Shown here: positions 1-64,000 of the stretch, in pieces
Numbering within the stretch: the stretch's first letter is position 1
Layout of the letters: every line of letters starts with the position of its first letter
DNA from: Bernardetia sp. ABR2-2B
GTDB lineage: Bacteria; Bacteroidota; Bacteroidia; Cytophagales; Bernardetiaceae
Reading direction: 5' to 3'
Assembly: GCF_037126435.1 (NCBI RefSeq)
Contig: NZ_CP147020.1
Coordinates: 4,911,001-4,975,000, forward strand
Length of the DNA: 64,000 nucleotides
Made by a program: the position numbers and the translations under genes
The notes under the pieces: generated by a model
Told to the model about the DNA's origin: nothing
The model's database searches: none
Seen by the model: only the letters and a program-made list of their open reading frames with translations

Positions 1-2
1 GT

Positions 3-3000
3 GTTCCTTTCAATACGACAGGGAGTTTTGGAGGAGCAAATACATTTACAGCAGAACTTTCAGATGCTTCTGGTAATTTCCCTGCCATTGCAACGGCAAC
101 AGGAACAAGTCCAATTGCTTTAACTATTCCAAATTCAGCAACTAGTTCTAGCAATTATGTAGTTCGTGTAGTGGCTTCAAACCCAGCTATACAAAGTGCA
201 AATAGTTCAGCAATTACAATTACTCAAGATATAACAAATCCTGTTATTACAGCACCTGCTCCTATTTCAGTTGTTGCTGATGCAGGACTTTGTACGGCAG
301 TAATATCTAATTTAGGAACTCCAACAGCAACAGATAATTGTAACGCACCAACAGTTACAAATAATGCCCTTGCAAACTTTCCTTTAGGAGCAACTACCGT
401 AACTTGGACAGCAACTGATGCAAGTGGGAACACAGCAACAGCTACTCAAATCGTAACAGTTATAGATAATCAAGCTCCTTTAGTTCCTGCATTATCAAAT
501 GTAACCAGCGAATGTTCGGTAACACTTACAGCACCAACCACAACAGATAATTGTGCAGGTACAATCACAGGAACGACAACCACAACATTCCCAATTACAA
601 CACAAGGAACAACAGTTGTGAATTGGAACTTTAATGATGGAAATGGAAATAGTTCATCGGTAAGTCAAGTAGTAACGATTGCAGATTTGACTCCACCAGC
701 AACTCCTGTTTTAGCAGATATAAATAGTGAGTGTTCTATTACTCCTACTGCACCAACAACTACTGATAACTGTGCAGGAACAATTACAGGAACAACAACT
801 ACTGTCTTTCCAATTACAGCACAAGGAACAACCGTTGTTACTTGGAGATTTGTAGATGCAAATGGAAATTCTGTTACAGCAGACCAAAATGTAGTTATCA
901 ATGATGTAACGCCACCAGCAGTTCCAACTTTGGCAGACGTAAACTCATCTTGTTCTATTACTCCTACTGCACCAACAACTACTGATAACTGTGCAGGAAC
1001 AATTACAGGAACAACAACAACCGTATTTCCAATTACAGCACAAGGAACGACTGTTGTAACTTGGACATTTACCGATGCAAATGGAAACTCTGTTACAGCA
1101 GACCAAAATGTAGTTATCGATGACGTAACACCACCAGTAACACCAGTTTTGGCAGATGTAAATGCTTCTTGTTCGACGATACCAGCAACACCAACCACAA
1201 CAGATAATTGTGGCGCACTAGTTACAGGAACAACAACAACTATTTTCCCAATTACAGCAACAACTGTAATTACTTGGACATTTACAGATGTTAGTGGAAA
1301 CTCTACGACAGCAGATCAAAACGTAATTATTAATGATGCAATTGCTCCAGTAGTTCCAGTTTTACCTGATTTTGTAGCAGAGTGTTCTGCAAACCCAACA
1401 ATACCAACAACAACAGATAATTGTGCAGGTACAGTAATAGGAACAACAACAACTGTATTCCCAATTACAACACAAGGAGCAGTAGTAGTTACTTGGACAT
1501 TTGATGATGGAAATGGAAATTCTGTTACAGCAAATCAAAATGTAATTGTAAATGATATGACACCTCCAGTAGTTCCTTTCTTATCTACTCTTTCTGATGC
1601 TTGTTCGATTACGCCAACAGCACCAACAACAACAGATAACTGTGGTGGGACAATTACAGGAACAACAACAACTGTATTTCCAATTACAACCCAAGGCGTA
1701 ACAATAGTAACTTGGACGTTTACGGATACAAATGGAAATTCTATTACAGCAAATCAAAGTGTCGTTATCAATGACATCATACCACCTGCTGTTCCAACAT
1801 TAGCAGATGTAACGGCTCAATGTTCAGTTACTCCAACTGCGCCAACCACGACAGATAATTGTGGTGCAACAATTACAGGAACAACAACTACTGTATTTCC
1901 AATTACAACTCAAGGAACAACCATAGTAACTTGGACATTTACAGATGCAAATGGAAATACAAGTACAGCAGACCAAAATGTAATTGTTGATGACGTTACG
2001 CCTCCAGCAATTCCTTTCTTAGCTATTCTTTCTGATGCTTGTTCAATTACACCAACAGCACCGACAACAACTGATAACTGTGGTGGAACAATTACAGGAA
2101 CAACAACAACTGTATTTCCTATCACAACGCAAGGAACAACAGTTATAGATTGGACGTTTGATGATGGGAATGGAAATGTTACGATAGCAAGTCAGAATGT
2201 ACTTATTATTGATATTACTGCTCCAGTAGCTCCAGTATTAGCTACGCTTACTGATGTTTGTTCAGTTACGCCAACAGCACCAACCACAACTGATAATTGT
2301 AGTGGAACAATTACAGGAACAACAACTACTGTTTTCCCAATTACAGCACAAGGAACAACGACTGTTACTTGGACGTTTGATGATGGAAATGGAAACACAA
2401 GCACGGCAAATCAAACTATCATTATTAGTGATGATGTTGAGCCAGTTCTTGCTTCTTGTCCTTCAACGCTTACTGTTTCGGCAGCATCTGGTTTTTGTGA
2501 AGCAATAGCAACCTATACTATTCCAACAGCAACAGATAACTGTTCTTTGGTTACAGTAACACAAACAGCAGGTTTGCCTTCTGGTAGTTCCTTCCCAATC
2601 GGAGCAACTACAAATACATTTGTAGCAATAGATGCAGCAGGAAATACTTCTACTTGTTCGTTTGATGTAGTAGTTAATTCTTCTATATCAGCTATCTCTT
2701 ACTCATCAAGTGCCTTTGTAGAACCAAGTCCGTATAGTTCTGGTCAGTTAGTAAATACACTCACTATTTCTAGTGATGATTGTGATGTTTTTGCAGGGTC
2801 AAACGGAGAGGATTTTGTAGCAACAGGAAAAGTGACAGTTACTAATCTACCAGCAGGTCTTACAGCTTCAATTATCAGAAATAGCGCAACGGTACTTTCT
2901 TTCAATTTAACAGGTAGTGCAACTGCTCACGAATATGTAAATTCAGTTTCAGACCTAACAGTTGTTTTTGAAGATGCTGCATTTACAAATAACTCGGCAA

Positions 3001-4802
3001 CAGGTATTACAGGTTCTACCCGTACTGATTTGAGAATTAATTTTAGTGATACTTCAGACGGAACAGGAGGTACGCCTACCACTCCTTCTTTAATCGCTGT
3101 TAGAGATTTTGTAGCAACATCAGTTTCTACTACTCAAATTCAACTTACTTGGACTATTCCTACGGCTAGTAATGCAACAGGATATGACCTTTACAGAAAT
3201 GGCGAATTACTTGCAGAATTGAATAGTTCAACAATAACTAGTTATTTAGATGAAAGTCTTGTTCCTAATACGTTTTATTCATATAGAATAATTTCAACAC
3301 GAGGAGTAGAGTTTTCAGATGCAAAACAAGCAAGTGCATATACTTACCCAGTTGCACCTACTTTAGTGTCTGTAAATACTATTTGTGGAGATGGAGTTCC
3401 AATTATTAAAGTAGATGGACAAGGAAGTTTATTCAAAATATATGATGATTTGACAAGTGGAAGCCCAATAGAACAGGCAACTTCTTCATCAATTACTCTG
3501 CCTTCAATTTCTCAAACAACAACCTATTATATCAGTACAGTAAGTAATGATTTGGAAAGTGAAAGAGTAGAAGCGCAAGTAGTAGTAGCTCCAACATTTG
3601 AAGCACAAACTATCCAAACAGGAAGAGTTATTTCTTGTGAAAATAGCTTTGTATTATCTGCACAACCAATTCAAAATGCAGATTCGTACGTATGGCTTCT
3701 AGGACAAACAGAAGTAGGAACAGGACAAACATTTACTGTTACTCGTTCAGGGACATACAAAGTTCGTATCACTCGTGGAGTTTGTCAGAATGTTTCTAAT
3801 ACAGTAAGTGTTACGTTAGGTTTCACTCCGACAGCACAAATTATGCAAGGAGAAACTATTAACATTTGTCAGACAGGAACACTGAATGCAAAAAGTGTAA
3901 ATGCAAACTCTACTTACGAATGGTTCTTAGAAAATCAATCTGTTGGAACAGGCATTTCTTTAGAGGTTAGCAATGCAGGAACATATGAATTGAGAGTAAC
4001 AGAAAATGGCTGTGTAGCTTCGGCTCAAATTGCAGTAACTTTAGTAACTCTTCCTCAAAGTCCTATTGTTACGACAGATAAAACAGCCCTTTGTACAGAT
4101 GAAAAAGCAACTTTATCTATTACAGAATCTGAAAATGTTACGTATCAATGGTTACGAAACGGAAGAGCAATAACAAATGCAACATCTAGTTCTTATTCTA
4201 CTTCAAATTATGGAAACTATTCAGTAGAAATAAAAGCAGAGAGTGTAAATGGTTGTAGTGTTCGTTCAGAAGAAGTAACAATTACAAGAATCCAAACACC
4301 AACTCCTAGACTTTACAAAAACACAGAATATCCTGAATTGTATGTAGATACAGAAGGAGAAATTGTAGGAATTGTATGGACATTAGATGGAACTGTTCTT
4401 GAAGAATTTGCAGACCAAAGCACAATTACTCCAAATCAAGATGGAAACTATGTAGCAGCCGTAACTTACTCTGTTGGATGTAGAGCAACTACTAGCAATG
4501 TATATTTCCGTGTTCCTGATGATGGAATCGTTACAGGAACTGAAGATTTGGATAACGATATGTTCAACATCTATCCAAACCCAAGTAATACTGGTATTTT
4601 CCGTATTCATTTCGGAACTGCTTTGAGAGAAAATATAGATGTTGTAGTATTTGATGCAATTGGTAGAGTGATTGAAAAAACCACTTTTGAAAAGGGTTCG
4701 AAAGACCACTCCCTCAATTTAAGTAACTATGCTAAAGGTGTTTATACAATTAGGTTACAATCTGACGGAGCTTCATTTGCTCGTAAATTGATTATAGATT
4801 AA
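3..4802 (+). CDS. Large HYR-repeat surface protein with T9SS C-terminal sorting domain (5' end outside window)
   Basis: The reading frame is open from base 3, so the gene enters from upstream; the GTG at 171 is only the first possible start inside the window. About 1599 residues are visible. Eleven HYR-like Ig-fold units come first; the nine central ones share the pattern TPPxxPxLxDxxxxCS...PTTTDNC...GTTTTVFPIT...WTFxDxNGN. A unique beta-rich region, a fibronectin-III-like domain (around nt 3090-3340) and Ig-like repeats with paired cysteines follow. The C-terminus (nt 4560-4802) has the IYPNPS, DAIGRV and GVYTIRL motifs of a type A T9SS sorting domain, so the product should be exported by the type IX system and anchored on the surface or released. 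Adhesion is the usual role of such proteins, but the ligand is unknown. A strong terminator follows. Confidence 0.9.
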   Translation, partial: VPFNTTGSFGGANTFTAELSDASGNFPAIATATGTSPIALTIPNSATSSSNYVVRVVASNPAIQSANSSAITITQDITNPVITAPAPISVVADAGLCTAVISNLGTPTATDNCNAPTVTNNALANFPLGATTVTWTATDASGNTATATQIVTVIDNQAPLVPALSNVTSECSVTLTAPTTTDNCAGTITGTTTTTFPITTQGTTVVNWNFNDGNGNSSSVSQVVTIADLTPPATPVLADINSECSITPTAPTTTDNCAGTITGTTTTVFPITAQGTTVVTWRFVDANGNSVTADQNVVINDVTPPAVPTLADVNSSCSITPTAPTTTDNCAGTITGTTTTVFPITAQGTTVVTWTFTDANGNSVTADQNVVIDDVTPPVTPVLADVNASCSTIPATPTTTDNCGALVTGTTTTIFPITATTVITWTFTDVSGNSTTADQNVIINDAIAPVVPVLPDFVAECSANPTIPTTTDNCAGTVIGTTTTVFPITTQGAVVVTWTFDDGNGNSVTANQNVIVNDMTPPVVPFLSTLSDACSITPTAPTTTDNCGGTITGTTTTVFPITTQGVTIVTWTFTDTNGNSITANQSVVINDIIPPAVPTLADVTAQCSVTPTAPTTTDNCGATITGTTTTVFPITTQGTTIVTWTFTDANGNTSTADQNVIVDDVTPPAIPFLAILSDACSITPTAPTTTDNCGGTITGTTTTVFPITTQGTTVIDWTFDDGNGNVTIASQNVLIIDITAPVAPVLATLTDVCSVTPTAPTTTDNCSGTITGTTTTVFPITAQGTTTVTWTFDDGNGNTSTANQTIIISDDVEPVLASCPSTLTVSAASGFCEAIATYTIPTATDNCSLVTVTQTAGLPSGSSFPIGATTNTFVAIDAAGNTSTCSFDVVVNSSISAISYSSSAFVEPSPYSSGQLVNTLTISSDDCDVFAGSNGEDFVATGKVTVTNLPAGLTASIIRNSATVLSFNLTGSATAHEYVNSVSDLTVVFEDAAFTNNSATGITGSTRTDLRINFSDTSDGTGGTPTTPSLIAVRDFVATSVSTTQIQLTWTIPTASNATGYDLYRNGELLAELNSSTITSYLDESLVPNTFYSYRIISTRGVEFSDAKQASAYTYPVAPTLVSVNTICGDGVPIIKVDGQGSLFKIYDDLTSGSPIEQATSSSITLPSISQTTTYYISTVSNDLESERVEAQVVVAPTFEAQTIQTGRVISCENSFVLSAQPIQNADSYVWLLGQTEVGTGQTFTVTRSGTYKVRITRGVCQNVSNTVSVTLGFTPTAQIMQGETINICQTGTLNAKSVNANSTYEWFLENQSVGTGISLEVSNAGTYELRVTENGCVASAQIAVTLVTLPQSPIVTTDKTALCTDEKATLSITESENVTYQWLRNGRAITNATSSSYSTSNYGNYSVEIKAESVNGCSVRSEEVTITRIQTPTPRLYKNTEYPELYVDTEGEIVGIVWTLDGTVLEEFADQSTITPNQDGNYVAAVTYSVGCRATTSNVYFRVPDDGIVTGTEDLDNDMFNIYPNPSNTGIFRIHFGTALRENIDVVVFDAIGRVIEKTTFEKGSKDHSLNLSNYAKGVYTIRLQSDGASFARKLIID
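471..2436 (+). repeat. Tandem array of nine 219-bp HYR-coding units
   Basis: Unit starts recur at about 471, 690, 909, 1128, 1338, 1557, 1776, 1995 and 2214. The spacing is 219 bp except for one 210-bp unit that lacks three codons. Similarity is high at the DNA level (for example ACAACAGATAATTGT and GGAACAACAACAACTGTATT recur), which points to recent duplication or gene conversion. The first and last HYR units of the protein are divergent and lie outside the array. Confidence 0.85.
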
Positions 4803-4827
4803 TCTTCAAAACATATAAACAAAATAG

Positions 4828-4861
4828 AAAAGCTACAAGATTATTTCTTGTAGCTTTTTTT
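4828..4861 (+). terminator. Rho-independent terminator after the T9SS adhesin
   Basis: AAGCTACAAGA and its complement TCTTGTAGCTT are separated by a short AT loop and followed by a run of T. It starts 26 bases after the stop codon. Confidence 0.85.
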
Positions 4862-4910
4862 CTTGACCATGTAATTTTAGAATATCAGTAACTACTCATA
4901 AAGAAAATAA

Positions 4911-4918
4911 TATATTTG
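4911..4918 (+). promoter_or_regulatory. Possible -7 promoter element
   Basis: TATATTTG matches the Bacteroidota -7 consensus TAnnTTTG and lies 29 bases before the ATG at 4948. No TTG is seen at the expected -33 spacing, so the call is weak. Confidence 0.3.
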
Positions 4919-4947
4919 AGTGTTCATATCTAAACCTTTTTATAATT

Positions 4948-5487
4948 ATGTTACCTACAAAAAAAACAAGTAACCTTCCATCAAAGACAGAAGACGGAAT
5001 TATATGGAAAAATAATTTTTGGAAACGAAAAACAACTATATTTTATGCAGGAAGAGAGATAGGATATTTTCAAATGAAAGGATTCATAACTTTAGGAGGG
5101 CGTGGAATCTTAATAGATAGAGAGTTTGAGATAAAAGCAACAAATATTTGGCAGACCAAATTTGAAATTACTGATAAGACAAGTAATAAGAAAATAGCTC
5201 TTATCAAAAATAATATGTGGAACGGAAGGATTCGTTTGTATGTAGAAAATGAAGTATTTCGTTTTAAGCAAAATATATGGGGAAGTGGTACGTGGTGGTG
5301 GCAACGTGAAAATGGAACAAAAGAAGAAAAAAACGAAAAACTTATCAAAACATCCATTCTTAATTACTTTACTGGAAAAGGACAGTTTAACTTTGGAAAT
5401 ACGAGAGAAAGTAACCTAAATGCACTTATTTTGGGAGGGATTTTCATAAAGACACTAAATAACGAAGGTTATTCTATGAATTACTAG
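4948..5487 (+). CDS. Conserved-looking protein of unknown function
   Basis: A 179-aa protein without a signal peptide or membrane segment. It is rich in short beta-type stretches with Trp, Gly, Arg and Lys (WKNNFWKRKTTIFYAG, NNMWNGRIRLYVENEVFRF, WGSGTWWWQRENG). This alternation of NxW turns and strands recalls the tubby-C/LURP-one fold, but that is a guess from pattern alone. It is a single gene between a terminator and the murD promoter region. The function is not recognised. Confidence 0.6.
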   Translation: MLPTKKTSNLPSKTEDGIIWKNNFWKRKTTIFYAGREIGYFQMKGFITLGGRGILIDREFEIKATNIWQTKFEITDKTSNKKIALIKNNMWNGRIRLYVENEVFRFKQNIWGSGTWWWQRENGTKEEKNEKLIKTSILNYFTGKGQFNFGNTRESNLNALILGGIFIKTLNNEGYSMNY

Positions 5488-5639
5488 CTTCGACTCCTGC
5501 ACCAAAAACTCTTTTGTTTTTCAAAAAGAGATAATTATAGATACATAAAAGTAAATTTTGTTTTAGAATTTTTTTTACGTAAATTTTAAATTAAAACTAT
5601 GAATATTCAAATTTGTAGTTGATATTTATTTTCACTTGC

Positions 5640-5674
5640 CGTTATTGATGTTTTAGCGTAGCGACACCAACAAC
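5640..5674. repeat. Dispersed palindrome, family P (copy 1)
   Basis: Imperfect hairpin with arms CGTTATTGATGT and ACACCAACAAC around the loop TTTAGCGTAGCG. Three more copies of the same hairpin occur at 25235, 25404 and 45433, always between genes. Confidence 0.75.
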
Positions 5675-5717
5675 AAAATATATTTCTTCTAATTATTCCT
5701 TTTTATCTTTTACAATT

Positions 5718-7094
5718 ATGAAACAAAAAAATGTAGTTATTCTTGGTGGTGGAGAAAGTGGTATAGGTGCAGCTCGTCTTGCAGCTGAAAAAGGGTATAA
5801 TGTTTTTCTATCTGAGAAAAATAAACTCTCTGATGAAAATAGATATGAATTAGAACATCATAAAATTTTTTATGAAGAAGGAAAGCATACTGAATCAATT
5901 GTTTTGGGAGCTGATTTGATTATCAAAAGTCCAGGTATTCCTGAAAGTGCATCGATTATGGAAGCTATTCGGTTAGAACATATAGATGTAATCTCTGAAA
6001 TTGAGTTTGCTTCTCGTTTTGTTTCTGGAAAAATAATAGCAATCACAGGAACAAATGGCAAAACAACAACTACACTTCTGACCTATCATTTACTCAAAAG
6101 TGCAGGTTTGAAAGTGTGTTTGGCTGGAAATATTGGAAAAAGTTTTGCTCGGGAAGCTATTGAGGACAACTATGATTATTACGTTATAGAAGTAAGCAGT
6201 TTTCAATTAGATGATATTGATGAATTTCGTCCTCATGTAGCTGTGTTGCTCAACATTACACCTGACCATTTGGATAGATACGATTATCAGATGGAAAACT
6301 ACGTAAATTCAAAATTTAAAATTAATGAAAATCAGAGTAACAAAGATTTTTTTATTTATAATGAAGAAGATATAGAATCGCTCAAGCATATTCGTTTTCA
6401 TCGCCTTGCTGGAAGAATGCTTCCTATTAATATCTCTAAGCAAAAAGAATATTTATCCTTACAAAACAAAATCAGAATCTCGGCTACTCCTGCCCAAATG
6501 TTAGATATTCCAGTTTCTGATTTACCACTCAAAGGAGCGCATAATTTTCTCAATACAGTGGCTGCAGGAATGGTCGCACAGATTATAGGGCTTTCAGATG
6601 AGCAAGTCATAGAAGGCTTAAAATCATTTATCAATGCGCCTCACAGGTTAGAGAAAATAAAAACAATAAAGGGAATTACATTTATAAATGATTCGAAGGC
6701 AACGAATATAGACGCTGTTTCTTATGCTCTTGAAAGTTTTGATAAACCTCTAATTTGGATTGTTGGAGGTGTTGATAAAGGGAATGAATACGAAGTTATT
6801 GAAGAATCTGTCAAGAAAAATGTACGTGCAATTGTTTGTTTGGGAAAAGACAACAAAAAAATAACTACTTTTTTTAAAGGAAAAGTAAGCGAAATTAGAG
6901 AAACAAATAGTATGAAAAAAGCTATCGAAACGGCTTTTAGTTTAGCAGAAAGTGAAGATGTTGTTTTGCTTTCTCCTGCTTGTGCAAGTTTTGATTTATT
7001 CAAAAATTATGAAGATAGAGGAGACCAGTTTCGTCGTTATGTGCAAGAATTAGCTCTCAATACTAAAGAAAAACAAGAACCTGAAAAGGTGTAA
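5718..7094 (+). CDS. murD: UDP-N-acetylmuramoyl-L-alanine--D-glutamate ligase
   Basis: MurD adds D-glutamate to UDP-MurNAc-L-Ala in the cytoplasm, an ATP-dependent step of peptidoglycan precursor synthesis. The 458-aa protein has the expected three parts: an N-terminal Rossmann-like UDP-binding domain (VVILGGGESGIGAARLA), the Mur ligase ATP-binding loop GTNGKTTTT at residues 111-119, the central motif HLDRYDY, and the C-terminal region with NDSKATN and DKPLIWIVGGVDKG. The length is normal for the family. It is not in a dcw cell-wall cluster here; its neighbours are unrelated. The ATG at 5718 aligns with the start of the nucleotide-binding fold. Confidence 0.95.
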   Translation: MKQKNVVILGGGESGIGAARLAAEKGYNVFLSEKNKLSDENRYELEHHKIFYEEGKHTESIVLGADLIIKSPGIPESASIMEAIRLEHIDVISEIEFASRFVSGKIIAITGTNGKTTTTLLTYHLLKSAGLKVCLAGNIGKSFAREAIEDNYDYYVIEVSSFQLDDIDEFRPHVAVLLNITPDHLDRYDYQMENYVNSKFKINENQSNKDFFIYNEEDIESLKHIRFHRLAGRMLPINISKQKEYLSLQNKIRISATPAQMLDIPVSDLPLKGAHNFLNTVAAGMVAQIIGLSDEQVIEGLKSFINAPHRLEKIKTIKGITFINDSKATNIDAVSYALESFDKPLIWIVGGVDKGNEYEVIEESVKKNVRAIVCLGKDNKKITTFFKGKVSEIRETNSMKKAIETAFSLAESEDVVLLSPACASFDLFKNYEDRGDQFRRYVQELALNTKEKQEPEKV

Positions 7095-7322
7095 GTAATG
7101 ATAAGTTGTTTAAATCATTAGTGATAAATGAATACAAATAACTCATTATCAGCAAATTAAAAATTGAAAAATAATAACTTAGTTTAACTACTATCATAAA
7201 AACAAAGAAAAACTATAAAACTTGACTTTTTTAGACAAAAAATAAAAACAACTTTTAACAAAATTTTTCGTTAATTGACGTATCAAGTTTATTTCACAAT
7301 TTAATCACTTTACTTTTTAATT

Positions 7323-8186
7323 ATGACAACAGAAGATTTTTATAATGATGAAACAGTATCACTTCACGTAAACGATGAGTTTGTAAAAGTACGTCAGCAG
7401 GGTTATAGTGTAGAGCTAGGAGATACTATTTCTAAAGGCTGGGATTTTATGAAACCTCATATTGGTTCTCTTATAGGGTTTCTAATCGTTGCTTTTATTA
7501 TATCTATAATATTTGGTGTTATTCTAACATTTACAGTTTCTCTAGTTCCGTATGTAGGGCAGTATATCAGTCAGATAATTAGTGGAGCATTTAGCTCTGT
7601 ACTGATGGCAGGGTTTTACTATTACTTTACAAAAGAGTATAAAGATGGATATGCTACATTTTCCGATTTTTTTGAGAGTTTTCAAGATGCAGCTACTTTG
7701 ATAGTTTCAGGTCTTTTGACGAGTATAATTACTTATGCACCTTTATTTATTGTAGGCTTAGTAATTAGTATATTTGTAGGAGCAGGAAATTATGCCAATA
7801 TAACAGACCCAAGTGAGATTTTTCAAACAATATTTGCTGGAGGAGTAGGTATTGCCATATTCGTAGGAGGGATTATGTCTGGTCTGATTGCTATTCTATA
7901 TACGTTTACTATACCTATTATTGCAACAAATAGTAATATGGGAGCTTGGCAAGCAATGGAAATAAGTAGAAAACTTGTTTCGGCTAATTATTTAGGTGTT
8001 TTAGGTTTTATTATAATTCTTTTTTTACTCAATGTAGTCGGAGCTATGTGTTGTTTAGTAGGACTATTCATAACAGGACCTCTTACTTATGCTTCTACTT
8101 TTATTCTTTATACAAAACTAGTAGAAAAAAATGGCGCAGGAGAGTTTTTCTACGGAGATGAAAAAGCTCCTTTAGATGCTATTTAA
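7323..8186 (+). CDS. Polytopic membrane protein, paralogue A
   Basis: A 287-aa protein with a soluble N-terminus of about 40 residues and then about six hydrophobic segments. It is a clear paralogue of the next gene: both have DEFxKxRxxGYSVEx(S/G)DTxSxxWDFMKP near the N-terminus, an AMExSRKLV motif late in the protein and the same C-terminal APLDAI. The layout (repeated hydrophobic helices and a small-residue-rich GxxGxxF) resembles DUF975-type integral membrane proteins, but no function can be assigned. The 228-bp gap upstream is AT-rich and holds no recognised element. Confidence 0.75.
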   Translation: MTTEDFYNDETVSLHVNDEFVKVRQQGYSVELGDTISKGWDFMKPHIGSLIGFLIVAFIISIIFGVILTFTVSLVPYVGQYISQIISGAFSSVLMAGFYYYFTKEYKDGYATFSDFFESFQDAATLIVSGLLTSIITYAPLFIVGLVISIFVGAGNYANITDPSEIFQTIFAGGVGIAIFVGGIMSGLIAILYTFTIPIIATNSNMGAWQAMEISRKLVSANYLGVLGFIIILFLLNVVGAMCCLVGLFITGPLTYASTFILYTKLVEKNGAGEFFYGDEKAPLDAI

Positions 8187-8212
8187 TTTGCAGTTTTCTA
8201 AAAAAAATAATC

Positions 8213-8250
8213 AAAAAAAGTCTTTCTAATTATATAGTAAGGCTTTTTTT
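8213..8250 (+). terminator. Terminator between the two membrane-protein paralogues
   Basis: An A-run followed by AGTCTTTCTA pairs imperfectly with TAGTAAGGCT followed by seven T. The hairpin separates the two paralogues, so they may be transcribed separately or with partial read-through. Confidence 0.6.
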
Positions 8251-8284
8251 GATTTTACTATTCCTCTATTTATCATTAATATTT

Positions 8285-9163
8285 ATGGAAAATCAAGATA
8301 ACGAGAATTTTTATACAGAAGATGACCTTCTTCAAAATAAGACAGGACTTACTCCTACTGATGAGTTTGCAAAGATTCGTTCAGAAGGATATAGCGTAGA
8401 GTTTTCAGATACACTTAGTTCTTCTTGGGACTTTATGAAACCCTATTTGGGACAGCTTGTTTCTTATACACTTTTTTGTTTTTTTGCTGATTTGACCTTA
8501 TCTTTTATCATTCCACAAATTGTGAGCTTTATGGGTAACTTGGGTTACTTAGTAGGTACAATAGTTAATTTGACTCTAATTTCTGCCCTCTTAGCTGGTT
8601 TCTATTCCTTTTTTGAAAAAGTTTATCAAAAAGATAGATTTTCATTTCAAAATTTATTTGATGGTTTTCAGCATATCAAAGAACTTGCTTTACATCAAAT
8701 CTTGGTTGTTATGATGGTAGCACTTCCTTTTTTGGGTATGTTTTTTTTAGCTCAAAAAATTGGTATTAATAAAACAGTAGATATTTTTGACATAAATACA
8801 TACGAAGTGTTCACTATTTTATTTTATTTCATTTTTAGTCTTCCTTCTCTATTGGTTTTTACATTATATATTTTTGCACCTATTTTGATTGTGGTGGCAA
8901 GAATGAGTTTTTGGTCTGCTATGGAAGTAAGTCGCAAACTTGTTTTGGGGAATTATATAGGTGTCTTTGGTTTTGTTATAGGGTTTACACTTATAAACAG
9001 TATTGGATTACTCTTATTGGGTGTAGGAACATTATTTACAATTCCTCTGACTTTTGCTGCTACTTTTATTCTCTACACAAAGCTCATTGAAAAAAATGGA
9101 GGTGGAACTAATTTTGGTGGAGATTTTTATACCAATGAGAACGCTCCTTTAGATGCTATTTAA
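8285..9163 (+). CDS. Polytopic membrane protein, paralogue B
   Basis: A 292-aa membrane protein with about six hydrophobic segments, paralogous to the preceding gene along its whole length. The ATG at 8285 (MENQDNENFYTEDD) is chosen over a TTG at 8249, because it gives an N-terminus that aligns with the paralogue and because the TTG lies inside the upstream terminator. The conserved N-terminal DEFAKIRSEGYSVEFSDT and C-terminal APLDAI are probably cytoplasmic. The function is not recognised. A TIGR02757 gene starts 10 bases later and may be co-transcribed. Confidence 0.75.
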   Translation: MENQDNENFYTEDDLLQNKTGLTPTDEFAKIRSEGYSVEFSDTLSSSWDFMKPYLGQLVSYTLFCFFADLTLSFIIPQIVSFMGNLGYLVGTIVNLTLISALLAGFYSFFEKVYQKDRFSFQNLFDGFQHIKELALHQILVVMMVALPFLGMFFLAQKIGINKTVDIFDINTYEVFTILFYFIFSLPSLLVFTLYIFAPILIVVARMSFWSAMEVSRKLVLGNYIGVFGFVIGFTLINSIGLLLLGVGTLFTIPLTFAATFILYTKLIEKNGGGTNFGGDFYTNENAPLDAI

Positions 9164-9173
9164 TAAATAGATT

Positions 9174-9959
9174 ATGATAAAATTAAAATCAAAAAATTTC
9201 CAAAAGACAAAAGATTTTTTAGACGAAAAATATGAAAAATACAATCATATTGATTTTGTAGAAAATGACCCTATTCAAATCCCTCATCGGTTTACAAAAA
9301 AACAAGACATTGAAATTTCGGCACTTTTTGCAGCCGTTTTAGCGTGGGGATTACGAAAGACAATCATCAATAAATGTAATTTGATAATGGAATTGATGGA
9401 CAATTCGCCACACGATTTTATTCTAAATCATAAAGCTTCAGATTTGAATAATGTAGGTTTTCAAGAGTTTAAACACCGTACTTTTAATTCTACTGATTTC
9501 CTTTATTTCTTAGATTTTTTACAGCGATTTTATCAAAAAAATGATTCTTTAGAAGCTCTTTTTTCTTCAAAAAAAACACAAAAAGAAAATATAGCTCATT
9601 TTCATAACACTTTTTTTGATATAGATTATGCACCACAAAGAACCAAAAAACATATCAGTACGCCTGAACGAAAATCAGCTTGTAAGCGACTAAATATGTA
9701 TTTGCGTTGGCTAGTCAGAAAGGACGATAAGGGCGTAGATTTTGGTATTTGGGGAAATATTTCTCCTTCCATTCTGATTTGTCCATTAGATATTCACGTA
9801 GAAAGGGAAAGTAAAAAGCTAGGGCTACTAGAAAGAAATATTTCAGATTGGAAAGCAGCCGAAGAACTTACCCAAAACTTGAGATTATTTGATGCGAACG
9901 ATCCTGTAAAATATGATTTTGCACTTTTTGGTTTAGGAGTAGAGAACAAACGTAAATAA
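9174..9959 (+). CDS. TIGR02757 (DUF2400) family protein
   Basis: A 261-aa protein with the family signature: FVENDPIQIPHRF followed by DIEISALFAAVLAWGLRKTI near the N-terminus, then KRLNMYLRWLVRKDDKGVDFGIW and the C-terminal DPVKYDFALFGLG. The family is widespread in Bacteroidota and has helix-rich segments resembling HhH-GPD DNA glycosylases; its activity is not established. It starts 10 bases after the membrane protein gene, so it is probably in the same transcript. Confidence 0.85.
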   Translation: MIKLKSKNFQKTKDFLDEKYEKYNHIDFVENDPIQIPHRFTKKQDIEISALFAAVLAWGLRKTIINKCNLIMELMDNSPHDFILNHKASDLNNVGFQEFKHRTFNSTDFLYFLDFLQRFYQKNDSLEALFSSKKTQKENIAHFHNTFFDIDYAPQRTKKHISTPERKSACKRLNMYLRWLVRKDDKGVDFGIWGNISPSILICPLDIHVERESKKLGLLERNISDWKAAEELTQNLRLFDANDPVKYDFALFGLGVENKRK

Positions 9960-9973
9960 AATATAGAAAATAA

Positions 9974-10011
9974 AAAACTCTAACAGAATAATATTTCTAT
10001 TAGAGTTCTTA
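9974..10011 (-). terminator. Terminator for the menG-porT unit
   Basis: AACTCTAA and TTAGAGTT form the stem around an AT-rich loop. Read on the minus strand, the stem is followed by TTTTTT, so it most likely ends the porT transcript; it may also serve the converging plus-strand gene. Confidence 0.7.
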
Positions 10012-10034
10012 TAAAGAATGGTTATGTTTATTAG

Positions 10035-10835
10035 TTATTCAAAATGAAATAATAATGATATTTTATGTGTAGTCATTCTATCAATATTTTTGAAATAAAC
10101 ACTCTGATTACGCAGATTCATATTTGCAATTCCGTGTGTGAAACGAATTTCGGGAGCAAATTTGAAAAAACTAAAATAGTGATCCCAACCCAAACCATAA
10201 GTAACCTCTAAGTTATAATCTTCCATTCCGAAGGCTTCCTTATTATCACGCTGCTTTCTCCCACCTACTTTTATACTAGGTACAATACCACCAACCATAT
10301 AAAGGCGATTATTATTTCTTCGTATAGATTTATATTTTAATAAAATAGGAAAATCAAAAAATACACTTTCAACAGGAACTTTTGTATCTACATATTTTCC
10401 AGTAGCACGTTCTAGTTGTTTGTGAGTAACGCTATATTCATACAAACCTACTGTTGGCGTAAAGCGAAAGTTCCATTGTTCGGCTAGAGGAAGGTCTATA
10501 ATCATTCCAACAGCAAAATTACTCATACTACGTTGAGGCAATAGAGCAATAGTGGTATCTGTATTGTCAGCAAAATAATTAGAATAATCTATTCGCATCG
10601 TAGCATAATGCATTCCTAATATAAAACCATAATGCAAAGGTTTTGAATCATAATCAGGAATATTAAGACTTTTATCTTTTCGTTTTCTTTCTTGATTAAC
10701 AGGCTTTTTCTTATTTACGTCTTGAGCCAATGCAGAAGAAAAGTTTCCAAAGCATAAAAATAACATTAAAAACAAAACTGCAAAAGAAGCAGAACTAAAG
10801 AGTCTAAATGAGTGTTTTTTTTGTTCGATTTTCAT
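10035..10835 (-). CDS. porT: PorT-family type IX secretion outer-membrane protein
   Basis: A 266-aa protein with a signal peptide (hydrophobic FAVLFLMLFLCFGNFSSALAQ) followed by a beta-barrel-type region of alternating strands: LHYGFILGMHYATMRIDYS, FAVGMIIDLPL, WNFRFTPTVGLYEY, ending with a short terminal strand in aromatic residues (KISLLFHFE). PorT/SprT is needed for T9SS assembly and gliding in relatives. Its place directly after menG, 47 bases away on the same strand, is the usual order in Bacteroidota and supports the call. The start is the ATG at 10835; a TTG 36 bases upstream would put charged residues before the signal peptide. It fits functionally with the T9SS cargo protein at the start of the window. 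Confidence 0.82.
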   Translation of the reverse strand: MKIEQKKHSFRLFSSASFAVLFLMLFLCFGNFSSALAQDVNKKKPVNQERKRKDKSLNIPDYDSKPLHYGFILGMHYATMRIDYSNYFADNTDTTIALLPQRSMSNFAVGMIIDLPLAEQWNFRFTPTVGLYEYSVTHKQLERATGKYVDTKVPVESVFFDFPILLKYKSIRRNNNRLYMVGGIVPSIKVGGRKQRDNKEAFGMEDYNLEVTYGLGWDHYFSFFKFAPEIRFTHGIANMNLRNQSVYFKNIDRMTTHKISLLFHFE

Positions 10836-10882
10836 AGAATATTTTTTGTCATTGATAAGAAACAATAGCAAATTAATTACAA

Positions 10883-11608
10883 TTATTTCTTTCCATAATA
10901 AATTGAGCTTATTCCAAAAGTAAGGGCTTCATCTCGTGTAAAAACAAAACCTACTTTTTCCATTATTTTAAGAAAGTCTTCTCCATAAGGAAATGCAGCC
11001 ACAGATTCAGGTAAATAAGTATAAGCTGATGTATCTTTCGAAATTGTTTTTCCAATTCTTGGAAGTACCTGTGCTGAATAAAATGAGTAGAATTGTTTTA
11101 TAGGAAATGCTTCTGGTTGTGAAAATTCTAGTACAACAAGCGAACCACCTTTTTTCAAAACTCGGTAAATATCGGCTAATCCTTTCTCTAAGTTTTCGAA
11201 GTTACGTACTCCAAAAGAAACGGTAACAGCATCAAAAGTATTGTCCTCAAAAGGTAGTTTTTCAGAATCTCCAATCTTCAAATCAATAGTATCTTGTAGC
11301 CCTAATTTTTCTATTTTCTCTCTTCCAAAAGAAAGCATTCCTGTCGAAATATCTACGCCAACAATCTTTTTTGGTTTGAGTTTTTTGTAGGCTTCAATAG
11401 CAAAATCTCCTGTTCCTGTTGCTACATCAAGCATAAGCTGAGGGCGTTCAGATTTGAGATACGAAATCGCTTTTTTTCTCCAAATAATATCAATTCCACC
11501 ACTCAAAATTCGGTTGAGTAAGTCGTAGTTATTCGATATATTATCGAACATTTGTGCTACTTGGTCTTTTTTAGAAGCTGTTTGGTCTTTATAAGGAATA
11601 ACTGTCAT
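10883..11608 (-). CDS. menG: Demethylmenaquinone methyltransferase
   Basis: A class I SAM-dependent methyltransferase of 241 aa that performs the last step of menaquinone synthesis (in organisms with ubiquinone the same family is UbiE). Visible motifs are the N-terminal MFDNISNNYDLLNRILSGGID, the SAM-binding LDVATGTGDFAIEA, the acidic loop VGVDIS, FDAVTVSFGVRNF and the C-terminal LTFGISSIYYGKK. The length is normal. It is first in a two-gene minus-strand unit with porT. As Bacteroidota respire with menaquinone, MenG is the better name. Confidence 0.93.
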   Translation of the reverse strand: MTVIPYKDQTASKKDQVAQMFDNISNNYDLLNRILSGGIDIIWRKKAISYLKSERPQLMLDVATGTGDFAIEAYKKLKPKKIVGVDISTGMLSFGREKIEKLGLQDTIDLKIGDSEKLPFEDNTFDAVTVSFGVRNFENLEKGLADIYRVLKKGGSLVVLEFSQPEAFPIKQFYSFYSAQVLPRIGKTISKDTSAYTYLPESVAAFPYGEDFLKIMEKVGFVFTRDEALTFGISSIYYGKK

Positions 11609-11758
11609 AATCTTTGTGCTATATTTGTTAAAGAGTTTGCAAAAATAAATAAAAAATAGAACGTAAGCCTAATTTATTCAAAAACTAATAGTAATTTGTA
11701 GTATCAATAAGCTATCAGCTTTATAAACTTCATAAAAATAATCCATTCTACTAATAAA

Positions 11759-14700
11759 GTGTTTTTTATTTCTACCAAAGGTCAGTTTTATTCTTCCTCT
11801 ATTTCACAATTTGTGAAAGGCTTTTGTTTGTGCATTCTACTTTGTATTTCTCTTTTAGCTTCTACTGCCAACTCTTTTGCTCAATCTTTTCTTTCTGCTT
11901 CCAAAAAAATAACACAATATAGTCAAAGCACTTGGCAAAAAAGAAATGGGCTTCCTCAAAATAGTATTACCTCAATTACACAATCTGATGACGGTTACCT
12001 GTGGATAGGAACGCATAATGGACTTGTAAAATTTGATGGAAGAGAGTTCAAAATTCTTTCTGCACCTACGGACTCAAAAAATAATATAAATGAAGGAATT
12101 CCAGATAACTTTGTTTCGGTAGTGAAGAGTACACAACAAGATGGTCTTTGGATTGGAACAAATGGAGAAGGACTTTCTAATTATAATTTTCTTACTTTCA
12201 AGAATTTTGATACACAGAAAGACCTTGTAAATAATACTATTCTTTGTTTGGAAGAGTGGGAGGAAAGTATTTGGATAGGAACGCCAAAAGGACTTAGTCG
12301 TTATCGTAGAAATGTATTTAGAAACTATACTAAAAAAGATGGTCTTCTAAATATAAAAATAAATACACTTTTAAAGGATACCAAAAACGGACAAAATGCA
12401 CTATGGATTGGAACAGATGAAGGACTGGCAAAGTTTAATTTGGATTCTGGAAAAATCATTCCTGTTTCTCTTCCTCTGCCTGATTTGCAGATACTGACTT
12501 TAGAAAGTGATGATAAAAATAACCTATACATAGGAACAGCAAACGGACTTTTGTATTGGAATATTGAAACAAATGAGCTGTATAATTTTAATGATAAAAA
12601 TCAACTTGTACAGAATGCAACAATAAACACGCTGTTTATTGATAAATTAGGTTCGCTTTGGATAGGAACAAATAGCAAAGGACTTTTGCGTTATGTACCA
12701 AACTTAGAAACTTTTGAAGCCTTGACTACAAAAGAAGGATTAGCCAGTAATAGCATAACAGCACTTTTTGAGGACAAAGAAGGTAGTTTGTGGGTAGGAA
12801 TGAATAGAGGAGGACTTTTACGATTGAATGATAGCAAATTTACACCCTATTCCACTTTAGAAGGACTTTCTGATAACCTCACGAATTGTGTTTTTACGTA
12901 TTCTGATGAAGAAAATAAAACTCAATCTCAATCTCAAATATGGATAGGAACACAAAGTGATGGAATTTCTATCTTAAATCAAGATGATACTTTTTCTTAT
13001 CTGACAATCAAAAATGGATTACCTCATAATCACGTCAGAAGCATTACAGCTACAAAAAACGAATCAAATCAATCTCTTTTTTGGGTAGGAACATACGGAG
13101 GGGGAATAGCAAAATATAATGCAGAAACAAAACAAACGATAACTTTTGATACAAAAAACGGCTTAGTAGGAAATTTTGTTAGGGCTATCAGAGTTAGTCA
13201 AAAACAGCCAAAAATACTCTTAATTGCCACAACAGAAGGACTAAGTATTTTTGATGAGAACAAAACAGGGGTAAATAAATTTACAAACTACACTATTTCA
13301 AACGGTTTGGCTTCTGATAATATAACTTGTGTTTTGGAAGCTCAAAATGGACAAATTTTTCTAGGAACAGAAGACAATGGAATACTATTAATAGATAATC
13401 CTTATTCAGAAGACACTACTCCACCTTCATTTTTTTCATTCACTACGCAAGATGGATTAGCCGATAACTTAGTTTTGAGCCTGTATGAAGACCCTTTAGA
13501 TAATACGATTTATGTAGGGACAAAAAATGGAATTTCTACTTATGATAATGGAAAAATAACTACTCCAACATCAACAAGTCATTGGTCTAGTGATGCTATT
13601 CACTCTATCCTAAAAGTAAGTTCGACGTGGTGGTTTACAAGTAACGATGGTGTTTGGACAGTTTCGAACGATAATTTTAGAAATTGGATGACAGAAAAAA
13701 CCGATAGTTTAAATATTACTTCTTACGATGAAAATGATGGATTGCGAAGTAGCGATTGTGCTTCTCTTTCTTCTCCGAGCATTACGACTGATAAAAATGG
13801 AAATATTTGGATTCCGACAGCTCAAGGAGTTTCTTCTTTTAATTATACCACTTTACATAGCCTTTTGCCCAAGCCTAATGTAATCGTAGAAAGCGTTTTT
13901 GATGAAAATGGAAACAACTGGATAGCAAGAGAAACCAATAAAAACGGAAGAGTTGTTTTTCCTTCGGATTTCAATAGCTTAGAAATTCATTTTGATGCCC
14001 TTACTTTTATTTCTCCTCAAAAAACGATGTATAAATACAAATTGGAGGGATATGATAAAGAATGGCGATTCACAGATAAAAGAACTGTTTTTTATGGCGA
14101 TTTACCTCCTAATAAGTATATTTTTCAAGTAAAGGCAGCCAATAGTGATGGCGTTTGGAATGAAGAAGGAACAAGTTTTTCATTCAAGATAAAACCAAAA
14201 ATAACACAAATAATTTGGTTTTGGTTAGCAATTTTGGGGTTAGTATTTGTTATTGCTTATTTGATTTATAAATGGCGAACAGGAATCATTGAGAACCAAC
14301 GTAAAAAACTAGAAGAGCTTGTAGAAAGCCGTACGGAAGCATTATTAATCCAAACCACAGAAACACAAAATCAAGCCTCAGAATTGGCAGTTATTGACAA
14401 AATTGTTGCAAGTGTAAATCAGCAAGTTACCTTCAAAAATGTTCTGACAACACTTTTAGAACAAGCTCTGACACTTGTAAAAGATACAGAAAAAGGATAT
14501 TTTTTATATTATCAAGAAGATTATTTTCATGTTGCTGTTCCGAAAGGCTATACACATCGTTTGCCTGAAAAACTATCTTTTGATAAAGTAATTAATTATT
14601 TCAAATGGGGTGTTCCATTAGCTCGGTACTTTTATAAGGTTTATCCAACAGAGAGAGAATATTTACTTGCGCCTTATACGCCTCGTTTTTCGCTCGTTAT

Positions 14701-15649
14701 TCCAATTTTGATAGGAAATTTTCCAGAAGCAATTTTGGTTTTTGATTTTGAAAAAGAGCGTTCATTTTCTCTTACAGAATCTCGCCAGTTACAACGTTTT
14801 ACCGAACATGCTGTTTCTTCGTTCTTGAAAGCGAGAGCATATAGAGAAGTTCAGTTACAAAAAGAAGCACTACAAGATACTGTCGGACATCTTTCGGATA
14901 GTATTCAGTATGCCTTCCGTATTCAACAAGCTATTTTAAAAAATCCTGTTGAAATAAAATCTCATTTTGAAGATGCTTTTGTTTTTTATCGTCCTCGTGA
15001 TGTTGTGAGTGGAGATTTTTATTGGTTTTATGAAAATAAAGATACAGGTGTTCTTACTTTTGCAGTTATTGATTGCACTGGACATGGTGTTCCAGGAGCG
15101 TTTATGACGGTTATGACAAATTCTATTCTGAATCAAATAATTAGAGAAAGTCATGTAGAAGACCCTGCCGAAATACTGACACTTTTAGATAAAAAATTAG
15201 AAGAGACATTTTCAAATGATTCGAAGCGAAAAGATGGAATGGATATAGGAATTTTTAGTGTCGATAAGGCCAAGAAAACTCTTAATTATGCTGCTGCAAA
15301 ACTAGACTTATGTTTTATTAGAGATAATGAAATTCATCAAATCAAGGCTACTCGTTACCCAATTGGAAATATGGGGACAAAGAGAGTACAAGAAAAAAAC
15401 TTCAAAACTCATTCCATTGACTATCAAAAAAAGGATGTTTTTTATCTGTATTCAGATGGTTTTCCAGACCAGTTTGGAGGGGAAGAAAATCGTAAGTTTA
15501 TGAGTCGTCGTTTTAGAGAGTTTTTATTAGAATATCATTATTTGTCAGGTTCAGAACAAGAAGAAAAACTAGCAGTAGCTTTAGAAATGTGGCGTGGAGA
15601 CCTCAAACAAACAGATGATATTTTGGTAGTTGGTGTGCAAGTGGAATGA
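11759..15649 (+). CDS. Propeller sensor fused to a SpoIIE/PP2C phosphatase (copy 1)
   Basis: A 1296-aa membrane-bound signalling protein. An N-terminal signal peptide (to about residue 42, SFAQ) exports a large two-component-regulator-type beta-propeller region with many LWIGT/GLSxY repeats (about 50-700). A Y_Y_Y domain (KYKLEGYDKEWRF, about 757-812), one membrane helix (about 817-840), a coiled coil, a GAF-like region (about 880-1030) and a SpoIIE-type phosphatase follow. The phosphatase has RPRDVVSGDFYW near 1070, DCTGHGVPGAFMT near 1105, DGMDIGIF and LYSDGFPDQFGG. It probably senses a periplasmic ligand and dephosphorylates a Ser/Thr-phosphorylated partner such as an anti-sigma antagonist. 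The start codon is GTG; no nearby ATG gives a complete signal peptide. Confidence 0.9.
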   Translation: MFFISTKGQFYSSSISQFVKGFCLCILLCISLLASTANSFAQSFLSASKKITQYSQSTWQKRNGLPQNSITSITQSDDGYLWIGTHNGLVKFDGREFKILSAPTDSKNNINEGIPDNFVSVVKSTQQDGLWIGTNGEGLSNYNFLTFKNFDTQKDLVNNTILCLEEWEESIWIGTPKGLSRYRRNVFRNYTKKDGLLNIKINTLLKDTKNGQNALWIGTDEGLAKFNLDSGKIIPVSLPLPDLQILTLESDDKNNLYIGTANGLLYWNIETNELYNFNDKNQLVQNATINTLFIDKLGSLWIGTNSKGLLRYVPNLETFEALTTKEGLASNSITALFEDKEGSLWVGMNRGGLLRLNDSKFTPYSTLEGLSDNLTNCVFTYSDEENKTQSQSQIWIGTQSDGISILNQDDTFSYLTIKNGLPHNHVRSITATKNESNQSLFWVGTYGGGIAKYNAETKQTITFDTKNGLVGNFVRAIRVSQKQPKILLIATTEGLSIFDENKTGVNKFTNYTISNGLASDNITCVLEAQNGQIFLGTEDNGILLIDNPYSEDTTPPSFFSFTTQDGLADNLVLSLYEDPLDNTIYVGTKNGISTYDNGKITTPTSTSHWSSDAIHSILKVSSTWWFTSNDGVWTVSNDNFRNWMTEKTDSLNITSYDENDGLRSSDCASLSSPSITTDKNGNIWIPTAQGVSSFNYTTLHSLLPKPNVIVESVFDENGNNWIARETNKNGRVVFPSDFNSLEIHFDALTFISPQKTMYKYKLEGYDKEWRFTDKRTVFYGDLPPNKYIFQVKAANSDGVWNEEGTSFSFKIKPKITQIIWFWLAILGLVFVIAYLIYKWRTGIIENQRKKLEELVESRTEALLIQTTETQNQASELAVIDKIVASVNQQVTFKNVLTTLLEQALTLVKDTEKGYFLYYQEDYFHVAVPKGYTHRLPEKLSFDKVINYFKWGVPLARYFYKVYPTEREYLLAPYTPRFSLVIPILIGNFPEAILVFDFEKERSFSLTESRQLQRFTEHAVSSFLKARAYREVQLQKEALQDTVGHLSDSIQYAFRIQQAILKNPVEIKSHFEDAFVFYRPRDVVSGDFYWFYENKDTGVLTFAVIDCTGHGVPGAFMTVMTNSILNQIIRESHVEDPAEILTLLDKKLEETFSNDSKRKDGMDIGIFSVDKAKKTLNYAAAKLDLCFIRDNEIHQIKATRYPIGNMGTKRVQEKNFKTHSIDYQKKDVFYLYSDGFPDQFGGEENRKFMSRRFREFLLEYHYLSGSEQEEKLAVALEMWRGDLKQTDDILVVGVQVE

Positions 15650-15839
15650 ATTTTTAGTTAAAAAAACAATTACTATATCAATACAGGTCAGTCTTGTTAG
15701 AGCAGACTGAAAGTAGCTTTTTTAGTATATAAAGAAGTGTTTTAGGCTGTTCTTAATGACAAGTTCACATCAAGTAAATATAAAATCAACACAAATTGAT
15801 TCTCAAATCCTATGTATTTTTCATTTTTTTAAGTAGATT

Positions 15840-15860
15840 AGTGAAAGAAATAATTTCACT
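15840..15860. promoter_or_regulatory. Perfect inverted repeat upstream of the GMC/hydrolase gene
   Basis: AGTGAAA and TTTCACT flank seven bases, 20 bases before the ATG at 15881. The position in the leader suits an operator or a small mRNA hairpin; no regulator is known. Confidence 0.35.
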
Positions 15861-15880
15861 CTAACTCTTACTAAATTTTT

Positions 15881-18800
15881 ATGAAAAATCGTCGTTTATC
15901 CAAACCTATCGAAAAAATGCTGCCTCATTATGATGTAGTTGTGATTGGTTCTGGTTATGGAGGTTCAATTACAGCCTCTCGCCTTTCTCGTGCAGGAAAA
16001 AAAGTGTGTTTATTAGAACGAGGAAAAGAATATCTGACAGGAGAGTTTCCAGATACACAAACAGAAGCTGCTGCCAACATGCAGTTTAATCTAAATAATA
16101 AAAGAACGGGTTCTGAATCTGCTCTCTATGATTTTTGGATAGATGATGATATAAATATTTTTAAAGGTTGTGGCTTAGGTGGTACTTCGCTTGTCAATGC
16201 AAACGTTTCTATTCGCCCAGAAAAATGGGTGCTAAAAGAAAAAGTCTTTCCCAAAATTTTGCAAGAGGAGTCTGAAAACCCTGAAAGTGATTTAGAAGAA
16301 GGGTATCGTTTAGCCTATCAAATGTTAAAGCCAAACCCTTACCCTGAAAATTTTCCCAAACTAGCTAAATTAGAAGCTCATCGAAAGTCTGCAAAGGCAA
16401 TGAATAAGCCTTTTTATAAAACAGATATAAATGTCAATTTTGATATTGATGGAGAAAATCATGTAGGAGTAGAACAAAAACCTTGTAATTTGTGTGGAGA
16501 TTGCGTTTCGGGTTGTAATGTAGGCGCAAAAAACACAACCATGATGAACTATTTGCCTGATGCTGTTAATTTTGGTGCAGATATTTTTGTCGAATGTTCG
16601 GTTTCTCATTTAGAAAAAAGTGGAACACAGTGGATTGTTCATTTTGAGCTGTTGGGAGCGCAACGTCATAAGTTTGATGCACCAGAAATGTATGTAACGG
16701 CAGATACTGTAGTTTTGTCAGCAGGAACATTGGGTTCTACTGAAATTATGCTTCGTTCCAAAGATAAAGGTTTGACAGTTTCTAACAAACTAGGTTTTCA
16801 TTTTTCTGGAAATGGCGATGTTTTAGGTTTTGGATATAATACCGAACATAAAATAAATGGTGTAGGAAGAGGACAGCATTTGGATAAAGAAAACCCTGTT
16901 GGTCCTTGTATTACTTCTGTGATTGACCTTAGAAAAACAGAATATAAAGAAGAGGGAATGATTTTGGAAGAAGGTTCTACTCCTTCGCCAATGGCAAAGT
17001 TTTTTCCTGAATTTATGGCTACTATGGCTCTCATGGCAGGAAAAGATGAAAGCAAAGACGGTTTTGTAAGTGAAATAAAAGAGAAGAAAAGAGAATTAGA
17101 AAGTGTTGTTAGAGGACCTTATAAAGGAGCAATTCAGAATACACAAGTATATTTGATAATGACACACGATAAAAGTGCTGGTGTATTATCTTTAAAAGAT
17201 AATCGTTTACAGATTGCATGGAAAGGTGTAGGACACGAAGAAATATTCAAAAAAGCCAGTGACCGTATAGGAGAAGCCACAAAAGCACTCAAAGGAACGA
17301 GTGTTCCAAACCCAACATGGACAAAATTATTTAATCAAGACCTCGTAACTGTTCACCCATTGGGAGGCTGTATTATGGGAGAAGATACTCGTGAAGGTGT
17401 GGTAAACCACAAAGGACAAGTATATTGTACAAAAGCAGGAGAAGATGAGGTATATGAAAATCTTTATATCGCTGATGGTTCGATTGTCCCTCGTTCGTTG
17501 GGAGCAAATCCACTCCTTACTATTTCAGCACTTTCAGAACGAATTTGTAAGATTATGGCAAGAGATAAAGGTTGGGAAATTAATTATGATTTGCCTTCAA
17601 AACCATCTATCCTAAGAGAACAAGAAAAAATGCCTATTGGAATTCAGTTTACTGAAACTATGAAAGGATTCATTAATCATAAAATAGCCGAAGAACCAAA
17701 ATGCGAAACACCAAAACAGTTTGAGAGAGAATATGATTTAGGAAAATCCAAAAATCAAGAATTTAAAATTACTCTGACTGTAATTTGTGAAGATTTGAAA
17801 AAAATGTTAGATGAAAAAGAGCATCTCTCAAGAATGGTTGGAACAGTAGAAGCTCCTTCACTTTCGGCAGACCCGCTTTTGATTACAGAAGGAAGTTTTC
17901 AGCTTTTTATAGATTATGAAGGCGAAATGGAAACCAAACGAATGGTTTATAAAGCCAAATTATTTAATCCTAATGGAGAAAGCTATAATTTTGAAGGCTA
18001 CAAAACCATACGAGGAGATAAAGGATTCGATGCTTGGAGCGATACAACAACACTTTACACCACCATTTATGCTGATACGGAAAGCGTAAAAAAAGAGTTA
18101 TTAGACAAAGACGAAAAGTATATCAAATCGCAAGGAATTATTCACGTTCATTTGGCTGATTTTATTAAGCAAATGACAACCATGAAAGCTCTTCATGCAG
18201 ACACGACAACCGAAAAACTAAAAGCTCTTTATAGTTTTGGGAAGTATTTTGCAGGAAATCTCTACGATACCTATGGAGGAGTTTTGGCTAAAGATTCATT
18301 ATTCAATCCTAGTGCGCCACCACGAAAAAAACGTCCTTTACGTGCGCCAGAACCACAAATTTATCCAGTCAAGACTTCTGATGGTGTCGAACTTCTTCTT
18401 ACTCGTTATGACGGAAGAGATAGAGAAGACTTAGAAAATGGCATAAATAAAGGTTCGGTTATGTTAGCTCACGGTTTTAGCGTTTCAGGGCTTATCTTCG
18501 AAATTGATACGCCAGATACAAATTTGGTAGAATATCTTTGCGCCCATGGTTATGATGTTTGGGTAATGGAATACCGTACAAGTATTGCACTGCCGTCTGC
18601 AAAAGACCAATGCACGGCTGACGATATTGCTATGAAAGACTTTCCTGCCTGTGTAGATAAAATTTTGAAAATTACAGGAGAAAAAGATATTCAACTCTTT
18701 ACGCATTGTGTGGGTGCAATTACTGGCGTTATGGCAATGTTGGGAGGTTTGAAAGGTGTTCGTTCGATGGTTTGTTTTCAAGTAGCTACCGATATTATTG

Positions 18801-19390
18801 GAGGTGAACAAATCAAACTCAAAGCTGCTGCACACGTTCCGACACTTCTCAAAAAATTTGGTATCGAAACGATGACTGCTTATACAGATGTAAATTCAAG
18901 TTGGTTGGATAAAGCTTTAAATACTGCTGTAAAAGCCTATTCTGCTGTTTTGGGTTCGGATACAAATGATTCAATTGCCAACCGAGTTACATTTATGTTT
19001 TCTACTTTGTATGAAAAAGAAAATATTGATGAGAAAACATTTGATTCTTTTCATGAGATGTTTGGAGTAACTAATCTCACTACTTACGAACAACTTACGC
19101 TTATGTCAAGAGAAAAGGAACTTCGTAATGCTGACGGAGAAGATATTTATTTGCCTCACGCAAAAGAGCGTTTGAATATTCCGATGTGTTTTGTTCACGG
19201 AGAAAAGAATGAAGTCTTTGTTCCTGAAGCTACCGAAAGAACTTATAATCGTCTGAAAAAACTCAATCCAGAGCAGCATTATGAACGCCACGTAATAGAA
19301 GGCTACGGACACCAAGATTGTGTTATCGGAAAAAATGCTGACAGAGATGTTTGGCATCATGTAGTAGCATTTTTGGATAAGAATAAGTAA
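15881..19390 (+). CDS. GMC oxidoreductase (cholesterol-oxidase type) fused to an alpha/beta hydrolase
   Basis: A 1169-aa two-enzyme fusion. Residues 15-570 form a FAD-dependent GMC oxidoreductase: the dinucleotide-binding VVVIGSGYGGSITASRL, the GCGLGGTSLVNANV loop, HPLGGCIMG and the C-terminal LYIADGSIVPRSLGANPLLT. A cysteine cluster CNLCGDCVSGCNVGAKN (near 201-217) is seen in this GMC branch. A middle region (about 590-800) is beta-rich. Residues 827-1167 are an alpha/beta hydrolase with MLAHGFSVSG, a nucleophile elbow FTHCVGAITG where Cys943 stands in the serine position, and a late GYGHQDCVIG histidine. No signal peptide is seen. A sterol, long-chain alcohol or hydroxy-lipid substrate whose ester or acyl form is then hydrolysed is an inference from the two domains. 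Confidence 0.88.
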   Translation: MKNRRLSKPIEKMLPHYDVVVIGSGYGGSITASRLSRAGKKVCLLERGKEYLTGEFPDTQTEAAANMQFNLNNKRTGSESALYDFWIDDDINIFKGCGLGGTSLVNANVSIRPEKWVLKEKVFPKILQEESENPESDLEEGYRLAYQMLKPNPYPENFPKLAKLEAHRKSAKAMNKPFYKTDINVNFDIDGENHVGVEQKPCNLCGDCVSGCNVGAKNTTMMNYLPDAVNFGADIFVECSVSHLEKSGTQWIVHFELLGAQRHKFDAPEMYVTADTVVLSAGTLGSTEIMLRSKDKGLTVSNKLGFHFSGNGDVLGFGYNTEHKINGVGRGQHLDKENPVGPCITSVIDLRKTEYKEEGMILEEGSTPSPMAKFFPEFMATMALMAGKDESKDGFVSEIKEKKRELESVVRGPYKGAIQNTQVYLIMTHDKSAGVLSLKDNRLQIAWKGVGHEEIFKKASDRIGEATKALKGTSVPNPTWTKLFNQDLVTVHPLGGCIMGEDTREGVVNHKGQVYCTKAGEDEVYENLYIADGSIVPRSLGANPLLTISALSERICKIMARDKGWEINYDLPSKPSILREQEKMPIGIQFTETMKGFINHKIAEEPKCETPKQFEREYDLGKSKNQEFKITLTVICEDLKKMLDEKEHLSRMVGTVEAPSLSADPLLITEGSFQLFIDYEGEMETKRMVYKAKLFNPNGESYNFEGYKTIRGDKGFDAWSDTTTLYTTIYADTESVKKELLDKDEKYIKSQGIIHVHLADFIKQMTTMKALHADTTTEKLKALYSFGKYFAGNLYDTYGGVLAKDSLFNPSAPPRKKRPLRAPEPQIYPVKTSDGVELLLTRYDGRDREDLENGINKGSVMLAHGFSVSGLIFEIDTPDTNLVEYLCAHGYDVWVMEYRTSIALPSAKDQCTADDIAMKDFPACVDKILKITGEKDIQLFTHCVGAITGVMAMLGGLKGVRSMVCFQVATDIIGGEQIKLKAAAHVPTLLKKFGIETMTAYTDVNSSWLDKALNTAVKAYSAVLGSDTNDSIANRVTFMFSTLYEKENIDEKTFDSFHEMFGVTNLTTYEQLTLMSREKELRNADGEDIYLPHAKERLNIPMCFVHGEKNEVFVPEATERTYNRLKKLNPEQHYERHVIEGYGHQDCVIGKNADRDVWHHVVAFLDKNK

Positions 19391-19440
19391 TATTTCATAA
19401 CTGTGAAATCAATTCCTATATGGTGAAGTTGATTTCAATC

Positions 19441-19507
19441 AAAAAATGTTCACTTTTCTATAATAACAGGTTTTTGAAACCATATTATAAAAAGTGAACA
19501 TTTTTAT
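19441..19507. terminator. Bidirectional terminator between convergent genes
   Basis: A stem of about 23 bp (AAAAATGTTCACTTTT paired with AAAAGTGAACATTTTT plus an ATAATA extension) around a GTTT-rich loop. A and T runs on both sides let it stop transcription from the GMC gene and from the opposing S46 peptidase gene. Confidence 0.9.
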
Positions 19508-19549
19508 TTTAGTATAATAGCAGTAAATATACTTTAGAACCTACTACAA

Positions 19550-21763
19550 TTATTTGCTTTTCTTTCCTTTTTTAGCTCTAACTAAATTCATTTCATCAAT
19601 AAGACGAGAAGCACCAGCTAGTTTGTCAATACAGAAAAGAACATAACGAATATCAACATTGATACAACGTTTGTACTGCTCATCAAAAACCAAATCGCCT
19701 GTCATGGCTTCCCAGTTTCCATCAAAAGCAAGACCGATAAGTTCTCCGTCGCCGTTTATTACAGGACTTCCAGAGTTTCCTCCAGTAATATCATTATTTG
19801 TAATAAAGCCAACATGAAGCGTTCCGTCTTTGTCTGCATATTTTCCATACTCTTTAGACATTTGCATTTCTAAAAGAGCTTTAGGAGCATCAAATTCATC
19901 ATCATTAGGAATATATTTTTCGGCAACTCCTTCTAAAGTAGTAAAATACTGATATTTTACGCCATCTTTTGGAGAATAATCTTTTACATTTCCATAAGAC
20001 AGACGAAGCGAAGAGTTTGCATCAGGGTAATATGTTTTGTTTTTATTTTTTACCAAAAGTCCTGCTACATAATCTTTCATAGCTAAAGAAACTTCTTCGT
20101 TTGCTACTGCTATTTGTGGTGCTATTGTTCTATATGTTGCTATTACAGAAGTGATAAGTTTCATAACTGGATCATTACTTAATACTTCTCCATTTGGGTT
20201 TTCTAAAAACTTCATTGTTTTTTCTTCACTTGCAAAAATAGAGTTTTCAAAAAGATATTTAGCGTATTTGTCAAAATTTCCATTATGTTCATTAGCAATT
20301 TCAGCAAATATTTCTGGATGATATTTCTTGTCAATATCTGAATAAAACATTCCTAATAAAGCTCCAGTAACATTTTCATCTACTGTTGCCCTGTATTCCT
20401 CAAAGTGTTCTTTAGTAGATGTTTTTAATTTTTCAAGCATTCCATCTAATATCTTTTTGGTTTCGTCATTTACATCCATTTCAAGAGACATATTTAACTG
20501 TCTGAAACCAGCTCCAAAACTTACAATCTCACTTCCAAAAAATGCTTCTTGCCAATATGCAGACCAAAGTGCATAATCTACCGAGTTACTGTATGCTTTA
20601 TCCAAACGAGAAAGAGCCGTACTATATGACTCATTACCAGAAGCATCTGCCCACGTTTGATATTCTTTTTCTTGCATACGTTTTTTATCTATAGTTTTGA
20701 GGCGTTTTAGTCCTGCATTCTGTCCAATAAAATACTTGTAATAATTACTGATAGAAGCATATTTTGAAGCATAAGCAATACGTGTAGCTGCATCTACGTC
20801 CATTTTTTCTTTCATAAGAGAAAGTCTTTTTTCACGCAATTTTATACGAGCAGGATTTGTAACAGCATAATCTACATCAAGACCATACGAAGTTTTGAAA
20901 CGTTGCGTACTTCCAGGGAAACCAAAAACCATAGCAAAATCGCCTTGTTCTACACCTTTCATAGAAACAGGTAAAGAATGTTTTGGCTCTAAAGGAACGT
21001 TTTCAGTAGAATATTCAGCAGGTTTTCCATCTTTACCAGCATAAACACGAAGCAATGAAAAATCGCCTGTATGACGTGGCCACATCCAGTTATCAGTATC
21101 GCCACCAAACTTTCCAATTGATGATGGAGGTGCGCCTACCAAACGAACATCTAGAAATACTTCTGATACGAAAAGATAATACTCATTTCCGTAGAAAAAG
21201 TCTTTAATATATCCTTTGTAATGTGTGTCTTTTGTGTGTTCTGCAATAATTTCAGCTTTGATTTCTTCTAGTTTTGCAGCTTGTTCTTCAAGATTAAGCC
21301 CGTCAAGAGCTTTTTTGACACGCTCTGTTACGTCTTCCATTTTTACCAAGACAGAAGCTGTAATTCCAGGGTTTGGAAGTTCTTCTGCCATACTTTTTGC
21401 CCAAAATCCATCTGTTAGATAATCATTATCAACTGTACTATGATTCTGAATCATATCAAAGGCACAGTGATGGTTGGTAAGTAAAAGTCCTTTCGATGAA
21501 ATCGCCTCTGAAGTACAGAAATTCCAAGACGGGTCGCCATAGCCTAAGCCAAAAATGGCATCTTTTAGACTTGAATTATTAACACTATAAATCTCTTCGG
21601 CTGTCAGTTTTAGTCCGTTTGCTTTCATATCAGCTTCATTTAAGCGTTTGACAAGCATAGGCAACCACATACCTTCATCGGCACGTGTATGACCTGTAAG
21701 CATAACAAATGCTAAGATGAATGCAGAGATTTTGAGACTAATTTTAAAATTAGGTTTGTACAT
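19550..21763 (-). CDS. S46-family dipeptidyl-peptidase (DPP7-like)
   Basis: A 737-aa periplasmic serine exopeptidase that removes dipeptides from the N-terminus of peptides. A signal peptide ends near TRA; mature ADEGMWLP is the typical S46 start. The triad is visible: His in LLTNHHCAF (near 97), Asp in the TGDFSLLRVYAG region (near 229) and Ser in GGNSGSPV (near 664). The stretch after the serine, GLAFDGNWEAM, has Gly where acidic-specific DPP11 enzymes are known to carry Arg, so preference for hydrophobic P1 residues (DPP7 type) is inferred. With the peptide transporter ATPase upstream it fits growth on proteins. Signal peptide, triad and length all look intact. Confidence 0.93.
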   Translation of the reverse strand: MYKPNFKISLKISAFILAFVMLTGHTRADEGMWLPMLVKRLNEADMKANGLKLTAEEIYSVNNSSLKDAIFGLGYGDPSWNFCTSEAISSKGLLLTNHHCAFDMIQNHSTVDNDYLTDGFWAKSMAEELPNPGITASVLVKMEDVTERVKKALDGLNLEEQAAKLEEIKAEIIAEHTKDTHYKGYIKDFFYGNEYYLFVSEVFLDVRLVGAPPSSIGKFGGDTDNWMWPRHTGDFSLLRVYAGKDGKPAEYSTENVPLEPKHSLPVSMKGVEQGDFAMVFGFPGSTQRFKTSYGLDVDYAVTNPARIKLREKRLSLMKEKMDVDAATRIAYASKYASISNYYKYFIGQNAGLKRLKTIDKKRMQEKEYQTWADASGNESYSTALSRLDKAYSNSVDYALWSAYWQEAFFGSEIVSFGAGFRQLNMSLEMDVNDETKKILDGMLEKLKTSTKEHFEEYRATVDENVTGALLGMFYSDIDKKYHPEIFAEIANEHNGNFDKYAKYLFENSIFASEEKTMKFLENPNGEVLSNDPVMKLITSVIATYRTIAPQIAVANEEVSLAMKDYVAGLLVKNKNKTYYPDANSSLRLSYGNVKDYSPKDGVKYQYFTTLEGVAEKYIPNDDEFDAPKALLEMQMSKEYGKYADKDGTLHVGFITNNDITGGNSGSPVINGDGELIGLAFDGNWEAMTGDLVFDEQYKRCINVDIRYVLFCIDKLAGASRLIDEMNLVRAKKGKKSK

Positions 21764-21961
21764 TATGTGTGTTTAATTTTTAAGATAAGGGAATAAATAC
21801 AAATTATATAGTTAATTTTTTACTAAATATATAAGGAATCAGTAGTTTTGTTAAAATGATAGCCTACAAATGTAAAAAAAAAATGCTAGTATTTTTAGCA
21901 GACGTTAAACAAAACTATATTTTTTGAGAAATAAGGTGTTTTTTTTATGAAAAATGATAAT

Positions 21962-23215
21962 TTAAACCGAACGCATTGCTTCCACAGGGTCTAATTTTGC
22001 AGCCAAAATAGCAGGAATAATTCCAGCAACAACACCAATAATAGTGGCAACACTTACTCCCAAAATCATGTTTTTGACAGAAAGTGAAATCACAAATGTA
22101 TCACTAGAAAAGAAAGAAAGAAAGGATACCAAAACAAGCCCTGCGACTCCTCCAATAATACACAATAAAATAGCTTCAAGTAAAAATTGCCACAAAATAA
22201 ATCCTTTTTTTGCTCCTAATGCCTTCTGAACACCAATCAGAGAAGTACGTTCTTTTACAGAGACAAACATAATATTTGCTATTCCAAAACCTCCTACCAA
22301 AATTGAAAAGAAACCAATTGCCCACCCTGCGAGTGTAAGAACTCCAATTACGCCGTCTAAGAAAACAGCAAATTGTTCTGGTCTGTTCAAAGCAAAGTTT
22401 TCTTCTTGTTTGGGGCGTAATCCTCGTTTTATTCGCAAAAGCCCTGTAATTTCTCCTTCTACATTTTGTAAATCTTTATCATTATCAAACCCTTTTATAG
22501 AGATAGAAGGTTTTATGCCTGTTTTACCTTCAGGAATCATTTTAGTAAGTGTATAATAGGGCATGATTGTAATATTATCATTACTGGGAGCATCTAAAAG
22601 GTTATCTCCTTGTTTTTTCAAAATACCTATTATTCTAAATTTCCGTCCTTTTAATTTGATTATTTTATCAATGGCACTTTCTACATTTTCATTACCGAAT
22701 AAATCTTTAGCAACTGTATTTCCCAAAATGACCACTTCAACAGCCCTATCTACTTCAATTTGAGTAAAATAACGTCCGTATTCAATTGGAATATCACTTA
22801 CAATATTGTGTTGAAATGTAATTCCTTGCACTACTAATCCAGAAAGACTGTTTTTTTTGTATTTGGCAGTAAATCCAGAGCGTATAGCAAAAACAGAAAC
22901 AGCTTGTGCTTCCGTAAGATTCTTTTCTAAGAAACGAAACTCTTCCATACTTGGGTCTGGACGATTTATATATTTCCACCACGGATAATTTTTTTGAAAA
23001 ATCCAAGGCATTTTTTGTACGTAAATCACATCTTCGCCCAAAAAAGACAAACTTCCCTTAATTCCTTTTTCCAACGCATCGACAAAAGTAAGAACACCAA
23101 TGATGGCAAAAATACCAATAGTTACGCCTAAAAGAGAAAGTAGAGTTCGTAATAAATTACTTTTTAATGCTCCCAATGCCATTGAAAGACTTTCTAACCA
23201 CAAAGAAAAATTCAT
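21962..23215 (-). CDS. MacB/FtsX-type ABC transporter permease
   Basis: A 417-aa inner-membrane protein with the MacB layout: one N-terminal helix (LLRTLLSLLGVTIGIFAIIGVLTF), a periplasmic core domain of about 220 residues (LGEDVIYVQKMPW, VVILGNTVAKDLFG) and three C-terminal helices with the FtsX motifs GGFGIANIMFVSVKERTSLIG and the final LDPVEAMR. MacB-type permeases work mechanically with a separate MacA-like adaptor or in lipoprotein and peptide export. No matching single-domain ATPase of the MacB/LolD type is next to it; the neighbouring ATPase is of a different family. The substrate is unknown. Confidence 0.88.
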   Translation of the reverse strand: MNFSLWLESLSMALGALKSNLLRTLLSLLGVTIGIFAIIGVLTFVDALEKGIKGSLSFLGEDVIYVQKMPWIFQKNYPWWKYINRPDPSMEEFRFLEKNLTEAQAVSVFAIRSGFTAKYKKNSLSGLVVQGITFQHNIVSDIPIEYGRYFTQIEVDRAVEVVILGNTVAKDLFGNENVESAIDKIIKLKGRKFRIIGILKKQGDNLLDAPSNDNITIMPYYTLTKMIPEGKTGIKPSISIKGFDNDKDLQNVEGEITGLLRIKRGLRPKQEENFALNRPEQFAVFLDGVIGVLTLAGWAIGFFSILVGGFGIANIMFVSVKERTSLIGVQKALGAKKGFILWQFLLEAILLCIIGGVAGLVLVSFLSFFSSDTFVISLSVKNMILGVSVATIIGVVAGIIPAILAAKLDPVEAMRSV

Positions 23216-23365
23216 ACGTTCGTTATTTTTTATTCTTCATACCTTAAAGACACAGTATATTTTAGTGCTTTAAAGGGTAGAGTACATTTACTGTATGAGT
23301 AGATATTAATGTGGCAATATTACAATTTTGGAAAGAAAAAGGTTTGGAGAAATGGAAATCAATTT

Positions 23366-25186
23366 CTAACTAGACTTCTGTAACTTCCTTTTGAGCATAA
23401 TTCTTCTAATCGTATCCAAATCTCCTCTAGGAATAGCTTTTATGAGTTCTCTTGTGTAAGTTCGTTTGGGTTTGTCATAAATATCTTCCGAAAAACCTGT
23501 TTCGACAATTTGTCCGTCTTTCATTACCAAAATACGGTCAGCAATAAACTTTACGACAGCTAAATCGTGAGAAATGAAAATATAGGTAAGGTTAAATTTG
23601 GCTTTCAGTTCATTCAAAAGATTCAAAACTTGAGCCTGTACTGAAACATCTAACGCAGAAACAGATTCATCACAAATTATAAATTTAGGCTGCAAAGCAA
23701 GTGCACGAGCAATACAGATACGCTGACGTTGTCCTCCAGAAAATTCATGAGGGTAACGATTAAAATGATACGAGTTGAGGTTTACTGTTTCCAAAAGCTC
23801 TACTACATAAGCTCTTCTTTCCTTATCATTGTTCATTATGGAATGAATTCGCATGGGTTCCATGATAATTTCTCCTATCGTCATTCTAGGATTTAGTGAA
23901 CCATAAGGGTCTTGAAAAACGATTTGCATATCTTTTCGGATAGCACGCATTTCTTTCTGATTCAAATCTAATATATTTTTACCTTCAAAAATTACTTCTC
24001 CAGATGTAGGCTCTACCAATCTCAAGAGACTTCTTCCTAAAGTAGATTTTCCACAACCCGATTCTCCTACCAGTCCCAGTATTTCACCAGGATAGACATC
24101 AAAAGAAACATCATTTACTGCTCTTACAGTTTCTTTTTTATTTGAAAAGAATCCTTTTGTTTTTATAAATTCTTTTGTCAAGTTTTTGATTTGTAGTAAA
24201 GGAGTTTGTTGTACTAATTTCTCGTGGTGTTTTCTTAACTCTGCTTCGCTCTGAAAGTTGAGCATTAGAGCTTGACCGACTGACTGAAACTTGGCTTCTG
24301 TAATTTCTGAAATCTGTCCGTGTTCGTCAGTTGCCATAAAATCAGAAACGACAGGCAGAACACGCAATTTCAAATCTAAACGAGGGCGACACGCCAAAAG
24401 ACCTTTTGTATAAGGATGTTGAGGGTTAGAAAAAATATCCCAAACTGCGCCTTCTTCTACTATTTTTCCTTGATACATAACGATAATTCGGTCAGCAAAC
24501 TCTGCGACAACTCCCAAATCGTGTGTAATGAAGACAACAGACATGTCTTCTGTTTCTCTCAGTTCTCTCAAAATCTCCAAAATTGCAGCCTGTACGGTTA
24601 CATCAAGTGCTGTGGTAGGTTCGTCTGCAATAAGTAAAAGTGGATTACAAGCAAGTGCCATCGCTATCATAACACGCTGCTTTTGTCCTCCCGAAATTTC
24701 ATGAGGGTAAGCATTATAAATACGCTCTGGATTACTAAGATGAACTTTTTCAAAAAGCTGAATCACTCGCTGCTTTGCTTCTTTTATAGTAATTTCTTCA
24801 TGTCTTAAAATAGATTCCAAAACTTGATTTCCACACGTAAAAACAGGATTTAGAGAAGTCATAGGTTCTTGAAAAATCATTGAAATTTCTCCTCCTCTAA
24901 GGTATCTTAACTTATCAAAAGGTAGTTTTAATAGGTTTACTTCTCCATATTCTCTTGAGTTAAATAAAATTTCTCCTTCTGTATTACAATAAGGCGCATC
25001 AGGTAAAAGACGCATCATAGAAAGCGAAGTAACTGTTTTTCCAGACCCTGATTCTCCTACAATACCAACTGTTTCTCCTTTTTTGAGTTTGAGATTTACA
25101 TTCTGTACAGCCTTATGATTTCCATTTTCTCCTTTGAAGATAACAGATAGATTATTTATTTCAATTAAATTTGGATTATTAGGCAT
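23366..25186 (-). CDS. Fused double ATPase of a dipeptide/oligopeptide ABC transporter
   Basis: A 606-aa protein with two complete ABC ATPase domains, corresponding to DppD-DppF or GsiA/YejF. Domain 1 (about 6-270) has Walker [11 protein letters not shown], signature SGGQKQRV and Walker [13 protein letters not shown]. Domain 2 (about 335-600) has [25 protein letters not shown] and [12 protein letters not shown]. The segment after domain 1, [15 protein letters not shown], and [17 protein letters not shown] after domain 2 are the oligopeptide-type C-terminal extensions. The permeases and binding protein are not in the window, so the gene is an orphan here. It would power peptide or nickel uptake across the inner membrane. 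Confidence 0.92.
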
Positions 25187-25234
25187 GAATAAAGTTAGAA
25201 TTTAGATATTGGAAGTGAGAAGTTTTGTTCATTT

Positions 25235-25270
25235 CGTTATTGGTGTCGCTATGCTAAAACACCAACAACG
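25235..25270. repeat. Dispersed palindrome, family P (copy 2)
   Basis: Arms CGTTATTGGTGT and ACACCAACAACG (one mismatch) around a 12-base loop CGCTATGCTAAA. This is the most complete copy and lies in the reverse orientation to the copies at 5640, 25404 and 45433. Confidence 0.8.
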
Positions 25271-25403
25271 GCAAGGATTTTTTTAACTCTAGCTTCTAAA
25301 GTCATTTATTTTTACCTAAAAATAGCCATTCTTTATAAGAAATGAAAATACTTTAAAGTTGAAACAGAATTATTTTTTAGAAGCGAAACATTTCTACGTA
25401 GAA

Positions 25404-25429
25404 TTGGTGTTTTAGCGCAGTGACACCAA
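25404..25429. repeat. Dispersed palindrome, family P (copy 3)
   Basis: TTGGTGT and ACACCAA arms around a loop with two changes from the consensus (GCGCAGTG instead of GCGTAGCG). It lies 134 bases from copy 2 and inverted to it, within the same 281-base gap, which holds no other recognised element. Confidence 0.75.
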
Positions 25430-25467
25430 CAAAAATCAATCACTTACCAATTATTTATAACTTATGT

Positions 25468-25953
25468 TTAATTTGGATTCCAATAATATCCTTCTGAAAA
25501 AACTTCAAACCCCTTTGGTTCGCCTAGTCGTTCCCACGCTCTATCATTCAGAAAAAGATAACCAAAAGAAGCATTCTGCAAAATAATTTCTTCAATTGCC
25601 ATTTGAGAAAAAGCATCAATAGCATCAACTCCAAAAGCTGCTGCTGTATAAGAAGGTGCAACTGAAAGCAGAGAAAAAATTTCTGAAACGGCTTCTTCTA
25701 AGAATTTGGGATTTACAGTAGCAGAAAGAGAGTTTTTTTGAGCATATTCTAGTTCCTCTTCACTATCAAACGCAAAAAGCCCTTCAAAAGAAACACAAGC
25801 TATCCAATATCCATCTCCTCTACGTACTGGATTTGCTTCACTCGCTACCCGTGTTCCATTAGATAAAACAGGAATATTTTCTCTAAAGTAAGTACAAAAC
25901 TCTTGAACTGACTCATAACCATTGCATTCTGCAACCAAATTGTAATATTTCAT
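25468..25953 (-). CDS. Protein of unknown function
   Basis: A 161-aa acidic, probably cytoplasmic protein with no signal peptide or membrane segment. Features are MKYYNLVAECNGYESVQEF at the N-terminus, RRGDGYWIACVSFEGLFAF in the middle and an Ala-rich helical stretch VAPSYTAAAFGVDAIDAF, ending with Trp/Tyr-rich SEGYYWNPN. It is not recognised. It is bracketed by palindromic repeats on one side and by a cluster of mobile repeats on the other, so it stands alone. The codon use looks like that of the neighbours. Confidence 0.6.
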   Translation of the reverse strand: MKYYNLVAECNGYESVQEFCTYFRENIPVLSNGTRVASEANPVRRGDGYWIACVSFEGLFAFDSEEELEYAQKNSLSATVNPKFLEEAVSEIFSLLSVAPSYTAAAFGVDAIDAFSQMAIEEIILQNASFGYLFLNDRAWERLGEPKGFEVFSEGYYWNPN

Positions 25954-26021
25954 TTTATTTTTATCAAATTAAATTTCTAAAACTCTACAATAAAAAAAGA
26001 ATTTTGTTGTTTTAATTATTT

Positions 26022-26186
26022 ACTGATGTTACGCACTCAAAAGTCAAAAAACAAAACCCATAACTTTAGTTATGGGAAAACAAAATGTGCTGTTTTCTAC
26101 TCTTATCTACCTGTTTTACCACAATTAAAACCGTGGGTTTCGTTTATTTATAAAAGCAGTTTGTAGAAGTTTTGTTCTTACGTAAG
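26022..26186. mobile_element. Two-hairpin repeat, family R (copy 1)
   Basis: Hairpin CCCATAACTTTAGTTATGGG at 26057-26076, about 45 bases of conserved spacer (TGTGCTGTTTTCTA), then a second imperfect hairpin ending CCGTGGGTTTCGTT. The left edge ACTGATGTTACGCA and right edge TTCTTACGTAA match the edges of the copy at 62094. The layout of two subterminal hairpins without a gene resembles IS200/IS605-derived non-coding elements; that origin is an inference. Confidence 0.65.
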
Positions 26187-26398
26187 TAAATGAGTAGAAT
26201 TAAATATAACTAAAAATACTGTAACTTATTGGTAAATGATTTATATGATTTTTAAGATAAAATGAAGATAAATGCAATTTCAAATATAACTTATTATTTT
26301 ATTATATGATTTTGTATTATCCTGTAATTATCATAGTAATCATAAAAATCACTCGCTAATCAGTCATTACTTATATTTAATTTTGTCCAGTTACTTAA
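26183..26398 (+). mobile_element. 217-bp fold-back element, family M (copy A)
   Basis: Near-identical, in reverse complement, to 41792-42008 over its full length. The ends are imperfect inverted repeats: TAAGTAAATGAGTAGAATT at the left and, on the complement of the right end, TTAAGTAACTGGACAAAATT, both running on into AAATATAA. The interior is also weakly palindromic (GATTTATATGATTTTTAAG against GATTTTTATGATTACTATG). There is no coding capacity. It directly abuts repeat R copy 1 and ends 45 bases before the TPR gene, so it may supply part of that gene's leader. Confidence 0.8.
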
Positions 26399-26442
26399 CA
26401 TCAATTATTTATTCTTATTTTCAAAACTAACTTTACTTTATC

Positions 26443-27546
26443 ATGAATTTTTTATCAAAAAAGATACTTTTTTTTACACTTTGTCTCTTCTTATACTGTG
26501 CTAGTTTTTCTGTTTCTTTTGCTCAAGATGCAAACCAACTTCTACAAGAAGGAGTTGCTCTTCATGATGCAGGAAAGTATGAAAAAGCATTAGAGAAATA
26601 CGAAGAAGCACTCAAATTAATTCCTAAGTCTCCAGTTGTTTATTATGAAATGGCACTCACTTATTTTCATAAAAAAGACTATAAAATGTGTGTCAAATAT
26701 AGTGATAAAGTTATTAAATCAAAATCTCAAAGCACTGTTCCTGCTTACATAATAAAAGGTTCGTCGTTGGATATGATGGGAAAAACAGATAAATCTATCA
26801 AGTTTTTTGAGAAGGTAATCAAAGAGAATCCTAAAAATTACTTATTGCATTATAATTTAGCTCTCAATTATTATAAGGTTGGAAAACCAGAAAAATCAGA
26901 AGAAAATCTTATTAAAGCTATTGGAGCAAATCCAGAACATTCAAGTAGTCATTTGTTGCTTGGTTTTATAGAATATGATAAAGGAAGGAAAATTCCAAGT
27001 ATGATGGCACTTAATTATTTTTTGCTTTTAGAGCCTACTTCGGCAAGGTCAGAAAGAGCAATTGATATTTTGAAAAAGCAGCTTTTAGCTAATATAAAAA
27101 AAGGAGAAAACAATGAAATTACGATTAGTATCGGTGGAAAAGATGATGAATTTGCAGCTATTGAGATGGTTATGTCTTTGGCACAAGCTTCTAGTTTTAT
27201 GAAGCCAAGTAAAGAAGAGATAGAAGAAATAGTAAAAGAAGAAATGGAAAATAATGACACTACCACAACTGAAAAAGAAATTATTATAGAAAATACCCCC
27301 AAAACAGAAGAAGAAATTTTCAAAGACAATACACAAACATTTTTCAGCTTTTTAGATGCAAAAGATAAAAAACAGAATATTTGGTGGACACTCTACGCTC
27401 CTTTATTAAATCAGATTGGAGAAAGCGAACATATTGATACTTTCTGTTATTGGATTAGTCAGGTTTCGAATGAAAAAGCAGCTAAATGGGTAGAAGAAAA
27501 TCCTGAAAAAATAATGGAATTTAAGAAGTGGTTGGCTAGAGGTTAA
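26443..27546 (+). CDS. Secreted or periplasmic TPR protein
   Basis: A 367-aa protein with a signal peptide (FFTLCLFLYCASFSVSFAQ) and about five tetratricopeptide repeats between residues 29 and 215 (for example GVALHDAGKYEKALEKYEEAL and YIIKGSSLDMMGKTDKSIKFF). An acidic low-complexity linker rich in Glu and Thr (about 255-300) leads to a conserved-looking C-terminal helical domain (FFSFLDAKDKKQNIWW to EFKKWLARG). TPR domains act as protein-binding scaffolds; the partner is unknown. The whole upstream gap of 489 bases is made of repeats R and M. Confidence 0.85.
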   Translation: MNFLSKKILFFTLCLFLYCASFSVSFAQDANQLLQEGVALHDAGKYEKALEKYEEALKLIPKSPVVYYEMALTYFHKKDYKMCVKYSDKVIKSKSQSTVPAYIIKGSSLDMMGKTDKSIKFFEKVIKENPKNYLLHYNLALNYYKVGKPEKSEENLIKAIGANPEHSSSHLLLGFIEYDKGRKIPSMMALNYFLLLEPTSARSERAIDILKKQLLANIKKGENNEITISIGGKDDEFAAIEMVMSLAQASSFMKPSKEEIEEIVKEEMENNDTTTTEKEIIIENTPKTEEEIFKDNTQTFFSFLDAKDKKQNIWWTLYAPLLNQIGESEHIDTFCYWISQVSNEKAAKWVEENPEKIMEFKKWLARG

Positions 27547-27585
27547 GTTATGCAAAGTCTAATCATAAAAAATAATTGGATAAAC

Positions 27586-27696
27586 GTTATCACGGTTGTT
27601 TTTGTATGTCAGTCTTCCAGCCTGACTAAGATAAATAAATACTGTTTTTTATGTTCAGACAAGATGTCTGAACTACCTGTAACAAACTGTGATAAC
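27586..27696. mobile_element. Composite hairpin element, family G (copy 1)
   Basis: The outer inverted ends are GTTATCACGG and CTGTGATAAC (one mismatch). Inside lie a CAGTC...GACT hairpin and the perfect hairpin GTTCAGACA-AGA-TGTCTGAAC. It has the same outer ends as 33593-33759 but different inner hairpins. It is non-coding, 111 bp. Confidence 0.7.
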
Positions 27697-27767
27697 TTTT
27701 AATATAAAAGCCTACTAAGTAATCGAACAGATTTAATTACAAGTTAATAGTGAAGTTTGGTTTTAAA

Positions 27768-27860
27768 ACAAACCCCATAACTTTAGTTATGGGATAGCAG
27801 GAAGTCTGTTTTATTCCTATTTTACATGTCTTCCCACGATTTTAATCGTGGATTTCGTTA
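27768..27860. mobile_element. Two-hairpin repeat, family R (copy 2)
   Basis: Hairpin CCCATAACTTTAGTTATGGG at 27774-27793 and a second, perfect hairpin CCACGATT-TT-AATCGTGG near 27834-27851. It matches copies 1 and 3, but the outer edges are not preserved. Immediately to the right (27859-27885) is a fragment of a family M end (ATATTTAATTTTGTTCAATT). Confidence 0.65.
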
Positions 27861-27885
27861 TATTTAATTTTGTTCAATTACTTAA
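27859..27885. mobile_element. Fragment of family M terminal repeat
   Basis: TATATTTAATTTTGTTCAATTACTTAA matches the right end of copy A at 26372-26398 with a few differences. Only this end is present, so it is a remnant or a solo end. Confidence 0.5.
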
Positions 27886-27965
27886 TCAAATAAATTACAG
27901 TGTTTTCAACTTTGACAGTCTTTTTAGAAGGCTGTCAATAGTTTGAAGAAAACATAACCAAACGT

Positions 27966-28436
27966 ATGCCTACCTTCTATCCACCTCAAAAAATCAAGAT
28001 TTCTCAAAATCAAAAAAGTATTTTCTTAGCAGGAAGTATCGATATGGGAAATGCTATTGATTGGCAACAAGAAGTTATTACTCATTATAAAGAAAATGAA
28101 AACTTTTGTTTTCTCAATCCACGTAGAAAAGATTGGGATAGTTCTTGGGAACAAACCATTGAAAATATTCATTTCAATAAGCAAGTAACTTGGGAGTTAG
28201 ATGCTTTAGAACAAGCCGATTTGATTGTTTTCTATTTTGCCCCTACCTCAAAAGCTCCTATTAGTTTGCTAGAATTGGGGCTTTTTGCAAGAAATAAAAA
28301 TGTTATTGTTTGCTGCCCAACAGGTTATTGGAGAAAAGGAAACGTAGATATTGTTTGCCAAAGGTTTGAGGTAAGGCAAGTAGAAAGTTTGGAAGAGTTG
28401 ATAAAAGAAATCAAAATTAATTTTGAGAATCATTAA
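27966..28436 (+). CDS. Nucleoside 2-deoxyribosyltransferase-like protein
   Basis: A 156-aa cytoplasmic protein with the fold motifs of the nucleoside deoxyribosyltransferase superfamily: IFLAGSIDMGNAIDWQ near the N-terminus, LNPRRKDWDSSW, WELDALEQADLIVFYF and SLLELGLFA, whose Glu is the expected nucleophile. Members exchange or cleave the N-glycosidic bond of nucleosides. Its 3' end overlaps that of the convergent Sir2 gene by 20 bases. The nearby Sir2 and ADP-ribosylglycohydrolase genes also act on ribosyl bonds. The exact substrate is unknown. Confidence 0.82.
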   Translation: MPTFYPPQKIKISQNQKSIFLAGSIDMGNAIDWQQEVITHYKENENFCFLNPRRKDWDSSWEQTIENIHFNKQVTWELDALEQADLIVFYFAPTSKAPISLLELGLFARNKNVIVCCPTGYWRKGNVDIVCQRFEVRQVESLEELIKEIKINFENH

Positions 28437-29262
28437 TATAATTATCAATTTGAGTTAAAGCCTCTAAAGCACCTTTATCAATTCCGATATGAGGAGATTT
28501 TATTTTGAAGTCTTTCGGGTTGATACGGATAATTTTAGCATCATAATTACTCTTCAAAAACCGTGTTTTCATACGAACAGCCTGTACGTGAGAGCCTGAA
28601 CCAATCTCAAAAACAATAATATTTTTTCCTTTATTTTTATCTAAGAATTTCTGAAAATTTTTCTCTTGTGCCTTTGTGCGAGTATTTACGAATGTATCAT
28701 CTCTAAACATATAAACATTCGGACGAGCCATAACTTTTGAATATCCTATTTCTGAACACATTGGAAAACGATTATCAAAAACACCTCCTTGGATAAGCTT
28801 TCCTGTGAGTTTTGTTTTCCAAATTTTATCAGAGAGTTTGTTATCACTACATTGAAAATAAGCTAAAGAACCGTGTAATTCTCTAATTTTTTCTTCCTCA
28901 AAACCAACCTTTTGAAAATGAGAATCGATATTTGAAGTAATGATAAAATAATCTAAACCAAACTTTGAAATCCATTTTTTTAAAATATAAAAACCGTTGT
29001 GAGGTTCTGTGTTTTCATATTCTTCCATTCGCTTTCCAAACAGTTCCCAACTGTAAGCAGGATTTTCTAAAAATGCAGCAGGATTGACAGTTTCAAAAAC
29101 AGTTTTTTCAGTTTCAGATTCTACTTTTCCCCATTGTCCTCCATCTTTTCCACGATAATCTGCCAGTCCAGAATCTACACCCATTCCTGCACCTGCCGTA
29201 ATGACGATAGCATCAGCTTCTTTGAGCCAGTTTTTTATAGTTTCTAAATTTTCTTTTTTCAT
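28417..29262 (-). CDS. Sir2-family NAD-dependent deacylase-like protein
   Basis: A 281-aa protein. The NAD-binding motif is ITAGAGMGVDSGLADYRG, the second motif is TSNIDSHFQKVGF (usual form TQNID) and the catalytic His lies in ELHGS. Sirtuins remove acyl groups from lysines using NAD, yielding O-acyl-ADP-ribose. Oddities: the usual four-cysteine zinc site is reduced to isolated Cys residues (YFQCSD, FPMCSE), and Gln of TQNID is Ser, so a non-canonical activity such as ADP-ribosyl transfer is possible. The ATG at 29262 is preferred over an upstream start at 29331, because the protein fold begins with MKKENLETIKNWL. Confidence 0.85.
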   Translation of the reverse strand: MKKENLETIKNWLKEADAIVITAGAGMGVDSGLADYRGKDGGQWGKVESETEKTVFETVNPAAFLENPAYSWELFGKRMEEYENTEPHNGFYILKKWISKFGLDYFIITSNIDSHFQKVGFEEEKIRELHGSLAYFQCSDNKLSDKIWKTKLTGKLIQGGVFDNRFPMCSEIGYSKVMARPNVYMFRDDTFVNTRTKAQEKNFQKFLDKNKGKNIIVFEIGSGSHVQAVRMKTRFLKSNYDAKIIRINPKDFKIKSPHIGIDKGALEALTQIDNYINDSQN

Positions 29263-29404
29263 CTTGAGTTTTAGATAGTGATTCGTTATTGATTCAATAT
29301 ACAAATTTTTTGCACTGCTTAGAAAATACAATTCTTGATTTGAATCAATGTTTTGAAGCTCAAAGACATGTATTTTTGTGATAAGTAATTAATAATCAAA
29401 CCTG

Positions 29405-29525
29405 TACTACTAGACATTATTCAAATAAATAGGTCATCTATACAAAACCAAAAACAAGTAAAATTGACTACAAACGGTCTGCTTTACGATGACCTATATA
29501 GCAATTATTAAAATGTCTAGTAGTA
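29405..29525. mobile_element. MITE-like element, family T (copy 1)
   Basis: Perfect 14-bp terminal inverted repeats TACTACTAGACATT and AATGTCTAGTAGTA. Inside is a second inverted pair TAGGTCATC (29430-29438) and GATGACCTA (29488-29496). The length is 121 bp, non-coding. A copy with the same outer ends and another interior is at 30281. The two copies bracket the DinB gene. Confidence 0.82.
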
Positions 29526-29552
29526 TAAATCAAACTTTTAAGATTCTTTATT

Positions 29553-30179
29553 ATGAAAATACAGGCATCAAAACTCACTCAAAATTTGATTAATGAAATC
29601 AAAACAGTTCTTCAAAAAACTCAACAATTACAAGGTTTATCGAAGGATGAATTAAATTTTCGTCCGAATACAGAAAGCTGGACAGTCTTGGAGTGTATCG
29701 AACATCTAAACCGTTATAGTGAATTCTATTTACAAGAAATTGAAAAGCGAATTGATGCAAGAATGGATAAAAATAAAGAAAACTCAAACTTTAAAGAAGA
29801 CTATATTTTCAAAAGTGGATTTTTAGGAAATTATTCAGCTAATTCTATGCTTCCAAATAGTAAAGGAAAAAGAGCAGGACAAATCAATAAAATGACAACT
29901 TTTAAAGATAAAAATCCAATTCATAGTGGAGTAGGTAAGCGAGTTTTAGATATTTTTATTGATGACCAAAATGAATTTATACGTCTTTTAGAAAAATCTC
30001 AATATGTAGATTTGAGTAAAACAAAGGTTTCTCTTACACTTCCTCTTCTGAAATTTAATTTAGGAGATACGTTTCGTTTTGTTATCAATCATGAAATCAG
30101 ACATTTTATCCAAATTTCAAAGATTTTATCAGATGAAAGACTAAAAGGCATAAATAGTGAATTAGTAGCTTTTGATTAA
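29553..30179 (+). CDS. DinB-family (DinB_2) protein
   Basis: A 208-aa four-helix DinB/YfiT-like protein. Conserved-type motifs are ESWTVLECIEHLNRYSEFYL near the N-terminus, FIDDQNEFIRLL in the middle and NHEIRHFIQI at the end; the histidines of HLNRY and of HEIRH are the likely divalent metal ligands. The family includes bacillithiol-linked and other metal-dependent transferases, but most members have no known substrate. The gene lies between two family T mobile elements, each about 121 bp. The ATG at 29553 starts 27 bases after the left element. Confidence 0.85.
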   Translation: MKIQASKLTQNLINEIKTVLQKTQQLQGLSKDELNFRPNTESWTVLECIEHLNRYSEFYLQEIEKRIDARMDKNKENSNFKEDYIFKSGFLGNYSANSMLPNSKGKRAGQINKMTTFKDKNPIHSGVGKRVLDIFIDDQNEFIRLLEKSQYVDLSKTKVSLTLPLLKFNLGDTFRFVINHEIRHFIQISKILSDERLKGINSELVAFD

Positions 30180-30194
30180 ATTTGACCGTATTTC

Positions 30195-30264
30195 TAGCTG
30201 CGTAGCTGCGTCCTATTACTATTTTTAGTATTTCTAAGTTTCAATAGAGCGCAGCTACGTAGCT
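30195..30264. repeat. Inverted repeat downstream of the DinB gene
   Basis: AGCTGCGTAGCTGCG and CGCAGCTACGTAGCT pair over 15 positions with one mismatch around a loop of about 40 bases, followed by TTTTTAT. It may act as a terminator for the DinB gene or be a REP-type palindrome; a degenerate fragment (CGCTGCGATGTAGCTA) occurs at 30434. Confidence 0.6.
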
Positions 30265-30280
30265 TTTTATATATTTACCC

Positions 30281-30402
30281 ATACTACTAGACAAAAAAAA
30301 TACGACCTCCCTAAATCCCTCCGAAGGAGAGACTTTGAATAGTATTTTCTCCCCTCCTTTGGAGGGGCTGGGGGAGGTCAAAAGTAAAATGTCTTGTAGT
30401 AT
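30281..30402. mobile_element. MITE-like element, family T (copy 2)
   Basis: Outer ends ATACTACTAGACA and TGTCTTGTAGTAT (one mismatch), the same family as 29405-29525. The interior is different: GACCTCCC at 30304-30311 pairs with GGGAGGTC at 30372-30379, enclosing hairpins CTCC-GAA-GGAG and CCCCTCC-TTT-GGAGGGG. This G/C-rich core looks like the CTCC/GGAGG hairpin repeats common in Bacteroidota. Confidence 0.8.
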
Positions 30403-30502
30403 GATATTTACCCTTATTTTTTCTACAAATAGAACGCTGCGATGTAGCTAAGTTTGATACAAAAGTGAGTGAAAAAATAAGCAAATTCTAAACACCCTAA
30501 CC

Positions 30503-31516
30503 TTATGGTTTTGTTAAATTCAAATCATATAACTTTTCACACAAATTATTAATTTCTTCCTTCTTTACAATCACTTTTAGCCATTCTTTAGGAATTCCTT
30601 TTGTGTGATTTTCTATATCCATTCCATAAAAAAGTCCTGCAATTCCACCCGTTACACAGCCTGTTGTATCAGTATCTTCTCCTAGATTTACAGCTTTCAA
30701 TACGCTTTCAGAATAAGAATCATACTTCAAAAAACACCAAAAACTAGCTTCCAAAGTATGTAAAACATAGCCAGAAGATTTGATAGATTCTTCTTCAAAA
30801 GAAGTTATGTCATTTTTCAAAATTCTATCAAAAAGAGCAATTTCGGTTTTGTTAAAATCAAATTCTGTGGCAAAATCAGTTATCACAACTTGTAATTTTT
30901 CATAGGCTACAAATTTATCTTGTTTTTCGTTTTTCTGAATTTGTTCCAATAAAATCTTAGCAAATTCAGTATAAATAAAACACGAAAAAACAGAGCGAAA
31001 ATGCATGTGCGTAATCGAAGATACTTCGGAAACAAGCTCAAAGCGTTTTTTTATAGAATCTTCAAATAAATAACCTTTATAAAAAACGAGTGGTAAAATT
31101 CGCATCAAAGAACCATTTCCATTCGAATATTCGTCTGCTCCTCCTGCTAAAAGTGGATTTTCTCCTTTTTTCAATCTTTTTATAGCATCTGTTGTAGCAA
31201 TTCCAATATCAAAAACTCTTCCGTGAGGAGTCCAAAAACTCTCATATTTCCATTTTACAAAATTACCTGCAATATCATATATGTCATAAATTGCTTTTTT
31301 ATTTGAGTTTTTGGGAGTAGCTAAACTTTCAGCCAAACAAAATGCCAATGAACTATCATCCGACCATGTTCCTTTTGGTTGATGATGCGTACCAAATTCT
31401 CGCATATCTGTTACTGGATTTTTAGCAATATCTTCTCTGCTTCGAAATTCGACAGGAACACCCAACGCATCGCCAAGAGCAAGACCGAAAAAAGCATCTT
31501 TAATTTTTTGTTTCAT
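30503..31516 (-). CDS. ADP-ribosylglycohydrolase family protein
   Basis: A 337-aa protein of the DraG/ARH family, which removes ADP-ribose from modified proteins or nucleic acids using two Mg ions. The motifs are in order: FFGLALGDALGVPVEF at the N-terminus, the metal ligands in GTWSDDSSLAFCLAESL, NGNGSLMRILPL, and the C-terminal metal site GEDTDTTGCVTGGIAGLFYG. All expected acidic residues are present, so it should be active. The ATG at 31516 is chosen over a TTG at 31534. It is separated from the Sir2 gene by DinB and mobile elements; a link in ADP-ribose turnover is an inference. Confidence 0.92.
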   Translation of the reverse strand: MKQKIKDAFFGLALGDALGVPVEFRSREDIAKNPVTDMREFGTHHQPKGTWSDDSSLAFCLAESLATPKNSNKKAIYDIYDIAGNFVKWKYESFWTPHGRVFDIGIATTDAIKRLKKGENPLLAGGADEYSNGNGSLMRILPLVFYKGYLFEDSIKKRFELVSEVSSITHMHFRSVFSCFIYTEFAKILLEQIQKNEKQDKFVAYEKLQVVITDFATEFDFNKTEIALFDRILKNDITSFEEESIKSSGYVLHTLEASFWCFLKYDSYSESVLKAVNLGEDTDTTGCVTGGIAGLFYGMDIENHTKGIPKEWLKVIVKKEEINNLCEKLYDLNLTKP

Positions 31517-31611
31517 AGAACGAATATAAATCAATTCTTATTAAAATGAAATTCTTATAAAGCCACTATCCCAAATTTCAGTATTCATGTTCTACTACAT
31601 GAAAATAACCT

Positions 31612-32505
31612 TTAAATTTCATTTACTTCTAACCTTTCAACTCTATTTTCTAAATTAGTTTTTGGAATACGGTTTGGAAAATCGGTAATAATGCTATCAA
31701 CTCCCCATTTCATTAATTTTTCCATTTTTTCGGTATCGTTTACTGTCCATGTAAAAACTTTTAAGCCTTTTTGATGCAATTCTGCTATTTTTTTCTTGGT
31801 CAGAAGTCTATAATAAGGAACATAAACTGAAGGAATAAAGTCTAATTTGGCTAAATTCTCTTCAATAGAAAGTTTATTTTCTACCAAAAAACCGATTTCG
31901 AAGTCTATATCTGTATGTTGAGTTTGCTTATGAAGTTCGTTCAAAATATGTATATCAAAAGATTCTACAAGTAATCTATCTTTTATTTTATTATAAAACG
32001 GATATTCTGTAATTTCTTTAATAAATAAAGCGACCATGTCAGAGGGCAAAGGCTGCATGAAACCATACCAAGCTGCATCAGATTTGATTTCCAATGTATA
32101 AAACGGTTTATGTATTCCGTTCTGTAAAACATACTTTTCTATTTCTTCAAAGAAAGTTTTCATTAGAGGTTTTATGGCTGGTAGAGGTTGTTGTTCTGGA
32201 TAGCGAATATGTCCACGTTTGCCACAATCGTATTTTTTTATGGTTTCATAATCCATTCTATAAATATTATGTTTTAGCTTTTCCTTTCTCAAAATAGCTT
32301 CTCCGTTGGGTTTTGAGCAAAATTCGTGAGAAAAATAAGGTTCGTGAGAAAGCAAAAACTGATTCTCTCCTGTCAGAACAATATCAAATTCTAATCCTTG
32401 AATATCGTATTCTAGTGCTTTTTTGAAAGAAGAGATTGTGTTTTCGGGTGCTAGTCCTCGTGCGCCTCTGTGTCCTTGAAAGGTAGTGATGTGTTGTTTT
32501 TTCAT
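31612..32505 (-). CDS. Glycerophosphodiester phosphodiesterase
   Basis: A 297-aa GDPD/PI-PLC-fold enzyme that hydrolyses glycerophosphodiesters to glycerol-3-phosphate and an alcohol. The signature GHRGARGLAPENTISSF with its catalytic His is at the N-terminus, followed by LEFDIVLTGENQFLLSHEP (Ca ligands and second His), EIKSD in the middle and the C-terminal VFTWTVNDTEKMEKLMKWGVDSIITDFP. No signal peptide is seen, so it is probably cytoplasmic. The length is normal. It is on the minus strand upstream of the ADP-ribosylglycohydrolase gene, with a gap of 95 bases. Confidence 0.93.
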   Translation of the reverse strand: MKKQHITTFQGHRGARGLAPENTISSFKKALEYDIQGLEFDIVLTGENQFLLSHEPYFSHEFCSKPNGEAILRKEKLKHNIYRMDYETIKKYDCGKRGHIRYPEQQPLPAIKPLMKTFFEEIEKYVLQNGIHKPFYTLEIKSDAAWYGFMQPLPSDMVALFIKEITEYPFYNKIKDRLLVESFDIHILNELHKQTQHTDIDFEIGFLVENKLSIEENLAKLDFIPSVYVPYYRLLTKKKIAELHQKGLKVFTWTVNDTEKMEKLMKWGVDSIITDFPNRIPKTNLENRVERLEVNEI

Positions 32506-32527
32506 AATTGAGGATAAGTTGTGTTTT

Positions 32528-32555
32528 TTGGTTAGGTAATTTTACAATACATTTG
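32528..32555 (+). promoter_or_regulatory. Promoter of the metal-binding lipoprotein gene
   Basis: TTG at 32528-32530, 17 bases, then TACATTTG at 32548-32555. This fits the Bacteroidota consensus TTG-N17-23-TAnnTTTG and lies 45 bases before the ATG. Confidence 0.65.
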
Positions 32556-32600
32556 TAGAATCAAAGTAATAGAAAAATATCTCTTAAACTTGTACTCTTA

Positions 32601-33542
32601 ATGAATTTATCGAAAATAATTTTATTGTTATCTGTTTTACTTATCTTTTCCCTTGCGAGTTGCATAGAAAAAAAGACAGAACAGACTTCTGAATCTTCTC
32701 AAAACTCTTCCAAAAAACTAGAAATTGTTTGCACAACTGGAATGATTGCTGACCTTGTAAAAAATATTGTAGGCGATTCGGCTAATGTAGAAGCCCTTAT
32801 GGGAGTGGGTGTTGATCCACATTTGTATAAAGCCACTCAAAATGATGTTAGTCGTTTGACAGAAGCTGATATGATTTTTTATAATGGATTGCATTTGGAA
32901 GGAAAAATGGCAGAGATTTTAGAAAAATTCTCTTCTCAAAAATCAGTAACGGCTTTAGGAGATGCGATTGATAAATCTGTATTGAGAGAAGTAGGACAAA
33001 ATACACACGACCCACATATTTGGATGAGCGTCAATCTTTGGAAACAAACGATTCCCTTAGTAGTAAAAGCATTATCTGAAAAGCAACCACATAATGCAGA
33101 ATATTTTGAGAAGCAAAGTAAAGTTTATTTTCAAAAATTAGAAGAATTAAATAAAAAAGTAAGAACTCAAATTTTAGAAATTCCAGAAAATCAGCGTGTT
33201 TTGATTACTTCTCACGATGCTTTTTATTATTTTGGAAAAGAATATGAGATGGAAGTACAGGCATTACAAGGAATTTCGACAGCTTCGGAAGCAGGGATTT
33301 CAGATATGAATAATCTGGTTAACTTTATTGTAGAACGAAAAATAAAAGCTATTTTTGTAGAAAGTTCTATTTCTCCACAAGCTATAAATGCTGTTTTGGA
33401 AGGAGCAAAAAACAAAGGTGCTGATGTAAAGATTGGAGGAACACTTTTTTCTGATGCCATGGGAGCTACTGGAACGCCAGAAGAAAATTATATTGGTATG
33501 ATAGAATTTAATACTAATAAAATGGTGGAGGCTTTGAAGTAG
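32601..33542 (+). CDS. Metal ABC transporter substrate-binding lipoprotein (ZnuA/TroA family)
   Basis: A 313-aa cluster A-I solute-binding protein for Zn or Mn. It has a lipobox (LLIFSLASC), so it is anchored in a membrane. The metal ligands can be placed: His in VDPHLYKAT, His in DPHIWM, His in SHDAFYYFG and Asp in TLFSDAMG, the His3-Asp pattern of TroA-type proteins. The His-rich loop of ZnuA is absent. No ABC permease or ATPase of this system is adjacent, so it is an orphan in the window. It has its own promoter. Confidence 0.9.
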   Translation: MNLSKIILLLSVLLIFSLASCIEKKTEQTSESSQNSSKKLEIVCTTGMIADLVKNIVGDSANVEALMGVGVDPHLYKATQNDVSRLTEADMIFYNGLHLEGKMAEILEKFSSQKSVTALGDAIDKSVLREVGQNTHDPHIWMSVNLWKQTIPLVVKALSEKQPHNAEYFEKQSKVYFQKLEELNKKVRTQILEIPENQRVLITSHDAFYYFGKEYEMEVQALQGISTASEAGISDMNNLVNFIVERKIKAIFVESSISPQAINAVLEGAKNKGADVKIGGTLFSDAMGATGTPEENYIGMIEFNTNKMVEALK

Positions 33543-33592
33543 ATGAAATTTTGATACAGAAAAGACGAATTAATATTTATCAATCAATAAAT

Positions 33593-33759
33593 GTTATCAC
33601 GGTTAATTATTCATGTGTGTTCAGTTCCCCAGAACTGAATAAAAACGCTTCCTCAGAAGCGTGATTAAAGCACAAAATGACGCTTCTGAGGAAGCGACAA
33701 ATTCGTTTGTGAGCAAACGAATGTACAAGAACACCTTATACAAAATTGTCCGTGATAAC
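33593..33759. mobile_element. Composite hairpin element, family G (copy 2)
   Basis: Outer ends GTTATCACGG and CCGTGATAAC are perfect inverted repeats, as in 27586-27696. Inside are TTCAGTTC-CCCA-GAACTGAA (33620-33639), a 17-bp perfect stem formed by 33646-33662 and 33680-33696 (each half is itself a CGCTTC...GAAGCG hairpin), and ATTCGTTTG-TGAG-CAAACGAAT (33701-33722). It is non-coding and ends 21 bases before the FkbM gene. Confidence 0.78.
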
Positions 33760-33780
33760 CTTTAATAAAAACTATTTTCA

Positions 33781-34539
33781 ATGAGAAAAGAATTATTTTA
33801 TAATCCATTGCTTTTAATAGAGCGTTTGGGAGAGATGGCAAGTAAAAAAATGAGAAGAAATAGGCTCAAAAATACGGTTATGACCTCTTTTCACGATGGA
33901 CATATAGAATCATTGGAGATTTTAGAAATGATAAAGAATAATTACCCAAATGGAATAAAAACCATTTTTGATATTGGTGGAAATATAGGAAGCTGGACGC
34001 TTTTGGCAAAGACAATTTTTCCACAAGCAGAAATTCACGCCTTTGAGCCTTTAGAAAAATTTGCAAATATCTTTAAACGAAATACTGAAAAGTTTGATTC
34101 TGTCGCTGTTCATCAATTTGCTTTAGGAAATCAAGAAACAATGAGTGAGATGCACGTAGCAGGTGATTCTTCTAGTTTGTTACCTTTAGGAGATTTGATG
34201 CAAGAACAGTATGCTATTCAATCAAAAGAAAAAACGCAGATTCAAACTGTTATTTTAGATAATTACATAAAAGAAAAAAATATTCCTCAACCTGATTTTA
34301 TAAAATTAGATATTCAAGGTTATGAATTGGAAGCTCTAAAAGGCGCAGAAAATGCAATGAAGAATGCCAAATATGTTTTTATAGAAGTCAGTTTAGAAGA
34401 GTTTTATATAGGGCAACCACTTCTTCATGATGTAGTTGCTTTTATGGCTGAACATAATTTTTATGCAACAGCTCTAAAAAAACAAACTCATGTAGGACAG
34501 CGTTTGTATCAAACTGATATTTTATTCGAGAAAAGATGA
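33781..34539 (+). CDS. FkbM-family SAM-dependent methyltransferase
   Basis: A 252-aa methyltransferase. The SAM-binding segment FDIGGNIGSWTLLAKTIFP and the acidic loop EIHAFEPLEKFANIF are at residues 60-100; the FkbM signature DFIKLDIQGYELEALKGAE is at about 178-196, followed by FIEVSLEEFY. Family members O-methylate sugars, lipids or natural products; the substrate here is unknown. It is a stand-alone gene between a family G element and a terminator. Confidence 0.9.
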   Translation: MRKELFYNPLLLIERLGEMASKKMRRNRLKNTVMTSFHDGHIESLEILEMIKNNYPNGIKTIFDIGGNIGSWTLLAKTIFPQAEIHAFEPLEKFANIFKRNTEKFDSVAVHQFALGNQETMSEMHVAGDSSSLLPLGDLMQEQYAIQSKEKTQIQTVILDNYIKEKNIPQPDFIKLDIQGYELEALKGAENAMKNAKYVFIEVSLEEFYIGQPLLHDVVAFMAEHNFYATALKKQTHVGQRLYQTDILFEKR

Positions 34540-34560
34540 TACAATAACTTTGCTTCTATA

Positions 34561-34600
34561 AAAAAAGAGTTAGATAATTATTTACCTAACTCTTTTTATT
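34561..34600. terminator. Bidirectional terminator between FkbM and pepP genes
   Basis: AAAAAAGAGTTAG and CTAACTCTTTTT form a stem around an AT-rich loop with A and T runs at both ends. The flanking genes converge. Confidence 0.88.
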
Positions 34601-34604
34601 TTTC

Positions 34605-35900
34605 TTATTTCTTGTTCATCAAATCTTCAATTTCTTCTACTTCAATAGGAATATTTCCCATCAGGTCATCGTAGCCATTTTTGGTAACGACAATATCGTT
34701 TTCAAGACGGATTCCAATTTTTTCTTTAGGAATATAAATCCCTGGTTCGACAGTAAATACCATTCCTTCTTCTATTTTTCTATCAAAAGCACCATAATCA
34801 TGAACATTAATTCCTAAATGGTGTGTAGTTCCGTGCATAAAATATTGCTTATACAAAGGATTAGTAGGGTCTTGATTTTTGACTTCTTTTTTGTCTAAAA
34901 GTCCTAACCCAATTAGTTCTTTTTCCATCAAATGTCCTACTTCTTTATGGTATTCATTGAGTGTATTCGATGGATTTAATAATTTCATGGCATCACGCTG
35001 AACACGCAACACAGCATTATACACTTCTTTTTGTCTTTTGGTATATTTTCCACTTACTGGAATTGTTCTTGACATGTCAGAAGCATAACCTGCATATTCT
35101 GCTCCAATATCCAACAAAATAATATCTCCTTTTTTACATATATTATCATTTTGAACATAATGCAAAACACACGAATTTTCTCCTGCTGCAATGATTGGCT
35201 CGTAAGCAAAACCTTTAGAACGGTTTCTTATAAACTCATGTAAAAGTTCGGCTTCAATTTCGTATTCCATTACATTTGGTTTTACAAAAGAAAGCAAACG
35301 ACGAAAACCTTTTTCTGTAATGCTACACGCATGGCGTATTAGTTCTATTTCAGTTTTTTCTTTTATCGCACGAATATTTTGTAAAATAGGTGCGCTTCTC
35401 ATATAGGTATGCAAAGGAAAACGATGCTGCATTTCTTTACGAAAACGGTCATCACGAGTTTCTACTTCTACGCTCTGTCTAGTATGTTCGTTGGTTGTGA
35501 GATAAACATTTTGAGCAGGGAAAATCAAAAATTGCTGCAAAACAGACCAAAACTGACTTGTCCAAAATACTGTTTTGATGCCTGACTGTTTGGTCGCAGC
35601 TTCTTTAGTGAGCTTTTCTCCTTCCCAAACTTTAATATGTTCGTTGGTTTCCTTGACAAACAAAACCTCTCTGTATTTTTCGTCTTTTGCATCTGGAAAA
35701 AGAACTAAAATTGTTTCTTCTTGGTCAATTCCTGTCAAATAATAAATATCCGAATGCTGGACAAAAGGCATTGTACCGTCAGCACTTGTCGGCATAATAT
35801 CATTTGAATTAAAAATGGCAATCGAATTGGAGAGTAACCCTTTTGTAAATTTTTTACGATTTTTTTCGAAAAGTTTGCTTTTTATAGGTTCGTGTCGCAT
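34605..35900 (-). CDS. pepP: Xaa-Pro aminopeptidase (M24B)
   Basis: A 431-aa metalloprotease that removes an N-terminal residue before proline. It has the N-terminal creatinase-type domain (about 1-165, MPTSADGTMPFVQHSDIYYLTGI) and the pita-bread catalytic domain with metal ligands in ILLDIGAEYAGYASDMSRT (two Asp), HGTTHHLGINVHD (His), VEPGIYI (Glu) and IRLENDIVV (Glu). No signal peptide; it is cytoplasmic. It has its own promoter and a terminator shared with the convergent FkbM gene. Confidence 0.93.
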   Translation of the reverse strand: MRHEPIKSKLFEKNRKKFTKGLLSNSIAIFNSNDIMPTSADGTMPFVQHSDIYYLTGIDQEETILVLFPDAKDEKYREVLFVKETNEHIKVWEGEKLTKEAATKQSGIKTVFWTSQFWSVLQQFLIFPAQNVYLTTNEHTRQSVEVETRDDRFRKEMQHRFPLHTYMRSAPILQNIRAIKEKTEIELIRHACSITEKGFRRLLSFVKPNVMEYEIEAELLHEFIRNRSKGFAYEPIIAAGENSCVLHYVQNDNICKKGDIILLDIGAEYAGYASDMSRTIPVSGKYTKRQKEVYNAVLRVQRDAMKLLNPSNTLNEYHKEVGHLMEKELIGLGLLDKKEVKNQDPTNPLYKQYFMHGTTHHLGINVHDYGAFDRKIEEGMVFTVEPGIYIPKEKIGIRLENDIVVTKNGYDDLMGNIPIEVEEIEDLMNKK

Positions 35901-35937
35901 AAAGTGAGAATAGAATTATAGTTATTTTGAGTTTTTT

Positions 35938-35966
35938 CAAAAGTACAAAAAAATCTATTACAACAA
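35938..35966 (-). promoter_or_regulatory. Promoter of pepP
   Basis: Read on the minus strand: TTG (complement of 35964-35966), 18 bases, then TACTTTTG (complement of 35938-35945). This fits TTG-N17-23-TAnnTTTG and lies 38 bases before the ATG. Confidence 0.65.
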
Positions 35967-36088
35967 CAGACAGCGTTCGTAAGAAGCAATTAATAAAGAT
36001 TAAATAAGTCTAAGATACTATTTCTTATGGATTTATTTATAATTGATGAATCTATTTTTTTGTGATAATCTCTGGTAGTATTCAACTT

Positions 36089-37258
36089 TTACCCCACATC
36101 TCTGATATTTCCTTTGCCTTCTTCTTTAGTAATTAGAGGTTCTTTTTGAGGAAAAACAACAGATGCCAAAACACTAATTGCAAGTATTCCTAAGATAATA
36201 AAAATAGAATGCTCATTAGTAAAACCAAGTGTTTTGAGCCATGAACCTGCAAGCATTTTGAGACCAATATAAGTCAGAAGAAAAGCCAGACCGAGCTTTA
36301 AATAATGAAAAAGATGCATAATATTCGATAAGAAAAAGAACATCGAACGCAAACCTAGGATAGCAAAAATATTTGAGAAAAAGACAACATAAGGGTCTTG
36401 CGTAACAGCAAAAATAGCAGGGATAGAATCAACAGCAAATATCAAATCTGTAAACTCAATTACTAAGACAACAATAAAAAGTGGCGTAACTGCCCAAGTA
36501 ATTTTTTTTGTAGTTTTTCGTGTTCCATTTTTATCTGTTTTAGTTATTTCTTTTCCTTGATAGGTAGGCAATGGAATAAAAAAGTGAGAACCAACATAAC
36601 GAGGATAAACATTAAAAACCTTAGAAGCCCATTTTACTACAAGACTATCTTCTTTATCTATTGCTTCTTCTTCTTCTCCTTTTATAAATTCATAAAACAT
36701 CTTTCCTCCTGTAAAAATCAAGAATGCTCCAAAGACATATAATACCCAGTGTGCATGTTCGATGATAGTTGCACCAAGGAAAATAAATATAAAACGCATG
36801 ACAATAGCCCCTAAAATGCCCCAAAAAAGCACTTTTTTATAGTATTTTTCAGCTACTCCAAATGAGCCAAAAATCAGAATAATGACAAAAATATTATCTA
36901 CTGAAAGTGAATATTCTAGTAAATAACCTGTAATAAAATCTAAAGACATTTTATTCCTATAATTCTGAACACTAAGTTCATAATTACCCTCTACCAAAAT
37001 ACCACCTCTATCTTCTACGGCTATATATTTTTCTACAATCTGTTTGACATCTTCATAATTTTCTACGCCGTGAACCAAATCTCCGTAATAATCTAAAAAT
37101 TGCCAAAAACCAAGTGCTAACAATATCCAAAACACACTCCAAATAGCAGCTTCTTTAAATGATATGATATGATTTTCTTTCGAAAAAACTCCCAAATCAA
37201 CTAAGAGAATAAGGACTATAAAGATGGTAAAGAGTGTGAAAAATATGTATTCGTTCAT
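36089..37258 (-). CDS. TerC/Alx-family integral membrane protein
   Basis: A 389-aa protein with about eight or nine membrane helices. It has the TerC signatures LEYSLSVDNIFVIILIFGSF and FTDLIFAVDSIPAIFAVT, with conserved Asp residues in the membrane that in relatives handle divalent metal (Mn) export or tellurite resistance. A charged loop (KGEEEEAIDKEDS) is probably cytoplasmic. The ATG at 37258 (MNEYIFFTLFTIF) is preferred to a GTG at 37279, as it places the first helix at the N-terminus. It is a single gene; the role in Mn homeostasis is inferred from the family. Confidence 0.9.
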   Translation of the reverse strand: MNEYIFFTLFTIFIVLILLVDLGVFSKENHIISFKEAAIWSVFWILLALGFWQFLDYYGDLVHGVENYEDVKQIVEKYIAVEDRGGILVEGNYELSVQNYRNKMSLDFITGYLLEYSLSVDNIFVIILIFGSFGVAEKYYKKVLFWGILGAIVMRFIFIFLGATIIEHAHWVLYVFGAFLIFTGGKMFYEFIKGEEEEAIDKEDSLVVKWASKVFNVYPRYVGSHFFIPLPTYQGKEITKTDKNGTRKTTKKITWAVTPLFIVVLVIEFTDLIFAVDSIPAIFAVTQDPYVVFFSNIFAILGLRSMFFFLSNIMHLFHYLKLGLAFLLTYIGLKMLAGSWLKTLGFTNEHSIFIILGILAISVLASVVFPQKEPLITKEEGKGNIRDVG

Positions 37259-37531
37259 AAAATTACTGACTGCAAACACTATGACATATATGTACAGAAG
37301 TGTCTATTAAATTAGATAAGTATTTCTATTCAATAAAATTAATTGAAATACAGATTTATTGTTAATTTGATGGATTTATTAGTAAGGATAGTACGTTGCT
37401 AAGTGATTCTGAAAACTATCTGAAATATATAGAATTTTTGAATAGTTTTAACAAAGAAAGTCAAAAAAAACGATAATTCTATACAGAACCTCTAAATTAG
37501 ATTGCTAAATAGTAAAATTATTTTAGTTAGT

Positions 37532-39070
37532 TTACTTAATTGGTTCTCCTGTTTCTGGGTTAACTTTTCTAATACGTATTCCTACATAACCAAAAATAAT
37601 ACTCATAAAAGGACTAATAATATTAAAGAAACAATAGGGTGCATAATCTAAAGTAGCTACTTTCAAAACCCCTGCTTGAGTTGCTCCACAGGTATTCCAA
37701 GGAATCAAAACAGAAGTAACTGTTCCAGAATCTTCAAGCGTTCTACTTAGGTTTTCGGGTGCAAGTCCTTTTTTGCGAAAGGCATTTGCATACATTTTTC
37801 CTGGTACTACGACTGCCAAATATTGGTCAGAAGCAGTAAGATTAAATACGATACATGTTCCAACTGTTGCTGCAATCATAGAACCAGTAGAATGAGCCAA
37901 AGAAATAACAGCATTACTGATTCGTGCCAACATGCCAACCGAATCCATCACACCACCAAAAATCATGGCACACAAAATTAGCCAAATTGTTCCCAACATT
38001 CCACTCATTCCACTACTAGAAAGAAGTCCGTTTACTGTTTCACTCTCTGTAACAAGGCTTACATCGCCAAACATTGCCATCATAACAGCCGTATAACCTC
38101 CAAAATTTTCTAGGGCAAATATTCGCATATTTCTATACATAGTTTCAGGTTCTTTACTCAAACCTTCTAAGGTAGGAGCTACATTTGCTACTTGGTCAAT
38201 GATTTCAGGCTGGAAAATAATGGCAAAAATACCTCCTAAAACACTTCCAATTAAAAGGGAAGGCAAAGCAGGGACTTTACGAACAATCAAAACAATAACA
38301 GCCACAGGAACAACAAAAAGGAATGGGCTAATAGAAAATGTTCCCTCAATAGCGTTCATAATTTCATTTACATTACTTGAAGAAGCAGTATTTTCACTAT
38401 TTAATCCAATTATTAAAAACAAAATAAGTGTAATAGTAAAAGAGGGAACAGTCGTAAAGAGCATATAACGAATGTGTGTAAAAAGGTCTGTTCCAGCCAT
38501 TGCAGGTGCAAGATTAGTGGTGTCAGATAAAGGCGACATTTTATCTCCAAAATAAGCTCCTGAAATGATTGCTCCAGCTACCAAACCTTCATCAAAACCA
38601 AGAGCAGCACCAATCCCTAAGAGAGCAATTCCGACTGTTGCAATCGTCGACCAAGAACTTCCTGTTCCGAGTGAAACTAAAGCACAAACGATACAAGATG
38701 CCACCAAGAAAAAAGTAGGTGTTAAGACTTGCAAACCATAATAGATAAGTGCAGGAACGATTCCACTAAGCATCCAAGTACCAGCCAATGCGCCAATCAT
38801 CAAAAGAATCAAAACAGCAGACATCGCCGAATTGATACTTTCTAAAACTCCTTTCATTACTTGTGTCCAACTCATTTTGAGATACCAAGCCACTAACCCT
38901 GCAATTGCACCAGCCAAAAGTAAGGCAACTTGATTAGCTCCACCAGTTGCATTATCACCAAAAAGAAGAACATTAAACACTAATAAAATGATTAATGCAA
39001 GTATTGGAATGAGCGACTGAAAGAGGGTAGGAGTAGGAACAAGTGTAGCTTTTTCTGGAATAGTGGACAT
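37532..39070 (-). CDS. nhaC: NhaC-family Na+/H+ antiporter
   Basis: A 512-aa transporter with about 11 to 12 hydrophobic helices. NhaC-type motifs include SLGTGSSWSTIATVGIALLGIG, GAIISGAYFGDKMSPLSDTTNLAPA and the C-terminal VLIPWNTCGATQAGVL. It exchanges external protons for internal Na+ across the inner membrane. Together with NhaD at 43936 it gives two sodium antiporters within 8 kb, consistent with a saline habitat. It is monocistronic, with an AT-rich gap of 236 bases upstream in which no clear promoter was found. Confidence 0.92.
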   Translation of the reverse strand: MSTIPEKATLVPTPTLFQSLIPILALIILLVFNVLLFGDNATGGANQVALLLAGAIAGLVAWYLKMSWTQVMKGVLESINSAMSAVLILLMIGALAGTWMLSGIVPALIYYGLQVLTPTFFLVASCIVCALVSLGTGSSWSTIATVGIALLGIGAALGFDEGLVAGAIISGAYFGDKMSPLSDTTNLAPAMAGTDLFTHIRYMLFTTVPSFTITLILFLIIGLNSENTASSSNVNEIMNAIEGTFSISPFLFVVPVAVIVLIVRKVPALPSLLIGSVLGGIFAIIFQPEIIDQVANVAPTLEGLSKEPETMYRNMRIFALENFGGYTAVMMAMFGDVSLVTESETVNGLLSSSGMSGMLGTIWLILCAMIFGGVMDSVGMLARISNAVISLAHSTGSMIAATVGTCIVFNLTASDQYLAVVVPGKMYANAFRKKGLAPENLSRTLEDSGTVTSVLIPWNTCGATQAGVLKVATLDYAPYCFFNIISPFMSIIFGYVGIRIRKVNPETGEPIK

Positions 39071-39306
39071 AGAGAGTTATTAGTTATTAATAATAAATGA
39101 ATTGCGTTAATTTCAAGTTTTTTACTAAAACATTAAAGCTCGTTCATAAATCATTAATTATTTATTTGTGAGTAGTATTTTTCAATTTATAATTAATCAT
39201 TGATTTCTGTACGGCAAATTAAGAAAAAATTAATCTAAACGTATAATGATACAGAAAATAAAAAAATGAATTTTATTGGATTTATATTTTTAAGAGACGA
39301 GTAACA

Positions 39307-40212
39307 TTACCTTTTCAGTTCGTAAGTAACCTGAATCTCAAGTACATATTGGATTCCAACAATAGGGGATATTTCATCTATTATTTTATCAATACCAAGC
39401 TCTGTTTCCATTCCATCATAATAAAAAGTGGTCTCTTTTCTAACTTCTTTTTTAATATAGCTACTATTATAACGACTTTCAATAGTAGAAGTCTCGGAGG
39501 CTTCATTATACTGTTTGTATAAGTTTTTTGGATAATATATTCTGAATTGTTCAGATGTCAATCTATAATCATAAGATAGTGTTACCGAACTATTTTCTTC
39601 AAATATCTTTTTCTTTTTTTCTGTAATTTTTAGAGCCTCTTCCAATAGCTGATTATTTATTGTTTCCAAATCTTGACTTATGTAGTCCACTTTAATAATG
39701 TCATAAATTTCTTCTTGAGCGCAATAGTTTATAATCTTATCAATATTTTCTAGCTCTTTTACCTTAATTATTATATTTTTTCGAATACTAAATCCATCAA
39801 AATATTCCTGTACTTCTTTACCAGTAATAGTATGGTCATATAACTTTGTTTCTGCAATAAAATCTACATAAATATCGTCCTTACTAATATTCAAATTTTT
39901 TAGTTTTTTGATGACATTGTCAATTCTATTGTTCAATTTTTGATTACTTTCAAAAACAGTTTTTCCTATTTGATTAGCTCCAACTGTAATTAAATAATGT
40001 TTAGCTTTTTGATTGAGCAAAACTTTAGACGTAATAACAAGTGTATTGTCTTCCGAACGAATACTTTCTGTTTCAACAGGATTTCTATTATACCTTACAT
40101 TACTATTTCTAGTTTGATAGAGTTGATTACCACCAACTTGTGCCGTTGCATCAAGAATAAATGCGAGAAATAGAATAAAAAAAGTAAGTGTGAATGTAAT
40201 ATATTTTTGCAT
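39307..40212 (-). CDS. SIMPL-domain (DUF541) secreted protein
   Basis: A 301-aa protein with a signal peptide (ITFTLTFFILFLAFILDATAQ) and a SIMPL/DUF541-like region: LITVGANQIGKTVFESNQKLNNRIDNVIKKLKNLNI, followed by IYVDFIAETKLYD and a long helical part (LLEEALKITEKKKKIFEE). It is periplasmic or surface-exposed; family members have no firmly known activity. The ATG at 40212 is used instead of a TTG at 40242. It lies 35 bases downstream of the polytopic membrane protein gene on the same strand, so the two probably form an operon. Confidence 0.75.
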   Translation of the reverse strand: MQKYITFTLTFFILFLAFILDATAQVGGNQLYQTRNSNVRYNRNPVETESIRSEDNTLVITSKVLLNQKAKHYLITVGANQIGKTVFESNQKLNNRIDNVIKKLKNLNISKDDIYVDFIAETKLYDHTITGKEVQEYFDGFSIRKNIIIKVKELENIDKIINYCAQEEIYDIIKVDYISQDLETINNQLLEEALKITEKKKKIFEENSSVTLSYDYRLTSEQFRIYYPKNLYKQYNEASETSTIESRYNSSYIKKEVRKETTFYYDGMETELGIDKIIDEISPIVGIQYVLEIQVTYELKR

Positions 40213-40247
40213 TGATATTATTTTTAGTTGATTATAATTCAAGCAAA

Positions 40248-41654
40248 TTAATCTAAACGCATAACAATACCAAAAATAAAAAATGGTAGAAAACCAACTT
40301 TATACCGAACAAGTGCGCCCAAATTAGGAGCAGATAAGGCTAAAAGAGTAGCCATTCCGATACAAAATAGAACTCCTAAAAGCCATAGAATAGCTAAAGA
40401 ATCATTTTTTGTAGTGCTAGGTTCGGAACTATTTTTTTGAAAAAAGAATAAAGAAGAAATTTTGTGAAATAACTTTTTGACAGAAATAGTCTGTATAAAG
40501 AAAAATAAGATAATCCAGTTTTCAATAACAGAAGCCAAACGATAATAATTGAAGGTAGAACTACCAAATGTAGAAAAATTGATTTCTAAAGGAAAAAAAA
40601 GTCCTGCCAAAAGAGCTTTGGGGCTTTGCTCAAAAAGTTGAAAATAACTAGGGTAGCTTTGATATTCTCCATCTTCATAATTATGATAAATAGGTTCGAA
40701 ATCATAATCATAAACAAAATTTATTTGACTATCAAAGCCAGACGTTGCCAAAATATTTTGTTGATTTATAAAAATGGCTTCTGAAAGACGTGAAAACCAT
40801 AAATTAGGATGCAGGTTAGAAGCCAGTCCAACAATAAAAACAAAACTTCCTAAAAAAACGAAAAGTTGAAAACGAATAGACTTATTGAAATAATTTCCAG
40901 TAAAAAAGCTTATTCCAAAAGCAAAAAGCAAAGGAACAAGCAAAGCAAAGTAATAGTATTTGAGTAAAAATAAACAAAGACACAGAACTAAAAATAGGAT
41001 TTTTTTTATAACAATTCCTATTCCCATAAAATCTTGCTCTCGTCGTTGCTTCCACCAATTGCATATATCTAGAAAGAAAGCAATCAAAAAGCCCATAATT
41101 AGCCAAAGAAAACTCTCTTTCATCAAAGAACTTGACCAAAAAGCAATTGAAGGAGTGAAGAAAAAGCCAATGGAAAGAGCTAGTTTTAACTTGTTTATTC
41201 TAGTAAAACCATTATTTACAAACCAATCAGCCAAACGATTAGCACACGCCCAAAGTCCCAAAAAAGCTATTAGTGAGCTGTAAAGACTTGTTAAACACAT
41301 ATTTTTTGCAGCCAAAACGTTTATAAAACTCAAATAACGAACAAAGAAAAATGCTCGTTCGCCTTCTGTTGCAAAAGTAAAATACCAAGAAGGATTTAAT
41401 TTTCCAGTAAACAAAAAAATGAGATAATTGATAGTGTCGCTCCAAAAGTAATTACTCAAATAAACTATATCTTTTTTGTAAGAAATAAGGTCAGGAAGAA
41501 TATTGAAACTCAAATGAAGATAATATAATAAAAACCCACAAAAAAGTTTGAAAAGCAAAGTTGGAAAGTATATTTTTGAGAGTATTTCATTTTTACTAAA
41601 AAAGTAATGAATGGAAATAATTCCTAAAAAAAGTAGAACAGACAGAATTATCAT
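40248..41654 (-). CDS. Polytopic membrane protein of unknown function
   Basis: A 468-aa protein with about ten to twelve hydrophobic helices. A middle loop (about 255-345) is rich in Tyr, Asp and Asn (DSQINFVYDYDFEPIYHNYEDGEYQ) and probably lies in the periplasm. The hydropathy layout and motifs such as SIGFFFTPSIAFWSSSLMKESFLW resemble membrane glycosyltransferase or polysaccharide-polymerase-like proteins (Wzy/EpsG type), but no diagnostic motif is present, so this is tentative. It is upstream of and probably co-transcribed with the SIMPL gene. Its product may be the membrane partner of that secreted protein. Confidence 0.75.
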   Translation of the reverse strand: MIILSVLLFLGIISIHYFFSKNEILSKIYFPTLLFKLFCGFLLYYLHLSFNILPDLISYKKDIVYLSNYFWSDTINYLIFLFTGKLNPSWYFTFATEGERAFFFVRYLSFINVLAAKNMCLTSLYSSLIAFLGLWACANRLADWFVNNGFTRINKLKLALSIGFFFTPSIAFWSSSLMKESFLWLIMGFLIAFFLDICNWWKQRREQDFMGIGIVIKKILFLVLCLCLFLLKYYYFALLVPLLFAFGISFFTGNYFNKSIRFQLFVFLGSFVFIVGLASNLHPNLWFSRLSEAIFINQQNILATSGFDSQINFVYDYDFEPIYHNYEDGEYQSYPSYFQLFEQSPKALLAGLFFPLEINFSTFGSSTFNYYRLASVIENWIILFFFIQTISVKKLFHKISSLFFFQKNSSEPSTTKNDSLAILWLLGVLFCIGMATLLALSAPNLGALVRYKVGFLPFFIFGIVMRLD

Positions 41655-41791
41655 TTTTTCATTTTTGATAAAGCAAGAAGCTTGGGAGATAGACTAATAA
41701 TTTGATTGTAGCAAAATTTATTCTTGACAAAACTAATCCTGTTTTTTTGTAAAGACACTTTTTTTAAACATTTTTGTAGAATTGAATAGTA

Positions 41792-42008
41792 TAAGTAACT
41801 GTACAAAATTAAATATAAGTAATGACTAATTAGCGAGTGATTTTTATGATTACTATGATAATTACAGGATAATACAAAATCATATAATTAAAATAATAAA
41901 TTATATTTAAAATTGCATTTATCTTCATTTTATCTTAAAAATCATATAAATCATTTACCAATACGTTACGGTATTTTTAGTTATATTTAATTCTACTCAT
42001 TTACTTAT
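41792..42008 (-). mobile_element. 217-bp fold-back element, family M (copy B)
   Basis: Reverse complement of copy A (26183-26398) with only scattered differences, mostly single-base substitutions. The ends TAAGTAACTG and CATTTACTTA are imperfect inverted repeats. It occupies about half of the 465-base gap between the polytopic membrane gene and the OmpA gene; nothing else was recognised in that gap. Confidence 0.8.
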
Positions 42009-42119
42009 CACTAAATAACATAATTCGTAAAAAAACTAAAAGAGAACGTTTTTTGCTTACTCTATAAAATAGTAATTAGCAGAAGCGATTACTAGCAACA
42101 AACAATATCCTACCTTAAT

Positions 42120-43526
42120 ATGCAATTATTTTTATCCAAAATGAATAGAAAATTACAACGGAATTTCTCATTACATAAAAAGCAAACGAAAAAATATAAA
42201 ACTGAATTTTATACAAACAATAAAAAAATACTAATTCTTTCTTGTGTCTGTCTGTTGCTTGTACTTTCATCTTTTTTTCCAAAAACTAATCAGATAGGTC
42301 AGATGCTTGGAGATTCTTTTTCAACTTTATACGAAAATTGGGAAGGCGTACCTTATCAGAACGATTTTAAGAAAAATGAAGCAAATTATTTTTCTCCTCA
42401 TTATTTGCCCAAAAGTATTTTTTCCTCTAGCTACAATCAACCACTAGATGACCAACTTATTGATGGACGTTTTACGATAGGATATGGCGAAAAAAGTATT
42501 TTATTTGGTTATCCTTATTCATTTTCTACTTCTCATTTCGTCTTGAAATCAAGTGGTAAATATGCTTCTAATAATCCCGAATTATCACAGACAAGAGCTT
42601 TAAAAGGAGTTTTGATTTCGGAAATGGAAGAAAACTCTGATGTTCTTTTTACTTCCAAAGTGATTTATACATATGATAATCTATTAATTACTCAAACTTT
42701 AGTTCCTGTTGATACAGACTTGGAAGACATAGAAAATATTTCTAAAGGGAACTATTATAAAATAGAATATGAAATAGAAAATCAATCTGATGCGCCTAGA
42801 GATATAGAATTTACACTTTTATTAGACCCTATGATTAATGCTGATGATATCTGTAAGCTTTCTGCTGATGGCTCACATATCGGAATGGATAGAAAATTTG
42901 AAGGAGCAAAAATGCCTTTTCATTTTGCTTTTTATAACGGAAATTTACAGGCAAAATTAATAACAAAGCACAAAAATGTAATTAGCCCAGATGTGGCTTA
43001 TGTAGGTCAGTGGGCATATTTAACCAATGTCTTGCAGCTTGAACAGCAAAAAGTAGGAAAATATACAGATGATAGTGCAATTCTTTTGAGATGGAACACA
43101 AAGAAGATTAAGAAGGGAGAAATACATAATTACAGAGTTTTTTATGGCGTTCCGAAAGGTAAAGAAGGAATAAATTTGCAGCATCATCAACCAGATAGAA
43201 AATCTCAAATTACGTTGTATTTTGATGCCAATCAAAGCCAATTAAGTTCAGAGGAAGAGGCTAAATTGAGAAACTTTATTGGTGCTAGACGTTGGAAGGC
43301 AGCTTTAGTAGAGGGTTATACAGATGCAAAAGGTACTGAACAATTAAATTTAGAGCTTTCTAAAGACCGAATTAGCCATGTCAGTTACGCTTTACAGATG
43401 TTTGGAATCAAGTATGAAAAAATTCTGCGTAAATCTCATGGAGAATTTTTTGCTCGTAATGACGAAACAGCAAGAGGAAATGGAGATAAAAAAGACCGAA
43501 AAGTAGTAGTAACAGTCTGGAGATAA
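42120..43526 (+). CDS. OmpA-family C-terminal domain protein
   Basis: A 468-aa protein with a basic N-terminus (about 1-36), one hydrophobic anchor (KILILSCVCLLLVLSSFFP), a large extracytoplasmic region (about 60-365) of unknown fold, and a C-terminal OmpA/MotB-like domain (about 370-468): ITLYFDANQSQLSSEEEAKL, LVEGYTDAKGTEQLNLELSKDRI and DRKVVVTVW. The last domain binds peptidoglycan. The unusual N-terminal cytoplasmic tail suggests an inner-membrane anchor rather than a cleaved signal peptide. Possible role: envelope attachment or stabilisation. Confidence 0.85.
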   Translation: MQLFLSKMNRKLQRNFSLHKKQTKKYKTEFYTNNKKILILSCVCLLLVLSSFFPKTNQIGQMLGDSFSTLYENWEGVPYQNDFKKNEANYFSPHYLPKSIFSSSYNQPLDDQLIDGRFTIGYGEKSILFGYPYSFSTSHFVLKSSGKYASNNPELSQTRALKGVLISEMEENSDVLFTSKVIYTYDNLLITQTLVPVDTDLEDIENISKGNYYKIEYEIENQSDAPRDIEFTLLLDPMINADDICKLSADGSHIGMDRKFEGAKMPFHFAFYNGNLQAKLITKHKNVISPDVAYVGQWAYLTNVLQLEQQKVGKYTDDSAILLRWNTKKIKKGEIHNYRVFYGVPKGKEGINLQHHQPDRKSQITLYFDANQSQLSSEEEAKLRNFIGARRWKAALVEGYTDAKGTEQLNLELSKDRISHVSYALQMFGIKYEKILRKSHGEFFARNDETARGNGDKKDRKVVVTVWR

Positions 43527-43651
43527 AAATCAATTACAACCCTCTTTTATTGAGTTTTTTGTTGTCAGCTTCGAAAACTATTTTATCTGAAACTACAATA
43601 CCCACTAATCAAATCAATAGAACTTATCTATTATTCTTTTTTATTTTTTTC

Positions 43652-43681
43652 TTGTTTCCTAACTTTAGAAACTTAACTTTG
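43652..43681 (+). promoter_or_regulatory. Promoter upstream of nhaD
   Basis: TTG at 43652-43654, exactly 19 bases, then TAACTTTG at 43674-43681. This is a full match to the Bacteroidota vegetative promoter consensus. It leaves a leader of about 250 bases before the nhaD ATG at 43936, holding a small hairpin CCTG...CAGG followed by six T near 43700-43722. The rest of the gap (43527-43935) shows nothing else. Confidence 0.72.
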
Positions 43682-43935
43682 CATTAGGTTTGTTTAAGCC
43701 TGTTTATTCACAGGTGTTTTTTAACCAAATTATTGACATATTATTACTATTTGAATATTATTTTAGATTAATCTTATTTTATAAATTTTAGGCTAAAAAA
43801 ATCAAAATCAAAAAATAAATCATTCAGATGTCAATTTTTAAATAAAAAATACAAAGTAGAGTGAGATAGAAAAGTAATCTATCTTATTCTTCCAATCATA
43901 TCCTTTTTGGCTATTTTCTAACTATTTTTAAATCT

Positions 43936-45294
43936 ATGTCTTACGAGATTGTTGTTATTATAATTTTTGTTTTGGGTTACATGGCTATTGCCCTAGAACA
44001 TAATATTAAAGTTGATAAAGCTGCACCTGCACTTCTAATTGCTGTTCTTTGTTGGACAGTGTATATCGTTTCAGAGGGAATACTGCCTCACGATGAAGAT
44101 ATGATTCATAAAATTGTCCATGGGCATGAACAAGGACTTCTGACGCATCTTGCGGAAACCTCTCAAATTCTTTTCTTTTTACTTTGTGCCATGACTATTG
44201 TTGAGGTAATTGATGCCCATCAAGGTTTTGAGGTAATCACGAAGCGAATAACAACTCAAGATAAAAGAAAACTTATTTGGATTATTTGTTGGGTAACTTT
44301 CTTCTTATCAGCAGCATTAGATAATCTTGCCACAACCATTGTAATGGTTTCGATGCTTCGTAAATTAGTAACAGATAAAAATGACCGTTTGATTTATGTC
44401 AGTATGGTAGTTATTGCTGCCAATGCTGGTGGTGCTTGGTCGCCTATTGGAGATGTTACTACTACAATGCTTTGGATTGGTGGACAGGTAACGACCATAA
44501 ATATTATCACCAAATTGATGCTTCCTAGTATTGTTTGTCTGCTTGCTCCTCTTACAGTAATTACTTTTATGTTAAAAGGAGATTTGAAACCAAATAAAAA
44601 AGGAACTTTAGACACAGGAGGACATGGTGGACATGCTCCTATTAAAGTAAGAGAAGGAGACAGGAATTTAGTATTCGGAATTGGTCTTGCAGGTCTTTTA
44701 TTTGTTCCTGTTTTTAAAACAATAACTCATTTACCTCCTTTTATGGGAATGTCATTTAGTTTAGGAATTATATGGCTAACAACTGAAATACTTCATAACC
44801 GTAAAAAAGCAGAAGACGGAGCGCATGGAAAACTTTCAGTAGTAGCTATTTTAGAACGTGTTGATGTTCCTAGTGTACTCTTTTTCTTTGGTATCTTACT
44901 TGCCGTAGGTTGTTTACAGTCTATGGGAACACTAAACAAATTAGCTGTATTTTTAGATGCTACTTTTACAGGAGATGGAGCTGTATATATTATTGGTCTC
45001 CTTTTGGGGCTTATGTCTGCTATTGTAGATAATGTGCCATTAGTAGCTGCTTCGATGGGTATGTATGACCTAAGTGTTTACCCTCCTGATCACGTATTTT
45101 GGGAGTTTATTGCTTACTGTGCAGGAACGGGTGGAAGTACACTTATCATCGGTTCTGCTGCTGGTGTAGCTGCAATGGGAATGGAGCATATCAATTTTAT
45201 GTGGTATCTCAAAAAAATTGCTTGGCTTTCACTCATTGGATATATTGCTGGTGCTGTTGTGTTTATGGCTATGCAGTTATTTCTTGTTCATTAA
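43936..45294 (+). CDS. nhaD: NhaD-family Na+/H+ antiporter
   Basis: A 452-aa inner-membrane protein with about 11 to 12 helices. It has the NhaD layout: IALEHNIKVDKAAPALLIAVLCWTV at the N-terminus, AALDNLATTIVMVSMLRKLV, IVIAANAGGAWSPIGDVTTTMLW, GLMSAIVDNVPLVAASMGM and CAGTGGSTLIIGSAAGVAAMG. It exports Na+ (or Li+) in exchange for protons and helps with salt and alkaline tolerance. A strong promoter with a long leader lies upstream and a terminator follows. It is monocistronic. Confidence 0.94.
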   Translation: MSYEIVVIIIFVLGYMAIALEHNIKVDKAAPALLIAVLCWTVYIVSEGILPHDEDMIHKIVHGHEQGLLTHLAETSQILFFLLCAMTIVEVIDAHQGFEVITKRITTQDKRKLIWIICWVTFFLSAALDNLATTIVMVSMLRKLVTDKNDRLIYVSMVVIAANAGGAWSPIGDVTTTMLWIGGQVTTINIITKLMLPSIVCLLAPLTVITFMLKGDLKPNKKGTLDTGGHGGHAPIKVREGDRNLVFGIGLAGLLFVPVFKTITHLPPFMGMSFSLGIIWLTTEILHNRKKAEDGAHGKLSVVAILERVDVPSVLFFFGILLAVGCLQSMGTLNKLAVFLDATFTGDGAVYIIGLLLGLMSAIVDNVPLVAASMGMYDLSVYPPDHVFWEFIAYCAGTGGSTLIIGSAAGVAAMGMEHINFMWYLKKIAWLSLIGYIAGAVVFMAMQLFLVH

Positions 45295-45325
45295 TTTGAA
45301 TAAATATTAGCAGAGAAAAATATTA

Positions 45326-45368
45326 AAAAAAAATAACGCTATGAAGAAATTCATAGCGTTATTTTTTT
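45326..45368. terminator. Terminator after nhaD
   Basis: AATAACGCTATGAA and TTCATAGCGTTATT form a perfect stem with a GAAA loop and seven T behind it. The A-run on the other side lets it work for the converging gene as well. Confidence 0.92.
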
Positions 45369-45432
45369 GCTGATTACTTTACTGTTTTTAGAGAATACAG
45401 GTTTTACTTATTGTTGCCTTTACTCTAGCCTT

Positions 45433-45463
45433 TGTTGGTGTTTTAGCGTAGCGACACCAACAA
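45433..45463. repeat. Dispersed palindrome, family P (copy 4)
   Basis: TTGTTGGTGT and ACACCAACAA arms around the loop TTTAGCGTAGCG, lying between the nhaD terminator and the end of the convergent gene. Confidence 0.78.
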
Positions 45464-45484
45464 ACATGCTAAAAGATATATATA

Positions 45485-47134
45485 CTATTCTTCCTCTTCT
45501 TCTCTCTTATCAACCTCAACAGCAGAAAATGGATAGCGCAAACGAGTAAAATAAAACACTTTTCTACGAGCAGGAGTATAAAGTTGATTTCTTACAACTT
45601 GATAACCAGAAACTAAATAGTTATCGTCATACCAATGCATCAAAATTTCATCAGAACGACTTATTACATTATCCAAACTATCTCTTCTAGGAACTTCATA
45701 TTCAGAGATTAATTCTTGCTCCTTACTTTTTACAGTTTGTTTGTAAAACAACTCTTCTTCATCTAACCTAAAGAGTGCTACCGTATCATTTTTTACACTA
45801 TAAGAGAAAAAAGGAAATATTTTTTGTGATTCAAAATCATCAAAGTCAAATTGATTGTCCCAAAGAAGCTTTCCCTCTTTATCAAAACTACAAACGATAC
45901 CTTGTTCATAGTTATAGGTTACAATTACATTTGAATTTGGATTTCCTCTATTTTGCCACATATTTCTGTTTCCCATTCTGTTATAATTACGAGAGGTGCC
46001 AGAACGAAAATAAGGATTTCCTACCATACCAATAGGCATATTATTTCCGTTTTGATAAACTGGGTTATAACCTTCTAATGACAAATAAACTTGGTCTTCT
46101 GCTATTCTCAATGGACTAACAAAATAATCATTTGAATAACGGACAGGCGAATCTTTTCTTCGTCCTTTTTTTACCTTGGCAATCATTTTTTTCTTTCTTT
46201 TCTCAGACAAATTATTGAAAAAGTTATTTAGATAAGAAAAATCATAAAATCTAAAACCACTTTCTTTTTTGTCTTTTATTTTTAAGCTATAAATTCCTTG
46301 TGAACGTTTCCATTTGGGAGCAGAATACGTTCCGAAAACAAGAACTTCATCTGTTCCTGTAATCAAAGGACGGAAAGTCTGTAAGTTATAGTCTTTATTG
46401 TCTGGAATAGTTACGTTATAGCGCAACTTGGCATCAAGCCCATAAAAATAAAAAGAGGAATATTTATATGAACTATATTTTCCTGCTACAATGGCTAAAA
46501 TGACGTTATTTTCAATATCAATAGTTAGATTTGCTAAATAAGTGCTTTTCTGAACTAAAGAAGGCAGAATTTGCTGCTTTCCTGTTTCAATATCTAGATG
46601 CAAAACAACTGGATTATTTTCAGCTTCTCCTCCTAAGAGAATTATATTTCCTGCTGCACAAATTTCTGTATAAGTTGCTTTGAGTATTTTCTCATAATTA
46701 ACTATTTTCATAGCTCCAGTAGTCAAATTTATTTTTAATATCTCATATTCATAGCGTTGTTTGTCAATTAAATAATAAATAAAATTATCTGCCACGATAT
46801 AATGAACCACTTCATCTTCCCCTTTTATGACATGTCTTTGTTCCCAAATATTCTGAAAAGTAGTATCGTATTTAGCGATTAAAAGCTCTTTTTTAGTTTT
46901 TACATAATGAGATAAAGAAACTAACAAACCGTCTTCTTCTAAAGGAATAGCTGTATAATCCGAAAAGTTAGAGCCTTCATCTGCCTTTGTAGTGATTTCG
47001 GTGTGGTCAATCACTTCTATTTGTGCTGAAGTAGAAAAACTGATTCCTATAAATAGCAAAAATAAAAGTAGGCGTATATTCAAAAAAACAGTATTTTTTT
47101 GAGTTGTTATTCTTTGTGTCTTATTATTTATCAT
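45485..47134 (-). CDS. Secreted protein of unknown function, propeller-like
   Basis: A 549-aa protein with a signal peptide (IRLLLFLLFIGISFSTSAQ). The body alternates short beta strands with turns such as ILKINLTTGAMKIVNYEKIL, LHLDIETGKQQILPSL and GIVCSFDKEGKLLWDNQFDF, which suggests a beta-propeller without canonical repeats. A low-complexity Asn/Arg/Gly/Met insert (NRMGNRNMWQNRGNPNSN) lies near residue 385-402, and the tail is a run of Glu. It has no recognised domain. The protein is probably periplasmic or on the surface. A gap of 299 bases upstream holds no element that I could recognise. Confidence 0.7.
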   Translation of the reverse strand: MINNKTQRITTQKNTVFLNIRLLLFLLFIGISFSTSAQIEVIDHTEITTKADEGSNFSDYTAIPLEEDGLLVSLSHYVKTKKELLIAKYDTTFQNIWEQRHVIKGEDEVVHYIVADNFIYYLIDKQRYEYEILKINLTTGAMKIVNYEKILKATYTEICAAGNIILLGGEAENNPVVLHLDIETGKQQILPSLVQKSTYLANLTIDIENNVILAIVAGKYSSYKYSSFYFYGLDAKLRYNVTIPDNKDYNLQTFRPLITGTDEVLVFGTYSAPKWKRSQGIYSLKIKDKKESGFRFYDFSYLNNFFNNLSEKRKKKMIAKVKKGRRKDSPVRYSNDYFVSPLRIAEDQVYLSLEGYNPVYQNGNNMPIGMVGNPYFRSGTSRNYNRMGNRNMWQNRGNPNSNVIVTYNYEQGIVCSFDKEGKLLWDNQFDFDDFESQKIFPFFSYSVKNDTVALFRLDEEELFYKQTVKSKEQELISEYEVPRRDSLDNVISRSDEILMHWYDDNYLVSGYQVVRNQLYTPARRKVFYFTRLRYPFSAVEVDKREEEEE

Positions 47135-47433
47135 ACTGAAATTTATTGTTTTTGGTAGTTATAAAGTAATTTTAATAAAAATAAAACCAAATATTTATCC
47201 ATTCAAAGTAATTAGAATACTAATCTTTCTAAAATTTGTTTGTGAAATTATCTATGATTTTATAATCGAATATAGGTTAGTTTTTTTGAAAAACTCAAAT
47301 AAAAATAATATCTATCATTCATAGGTTTTTGTTTTGGTAAGGCTTTTGCAAAATTAGCTATTAAATGACCTAAAATAAATACTATTTTTTGTCCCTTGAA
47401 ACATAACTTATTCACTAACAATACTATTCAAAT

Positions 47434-47847
47434 ATGATTTCTAAATCAAATTATTTAAAAGTAAATATCTTGTTATTTTCTTTATTTCTAGTTTTTTCAC
47501 TTTCATCTTGTGATGAGTTATTTGCTCCAGTAGAAGAAGATATAAATGGAGGAGCATATACAGAAGAAGGAATTGCGTCGTATTATGCTGATAAATATGA
47601 AGGAAGACCAACAGCAAGTGGAGAAATATTTAGACAAGATTTGCTAACGGCAGCTCATAAAACATTACCTTTTGGTACAATGGTAACTATCACAAATCTC
47701 AAAAACGGAAAAAAAATAAGGGTAAAAATAAATGATAGAGGTCCTTTTGTGGCAGGAAGAATTATAGATGTAACAAGTAGAGGAGCAAGAGAATTAGATT
47801 TTATTCGTGATGGAATTGTCAATGTAAAAATAGAATATGATTTGTAA
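47434..47847 (+). CDS. RlpA-like lipoprotein
   Basis: A 137-aa lipoprotein: the lipobox is in VFSLSSCDELF, and residues 45-137 form a double-psi beta-barrel of the RlpA type (GIASYYADKYEGRPTASGE, LTAAHKTLPFGTMVTITN, VKINDRGPFVAGRIIDVT). The catalytic-type Asp of NDRGPF and His of AAHKTLPFG are present. RlpA proteins cleave or bind denuded peptidoglycan at septa. There is no SPOR domain, so it is the short form. A terminator follows the gene. Confidence 0.9.
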   Translation: MISKSNYLKVNILLFSLFLVFSLSSCDELFAPVEEDINGGAYTEEGIASYYADKYEGRPTASGEIFRQDLLTAAHKTLPFGTMVTITNLKNGKKIRVKINDRGPFVAGRIIDVTSRGARELDFIRDGIVNVKIEYDL

Positions 47848-47877
47848 AAATAAATCGTTCTGTGTGGTGTACTACAT

Positions 47878-47918
47878 AAAAAGGCTCAAATTATTATGAA
47901 TGATTTGAGCCTTTTTAA
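47878..47918. terminator. Terminator after the RlpA-like gene
   Basis: AAAAAGGCTCAAAT and ATTTGAGCCTTTTT form a 14-bp stem. It lies between convergent genes and can serve both. Confidence 0.9.
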
Positions 47919-47973
47919 TTTTAGCGTAGTACAAAATAAATTAAATTTATTTTTTGGAAAACTTCGTGGGAAA

Positions 47974-48780
47974 TTACTGAATATAAAACTCTTTTGCTTT
48001 TATGACCATAAAGAGACCATAAAAAGCTAATCCTAAGGCTACTAAACCTACAAGCCAAGCACTTGCAGAAGAAAACATAAATTCAAATGCTCCCTCTGTT
48101 CCTCCTGCCTTACTTGCATTTGATTCAATAGCAGCACGTACAGTAATATAACCAGCAACAAGTAATACAATTCCTCTTGCAACATAGCCTAATTGACCAA
48201 CCTTTCTTGCTGCTTCTTTTAGTTTAAACCCTAAATCAGTTACTTTATCCATGTGTTCGCTAGAAACACCTTTCCAAATCTCATAAATACCTTTTCCGAC
48301 AATAGCAAGAGCCATAATACCAACAATAATTTGTCCTCCAGACATTTCAAGTATTTTTGCGATGACAGTAGTACGTCCTCCTCCAGAAGAAGAACCTGCC
48401 CCTTTAATAGCCATTTTCATTGCATAAGTAGCAAATGTCCCATATAAAAAGCCACTAATAAAGTAACCTACACGTTGAAGCTTGTTGTTTATGCCATCTT
48501 TATTTTTTTCTGGGTCAATAAATGCTTGTGTAAATCTCCAAGCTGTATATCCGAAAAGACCTAATGAAACAAGACCTAATAAGATACGTCCGAAAGATTG
48601 TTCCAAAATAAATTGAAAAATACCTGTCTTGCCACTAACTTCGCCCCCAAGACCAAAGGCTGTCATGGTAGCCAAAATACCAATGAGCAAATAAACGATA
48701 CCCTTCATAAAATAGCCTAATTTAGCAAATTTTTCTAAAGAGTCTTTCTTGTCTGTTGATAATGAATTAATTGAAATCAT
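47974..48780 (-). CDS. DUF1206 membrane protein
   Basis: A 268-aa protein with six hydrophobic helices in three repeated pairs, each starting with a similar segment: LGYFMKGIVYLLIGILATMTA, RVGYFISGFLYGTFATYAMK and LGYVARGIVLLVAGYITVRAA. This threefold repeat is the DUF1206 signature. It is probably an inner-membrane protein of unknown function, often linked to stress responses. It is monocistronic. The gap of 125 bases upstream holds nothing recognised. Confidence 0.88.
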   Translation of the reverse strand: MISINSLSTDKKDSLEKFAKLGYFMKGIVYLLIGILATMTAFGLGGEVSGKTGIFQFILEQSFGRILLGLVSLGLFGYTAWRFTQAFIDPEKNKDGINNKLQRVGYFISGFLYGTFATYAMKMAIKGAGSSSGGGRTTVIAKILEMSGGQIIVGIMALAIVGKGIYEIWKGVSSEHMDKVTDLGFKLKEAARKVGQLGYVARGIVLLVAGYITVRAAIESNASKAGGTEGAFEFMFSSASAWLVGLVALGLAFYGLFMVIKAKEFYIQ

Positions 48781-48905
48781 AAAAAAATAAAGGTTAAAAA
48801 ATGTAATTGTATATGAAGTAAAAAAATGAGCATTGGATATATTTATATCTTAATACTGTTATTATAACTTATATTTAATTATTTTGTTTTGTAAAAAAAT
48901 AAAAA

Positions 48906-49745
48906 TCAAACACTCAAAAGTTTTTCCAATGCACTTGGTACAGTATCTTTTTTCCAAACAAATACAATTTTTCTTCTAAAATCGCCATCACTAATTGGAA
49001 TAAATTTTATTCCTTCAATTTCCTGTTTGGGTTGTGGTAATAGCGAAACTCCCAAACCAGAGGCAACTAATGACTTAGCTACATCATCGCCATTTGCACT
49101 AAAAATAACATCGGGCTCAATATTTTTTACCTTCAAAACTTCTTGAATTTCATCATACAAATTACAATTATATCGTTTTATAAAAGGAAGCTGATGCAAA
49201 ACGGATAATTCAAGTTTGTTTTTTTGAGCCAAAATATGATTTTGAGGAACTCCAAAGACTAATTTATCTTCTGTAATTATCCTATAATCAAGGTTTTTTT
49301 GTGAGGGAATAGATTTTATAAAAATAGCATCAATTTCTTGTTTTTGTAATTTTTCATACAATATTTCTGTATTTCCTTCTATCAAATTGACTTGATAACT
49401 GTTATATAACTCATTAAAACTTTTCATCATAGGCACAATTTCATCAAAATCTAATACATCAAGCACACCCAAGTTCAAAATTTTGGATTTTTCCTCCACA
49501 AATTCGCTTTCCATTGCATTCCACATACTCAATATTGTTTTTGCTTTTGGTAAAAGTGCTTCGCCTTCTTTTGTCAAATGAACATTTCTTTTATCTCTAA
49601 AAAAAAGTGTGCAATTTAGGTTTTCCTCTAACTTTTTGATTCCAGAAGAAAAAGCAGATTGCACGACATGATTTTTTTCGGCAGCCTGTGTAAAATTGTT
49701 TGTTTCGGCTAGAGTGATGAAGTATTTGAGAAATTGGATATTCAT
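48906..49745 (-). CDS. LysR-type transcriptional regulator
   Basis: A 279-aa regulator. Its N-terminal winged helix (residues 1-60) has TNFTQAAEKNHVVQSAFSSGIKKLE, LFFRDKRNVHLTKEGEALLP; the rest is the two-lobed effector domain (ILNLGVLDVLDFDEIVP, ASGLGVSLLPQPK). It is transcribed divergently from the peroxiredoxin and quinone-reductase genes, so it probably controls them in response to an oxidant or electrophile. The intergenic region has an LTTR-type inverted repeat. Confidence 0.93.
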   Translation of the reverse strand: MNIQFLKYFITLAETNNFTQAAEKNHVVQSAFSSGIKKLEENLNCTLFFRDKRNVHLTKEGEALLPKAKTILSMWNAMESEFVEEKSKILNLGVLDVLDFDEIVPMMKSFNELYNSYQVNLIEGNTEILYEKLQKQEIDAIFIKSIPSQKNLDYRIITEDKLVFGVPQNHILAQKNKLELSVLHQLPFIKRYNCNLYDEIQEVLKVKNIEPDVIFSANGDDVAKSLVASGLGVSLLPQPKQEIEGIKFIPISDGDFRRKIVFVWKKDTVPSALEKLLSV

Positions 49746-49769
49746 AAAATGAGGAGTGTAAAATTTTAA

Positions 49770-49834
49770 ATCTAAAAAATAGATTAGTTTAATCTAAAAA
49801 ATCTGTTTTGCAAATATAATTGATTTGCCGTACT
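49770..49834. promoter_or_regulatory. Divergent control region with LysR-type box
   Basis: ATCTA-N5-TAGAT at 49770-49784 is a perfect inverted repeat with the T-N11-A form of LysR boxes; GATTA-GTT-TAATC follows at 49782-49794, and the direct repeat AATCTAAAAAAT occurs twice. TATATTTG on the minus strand (49811-49818) is a likely -7 element for the regulator, and TACTTTG near 49831 a partial -7 for the peroxiredoxin gene. Confidence 0.5.
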
Positions 49835-49893
49835 TTGTAACATCAAAACAGAAAAATATTTTTCAACCCAGCTATTTTCAATTATTTATCAAA

Positions 49894-50562
49894 ATGACAT
49901 TTCAAGATTATATGATGAACTTTCAAGAAAAACTAATCCAACTCAAACAAAATATAGAAGGAAAAATGCCTTCAGAATATGTGCAAACGATGCACAAAGC
50001 AACAGCAGATTTGAAAGCCTCTAAAATTGAAGAAAAAATAATCAAGGTAGGACAAACGCTCCCAAATTTTGAATTACCTAATCAAGACGAAAAACTAATT
50101 CCTGCTCAAAATTTATATCAAAAAGGATTTTTAGTAATTACATTTTATCGTGGCGTTTGGTGTCCGTATTGTAATGCCGATTTGGCTAATCTTAATAAAT
50201 ACGTTCCTCAAATAGAAGAGTTAGGAGGTAAAATGATAGCTATTTCGCCTGAAAAACCTGAATTTTTACAAAAAATAATCAAAACTCAAAATCTCAATTT
50301 TGATATTCTACACGACCAAAGCAATCAAGTAGCTGATAAGTTAGGACTTCGTTTTGAAATGCCTTCTTCGCTGATAGAATTGTATAGAGATAAATTTAAA
50401 ATCAATTTAGAAGAGCATCATGGGGATACAGACTGGACATTGCCGATGCCTGCCCGTTTTTTGGTAGATAAAAATGGAATTGTTCGCTATGCTGAAAGTA
50501 ATCCTGATTATACAAAACGCCCTAATCCTGACGAATTATTAGACGTTTTGAAAACAGTCTAA
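49894..50562 (+). CDS. Peroxiredoxin-like (AhpC/TSA) protein
   Basis: A 222-aa thioredoxin-fold peroxidase-type protein. The active site is FYRGVWCPYCNADLANLN, with a CxxC pair near residue 90; the thioredoxin-fold elements LPNFELPNQDEKLIPAQNL and ARFLVDKNGIVRYAESNPDY flank it. An N-terminal helical region of about 55 residues precedes the fold. It should reduce peroxides with thioredoxin-type electron donors. The start is the ATG at 49894 (MTFQDYMM); a TTG at 49825 would begin inside the promoter. It is followed after 54 bases by the NAD(P)H oxidoreductase gene, probably in one operon. Confidence 0.9.
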   Translation: MTFQDYMMNFQEKLIQLKQNIEGKMPSEYVQTMHKATADLKASKIEEKIIKVGQTLPNFELPNQDEKLIPAQNLYQKGFLVITFYRGVWCPYCNADLANLNKYVPQIEELGGKMIAISPEKPEFLQKIIKTQNLNFDILHDQSNQVADKLGLRFEMPSSLIELYRDKFKINLEEHHGDTDWTLPMPARFLVDKNGIVRYAESNPDYTKRPNPDELLDVLKTV

Positions 50563-50616
50563 TTTTTATAAAAGGTACAAAAAACTTAAATCTCAACCTC
50601 AAATTTAATCCAAAAA

Positions 50617-51225
50617 ATGAAAAATATATTTATTATCAACGCACACGAATATTATCCTTTTGCAGAAGGCAAGTTAAACAATTCTTTTACTGAAAAAGCA
50701 AAAAACTACTTTGAAGAAAAAGGATATAATATCAGAGTTACGACAATGAAAGACGATTATGATGTCGAGCAAGAAATTGAGAATCATCTTTGGGCTGATG
50801 TTGTTTTCTTGCAAAGTCCTGTAAATTGGATGGGACACCCTTGGAGCTTCAAAAAATATGCTGATATGGTCTATACAACAGGAATGATGGGCAGATTGTG
50901 TCAGAATGATGGGCGAAGTGCCGACGAACCAAAGAAAAATTATGGGACAGGTGGAATGCTAGGAGGTAAAAAGTATATGCTTTCACTTACTTTCAATGCG
51001 CCAAAAGAAGCTTTTAATGATAAAAATGAATATCTTTTTGGTGGAAAAAGTGTAGATGATTTGTTTTTTCCAACGCACATGAATTTTAGGTTTTTTGAAA
51101 TGACTCCATTAGAAACATTTGCTAGTTATGATGTCATGAAAAATCCTGAAATTGAAAATGATTTTGTTCGTTTTGAGAAACATTTGGAAAAACATTTTCC
51201 TGCTTTAGTGATGGAGACAAAATAA
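50617..51225 (+). CDS. NAD(P)H-dependent oxidoreductase (MdaB-like)
   Basis: A 202-aa flavodoxin-fold protein. [20 protein letters not shown] is the FMN-binding N-terminus; [26 protein letters not shown] and [12 protein letters not shown] are the MdaB/quinone-reductase motifs. It reduces quinones by two electrons, avoiding redox cycling. In an operon with the peroxiredoxin gene and next to a LysR regulator, it forms a small oxidative or electrophile-stress module. Confidence 0.9.
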
Positions 51226-51253
51226 TTTCATTTGTTTCTAATTCTTGAATTGT

Positions 51254-51294
51254 AAAACTGCTTGACTAAACTTGATTTGGTTAAGCAGTTTTTA
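51254..51294 (+). terminator. Terminator of the stress operon
   Basis: AAAACTGCTTGACTAAA pairs with TTTGGTTAAGCAGTTTT (two G:U pairs) and is followed by T. It separates the operon from dnaX. Confidence 0.85.
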
Positions 51295-51379
51295 TTCAAT
51301 CTATTTTTTTTGTTAAATTCTAATCAAATTATCAAAAAAATAACTACCAAAAATTCATATTTCTTCGTAACTTCGTCGA

Positions 51380-53106
51380 ATGGAAAATTATGTAGTTTCG
51401 GCACGAAAATATCGCCCAGATACGTTTGATGCTGTCGTCGGACAATCGCACATTACGGATACTCTCAAAAATGCAATTCGCTCTAGCCAACTTGCACAGG
51501 CTTTTCTGTTTTGTGGCCCTAGAGGTGTAGGTAAAACTACCTGTTCTCGTATTTTGGCAAAGACAATAAACTGCTTGAATATTACAGAAGATACTGAGCC
51601 GTGTGATGAGTGTACTTCGTGTAAATCTTTTAATAGTGGTAACTCGCTTAATATTAGTGAGTTAGATGCAGCTTCGAATAATTCTGTTGAAGATATTAGA
51701 AACCTAATTGAGCAGGTTCGTTATCCTCCACAGGCAGGGAAAAAGAAAGTTTATATTATTGATGAGGTTCACATGCTTTCAAATCAAGCCTTTAATGCTT
51801 TTTTGAAGACGTTGGAAGAGCCTCCTTCGTATGCTATTTTTATTTTGGCGACGACCGAAAAACACAAAATCATTCCTACTATTCTTTCTCGTTGTCAGAT
51901 TTTTGATTTCAATAGAATACAGCCTAATGATGTAGCTCGTCATTTAGAAAAAATTGCTATCAATGAAAAGGTAGAAGCTGAAGAAGAAGCACTACAACTT
52001 ATCGGAAGAAAAGCTGATGGTGCGCTTCGTGATGCACTTTCTATTTTTGATATGTTGGTTACTTTTTCGCCTGACAGAAAGCTAACTTATACCCGTGCTA
52101 TTGATAATCTTCACGTTCTAGATTATGATTATTATTTCAGATTGACTGACGCTTTTTTGAACAGAAATCATACAGATGCGTTATTGATTTTTGATGAAAT
52201 ACTAAAAAAAGGCTTTGACGGGCATAATTTTGTAGTTGGTCTTTGTGAACATTTACGTGATTTATTAGTAGCTAAAGATGCTGCAACAGTTACTTTATTA
52301 GAACTTTCAGAATCGATAAAAGAAAAGTATAAATCACAGGCTGCTAATTCGTCTTTTTCTTTTTTGATGTCAGCTCTCAACTTGGCTTCTGCTTGTGAGT
52401 TGGGTTATAAAAATAGCAAAAACCAGCGTCTTCATGTAGAAATGACACTTTTGAAACTTTCTCATGTGATGGCTGCGCTTTCTATTCCTCAACTGGTAGA
52501 AGATTTAAAAAAAAAAGATTAACTAAATCTCAAAATTCATCACAAGAAGAAAGCTCTAGTTCTTCTAAAAAAATAGCTGTAAACCCTGCATTAGCAAAAA
52601 ATACAGAGGATACTCCTTGGAAAAAAACGCCAAAGGTAACTACCAACATAAAGCCTAAGAAAAAGAAAGAAGCTACTGAAATCAAAATAGAAGAAAAACA
52701 AGAAAGCGAAAAGGTAATAAGTGCATCAGCCGACCGAACTTCTAGTTTTGATACTGCAAAAGCTCAAAAAGTTTGGAAAGAGTTTTTCAAAATGAGTCCT
52801 TCTAGCTTTGCGCCTACACTCATAAATATAAAAATAAAAGTAGAAGAATCGCCAATTATCAAAGTAGAACTGCTCAATAATATTGCGCTGCGTTCCGAAT
52901 TTTCTGCCATCAGAATCGCTCTAAATCCATATTTGGCCAATAACTTGGATAATGATTTTATTAAAATTGAAATCATAGACCAAAAGTTAGAGAAGCAAAT
53001 AGCTGTGAAGTCTTTATCTGAACAAGAAAAATTAGATGTTTTGGTAAAAGAATTTCCTTTGATAAATGAGGCAATGAGAAGATTTGGTTTAAAATTAGAA
53101 AACTAA
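51380..53106 (+). CDS. dnaX: DNA polymerase III subunits tau and gamma, frameshifted gene
   Basis: The clamp-loader ATPase of the replisome. Frame 0 encodes 380 residues (51380-52522) with the Walker A loop GPRGVGKTT (46-54), zinc cysteines C65, C75, C78, C81, the DEVHMLSNQAFNAFLKTLEEPP segment and the SRC arginine finger: domains I to III. It stops at TAA right after a run of ten A (52507-52516). The -1 frame is open from this run to the stop at 53104-53106, adding a basic, Ser/Glu-rich linker and a tau-like C-terminal domain (PSSFAPTLINIKIKVEESPI), total 575 aa. So one gene should give a gamma-like short form and a tau-like long form by slippage. The next gene starts right at its stop. Confidence 0.9.
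52507..52522 (+). other. Slippery A10 site with adjacent stop codon in dnaX
   Basis: In frame 0 the site reads TTA AAA AAA AAA GAT TAA. A -1 slip (or insertion of one A, or loss of two A, in the mRNA) gives AAA AAA AAA AGA TTA ACT and continues for 195 more codons. A weak hairpin, AGAAGAA and TTCTTCT around eight bases (52545-52566), lies 28 bases downstream, too far for a typical ribosomal stimulator. Confidence 0.85.
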
Positions 53107-53937
53107 ATGACAAATAAAAATCTATTTTCCTATAAGCCAGAAAATTCAAATCAAAAAATTTGGCAAGTTTACCCTGACCCAAAAAGTGAATTTATAGTTT
53201 TGGAGATTAGAGAGAAGCAAAAACAAAAATATATATCTCAACTTCTAGTTTTAGATACAGAAAAAGAAAAAGTTTTTGCCATTGCAGAAATGGAAGCTAC
53301 TCAAACGCTCGTTAATTTTTTTGATAAGACAATTTTACTTTCAGAAATTGATTTTCAAAATGAAATGCCAATTGCAAAAGGTTTACAGGCTTTGAATATG
53401 GATTTTGAAACGATTTGGGAGCTTGAAGAAGTGAGTTATTATGGTATTTGGGAAGAGAAACATCAAACTCAAAATATTGAAAAGGTTATTTTTTCTTTGC
53501 AAGAAAATTATTATTCTGTACCTCTAAAACTAGATGCCAATTCAAGTAAAGAAGAAGTAGAAGCCAGTCAAGAAAACTATAATAATCTACAATCTAAAAT
53601 TAAACAATACTTCTACTCTACTCAAGAATATTCAACAAATCACATAAATTACAAAGATATTGCAAGTTTTATCTTAGAAAAGGCAAAGCATAAAGTAAAA
53701 GAATCTATTTTTTACGTAGAAAATGATAACTATTTGGTTTGTAGTTTTTTAGTGGAATATAAGGAAAATAAGTTTAAAAATTATTTGCTCTGTACAGATA
53801 GAAAAGGAATTATACAAACTTATTTTCTTATAAAAGATATAGAAAAAGAAGGCAAAAAAAATCCACAAGAATTGATTTTAATGAAAAACAAAATCTTGTG
53901 GATAGATGAAAATGAATTTCATTTTTTAAGCATTTAA
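53107..53937 (+). CDS. DUF4905-like protein of unknown function
   Basis: A 276-aa, probably cytoplasmic protein. The N-terminal region (LFSYKPENSNQKIWQVYPDPKSEFIVLEIREK) and the alternating beta strands that follow (LLVLDTEKEKVFAIAEM, LQALNMDFETIWELEEVSYYG) recall the DUF4905 family of Bacteroidota, a tentative match. The ATG follows the dnaX -1 frame stop with no spacer (TAAATG), so translation is probably coupled to the tau form of dnaX, and both are in one transcript. Confidence 0.65.
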   Translation: MTNKNLFSYKPENSNQKIWQVYPDPKSEFIVLEIREKQKQKYISQLLVLDTEKEKVFAIAEMEATQTLVNFFDKTILLSEIDFQNEMPIAKGLQALNMDFETIWELEEVSYYGIWEEKHQTQNIEKVIFSLQENYYSVPLKLDANSSKEEVEASQENYNNLQSKIKQYFYSTQEYSTNHINYKDIASFILEKAKHKVKESIFYVENDNYLVCSFLVEYKENKFKNYLLCTDRKGIIQTYFLIKDIEKEGKKNPQELILMKNKILWIDENEFHFLSI

Positions 53938-53971
53938 AAGTCATACTTTCTTTGCTTCTGACTTCTAAAAT

Positions 53972-54757
53972 CTAACTTCTGACTTTGTTTTGTATCAGTT
54001 GCTCTAAAGTCTTTATCATATAATAACGCTTTTCAGACGACAAATGACTTCCAAATTTAATCTGTTTTTGTCCTTCCAAAACAATAGACTGTGTGACGGT
54101 ATTTCCTCCTTTTCTAGAACTAGAAACACTTTTATGTTCACTTATACTATTTATATCTTTCCAGTCAAAACGTTTGTGTAGTCCTATTTTACCGACTCCT
54201 GTAAAAATATGTCCTCCATTACTATCTAATGTAACTTCTGTTTTTCCTATTACACTCATGATAGCGATTCCCCAAAAAAAGACAGCACCTAAAAGAAAAG
54301 GAATACCAAACAGAGACGTTATAGGATTGAACTCGCCAGACATGATTTGAGATCCGTAAATACCACCCAAAGAACCTCCTGACCAGACGACCATAAAAGG
54401 AACAAGAAAAAATGCAGACCATGAGCGAGTATAAGCTCCAATCTGAACACCATTAGGCAGATGATTTATGTAAGCTCCTTTTGGTGGATTATTTATATCA
54501 AAATTACTATTACCTTTTCCTTCAAATTTCTTTTGAATAGATGTATTATGCAAACTTGCTTCCTCATACATCGACTGACGAGCTATATCATAATCATAAT
54601 TTTTTGAGCTAGACTGTGAGGAAGAAAAGTCATTTTTTTGAGGTGCTACATGAGCTGAAATACTAAAAATATTTCCACAACTCTGACACCCTGCAATATC
54701 TTTTTGAATATTTATGGCATCTCTAGGGATTTTTATTTGACAGCTTGGACAGTTCAT
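53972..54757 (-). CDS. Zinc-ribbon membrane protein
   Basis: A 261-aa protein. The N-terminus is a four-cysteine zinc ribbon: CPSCQIKIPRDAI then GCQSCGNIFSI. A linker leads to two membrane helices (about 128-150 WSAFFLVPFMVVWSGGSLGGIY and 158-180 FGIPFLLGAVFFWGIAIMSVIG) and a C-terminal beta domain (HIFTGVGKIGLHKRFDWKDINSISEH) like a PH-type fold. The function is unknown. It converges with the dnaX-linked gene; 34 bases lie between, without a clear terminator. Confidence 0.78.
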   Translation of the reverse strand: MNCPSCQIKIPRDAINIQKDIAGCQSCGNIFSISAHVAPQKNDFSSSQSSSKNYDYDIARQSMYEEASLHNTSIQKKFEGKGNSNFDINNPPKGAYINHLPNGVQIGAYTRSWSAFFLVPFMVVWSGGSLGGIYGSQIMSGEFNPITSLFGIPFLLGAVFFWGIAIMSVIGKTEVTLDSNGGHIFTGVGKIGLHKRFDWKDINSISEHKSVSSSRKGGNTVTQSIVLEGQKQIKFGSHLSSEKRYYMIKTLEQLIQNKVRS

Positions 54758-54830
54758 GAGTGATAAGTAAATTTGGTTGTAAGATTTGATTCTATCATAA
54801 TTTACGTAAAAATTATAGAAGTAGTTTTGA

Positions 54831-55217
54831 TTACTTTTTATTATAAAAATAAAGTGCTAAAAACAACCAACCTAAAATTAATAAAAATCCTCCAATAAAA
54901 GCAAAAATACCTATCTTGGAGCTTGAGGTAGAAGATAAATAAAGTGAGCCAGACAGAAGAAGTGTTCCAAAAAGGTGTAAGTTCCCTGCCCAAATCAAAC
55001 TTGTATTCGATTTTTTAGAATCGTTTGCATCAGTTTCAACTGAATCTGTTTTTATCAAAAATCCTATTAAAATAATAGAAAGCGAATGGGCAAAATGATA
55101 AATGAGAGCTGTCTGAAAAATTTCTAATCTGATATCAGAAAAATGTGTAATAAAACCTCCGACTCCGACTGCTAAAGCTCCCAAAATTGCGCCCCAAAAT
55201 ATAAAATTATTTTTCAT
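54831..55217 (-). CDS. DUF423 membrane protein, tandem copy 1
   Basis: A 128-aa protein with four hydrophobic helices and the DUF423 layout: MKNNFIFWGAILGALAVGVGGF at the start, TALIYHFAHSLSIILIGFLI, WAGNLHLFGTLLLSGSLYL and FLLILGWLFLALYFY at the end. The HAHALKDW-type motif of the family is degenerate here (FITHFSDIRLE). It lies 33 bases downstream of a paralogue, so the two are a tandem duplication in one transcript. Function unknown. Confidence 0.82.
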   Translation of the reverse strand: MKNNFIFWGAILGALAVGVGGFITHFSDIRLEIFQTALIYHFAHSLSIILIGFLIKTDSVETDANDSKKSNTSLIWAGNLHLFGTLLLSGSLYLSSTSSSKIGIFAFIGGFLLILGWLFLALYFYNKK

Positions 55218-55250
55218 TTTAAATAAATTTTCTGTTACTGATTATTTGTT

Positions 55251-55634
55251 TTAAAAAAAAAAAACTGCCAAAAATACCCAACCTACAATCAATAAAACCC
55301 CACCAATAGGCGTAATTGCGCCCAACCATTTTATATTTGTGAGGCAAAGCAAGTAAAGCGTTCCTGAAAAAATAAGTATTCCAAAAAGATGTAAATTTCC
55401 TGCCCAAGTCAAGAGTTTAGATGATTTTTCTGAATTTTTTAAGCCTAATTGCATCAAAATTCCTATCAAAATAATAGAAAAAGAATGATAAAAATGGTAT
55501 TTAGAAGCTGTTTGAAAGGTTTCTACCTGACCAATAGCAATGAGCCAATCTTTCAAAGCATGTGCGCCAAAAGCTCCAATTCCTACTGCCAAAGCTCCCA
55601 AAATTGCGCCCCAAAATATAAAGTTGTTTTTCAT
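55251..55634 (-). CDS. DUF423 membrane protein, tandem copy 2
   Basis: A 127-aa protein with four helices and the full DUF423 motifs: MKNNFIFWGAILGALAVGIGAFGAHALKDWL, YHFYHSFSIILIGIL, WAGNLHLFGILIFSGTLYLL and LLIVGWVFLAVFFF. The first 18 residues are identical to those of copy 1, also nearly so in DNA. It retains the conserved GAHALKDWL, so it is the more canonical copy. It ends in a run of T codons (12 A at 55251-55262 on the plus strand), a place where indels could change the last residues. Confidence 0.85.
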   Translation of the reverse strand: MKNNFIFWGAILGALAVGIGAFGAHALKDWLIAIGQVETFQTASKYHFYHSFSIILIGILMQLGLKNSEKSSKLLTWAGNLHLFGILIFSGTLYLLCLTNIKWLGAITPIGGVLLIVGWVFLAVFFF

Positions 55635-55843
55635 CGTTTAAAAATTAATGTTTCAGTTTAATAGGCAAATATCGACAAAATAAACGCCGATAATCACTCT
55701 TATTCTTCAAAAAATGTTATGATTTTAGCTCAAATTTTTGTATATTAGTTATTCTAATTAGCAAACTTAACTTAGGAGTTATTTGTTAGATTATACCCAA
55801 AATCACTAAAACATAAGTTTCTCTTTACCCTTATTTTTCAATT

Positions 55844-56701
55844 ATGGATAATCAAAATATAGCTTTGCTCAAATCGACTTTTGAGAATGCAGCTCTTAAA
55901 GATGGAAATGGCAATGAGGTTTGGTCTGCCAGAACATTACAAACTCTCTTGAAATACTCAAAGTGGGAAAATTTTGAAAGAGCTATTGCAAAAGCACAAA
56001 CTGCTTGTATAAATAGTGAACAAGATGTAGATTTTCATTTTTTGAGAAAGGACAAAAAGGTGAAAACAGGAGTTAGTTCTCGTATGAAAATGGATTACCT
56101 ACTTTCTCGTTATGCTTGTTATTTGATTGCTCAAAATGGAGATTCACGTAAGCAAGAAGTAGCCTTTGCTCAAACCTATTTTGCACTTCAAACTAGAAAA
56201 GCAGAATTACTTGAGGAAGAAATTCAAAGCAGAGAACGTTTGCGTCAACGCAGAATTTTGGCAAAAAATGAATTTGAGCTTTTTCAGATTGCTGATGAAA
56301 GAGGAGTGAGTAAGGCAGGTTTTCAGCGCATCCGAAATGAAGGAGATAAAACGCTTTTTGGAGGAACTTCTCCAAAAGAAATTAAAGAACAAAATGAAAT
56401 TCCACAAGACAGAAATGTATCTGATTTTATGCCAGCCGTAACAATTGGTTCGAAAAACCTAGCTACTCTTTTTACAAAATTCAAAGTCAGTACAGACCCA
56501 AAAATAAGAGGAGAAGAATCAATAAAAGATACACATACCAATTCGAACCAGACCATTAGGGAAGCTTTTGAGAAAGAAACAGGAATAAAACCAGAAGATT
56601 TGCCAATGGAAGAAGACCTCAAAAAAGTAAGAGACAAGCTAAAAAACGAAGAAACGACTCTTTTTGGCTTTAAAATCACACTTGGTAAGAAGAAAAAGTA
56701 G
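55844..56701 (+). CDS. dinD: DNA damage-inducible protein D
   Basis: A 285-aa protein of the DinD family. The N-terminus DGNGNEVWSARTLQTLLKYSKWENFERAIAKAQTAC, then GVSSRMKMDYLLSRYACYLIAQNGDSRKQEVAFAQTYFALQTRK, and FELFQIADERGVSKAGFQRIRNEGDKTLFGG are characteristic. In E. coli DinD is SOS-induced and inhibits RecA strand exchange. The C-terminus (residues 200-285) is less conserved and Lys-rich. No LexA box of known type was found upstream. It is a single gene. A weak AT-rich inverted repeat near 56711-56757 may terminate it. Confidence 0.9.
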   Translation: MDNQNIALLKSTFENAALKDGNGNEVWSARTLQTLLKYSKWENFERAIAKAQTACINSEQDVDFHFLRKDKKVKTGVSSRMKMDYLLSRYACYLIAQNGDSRKQEVAFAQTYFALQTRKAELLEEEIQSRERLRQRRILAKNEFELFQIADERGVSKAGFQRIRNEGDKTLFGGTSPKEIKEQNEIPQDRNVSDFMPAVTIGSKNLATLFTKFKVSTDPKIRGEESIKDTHTNSNQTIREAFEKETGIKPEDLPMEEDLKKVRDKLKNEETTLFGFKITLGKKKK

Positions 56702-56863
56702 TTGAGTCTATAAAATAAAATTATTAGTTTAGTCTAAACTATTCTTTATTTTATCTAATTTTTATGGAATAAGAATAGTTTTTTTATGTGAATTTTTATA
56801 TATTTAAGAAAGTTAATTGTTCTAAAACCACTTTTTAGATAGTTAATTTAATTAACTTTTTCT

Positions 56864-56871
56864 TAATTTTG
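56864..56871 (+). promoter_or_regulatory. Possible -7 promoter element of the second SpoIIE sensor
   Basis: TAATTTTG fits TAnnTTTG and lies 65 bases before the ATG; no TTG at the ideal spacing upstream, so it is weak. Confidence 0.3.
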
Positions 56872-56936
56872 TACTTCTCTATTTTTATAAAGTAATTTGA
56901 CTTTAATTCTATTTTACTCTTTCTTATCAAAAATAT

Positions 56937-59900
56937 ATGCGTTTTCCCCTTTTATTAGTAGTTCATTTACTGATAATTTTTTTTCTTGGTTTTTTCAAAA
57001 ATATAGCTTTAGGGCAACAAAATTCTGTTTCTCCTGTTTCCCCCTCTGTGCTTTTTACGCAGTATTCTACTGATAACGGACTTGCAAACAATAGCGTGAA
57101 GTGTATTTTGCAAGATACAAAAGGCTTTATGTGGTTTGGAACTAGAGATGGCTTGAGCCGTTTTGATGCTTATTCATTTCAAAATTATAGAAGTACACCT
57201 ACTCTGCAAAATGGAATTTCGGAAGGACTATCTGATACTTATGTTCTTGCCTTGGCTCAAAGTAAAAATAAAAATAATGAAACTGAAAAAATTTGGATAG
57301 GTACAAATAATGGAGGTTTAAACTATTTTGATTATCAAAGCAAAACTTTTTTTCACTATCCTGTCGCTATTAATAAACAAACAGAAAGAAGAGAAAATAC
57401 AATTTCAGATGTTACAATTCAGAGCTTGGCAGTAGAGCAAAAGAATGAGAAAGAATTTCTTTGGGTAGGAACAAAACGTGGAGGTTTGCAAGTTCTTGAT
57501 ACAGAAAAAAATACTTTTACTACTTTTTTGAATAATGAAGAAGATTCGACTTCTTTAAAAGAGAATAACGTAACGGCGATTCAAGTTGATAAACAGGGTA
57601 AAGTTTGGGTTACGACCACAATTATACAATTATACAATCCAAAGAATAAAAACTTTAAAAACTTTTATTTTCCCAATGCTGACGGAACAGCAAGTATTTC
57701 GAAACTTTTTTTAGATAAAGATGGAAAACTTTGGATTCTGACTTGGGACGAAGGAGTTTATATTTTTGATACAGAAAAAGAAGAGTTTATCAAAAAAATA
57801 CCTTCCCCACCTGTTACTGCAGCAGCACAAGATATACAGGGCGATATTTGGTTTTCTACTTTTGGAGCAGGTATTTTTAAGTATGATAAAGATGGAAATT
57901 TTAAAACAAGGTATGGGGTAGAGAATTATCAATTTGGACTCAAAGAAGCTCTAGCTTGGGATATTTATGCTGATAATATGGGTGGTATTTGGATAGGACT
58001 GTATTCAGAGGGAATAGAATATTTTTCTCCTCAAAATCAGCAATTCAGACTTTGGACAGGAGAAATAAAAGGATTAAAAAGCACAAATACGTGGGCTTTT
58101 GAGTATGAAGATGAAAATATAATTTGGTTGGCGACAGATAAAGGATTAGAAAAAGTAAAATTTGAAAATAAATATCAAAAAATAACTACGTTAGATTACT
58201 TGAAAGGTAAAAAAAATCCTTCTCTCTTAAATGGATTAGTTACGACGCTTCTAAAGACAAAAGATAAATCACTTTGGGTAGGTACGTGGCAGGGTTTAGC
58301 CAAACTGGAAAAAAATACAAATAATCAAAGAACAGAAGTTACCACTTTTGAAGTTGATAGAAGTAACCCTAATGCACTAAAAGGCGACAAAATAACAGCA
58401 TTAGGAGAAGATAACGTTGGAAACATTTGGGTAGGAATGTTGTACGGACTGGCAAAGTATGATATCCAAAAGAAAAAGTTTGAACATTATTTTCCCAAAC
58501 CTTCTGATTCTACGTCGCTTAATGAAGGGTATATCACAGCTATTCTACAAGATAAAAAAAATAGACTTTGGATAGGAACGAGAAATGGTTTGCATATTTA
58601 TAATGCTGAGAAAAATAATTTTCAACGAGTTTTGAATGATGTGAAAAATCCAAAATCACTTAGTCATAATCAAATCAATACTATTTTTGAGGATAAAAAT
58701 GGAACTCTTTGGATAGGAACGAATGGAGGGTTAAACAAACTAATAGAAGATAAAAATGACACTAATAATTTAGATTTTGTTTTCGAAATTTTTACAGAAA
58801 AAAATGGACTTCCCTCAAACGTAATTCAAGCTATTGTAGAAGATACGAACAGCAACCTTTGGCTGACTACAAATAAAGGAGTGTCGCATTATAAAAAAGA
58901 ACAAAACTCATTTAGTAATTATGATAAATTAGACGGACTTCAAGCCAATGACTTCAAACGAGGTGCGCTTATTTGTCTTCCAAACGGCGTTATTTTTATG
59001 GGAGGAAAAGAGGGATTTAATGCCTTTCATCCAGATTATTTAAAGAAAAATAGTTTTGCTCCTAAAATGGCTTTTACAAATTTTAAGCTTTTTGGAGAAG
59101 AGGTTTTTGTTAAAGATTCTGTCCATAAAGATTCTCCTTTAGAAAAACCTATTAATGAAGTAGGACAAATTATTTTGTCACATCAAGACAGAGTCATTGA
59201 GTTTGATTTTACTGCTTTGAGTTATTATTTACCTCAAAAAAGTCGTTTTGCTTATAAAATGAATGGTTTCGATAAAGATTGGAGTTATACAGATGCAAAC
59301 CGAAAGTTTGCAACCTACACCAGTCTTCCAGCAGGAGAATATATTTTTAAGATAAAGGCAGCCAACGCAGACGGTATTTGGAGTGAAGAAAAAAGTGTTG
59401 CCATAAAAGTAACACCTCCTTTTTATCAAACATGGTGGTTTATGACTTTTGCGCCTTTATTTATTTTGCTTTTGGGGTATTTATTTTATAAAAATAGAGT
59501 GGCTCAAATTGAAAAACAAAATGAAAAGCTGGAGCAGACTGTACAAGAACGAACAGTAGAAATAAATGTGAAAAATGAGGAGTTAAAATCCACCAATGAA
59601 GATTTGAATGAAAAGAATCAAGAAGTCTTGGTTCAAAATGAAGAGCTAGAGCAGCAAAGAGAAGAAATTTTGGCACAGCGTGATGCCATTGAAAATCAAA
59701 ATTTATCATTGAAAGACTTAAATGAAAATTTAGAACAATCTTATCAAAGCTTAAATACACTGACTAGTATAGGGCAGGAGATTACATCGGTTTTGGAGCT
59801 TAGAGAAGTAATAAGGCAGGTTTATGAACGTATTCAGACGATTATGCCAGTAGAAGGCTTTGGAATTGGACTGCTCAGAGAAGAAAAAAACGAACTTTTT

Positions 59901-61148
59901 TATACAGGATATATCGAAAAAGATGAAGTTTTGCCAGACCATAGTGAAAATATAGAGAAAGAAACATTAGGAAACTGGACACTTAAAAATGAAGAAATAG
60001 TTTTTATAAATGACTTTAAAAACGAGCATAAATACTATATTTCACAACTAGATGAAATCATAGAAGGAGAAGAGCCTCAATCTGTTTTGTATGTTCCTTT
60101 GTCTATATCTATTCAAGGTAAAAAGAAGAAAATTGGTGTTCTGACAGTTCAGAGTTTTCAAAAAAATGCCTATACAGAAAGACATGGTAGTATTTTAAAT
60201 TCATTAGCAACGTATATTTCTATTGCTCTCAAGAATGCAGAAACTTATACAGAGTTGGATGAAGCAAATGAACAGACACGTATCACAAACTTAAAATTGA
60301 CTGATAGTATTCGTTATGCTCAAACGATACAAGAATCTATTTTGTCGGTTCATAATAAAATGTATCGCAATTTTACAGAATGTGAAGTGCTTTATCGTCC
60401 TGCTAGTGGTGTTTCGGGAGATTTTTATTGGTTTTCTAAGATTACACTAACAGAAAAACAATTAGGGAAAAATAATTTCTTAGATATAAATTTGAATGGT
60501 AAAGTAACAGCTAGAATTTTGGTTGTGGCTGATTGTACAGGACATGGAGTTCCAGGGGCATTTATGTCCTTGATTGGAAACGGTCTTTTGAATGAGATTA
60601 TACTACAAAGAAAAATCGTAGAACCAAAGTTGATTTTGAAAAAGTTACATGAAGGTATTCGTATGCTTTTGCGTCAAAACAAAAAAGAGAAAGTTGGCAG
60701 AATGGAGCAAGTAAATCAAGATGGAATGGATATTTCTATTTGTTTGATTGCCAAAAATGAAGAAGAACAAGAAACAAAGAATTTCAAAATTGTTTATGCA
60801 GGAGCAAAACGTCCAATGTATTATACTCGTAACGGAGAGTTAAATATAGCAAGAGGCACACGAAAATCGATTGGAGGAAGACAAAAGGAAGAAGAAAGAA
60901 CTTTTGAGCAAGAGCTTTTTGAGATAGAAAAAAATGAAATTATTTATCTTTTTACAGATGGAATAGCTGACCAAAACAACGCAGCTATGGCACGTATTGG
61001 CAGCCAAAATTTATTTGCTTTTATTGATTCTGTTAAAAAAGAAAACTTAGCTATACAAAAACAAAAATTAGAACAGTTTTTAGAAAATCATCAAGGAAAT
61101 CAGATACAAAGAGATGATATTACTTTTTTGATGGCAAAAATTTCTTGA
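56937..61148 (+). CDS. Propeller sensor fused to a SpoIIE/PP2C phosphatase (copy 2)
   Basis: A 1403-aa protein with the same build as the gene at 11759. A signal peptide ending near ALGQQ leads to two propeller blocks rich in LWIGTxxGL repeats (about 40-690), a Y_Y_Y domain (about 762-820, YKMNGFDKDWSYTD), a membrane helix (about 825-848), a long Glu/Gln-rich coiled coil (about 850-940), a GAF domain (about 945-1120) and a SpoIIE phosphatase with RPASGVSGDFYWF near 1155, DCTGHGVPGAFMSL near 1198 and FTDGIADQNN. It should sense an outside ligand and act on a Ser/Thr-phosphorylated protein inside. Compared with copy 1 it has the longer coiled coil. Confidence 0.9.
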   Translation: MRFPLLLVVHLLIIFFLGFFKNIALGQQNSVSPVSPSVLFTQYSTDNGLANNSVKCILQDTKGFMWFGTRDGLSRFDAYSFQNYRSTPTLQNGISEGLSDTYVLALAQSKNKNNETEKIWIGTNNGGLNYFDYQSKTFFHYPVAINKQTERRENTISDVTIQSLAVEQKNEKEFLWVGTKRGGLQVLDTEKNTFTTFLNNEEDSTSLKENNVTAIQVDKQGKVWVTTTIIQLYNPKNKNFKNFYFPNADGTASISKLFLDKDGKLWILTWDEGVYIFDTEKEEFIKKIPSPPVTAAAQDIQGDIWFSTFGAGIFKYDKDGNFKTRYGVENYQFGLKEALAWDIYADNMGGIWIGLYSEGIEYFSPQNQQFRLWTGEIKGLKSTNTWAFEYEDENIIWLATDKGLEKVKFENKYQKITTLDYLKGKKNPSLLNGLVTTLLKTKDKSLWVGTWQGLAKLEKNTNNQRTEVTTFEVDRSNPNALKGDKITALGEDNVGNIWVGMLYGLAKYDIQKKKFEHYFPKPSDSTSLNEGYITAILQDKKNRLWIGTRNGLHIYNAEKNNFQRVLNDVKNPKSLSHNQINTIFEDKNGTLWIGTNGGLNKLIEDKNDTNNLDFVFEIFTEKNGLPSNVIQAIVEDTNSNLWLTTNKGVSHYKKEQNSFSNYDKLDGLQANDFKRGALICLPNGVIFMGGKEGFNAFHPDYLKKNSFAPKMAFTNFKLFGEEVFVKDSVHKDSPLEKPINEVGQIILSHQDRVIEFDFTALSYYLPQKSRFAYKMNGFDKDWSYTDANRKFATYTSLPAGEYIFKIKAANADGIWSEEKSVAIKVTPPFYQTWWFMTFAPLFILLLGYLFYKNRVAQIEKQNEKLEQTVQERTVEINVKNEELKSTNEDLNEKNQEVLVQNEELEQQREEILAQRDAIENQNLSLKDLNENLEQSYQSLNTLTSIGQEITSVLELREVIRQVYERIQTIMPVEGFGIGLLREEKNELFYTGYIEKDEVLPDHSENIEKETLGNWTLKNEEIVFINDFKNEHKYYISQLDEIIEGEEPQSVLYVPLSISIQGKKKKIGVLTVQSFQKNAYTERHGSILNSLATYISIALKNAETYTELDEANEQTRITNLKLTDSIRYAQTIQESILSVHNKMYRNFTECEVLYRPASGVSGDFYWFSKITLTEKQLGKNNFLDINLNGKVTARILVVADCTGHGVPGAFMSLIGNGLLNEIILQRKIVEPKLILKKLHEGIRMLLRQNKKEKVGRMEQVNQDGMDISICLIAKNEEEQETKNFKIVYAGAKRPMYYTRNGELNIARGTRKSIGGRQKEEERTFEQELFEIEKNEIIYLFTDGIADQNNAAMARIGSQNLFAFIDSVKKENLAIQKQKLEQFLENHQGNQIQRDDITFLMAKIS

Positions 61149-61194
61149 CCTTTGTGAAATTATTTTCCTTTAAAAACAACACTTGTAAAACTAC

Positions 61195-62091
61195 ATGTAC
61201 AAGATAAAAGAAACTGAAAAAATATTAGAAATACGCAGCAAAACAGCAATGGGATTTGCATGGACAGTCTTGTTTTTAGCTATTCTAATAGTTAGTTCTT
61301 ATTCAGGCTTTGAATATATTTCTATAAAATGTGAACGACCAATAGGAGAAGTAACAAATATTGCAACAAAAAAAGGAAAAAATAAAAACGTAAAAAAAAT
61401 ATTTTGTTATATAAACTATTTTAGTTTTAAAGAAGGTCTTAGGTTAGATTCTATTCTCTTGGCTGATGTACTTCGTATGGATAAAGGCTATTCTTCTTCT
61501 TTAAAAAATGAATCTAACTCTACTTTTCATTATAATCCAACAATTATTACTACTTTACAGAAGCAATATCCGTTGCGTAGAATTTCTGATGTAGCTTTTA
61601 CGCCAGAAGTAATCAGTAAGAAATTTAATGAGTTTATTATAGAAAATAATACTCTTTTCGTTTCGGCTTGGGATTGGTATATGGGTTGGTGGGGAGTTGC
61701 AGCAGGAATTTCTTTCTTAGGGCTTTTATTTTTGAGTGTTAGTGGGCGTTATCAAGTAGCTCTTTTTGATAAAGAAAAGCATACTTTTACAATAAAAAAC
61801 TATGGTCTTTTAGGTTTTGTAGGAGAAGAAGGAAATTGGAAAGACATCCGAAAAATCATTTTTCAAGATAAAAAAACGGTTCATAAAAAAGGAATTTTCT
61901 TTTTAGTAAGAAGAAAAACAAGTCCTTCTGCTAAGAAATTTAAAACTAAGAAAATTTATTTTACGCATCATACAGACAAAACGTCTAAAGAAGCAGCTCA
62001 AAAAATTGCTGATTTGATTCGTCCTATTGCACGACCAAACTCGCCCAAAAATTTGAAAGTAGAGAATAAAGAAATTACTGAACAAAAATAG
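61195..62091 (+). CDS. Membrane protein of unknown function
   Basis: A 298-aa protein with a first helix near 20-40 (FAWTVLFLAILIVSSYSGF), an extracytoplasmic part of about 115 residues, a second helix near 163-183 (WWGVAAGISFLGLLFLSVSG) and a C-terminal cytoplasmic beta-rich, basic domain (IFFLVRRKTSPSAKKFKTKKIYF). It starts 46 bases after the SpoIIE sensor gene, so they may share a transcript. The family is not recognised. Confidence 0.7.
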   Translation: MYKIKETEKILEIRSKTAMGFAWTVLFLAILIVSSYSGFEYISIKCERPIGEVTNIATKKGKNKNVKKIFCYINYFSFKEGLRLDSILLADVLRMDKGYSSSLKNESNSTFHYNPTIITTLQKQYPLRRISDVAFTPEVISKKFNEFIIENNTLFVSAWDWYMGWWGVAAGISFLGLLFLSVSGRYQVALFDKEKHTFTIKNYGLLGFVGEEGNWKDIRKIIFQDKKTVHKKGIFFLVRRKTSPSAKKFKTKKIYFTHHTDKTSKEAAQKIADLIRPIARPNSPKNLKVENKEITEQK

Positions 62092-62093
62092 TA

Positions 62094-62238
62094 ACTGATT
62101 TTACACAGTCAAACGAAACCCATAACTTTAGTTATGGGAAAATAAAATGTGCTGTTTTCTATCCTTCTTTAGCTATTTTACCACAATTAAAATCGTGGGT
62201 TTCGTTTGCAGAAATTTTATTCTTGCGTAAATATCAGT
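62094..62238. mobile_element. Two-hairpin repeat, family R (copy 3)
   Basis: Hairpin CCCATAACTTTAGTTATGGG at 62118-62137, the spacer with TGTGCTGTTTTCTA, then CCACAATT-AA-AATCGTGG followed by GTTTCGTTTG. The ends ACTGATTTTACACA and, on the complement, ACTGATATTTACGCAA are imperfect inverted repeats, so the element is 145 bp with both edges visible. The spacer and edges match copy 1 at 26022. Confidence 0.7.
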
Positions 62239-62266
62239 AGTAATTTCTTTATCTATATTTTTGACT

Positions 62267-62578
62267 TTATGCTCTAGCCTTTTTAATAAGTTCTTCCATT
62301 TGCTGCAAGTGGTGTTCGAAGGCACGCCTTCCTGTTTGAGTGATTTTATAGGAAGTATTCGGACGTTTACCAATGAATTTTTTACGAACTTCCATATAGC
62401 CACAGTTTTCTAAAGCAGCGACATGACTAGCCAAGTTTCCATCAGTAAGGTCTAAAAGATGTTTCATGGTCTTAAATTCTATCCAATCTTCTATCATCAT
62501 CGCTGCCATAAGTCCTAAGCGAATACGATTATTGAATTCTTTGTCCATGTCTGTAATAATACTGCGTAAATCTGCCAT
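62267..62578 (-). CDS. Winged-helix transcriptional regulator (HTH_34 type)
   Basis: A 103-aa DNA-binding protein. NRIRLGLMAAMMIEDWIEFKTMKHLLDLTDGNLASHVAALENCGYMEVRKKFIGKRPNTSYKITQTGRRAF in the order helix, recognition helix, wing is the winged-helix DNA-binding family related to MarR/ArsR-like regulators. The ATG at 62578 is chosen (MADLRSIITDMDKEF); the longer frame adds a hydrophobic, non-family stretch. The family often sits near membrane or efflux genes. The target is unknown. Confidence 0.88.
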   Translation of the reverse strand: MADLRSIITDMDKEFNNRIRLGLMAAMMIEDWIEFKTMKHLLDLTDGNLASHVAALENCGYMEVRKKFIGKRPNTSYKITQTGRRAFEHHLQQMEELIKKARA

Positions 62579-62724
62579 AATTATTGAAAATTTATTGAGA
62601 ATTAATGTATAAATTTTATAAAGTCTATTTAATTTGAATATTGTTTGATAAACAAAGTAAAAGATTAGAATCCAAATTTGCAAGTATTTTGAGCAAAAAA
62701 CTAAAATAAATTACACTTTTTTTA

Positions 62725-63492
62725 TTAGAAAATAAGATAGAAGTCTTTTAAAAGATTGACAAATTCGTCTGTATAACCTCTATTCAAATGAATATCTTTC
62801 TCATTTTTTGATTTGTAGATAACGAAATTACTTATTGAATTTTCATTTTCTTTATCTTCTTCAAATTTATGTCTCTCAAATCTCGTTATTACTCTAAATA
62901 TACTTTTCTCTTTTCTAGTATAAACATTCAACCTCTTTTTTACGAATAAATTTTTAAGCTTTGCCTTTTTAATAAAAATATCCATTTCATAGGCAGGAAG
63001 TAAAATATCACATTTTCCATCTTGAGAGAGAAGTTTTTCAATAGCATCTATGAGTTCATCAAAAGAAAGAGCTTCACTATGCAAAGCGAGGTTTTTAGAA
63101 ACGTTTTTTGTTTTTGACTGATGAAGGAAAAAAGGAGGATTGCTTATAATATGGTCAAATGTAGAAGAGGTGTTTTTCGAAAACTCTTGAATAGAAGTAT
63201 GATAGATTTTTAACCTAGAGGTATAATTGCTGTTCTCAAAATTATTTTGAGCTGCCCAAAAAGCATTTTTTTCTATTTCTATGGCAGTGATTATTGGCTT
63301 TTGTATGAAATTACTTGAAACATTATCTGTTCGTTGAGCAATCATGAGAGATAAAAGACCTGTTCCTGTTCCAATATCTAAAATAGTTTTGCTTTCAGAA
63401 ATATCAATATAACCACCAAAAATACAAGCATCTGTACAGATTTTCATTGCACAATTATCTTGATTTATACCAAACTTTTTAAATTGAAACAT
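62725..63492 (-). CDS. trmN6: tRNA1(Val) (adenine-37-N6)-methyltransferase-like protein
   Basis: A 255-aa SAM-dependent methyltransferase. FGINQDNCAMKICTDACIFGGYID precedes the SAM-binding loop ILDIGTGTGLLSLMIAQR; the catalytic NPPF motif of adenine N6-methyltransferases is in IISNPPFFLHQS. The layout matches TrmN6/YfiC, which modifies A37 of tRNA1Val. The C-terminal part (LKNLFVKKRLNVYTRKEKSIFRVITRFERHK) is family-like. It is divergent from the DUF4846 gene, with only 27 bases between the two starts. Confidence 0.88.
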   Translation of the reverse strand: MFQFKKFGINQDNCAMKICTDACIFGGYIDISESKTILDIGTGTGLLSLMIAQRTDNVSSNFIQKPIITAIEIEKNAFWAAQNNFENSNYTSRLKIYHTSIQEFSKNTSSTFDHIISNPPFFLHQSKTKNVSKNLALHSEALSFDELIDAIEKLLSQDGKCDILLPAYEMDIFIKKAKLKNLFVKKRLNVYTRKEKSIFRVITRFERHKFEEDKENENSISNFVIYKSKNEKDIHLNRGYTDEFVNLLKDFYLIF

Positions 63493-63519
63493 CTTTTATA
63501 AAATAATACTATTAAACTT

Positions 63520-64000
63520 ATGAACACTAAAAACACACTTTTATTCTTACTTTTTTTTACTGCCTTCGGAGCTGCTTCTTGTAGTTTTGATTCTAAAAAA
63601 GTAAAAAAAGGTTATTCTACTGAAATTGAAAACAAGACTACGGATACAATTAAAGATACTTTGGTTGATGAAAAGCTAAATTCTAACTCTTCTAATCAAG
63701 TCCAAACGCAAGTCCAAAATCAAGCTCAAATAACGGAAAAAATAGACGAAATCTATCAAGTTCCGTTGCCTCAAAATTACACTAGAGAAACTGTTTCTTC
63801 AACTTCTTTTGCTTATTATCTTCGTCATCTTTCACTAAAACCAAAAGACACACCAGTAAAACTGTATAATGGAGAACTCAAAAATTATCAACAAGTTCAT
63901 TATAGAGTGTTAGATGTTTCTGTTGGAAAGCGAGATTTGCAACAATGTGCCGATGCCGTGATGCGCCTTCGTGCTGAATATTTATTCAAAACGAATCAAA
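63520..64000 (+). CDS. DUF4846 lipoprotein, partial (continues beyond window)
   Basis: The reading frame starts at the ATG at 63520 and is open to the end (160 codons). A lipobox in FFTAFGAASCSFDS indicates a lipoprotein. A Gln/Asn-rich linker (SSNQVQTQVQNQAQ) leads to the DUF4846 region: VPLPQNYTRETVSSTSFAYYLRHL, VKLYNGELKNYQQVHYRVLDVSVG and RDLQQCADAVMRLRAEYLF, the last being its most typical motif. Function is unknown. The real gene is longer. Confidence 0.85.
   Translation, partial: MNTKNTLLFLLFFTAFGAASCSFDSKKVKKGYSTEIENKTTDTIKDTLVDEKLNSNSSNQVQTQVQNQAQITEKIDEIYQVPLPQNYTRETVSSTSFAYYLRHLSLKPKDTPVKLYNGELKNYQQVHYRVLDVSVGKRDLQQCADAVMRLRAEYLFKTNQ

Follow-up and report, generated by a model that had tools for sequence, protein, structure and literature searches.

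A conserved ten-adenine run at the gamma/tau border of dnaX in Bernardetia sp. ABR2-2B and its relatives: a probable site of programmed transcriptional slippage

The window, that is, the whole 64-kb stretch of DNA that was analysed, contains a dnaX gene in two reading frames. All features of this locus lie on the plus strand. Frame 0 (51380..52522) encodes a gamma-like product of 380 aa with the ATPase, the lid, and domain III, and it matches DnaX over nearly its whole length (NF011531, 706.5 bits; TIGR02397). At its end the sequence reads TTA AAA AAA AAA GAT TAA. The run of ten adenines (A10, 52507..52516) thus lies in the context TTA AAA AAA AAA G, and the frame-0 TAA stop (52520-52522) is one codon past it. 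The tau-specific part occupies the -1 frame (52516..53106) and can be reached via an mRNA with A11 or via a -1 ribosomal shift. Past the run this frame has 195 open codons up to a TAA stop (53104-53106), and the next ORF, of 276 aa (53107..53937), starts directly behind it. The -1 part corresponds to positions 420-613 of the 614 in NF011531 (E 4e-13), and it is also matched by a profile made with relatives whose dnaX is single-frame or run-less (E 1e-16). These results confirm a preliminary description of this DNA in three respects, namely a complete 380-aa part with TAA right after the run, an open -1 frame of 195 codons with a tau-type C-terminal part, and an end that adjoins the next gene.

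Only the tau frame continues beyond the run in ABR2-2B, as the other two frames stop after 1 and 2 codons. No second dnaX was found in the genome, in which other profile matches were weak and partial. Runs of ten adenines are rarer in the window than expected, with 5 matches, of which three overlap within a single A12, vs a mean of 14.9 from shuffles. In the whole genome, 24 of 31 isolated A10 runs lie outside any ORF of at least 100 aa. Two other long ORFs of 523 and 482 aa, on contig C1 near 610830 (L252) and 225975 (L249), contain an A10 and a T10, respectively; both other frames close within 8 codons there, and these may be further slippage genes. The A12 of the window (55253-55264, plus strand) overlaps the 3' end of a 127-aa ORF on the minus strand. 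Together with an adjacent, similar ORF of 128 aa, this ORF forms a pair (54831-55634, minus strand) that looks membrane-protein-like by eye.

The C-terminal part of tau was further characterized by structure prediction. The model of the last 135 residues, obtained with a 50-sequence input, has a pLDDT of 88 and includes a predicted KH-like domain (52747..52986; model residues 17-96). The VIA-align Z-scores of the model were 8.4 for a chain of the SirA-DnaA domain I complex, 8.0 for RbfA, and 7.4 for a chain of the DnaB-DciA complex, and those listed for DnaA, RbfA, and DciA range from 8.4 to 6.5. We take the folds of DnaA domain I, RbfA, and DciA, as well as that of E. coli tau domain V, to be KH-like. 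The predicted tau fold may resemble KH-like domains, with middling Z-scores that perhaps reflect no more than a shared arrangement. Among the best 50 structure matches listed, E. coli tau domain V (2AYA) did not appear. A Foldseek search with the tau model gave nothing under 1e-3, and the best PDB match to the tau part by sequence had an E-value of 1.2. Pfam assigned no family to the ABR2-2B C-terminal part, and members of alignment A1 gave scattered weak matches (DciA in 2 of 50). PF12170, the model of tau domain V, had no match in the ABR2-2B genome; this model is narrow, because among 14 control genomes it was found in only one, that of E. coli.

Relatives were sampled at several levels. 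Among seven genomes of the genus, dnaX was found in six, including ABR2-2B, and in the seventh (G005) none was found. The wider set of 243 dnaX loci comprises 57 found in relatives, 106 drawn evenly across the class, and 80 from named records. It was thinned at 85% protein identity to 150 representatives. L064, a copy of L042, and the weak partial matches L002-L004 were dropped before the 243 loci were counted. L185 and L203 are copies of genomes already sampled; they were left out of a hairpin test on 206 loci and are still among the 243. Further copies may be shared between the named and unnamed sets, and the thinning was meant to absorb these. No strong dnaX match was obtained in G005 and G051, and no match at 1e-60 in G067 and G123. 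Six class genomes with matches (G071, G074, G081, G098, G114, and G163) were left outside the draw. From 87 matching genomes outside the class, 20 loci were hand-picked to span families and frame lengths; an A9 or A10 is present at the gamma/tau border in 12 of these (L285-L292, L295-L298) and in none of the other 8.

The run is conserved far beyond the genus. All six dnaX genes of the genus carry exactly A10 followed by TAA or TAG one codon later; both features whose conservation the preliminary description had proposed to check, run and stop, are thus kept there. A run of at least nine adenines at codons 345-420 was found in 208 of the 243 loci (A10 in 182, A9 in 18, and A11 in 8) and in 130 of the 150 representatives (110, 14, and 6, respectively). 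For comparison, codons 1-335 of the same 150 genes contain only 3 such runs in 150,750 bases. Among the 94 loci in which dnaX is divided between two frames, an A9-A11 run lies within codons 345-420 in 92, and a different slippery heptamer is present in the remaining two (L188, L204). For all-AAA codons, the calculated probability is conditional on the runs chosen and was excluded from the evidence.

The frame of tau relative to gamma varies among the 130 run-bearing representatives. Of these, 75 encode tau in frame 0, 50 in -1, and 4 in +1; the one left unassigned is L068, first labelled +1, whose contig extends just 3 codons past the run. A tau profile built from 93 single-frame or run-less C-termini matches each of the 54 shifted C-termini and, at E 1e-3, none of the 54 reversed controls. 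Past the run, the two non-tau frames both close within 10 codons in 122 of 129 representatives. This also holds for the 75 genes with tau in frame 0, where the other frames stop within 10 codons in 93% of cases vs 30% at control anchors. On a quick tree in which many deep branches are weak, and without a shuffled control, run-bearing rows account for at least 27 switches of the tau frame between 0 and not-0. The run itself is found in all three codon phases. Shifts to -1 are far commoner than shifts to +1 (50 vs 4). In the passages on dnaX in PMC3711429, shifts in both directions are taken as a sign of transcriptional realignment, and a section of PMC5009743 describes that one base change is able to reverse which product is the standard one.

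RNA structure at the run was analysed on both of its sides. In the 206-locus test, hairpins ending 0-3 nt 5' of the run had a mean of -6.3 kcal/mol vs -2.9 kcal/mol at 12 in-gene control anchors each, and hairpins starting 3-9 nt after the run did not differ from controls (-3.79 vs -3.74). Among the 130 representatives, the mean for 5'-abutting hairpins peaks at the run itself (-4.59 kcal/mol) and lies between -1.5 and -2.2 from 8 nt upstream on. The corresponding null was -2.14 kcal/mol with shuffled sequences (sd of set means 0.19) and -3.04 kcal/mol with synonymous recoding (sd 0.20). The observed hairpin was better than all 20 shuffles in 30 of 130 representatives, where 6.2 are expected, and better than all 20 recoded sequences in 28. 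An abutting hairpin of -7 or better is present in 24% of representatives vs 6.5% of shuffled and 12.4% of recoded sequences, which indicates that the encoded protein accounts for some of the signal. No clear excess of internal Shine-Dalgarno elements was seen at the run (4.6% of representatives vs 2.9% of controls). The enrichment of hairpins upstream and not downstream favours slippage of RNA polymerase, aided by a hairpin in some species.

The clearest 5' hairpins occur in Rufibacter and Dyadobacter as perfect inverted repeats that touch the run; compensatory changes in them are too few for significance (149 and 152 of 500 shuffles, respectively, reach them). The ABR2-2B locus has a weak hairpin (52479..52502) that ends 4 nt 5' of the run and is a candidate nascent-RNA stimulator. 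Its stability is -1.6 kcal/mol, no better than at 7 of 12 in-gene control anchors, and the 45-nt stretch preceding the run folds more poorly than shuffles do (z +1.23). In the six genus sequences it has 8 pairs, 95.8% of cells paired, and one compensatory change at synonymous sites, a covariation that is suggestive only, as 66-83 of 500 shuffles reach it. The 5' hairpin is, on this sequence evidence, a property of part of the group and is not established for the ABR2-2B locus. Downstream, a 7-bp hairpin starts 28 nt after the run, and a weak 4-bp hairpin lies directly after it. The preliminary description was thus nearly right on structure: no strong stem is nearby and a hairpin lies 28 bases away, although it is not the only one. 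None of the six genus sequences has a hairpin starting 3-9 nt after the run. ABR2-2B has no Shine-Dalgarno-like element upstream of the run, and its congener L009 has GGAGG just before it.

The run is absent in 20 of the 150 representatives, most of them single-frame. Uninterrupted genes without an A-run in close relatives had been named in the preliminary description as evidence against programming; they are absent within the genus and present in the wider order and class. They do not refute programming, because an A9-A11 run is retained even where tau is in frame 0, in 75 representatives. Three run-less lineages, namely Pontibacter, an Arcicella-like clade, and one further genus (L328), carry a signal of the ribosomal-frameshift type at the same place. 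Two family draws were used, in which the best 30 of 60 and the best 30 of 96 matching loci were examined.

The Pontibacter-like loci (L168, L170, L171, L173-L180, and L299-L312; 11 named and 14 unnamed, 21 of them distinct over 66 bases) have A_AAA_AAA (A7) followed by GCTAA, with five bases between the heptamer and a stem of 7-8/9 pairs. The loop GGCACC (24 loci; GGCGCC once) is able to pair with a downstream GGTGCC in 25 of 25. In the 11 named loci, 6 of 8 fourfold sites in this element are invariant vs 17 of 105 in the whole gene; the possible pseudoknot shows conservation and no covariation. This is likely a ribosomal -1 frameshift site at which gamma would be made. The Arcicella-like clade (L188, L204, and L329-L341; 15 loci) has G_GGA_AAG at codon 380 in 14 loci and A_AAA_AAG in one. 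In all 15, GGAGGG is located exactly 9 nt upstream of the heptamer, a motif that occurs elsewhere only 2 times in 16,200 bases of gamma parts. A profile search placed tau in -1 in 5 of these loci and in frame 0 in 8; in the other 2, L204 and L331, the contig ends too early to tell. These two have identical gamma parts, each with 59 bases remaining beyond the gamma stop, and are probably one record. L328, from the draw of Pontibacter's family, has A_AAA_AAG after GGAGGG and tau in -1.

On the quick tree, L168 (Pontibacter) was placed with L040 and L057, which bear A10, and L188 (Arcicella) in a clade with A10-bearing rows; the tree did not include L328. Judged from sequence, slippage seems to have been replaced by ribosomal frameshifting twice, or perhaps three times if L328 is counted. 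The remaining 18 representatives without a run (e.g., L028, L089, L098, L104, L107, and L147) are nearly all single-frame and have no clear recoding signal by eye; they may make no gamma, or, by analogy, obtain it by proteolysis, the route that a passage of PMC5009743 gives for Caulobacter. An A8 with a -1 stop close by is present in L012 and L054. Ten loci (L028, L089, L098, L104, L107, L116, L120, L124, L132, and L147) are single-frame, lack an A-run, and show no obvious signal by eye; they may come from tau-only species.

We consider that this one dnaX gene most probably gives rise to two clamp-loader subunits by programmed transcriptional slippage (probability roughly 0.83). RNA polymerase would lose register on A10, which would yield mRNAs that differ in the number of adenines. 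The templated A10 (also A13 etc.) would encode gamma, with its stop one codon past the run. With A11 (or A8 or A14) the -1 frame and thus tau would be restored, and A9 or A12 would lead to a stop two codons on. A stable nascent-RNA hairpin just behind the run would probably assist in about a quarter of relatives. Since two frames end at once and the third is tau, the ratio would depend mainly on the frequency of slipping, whichever frame the DNA encodes. It would then make little difference whether a relative has tau in frame 0, -1, or +1. From sequence, we infer the slippage itself, its direction and ratio, and the production and use of both proteins. Transcriptional slippage is favoured because shifts occur in both directions, hairpins are found upstream and not downstream, and three run-less lineages carry unrelated signals of the ribosomal type. 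The preference for this mechanism in the preliminary description thus gains support on wider grounds than the absence of a stem.

The strongest competitor, which we nevertheless regard as unlikely, is ribosomal -1 frameshifting on a uniform mRNA. The heptamer A_AAA_AAA is in frame within the ABR2-2B run and is not separable from the run itself, so that ribosomal slipping may add to that of the polymerase. The 4-bp hairpin directly after the run and the GGAGG of L009 are compatible with a role of the ribosome, and the signals in the three lineages of the same order indicate that relatives appear to use it at this site. However, runs are mostly 10 long where 7 would suffice, and the 7-long run of Pontibacter comes with its possible downstream pseudoknot. 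A ribosomal shift is also hard to reconcile with the lack of a downstream stem excess, with the absence of any hairpin starting 3-9 nt after the run in the six genus sequences, and with the lack of a clear Shine-Dalgarno-like excess, and +1 cases exist.

Much less weight can be given to explanations that require no slipping on an RNA, each of which we consider highly improbable. A separate small protein, reinitiated after the gamma stop, would suit the adjacent position of the two ORFs and an ATG ORF of 104 aa inside the -1 frame. However, the first ATG, GTG, or TTG in the ABR2-2B tau frame is 272 nt past the gamma stop, within the predicted domain, and a start codon lies within 30 nt of the stop in only 6 of 54 two-frame representatives (none an ATG) vs 59% of control places. 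Homopolymers are error-prone, and the real gene could be single-frame, or inactive in the case of a pseudogene. An error is contradicted by the A9-A11 run (usually A10) at the gamma end in 130 of 150 non-redundant genes; against both an error and a pseudogene stand the same run and stop in 6/6 genus genes, the run or a heptamer in all two-frame loci, the absence of a second dnaX, and the conserved tau part. The earlier view that the site is programmed and not an assembly error is thereby upheld, with 54/54 shifted C-termini being true tau. Run length does vary between lineages (A9, A10, A11), as would be expected if it changed in the DNA by replication slippage and cells switched between gamma-only and tau states. 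It is, however, exactly A10 in all six dnaX genes of the genus, and the gamma-only state should not be viable if, as expected, the function of tau is essential. On this evidence, all four readings (sequencing error, pseudogene, reinitiation, and phase variation) were rejected.

Beyond the single locus, we hold it to be somewhat better than an even bet that most of a bacterial class sets the subunit ratio of its replicase by a frame-indifferent switch, in which polymerase slips on A10, a 5' nascent hairpin acts in part of the species, tau is in any frame, and slippage and ribosomal signals have repeatedly been exchanged at the same place. If so, the target of selection would be the amount of slippage rather than the encoded frame, and much of the group would need gamma. 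The 18 run-less representatives without a clear signal by eye would represent a natural contrast. Slippage sites with and without hairpins also provide a natural series for studying the causes of polymerase slippage. For annotation, these data are a warning, as 94 of 243 dnaX genes look broken and are most likely intact. According to the dnaX passage of a 2012 review (PMC3290774), most other bacteria lack a dnaX frameshift signature and may make no gamma. The retention of the run in 130 of 150 representatives and the unrelated signal at the same place in three run-less lineages suggest that selection acts on gamma, or on the gamma:tau ratio, in bacteria other than E. coli and Thermus, which bears on an old open question.

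The two-ORF A10 type of dnaX is not new and has been known since 2013. In the dnaX sections of Antonov et al. (2013; PMC3711429), 17 two-ORF dnaX fs-genes from 12 genera are described, nine of the 17 with A10, and transcriptional realignment is proposed for them by alignment with Thermus. The arrangement given there is the same as in ABR2-2B, with the frame-0 gamma end beside a poly-A run and tau in -1; its species may or may not overlap with the ABR2-2B group. The present analysis differs in covering 243 loci, all three frame settings, 5' hairpins, and lineages with ribosomal-type signals. In the open-access literature searched, a scope outside which most subscription papers fall, no report was found of broad A10 conservation, frame-indifference, 5' hairpins in dnaX, or the Pontibacter and Arcicella-like signals.

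For E. coli dnaX, the account in PMC3711429 lists A_AAA_AAG together with a Shine-Dalgarno-like element upstream and a hairpin downstream of it. This ribosomal frameshift likewise yields gamma and tau from one gene, but ABR2-2B has neither stimulator at the tested spacing of the system as described there. The Pontibacter and Arcicella-like signals are closer to E. coli dnaX than ABR2-2B is, and the -1 tau frame of L328 is the reverse of the E. coli arrangement. In Thermus thermophilus, transcriptional slippage on A9 gives gamma and tau from heterogeneous mRNAs, according to the dnaX passages of PMC1088944 and PMC5009743. ABR2-2B resembles this case as described there in its run of at least nine adenines at the gamma/tau border and in the close stops of both non-tau frames. 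Unlike Thermus, with tau in frame 0 and A9, it has tau in -1 and A10, and its slippage is predicted from the sequence. A Roseiflexus insertion sequence, in the description in PMC5009743, has the slippage motif T5C5, loses one base, and carries a 5'-adjacent stem-loop in the nascent RNA. The dnaX sites differ from it as reported in having A10, in probably gaining or losing bases, and, for ABR2-2B, in the weakness of the hairpin. From what that source describes, Roseiflexus is nevertheless the nearest precedent, as its hairpin lies directly 5' of the motif, just as at part of the dnaX A10 sites.
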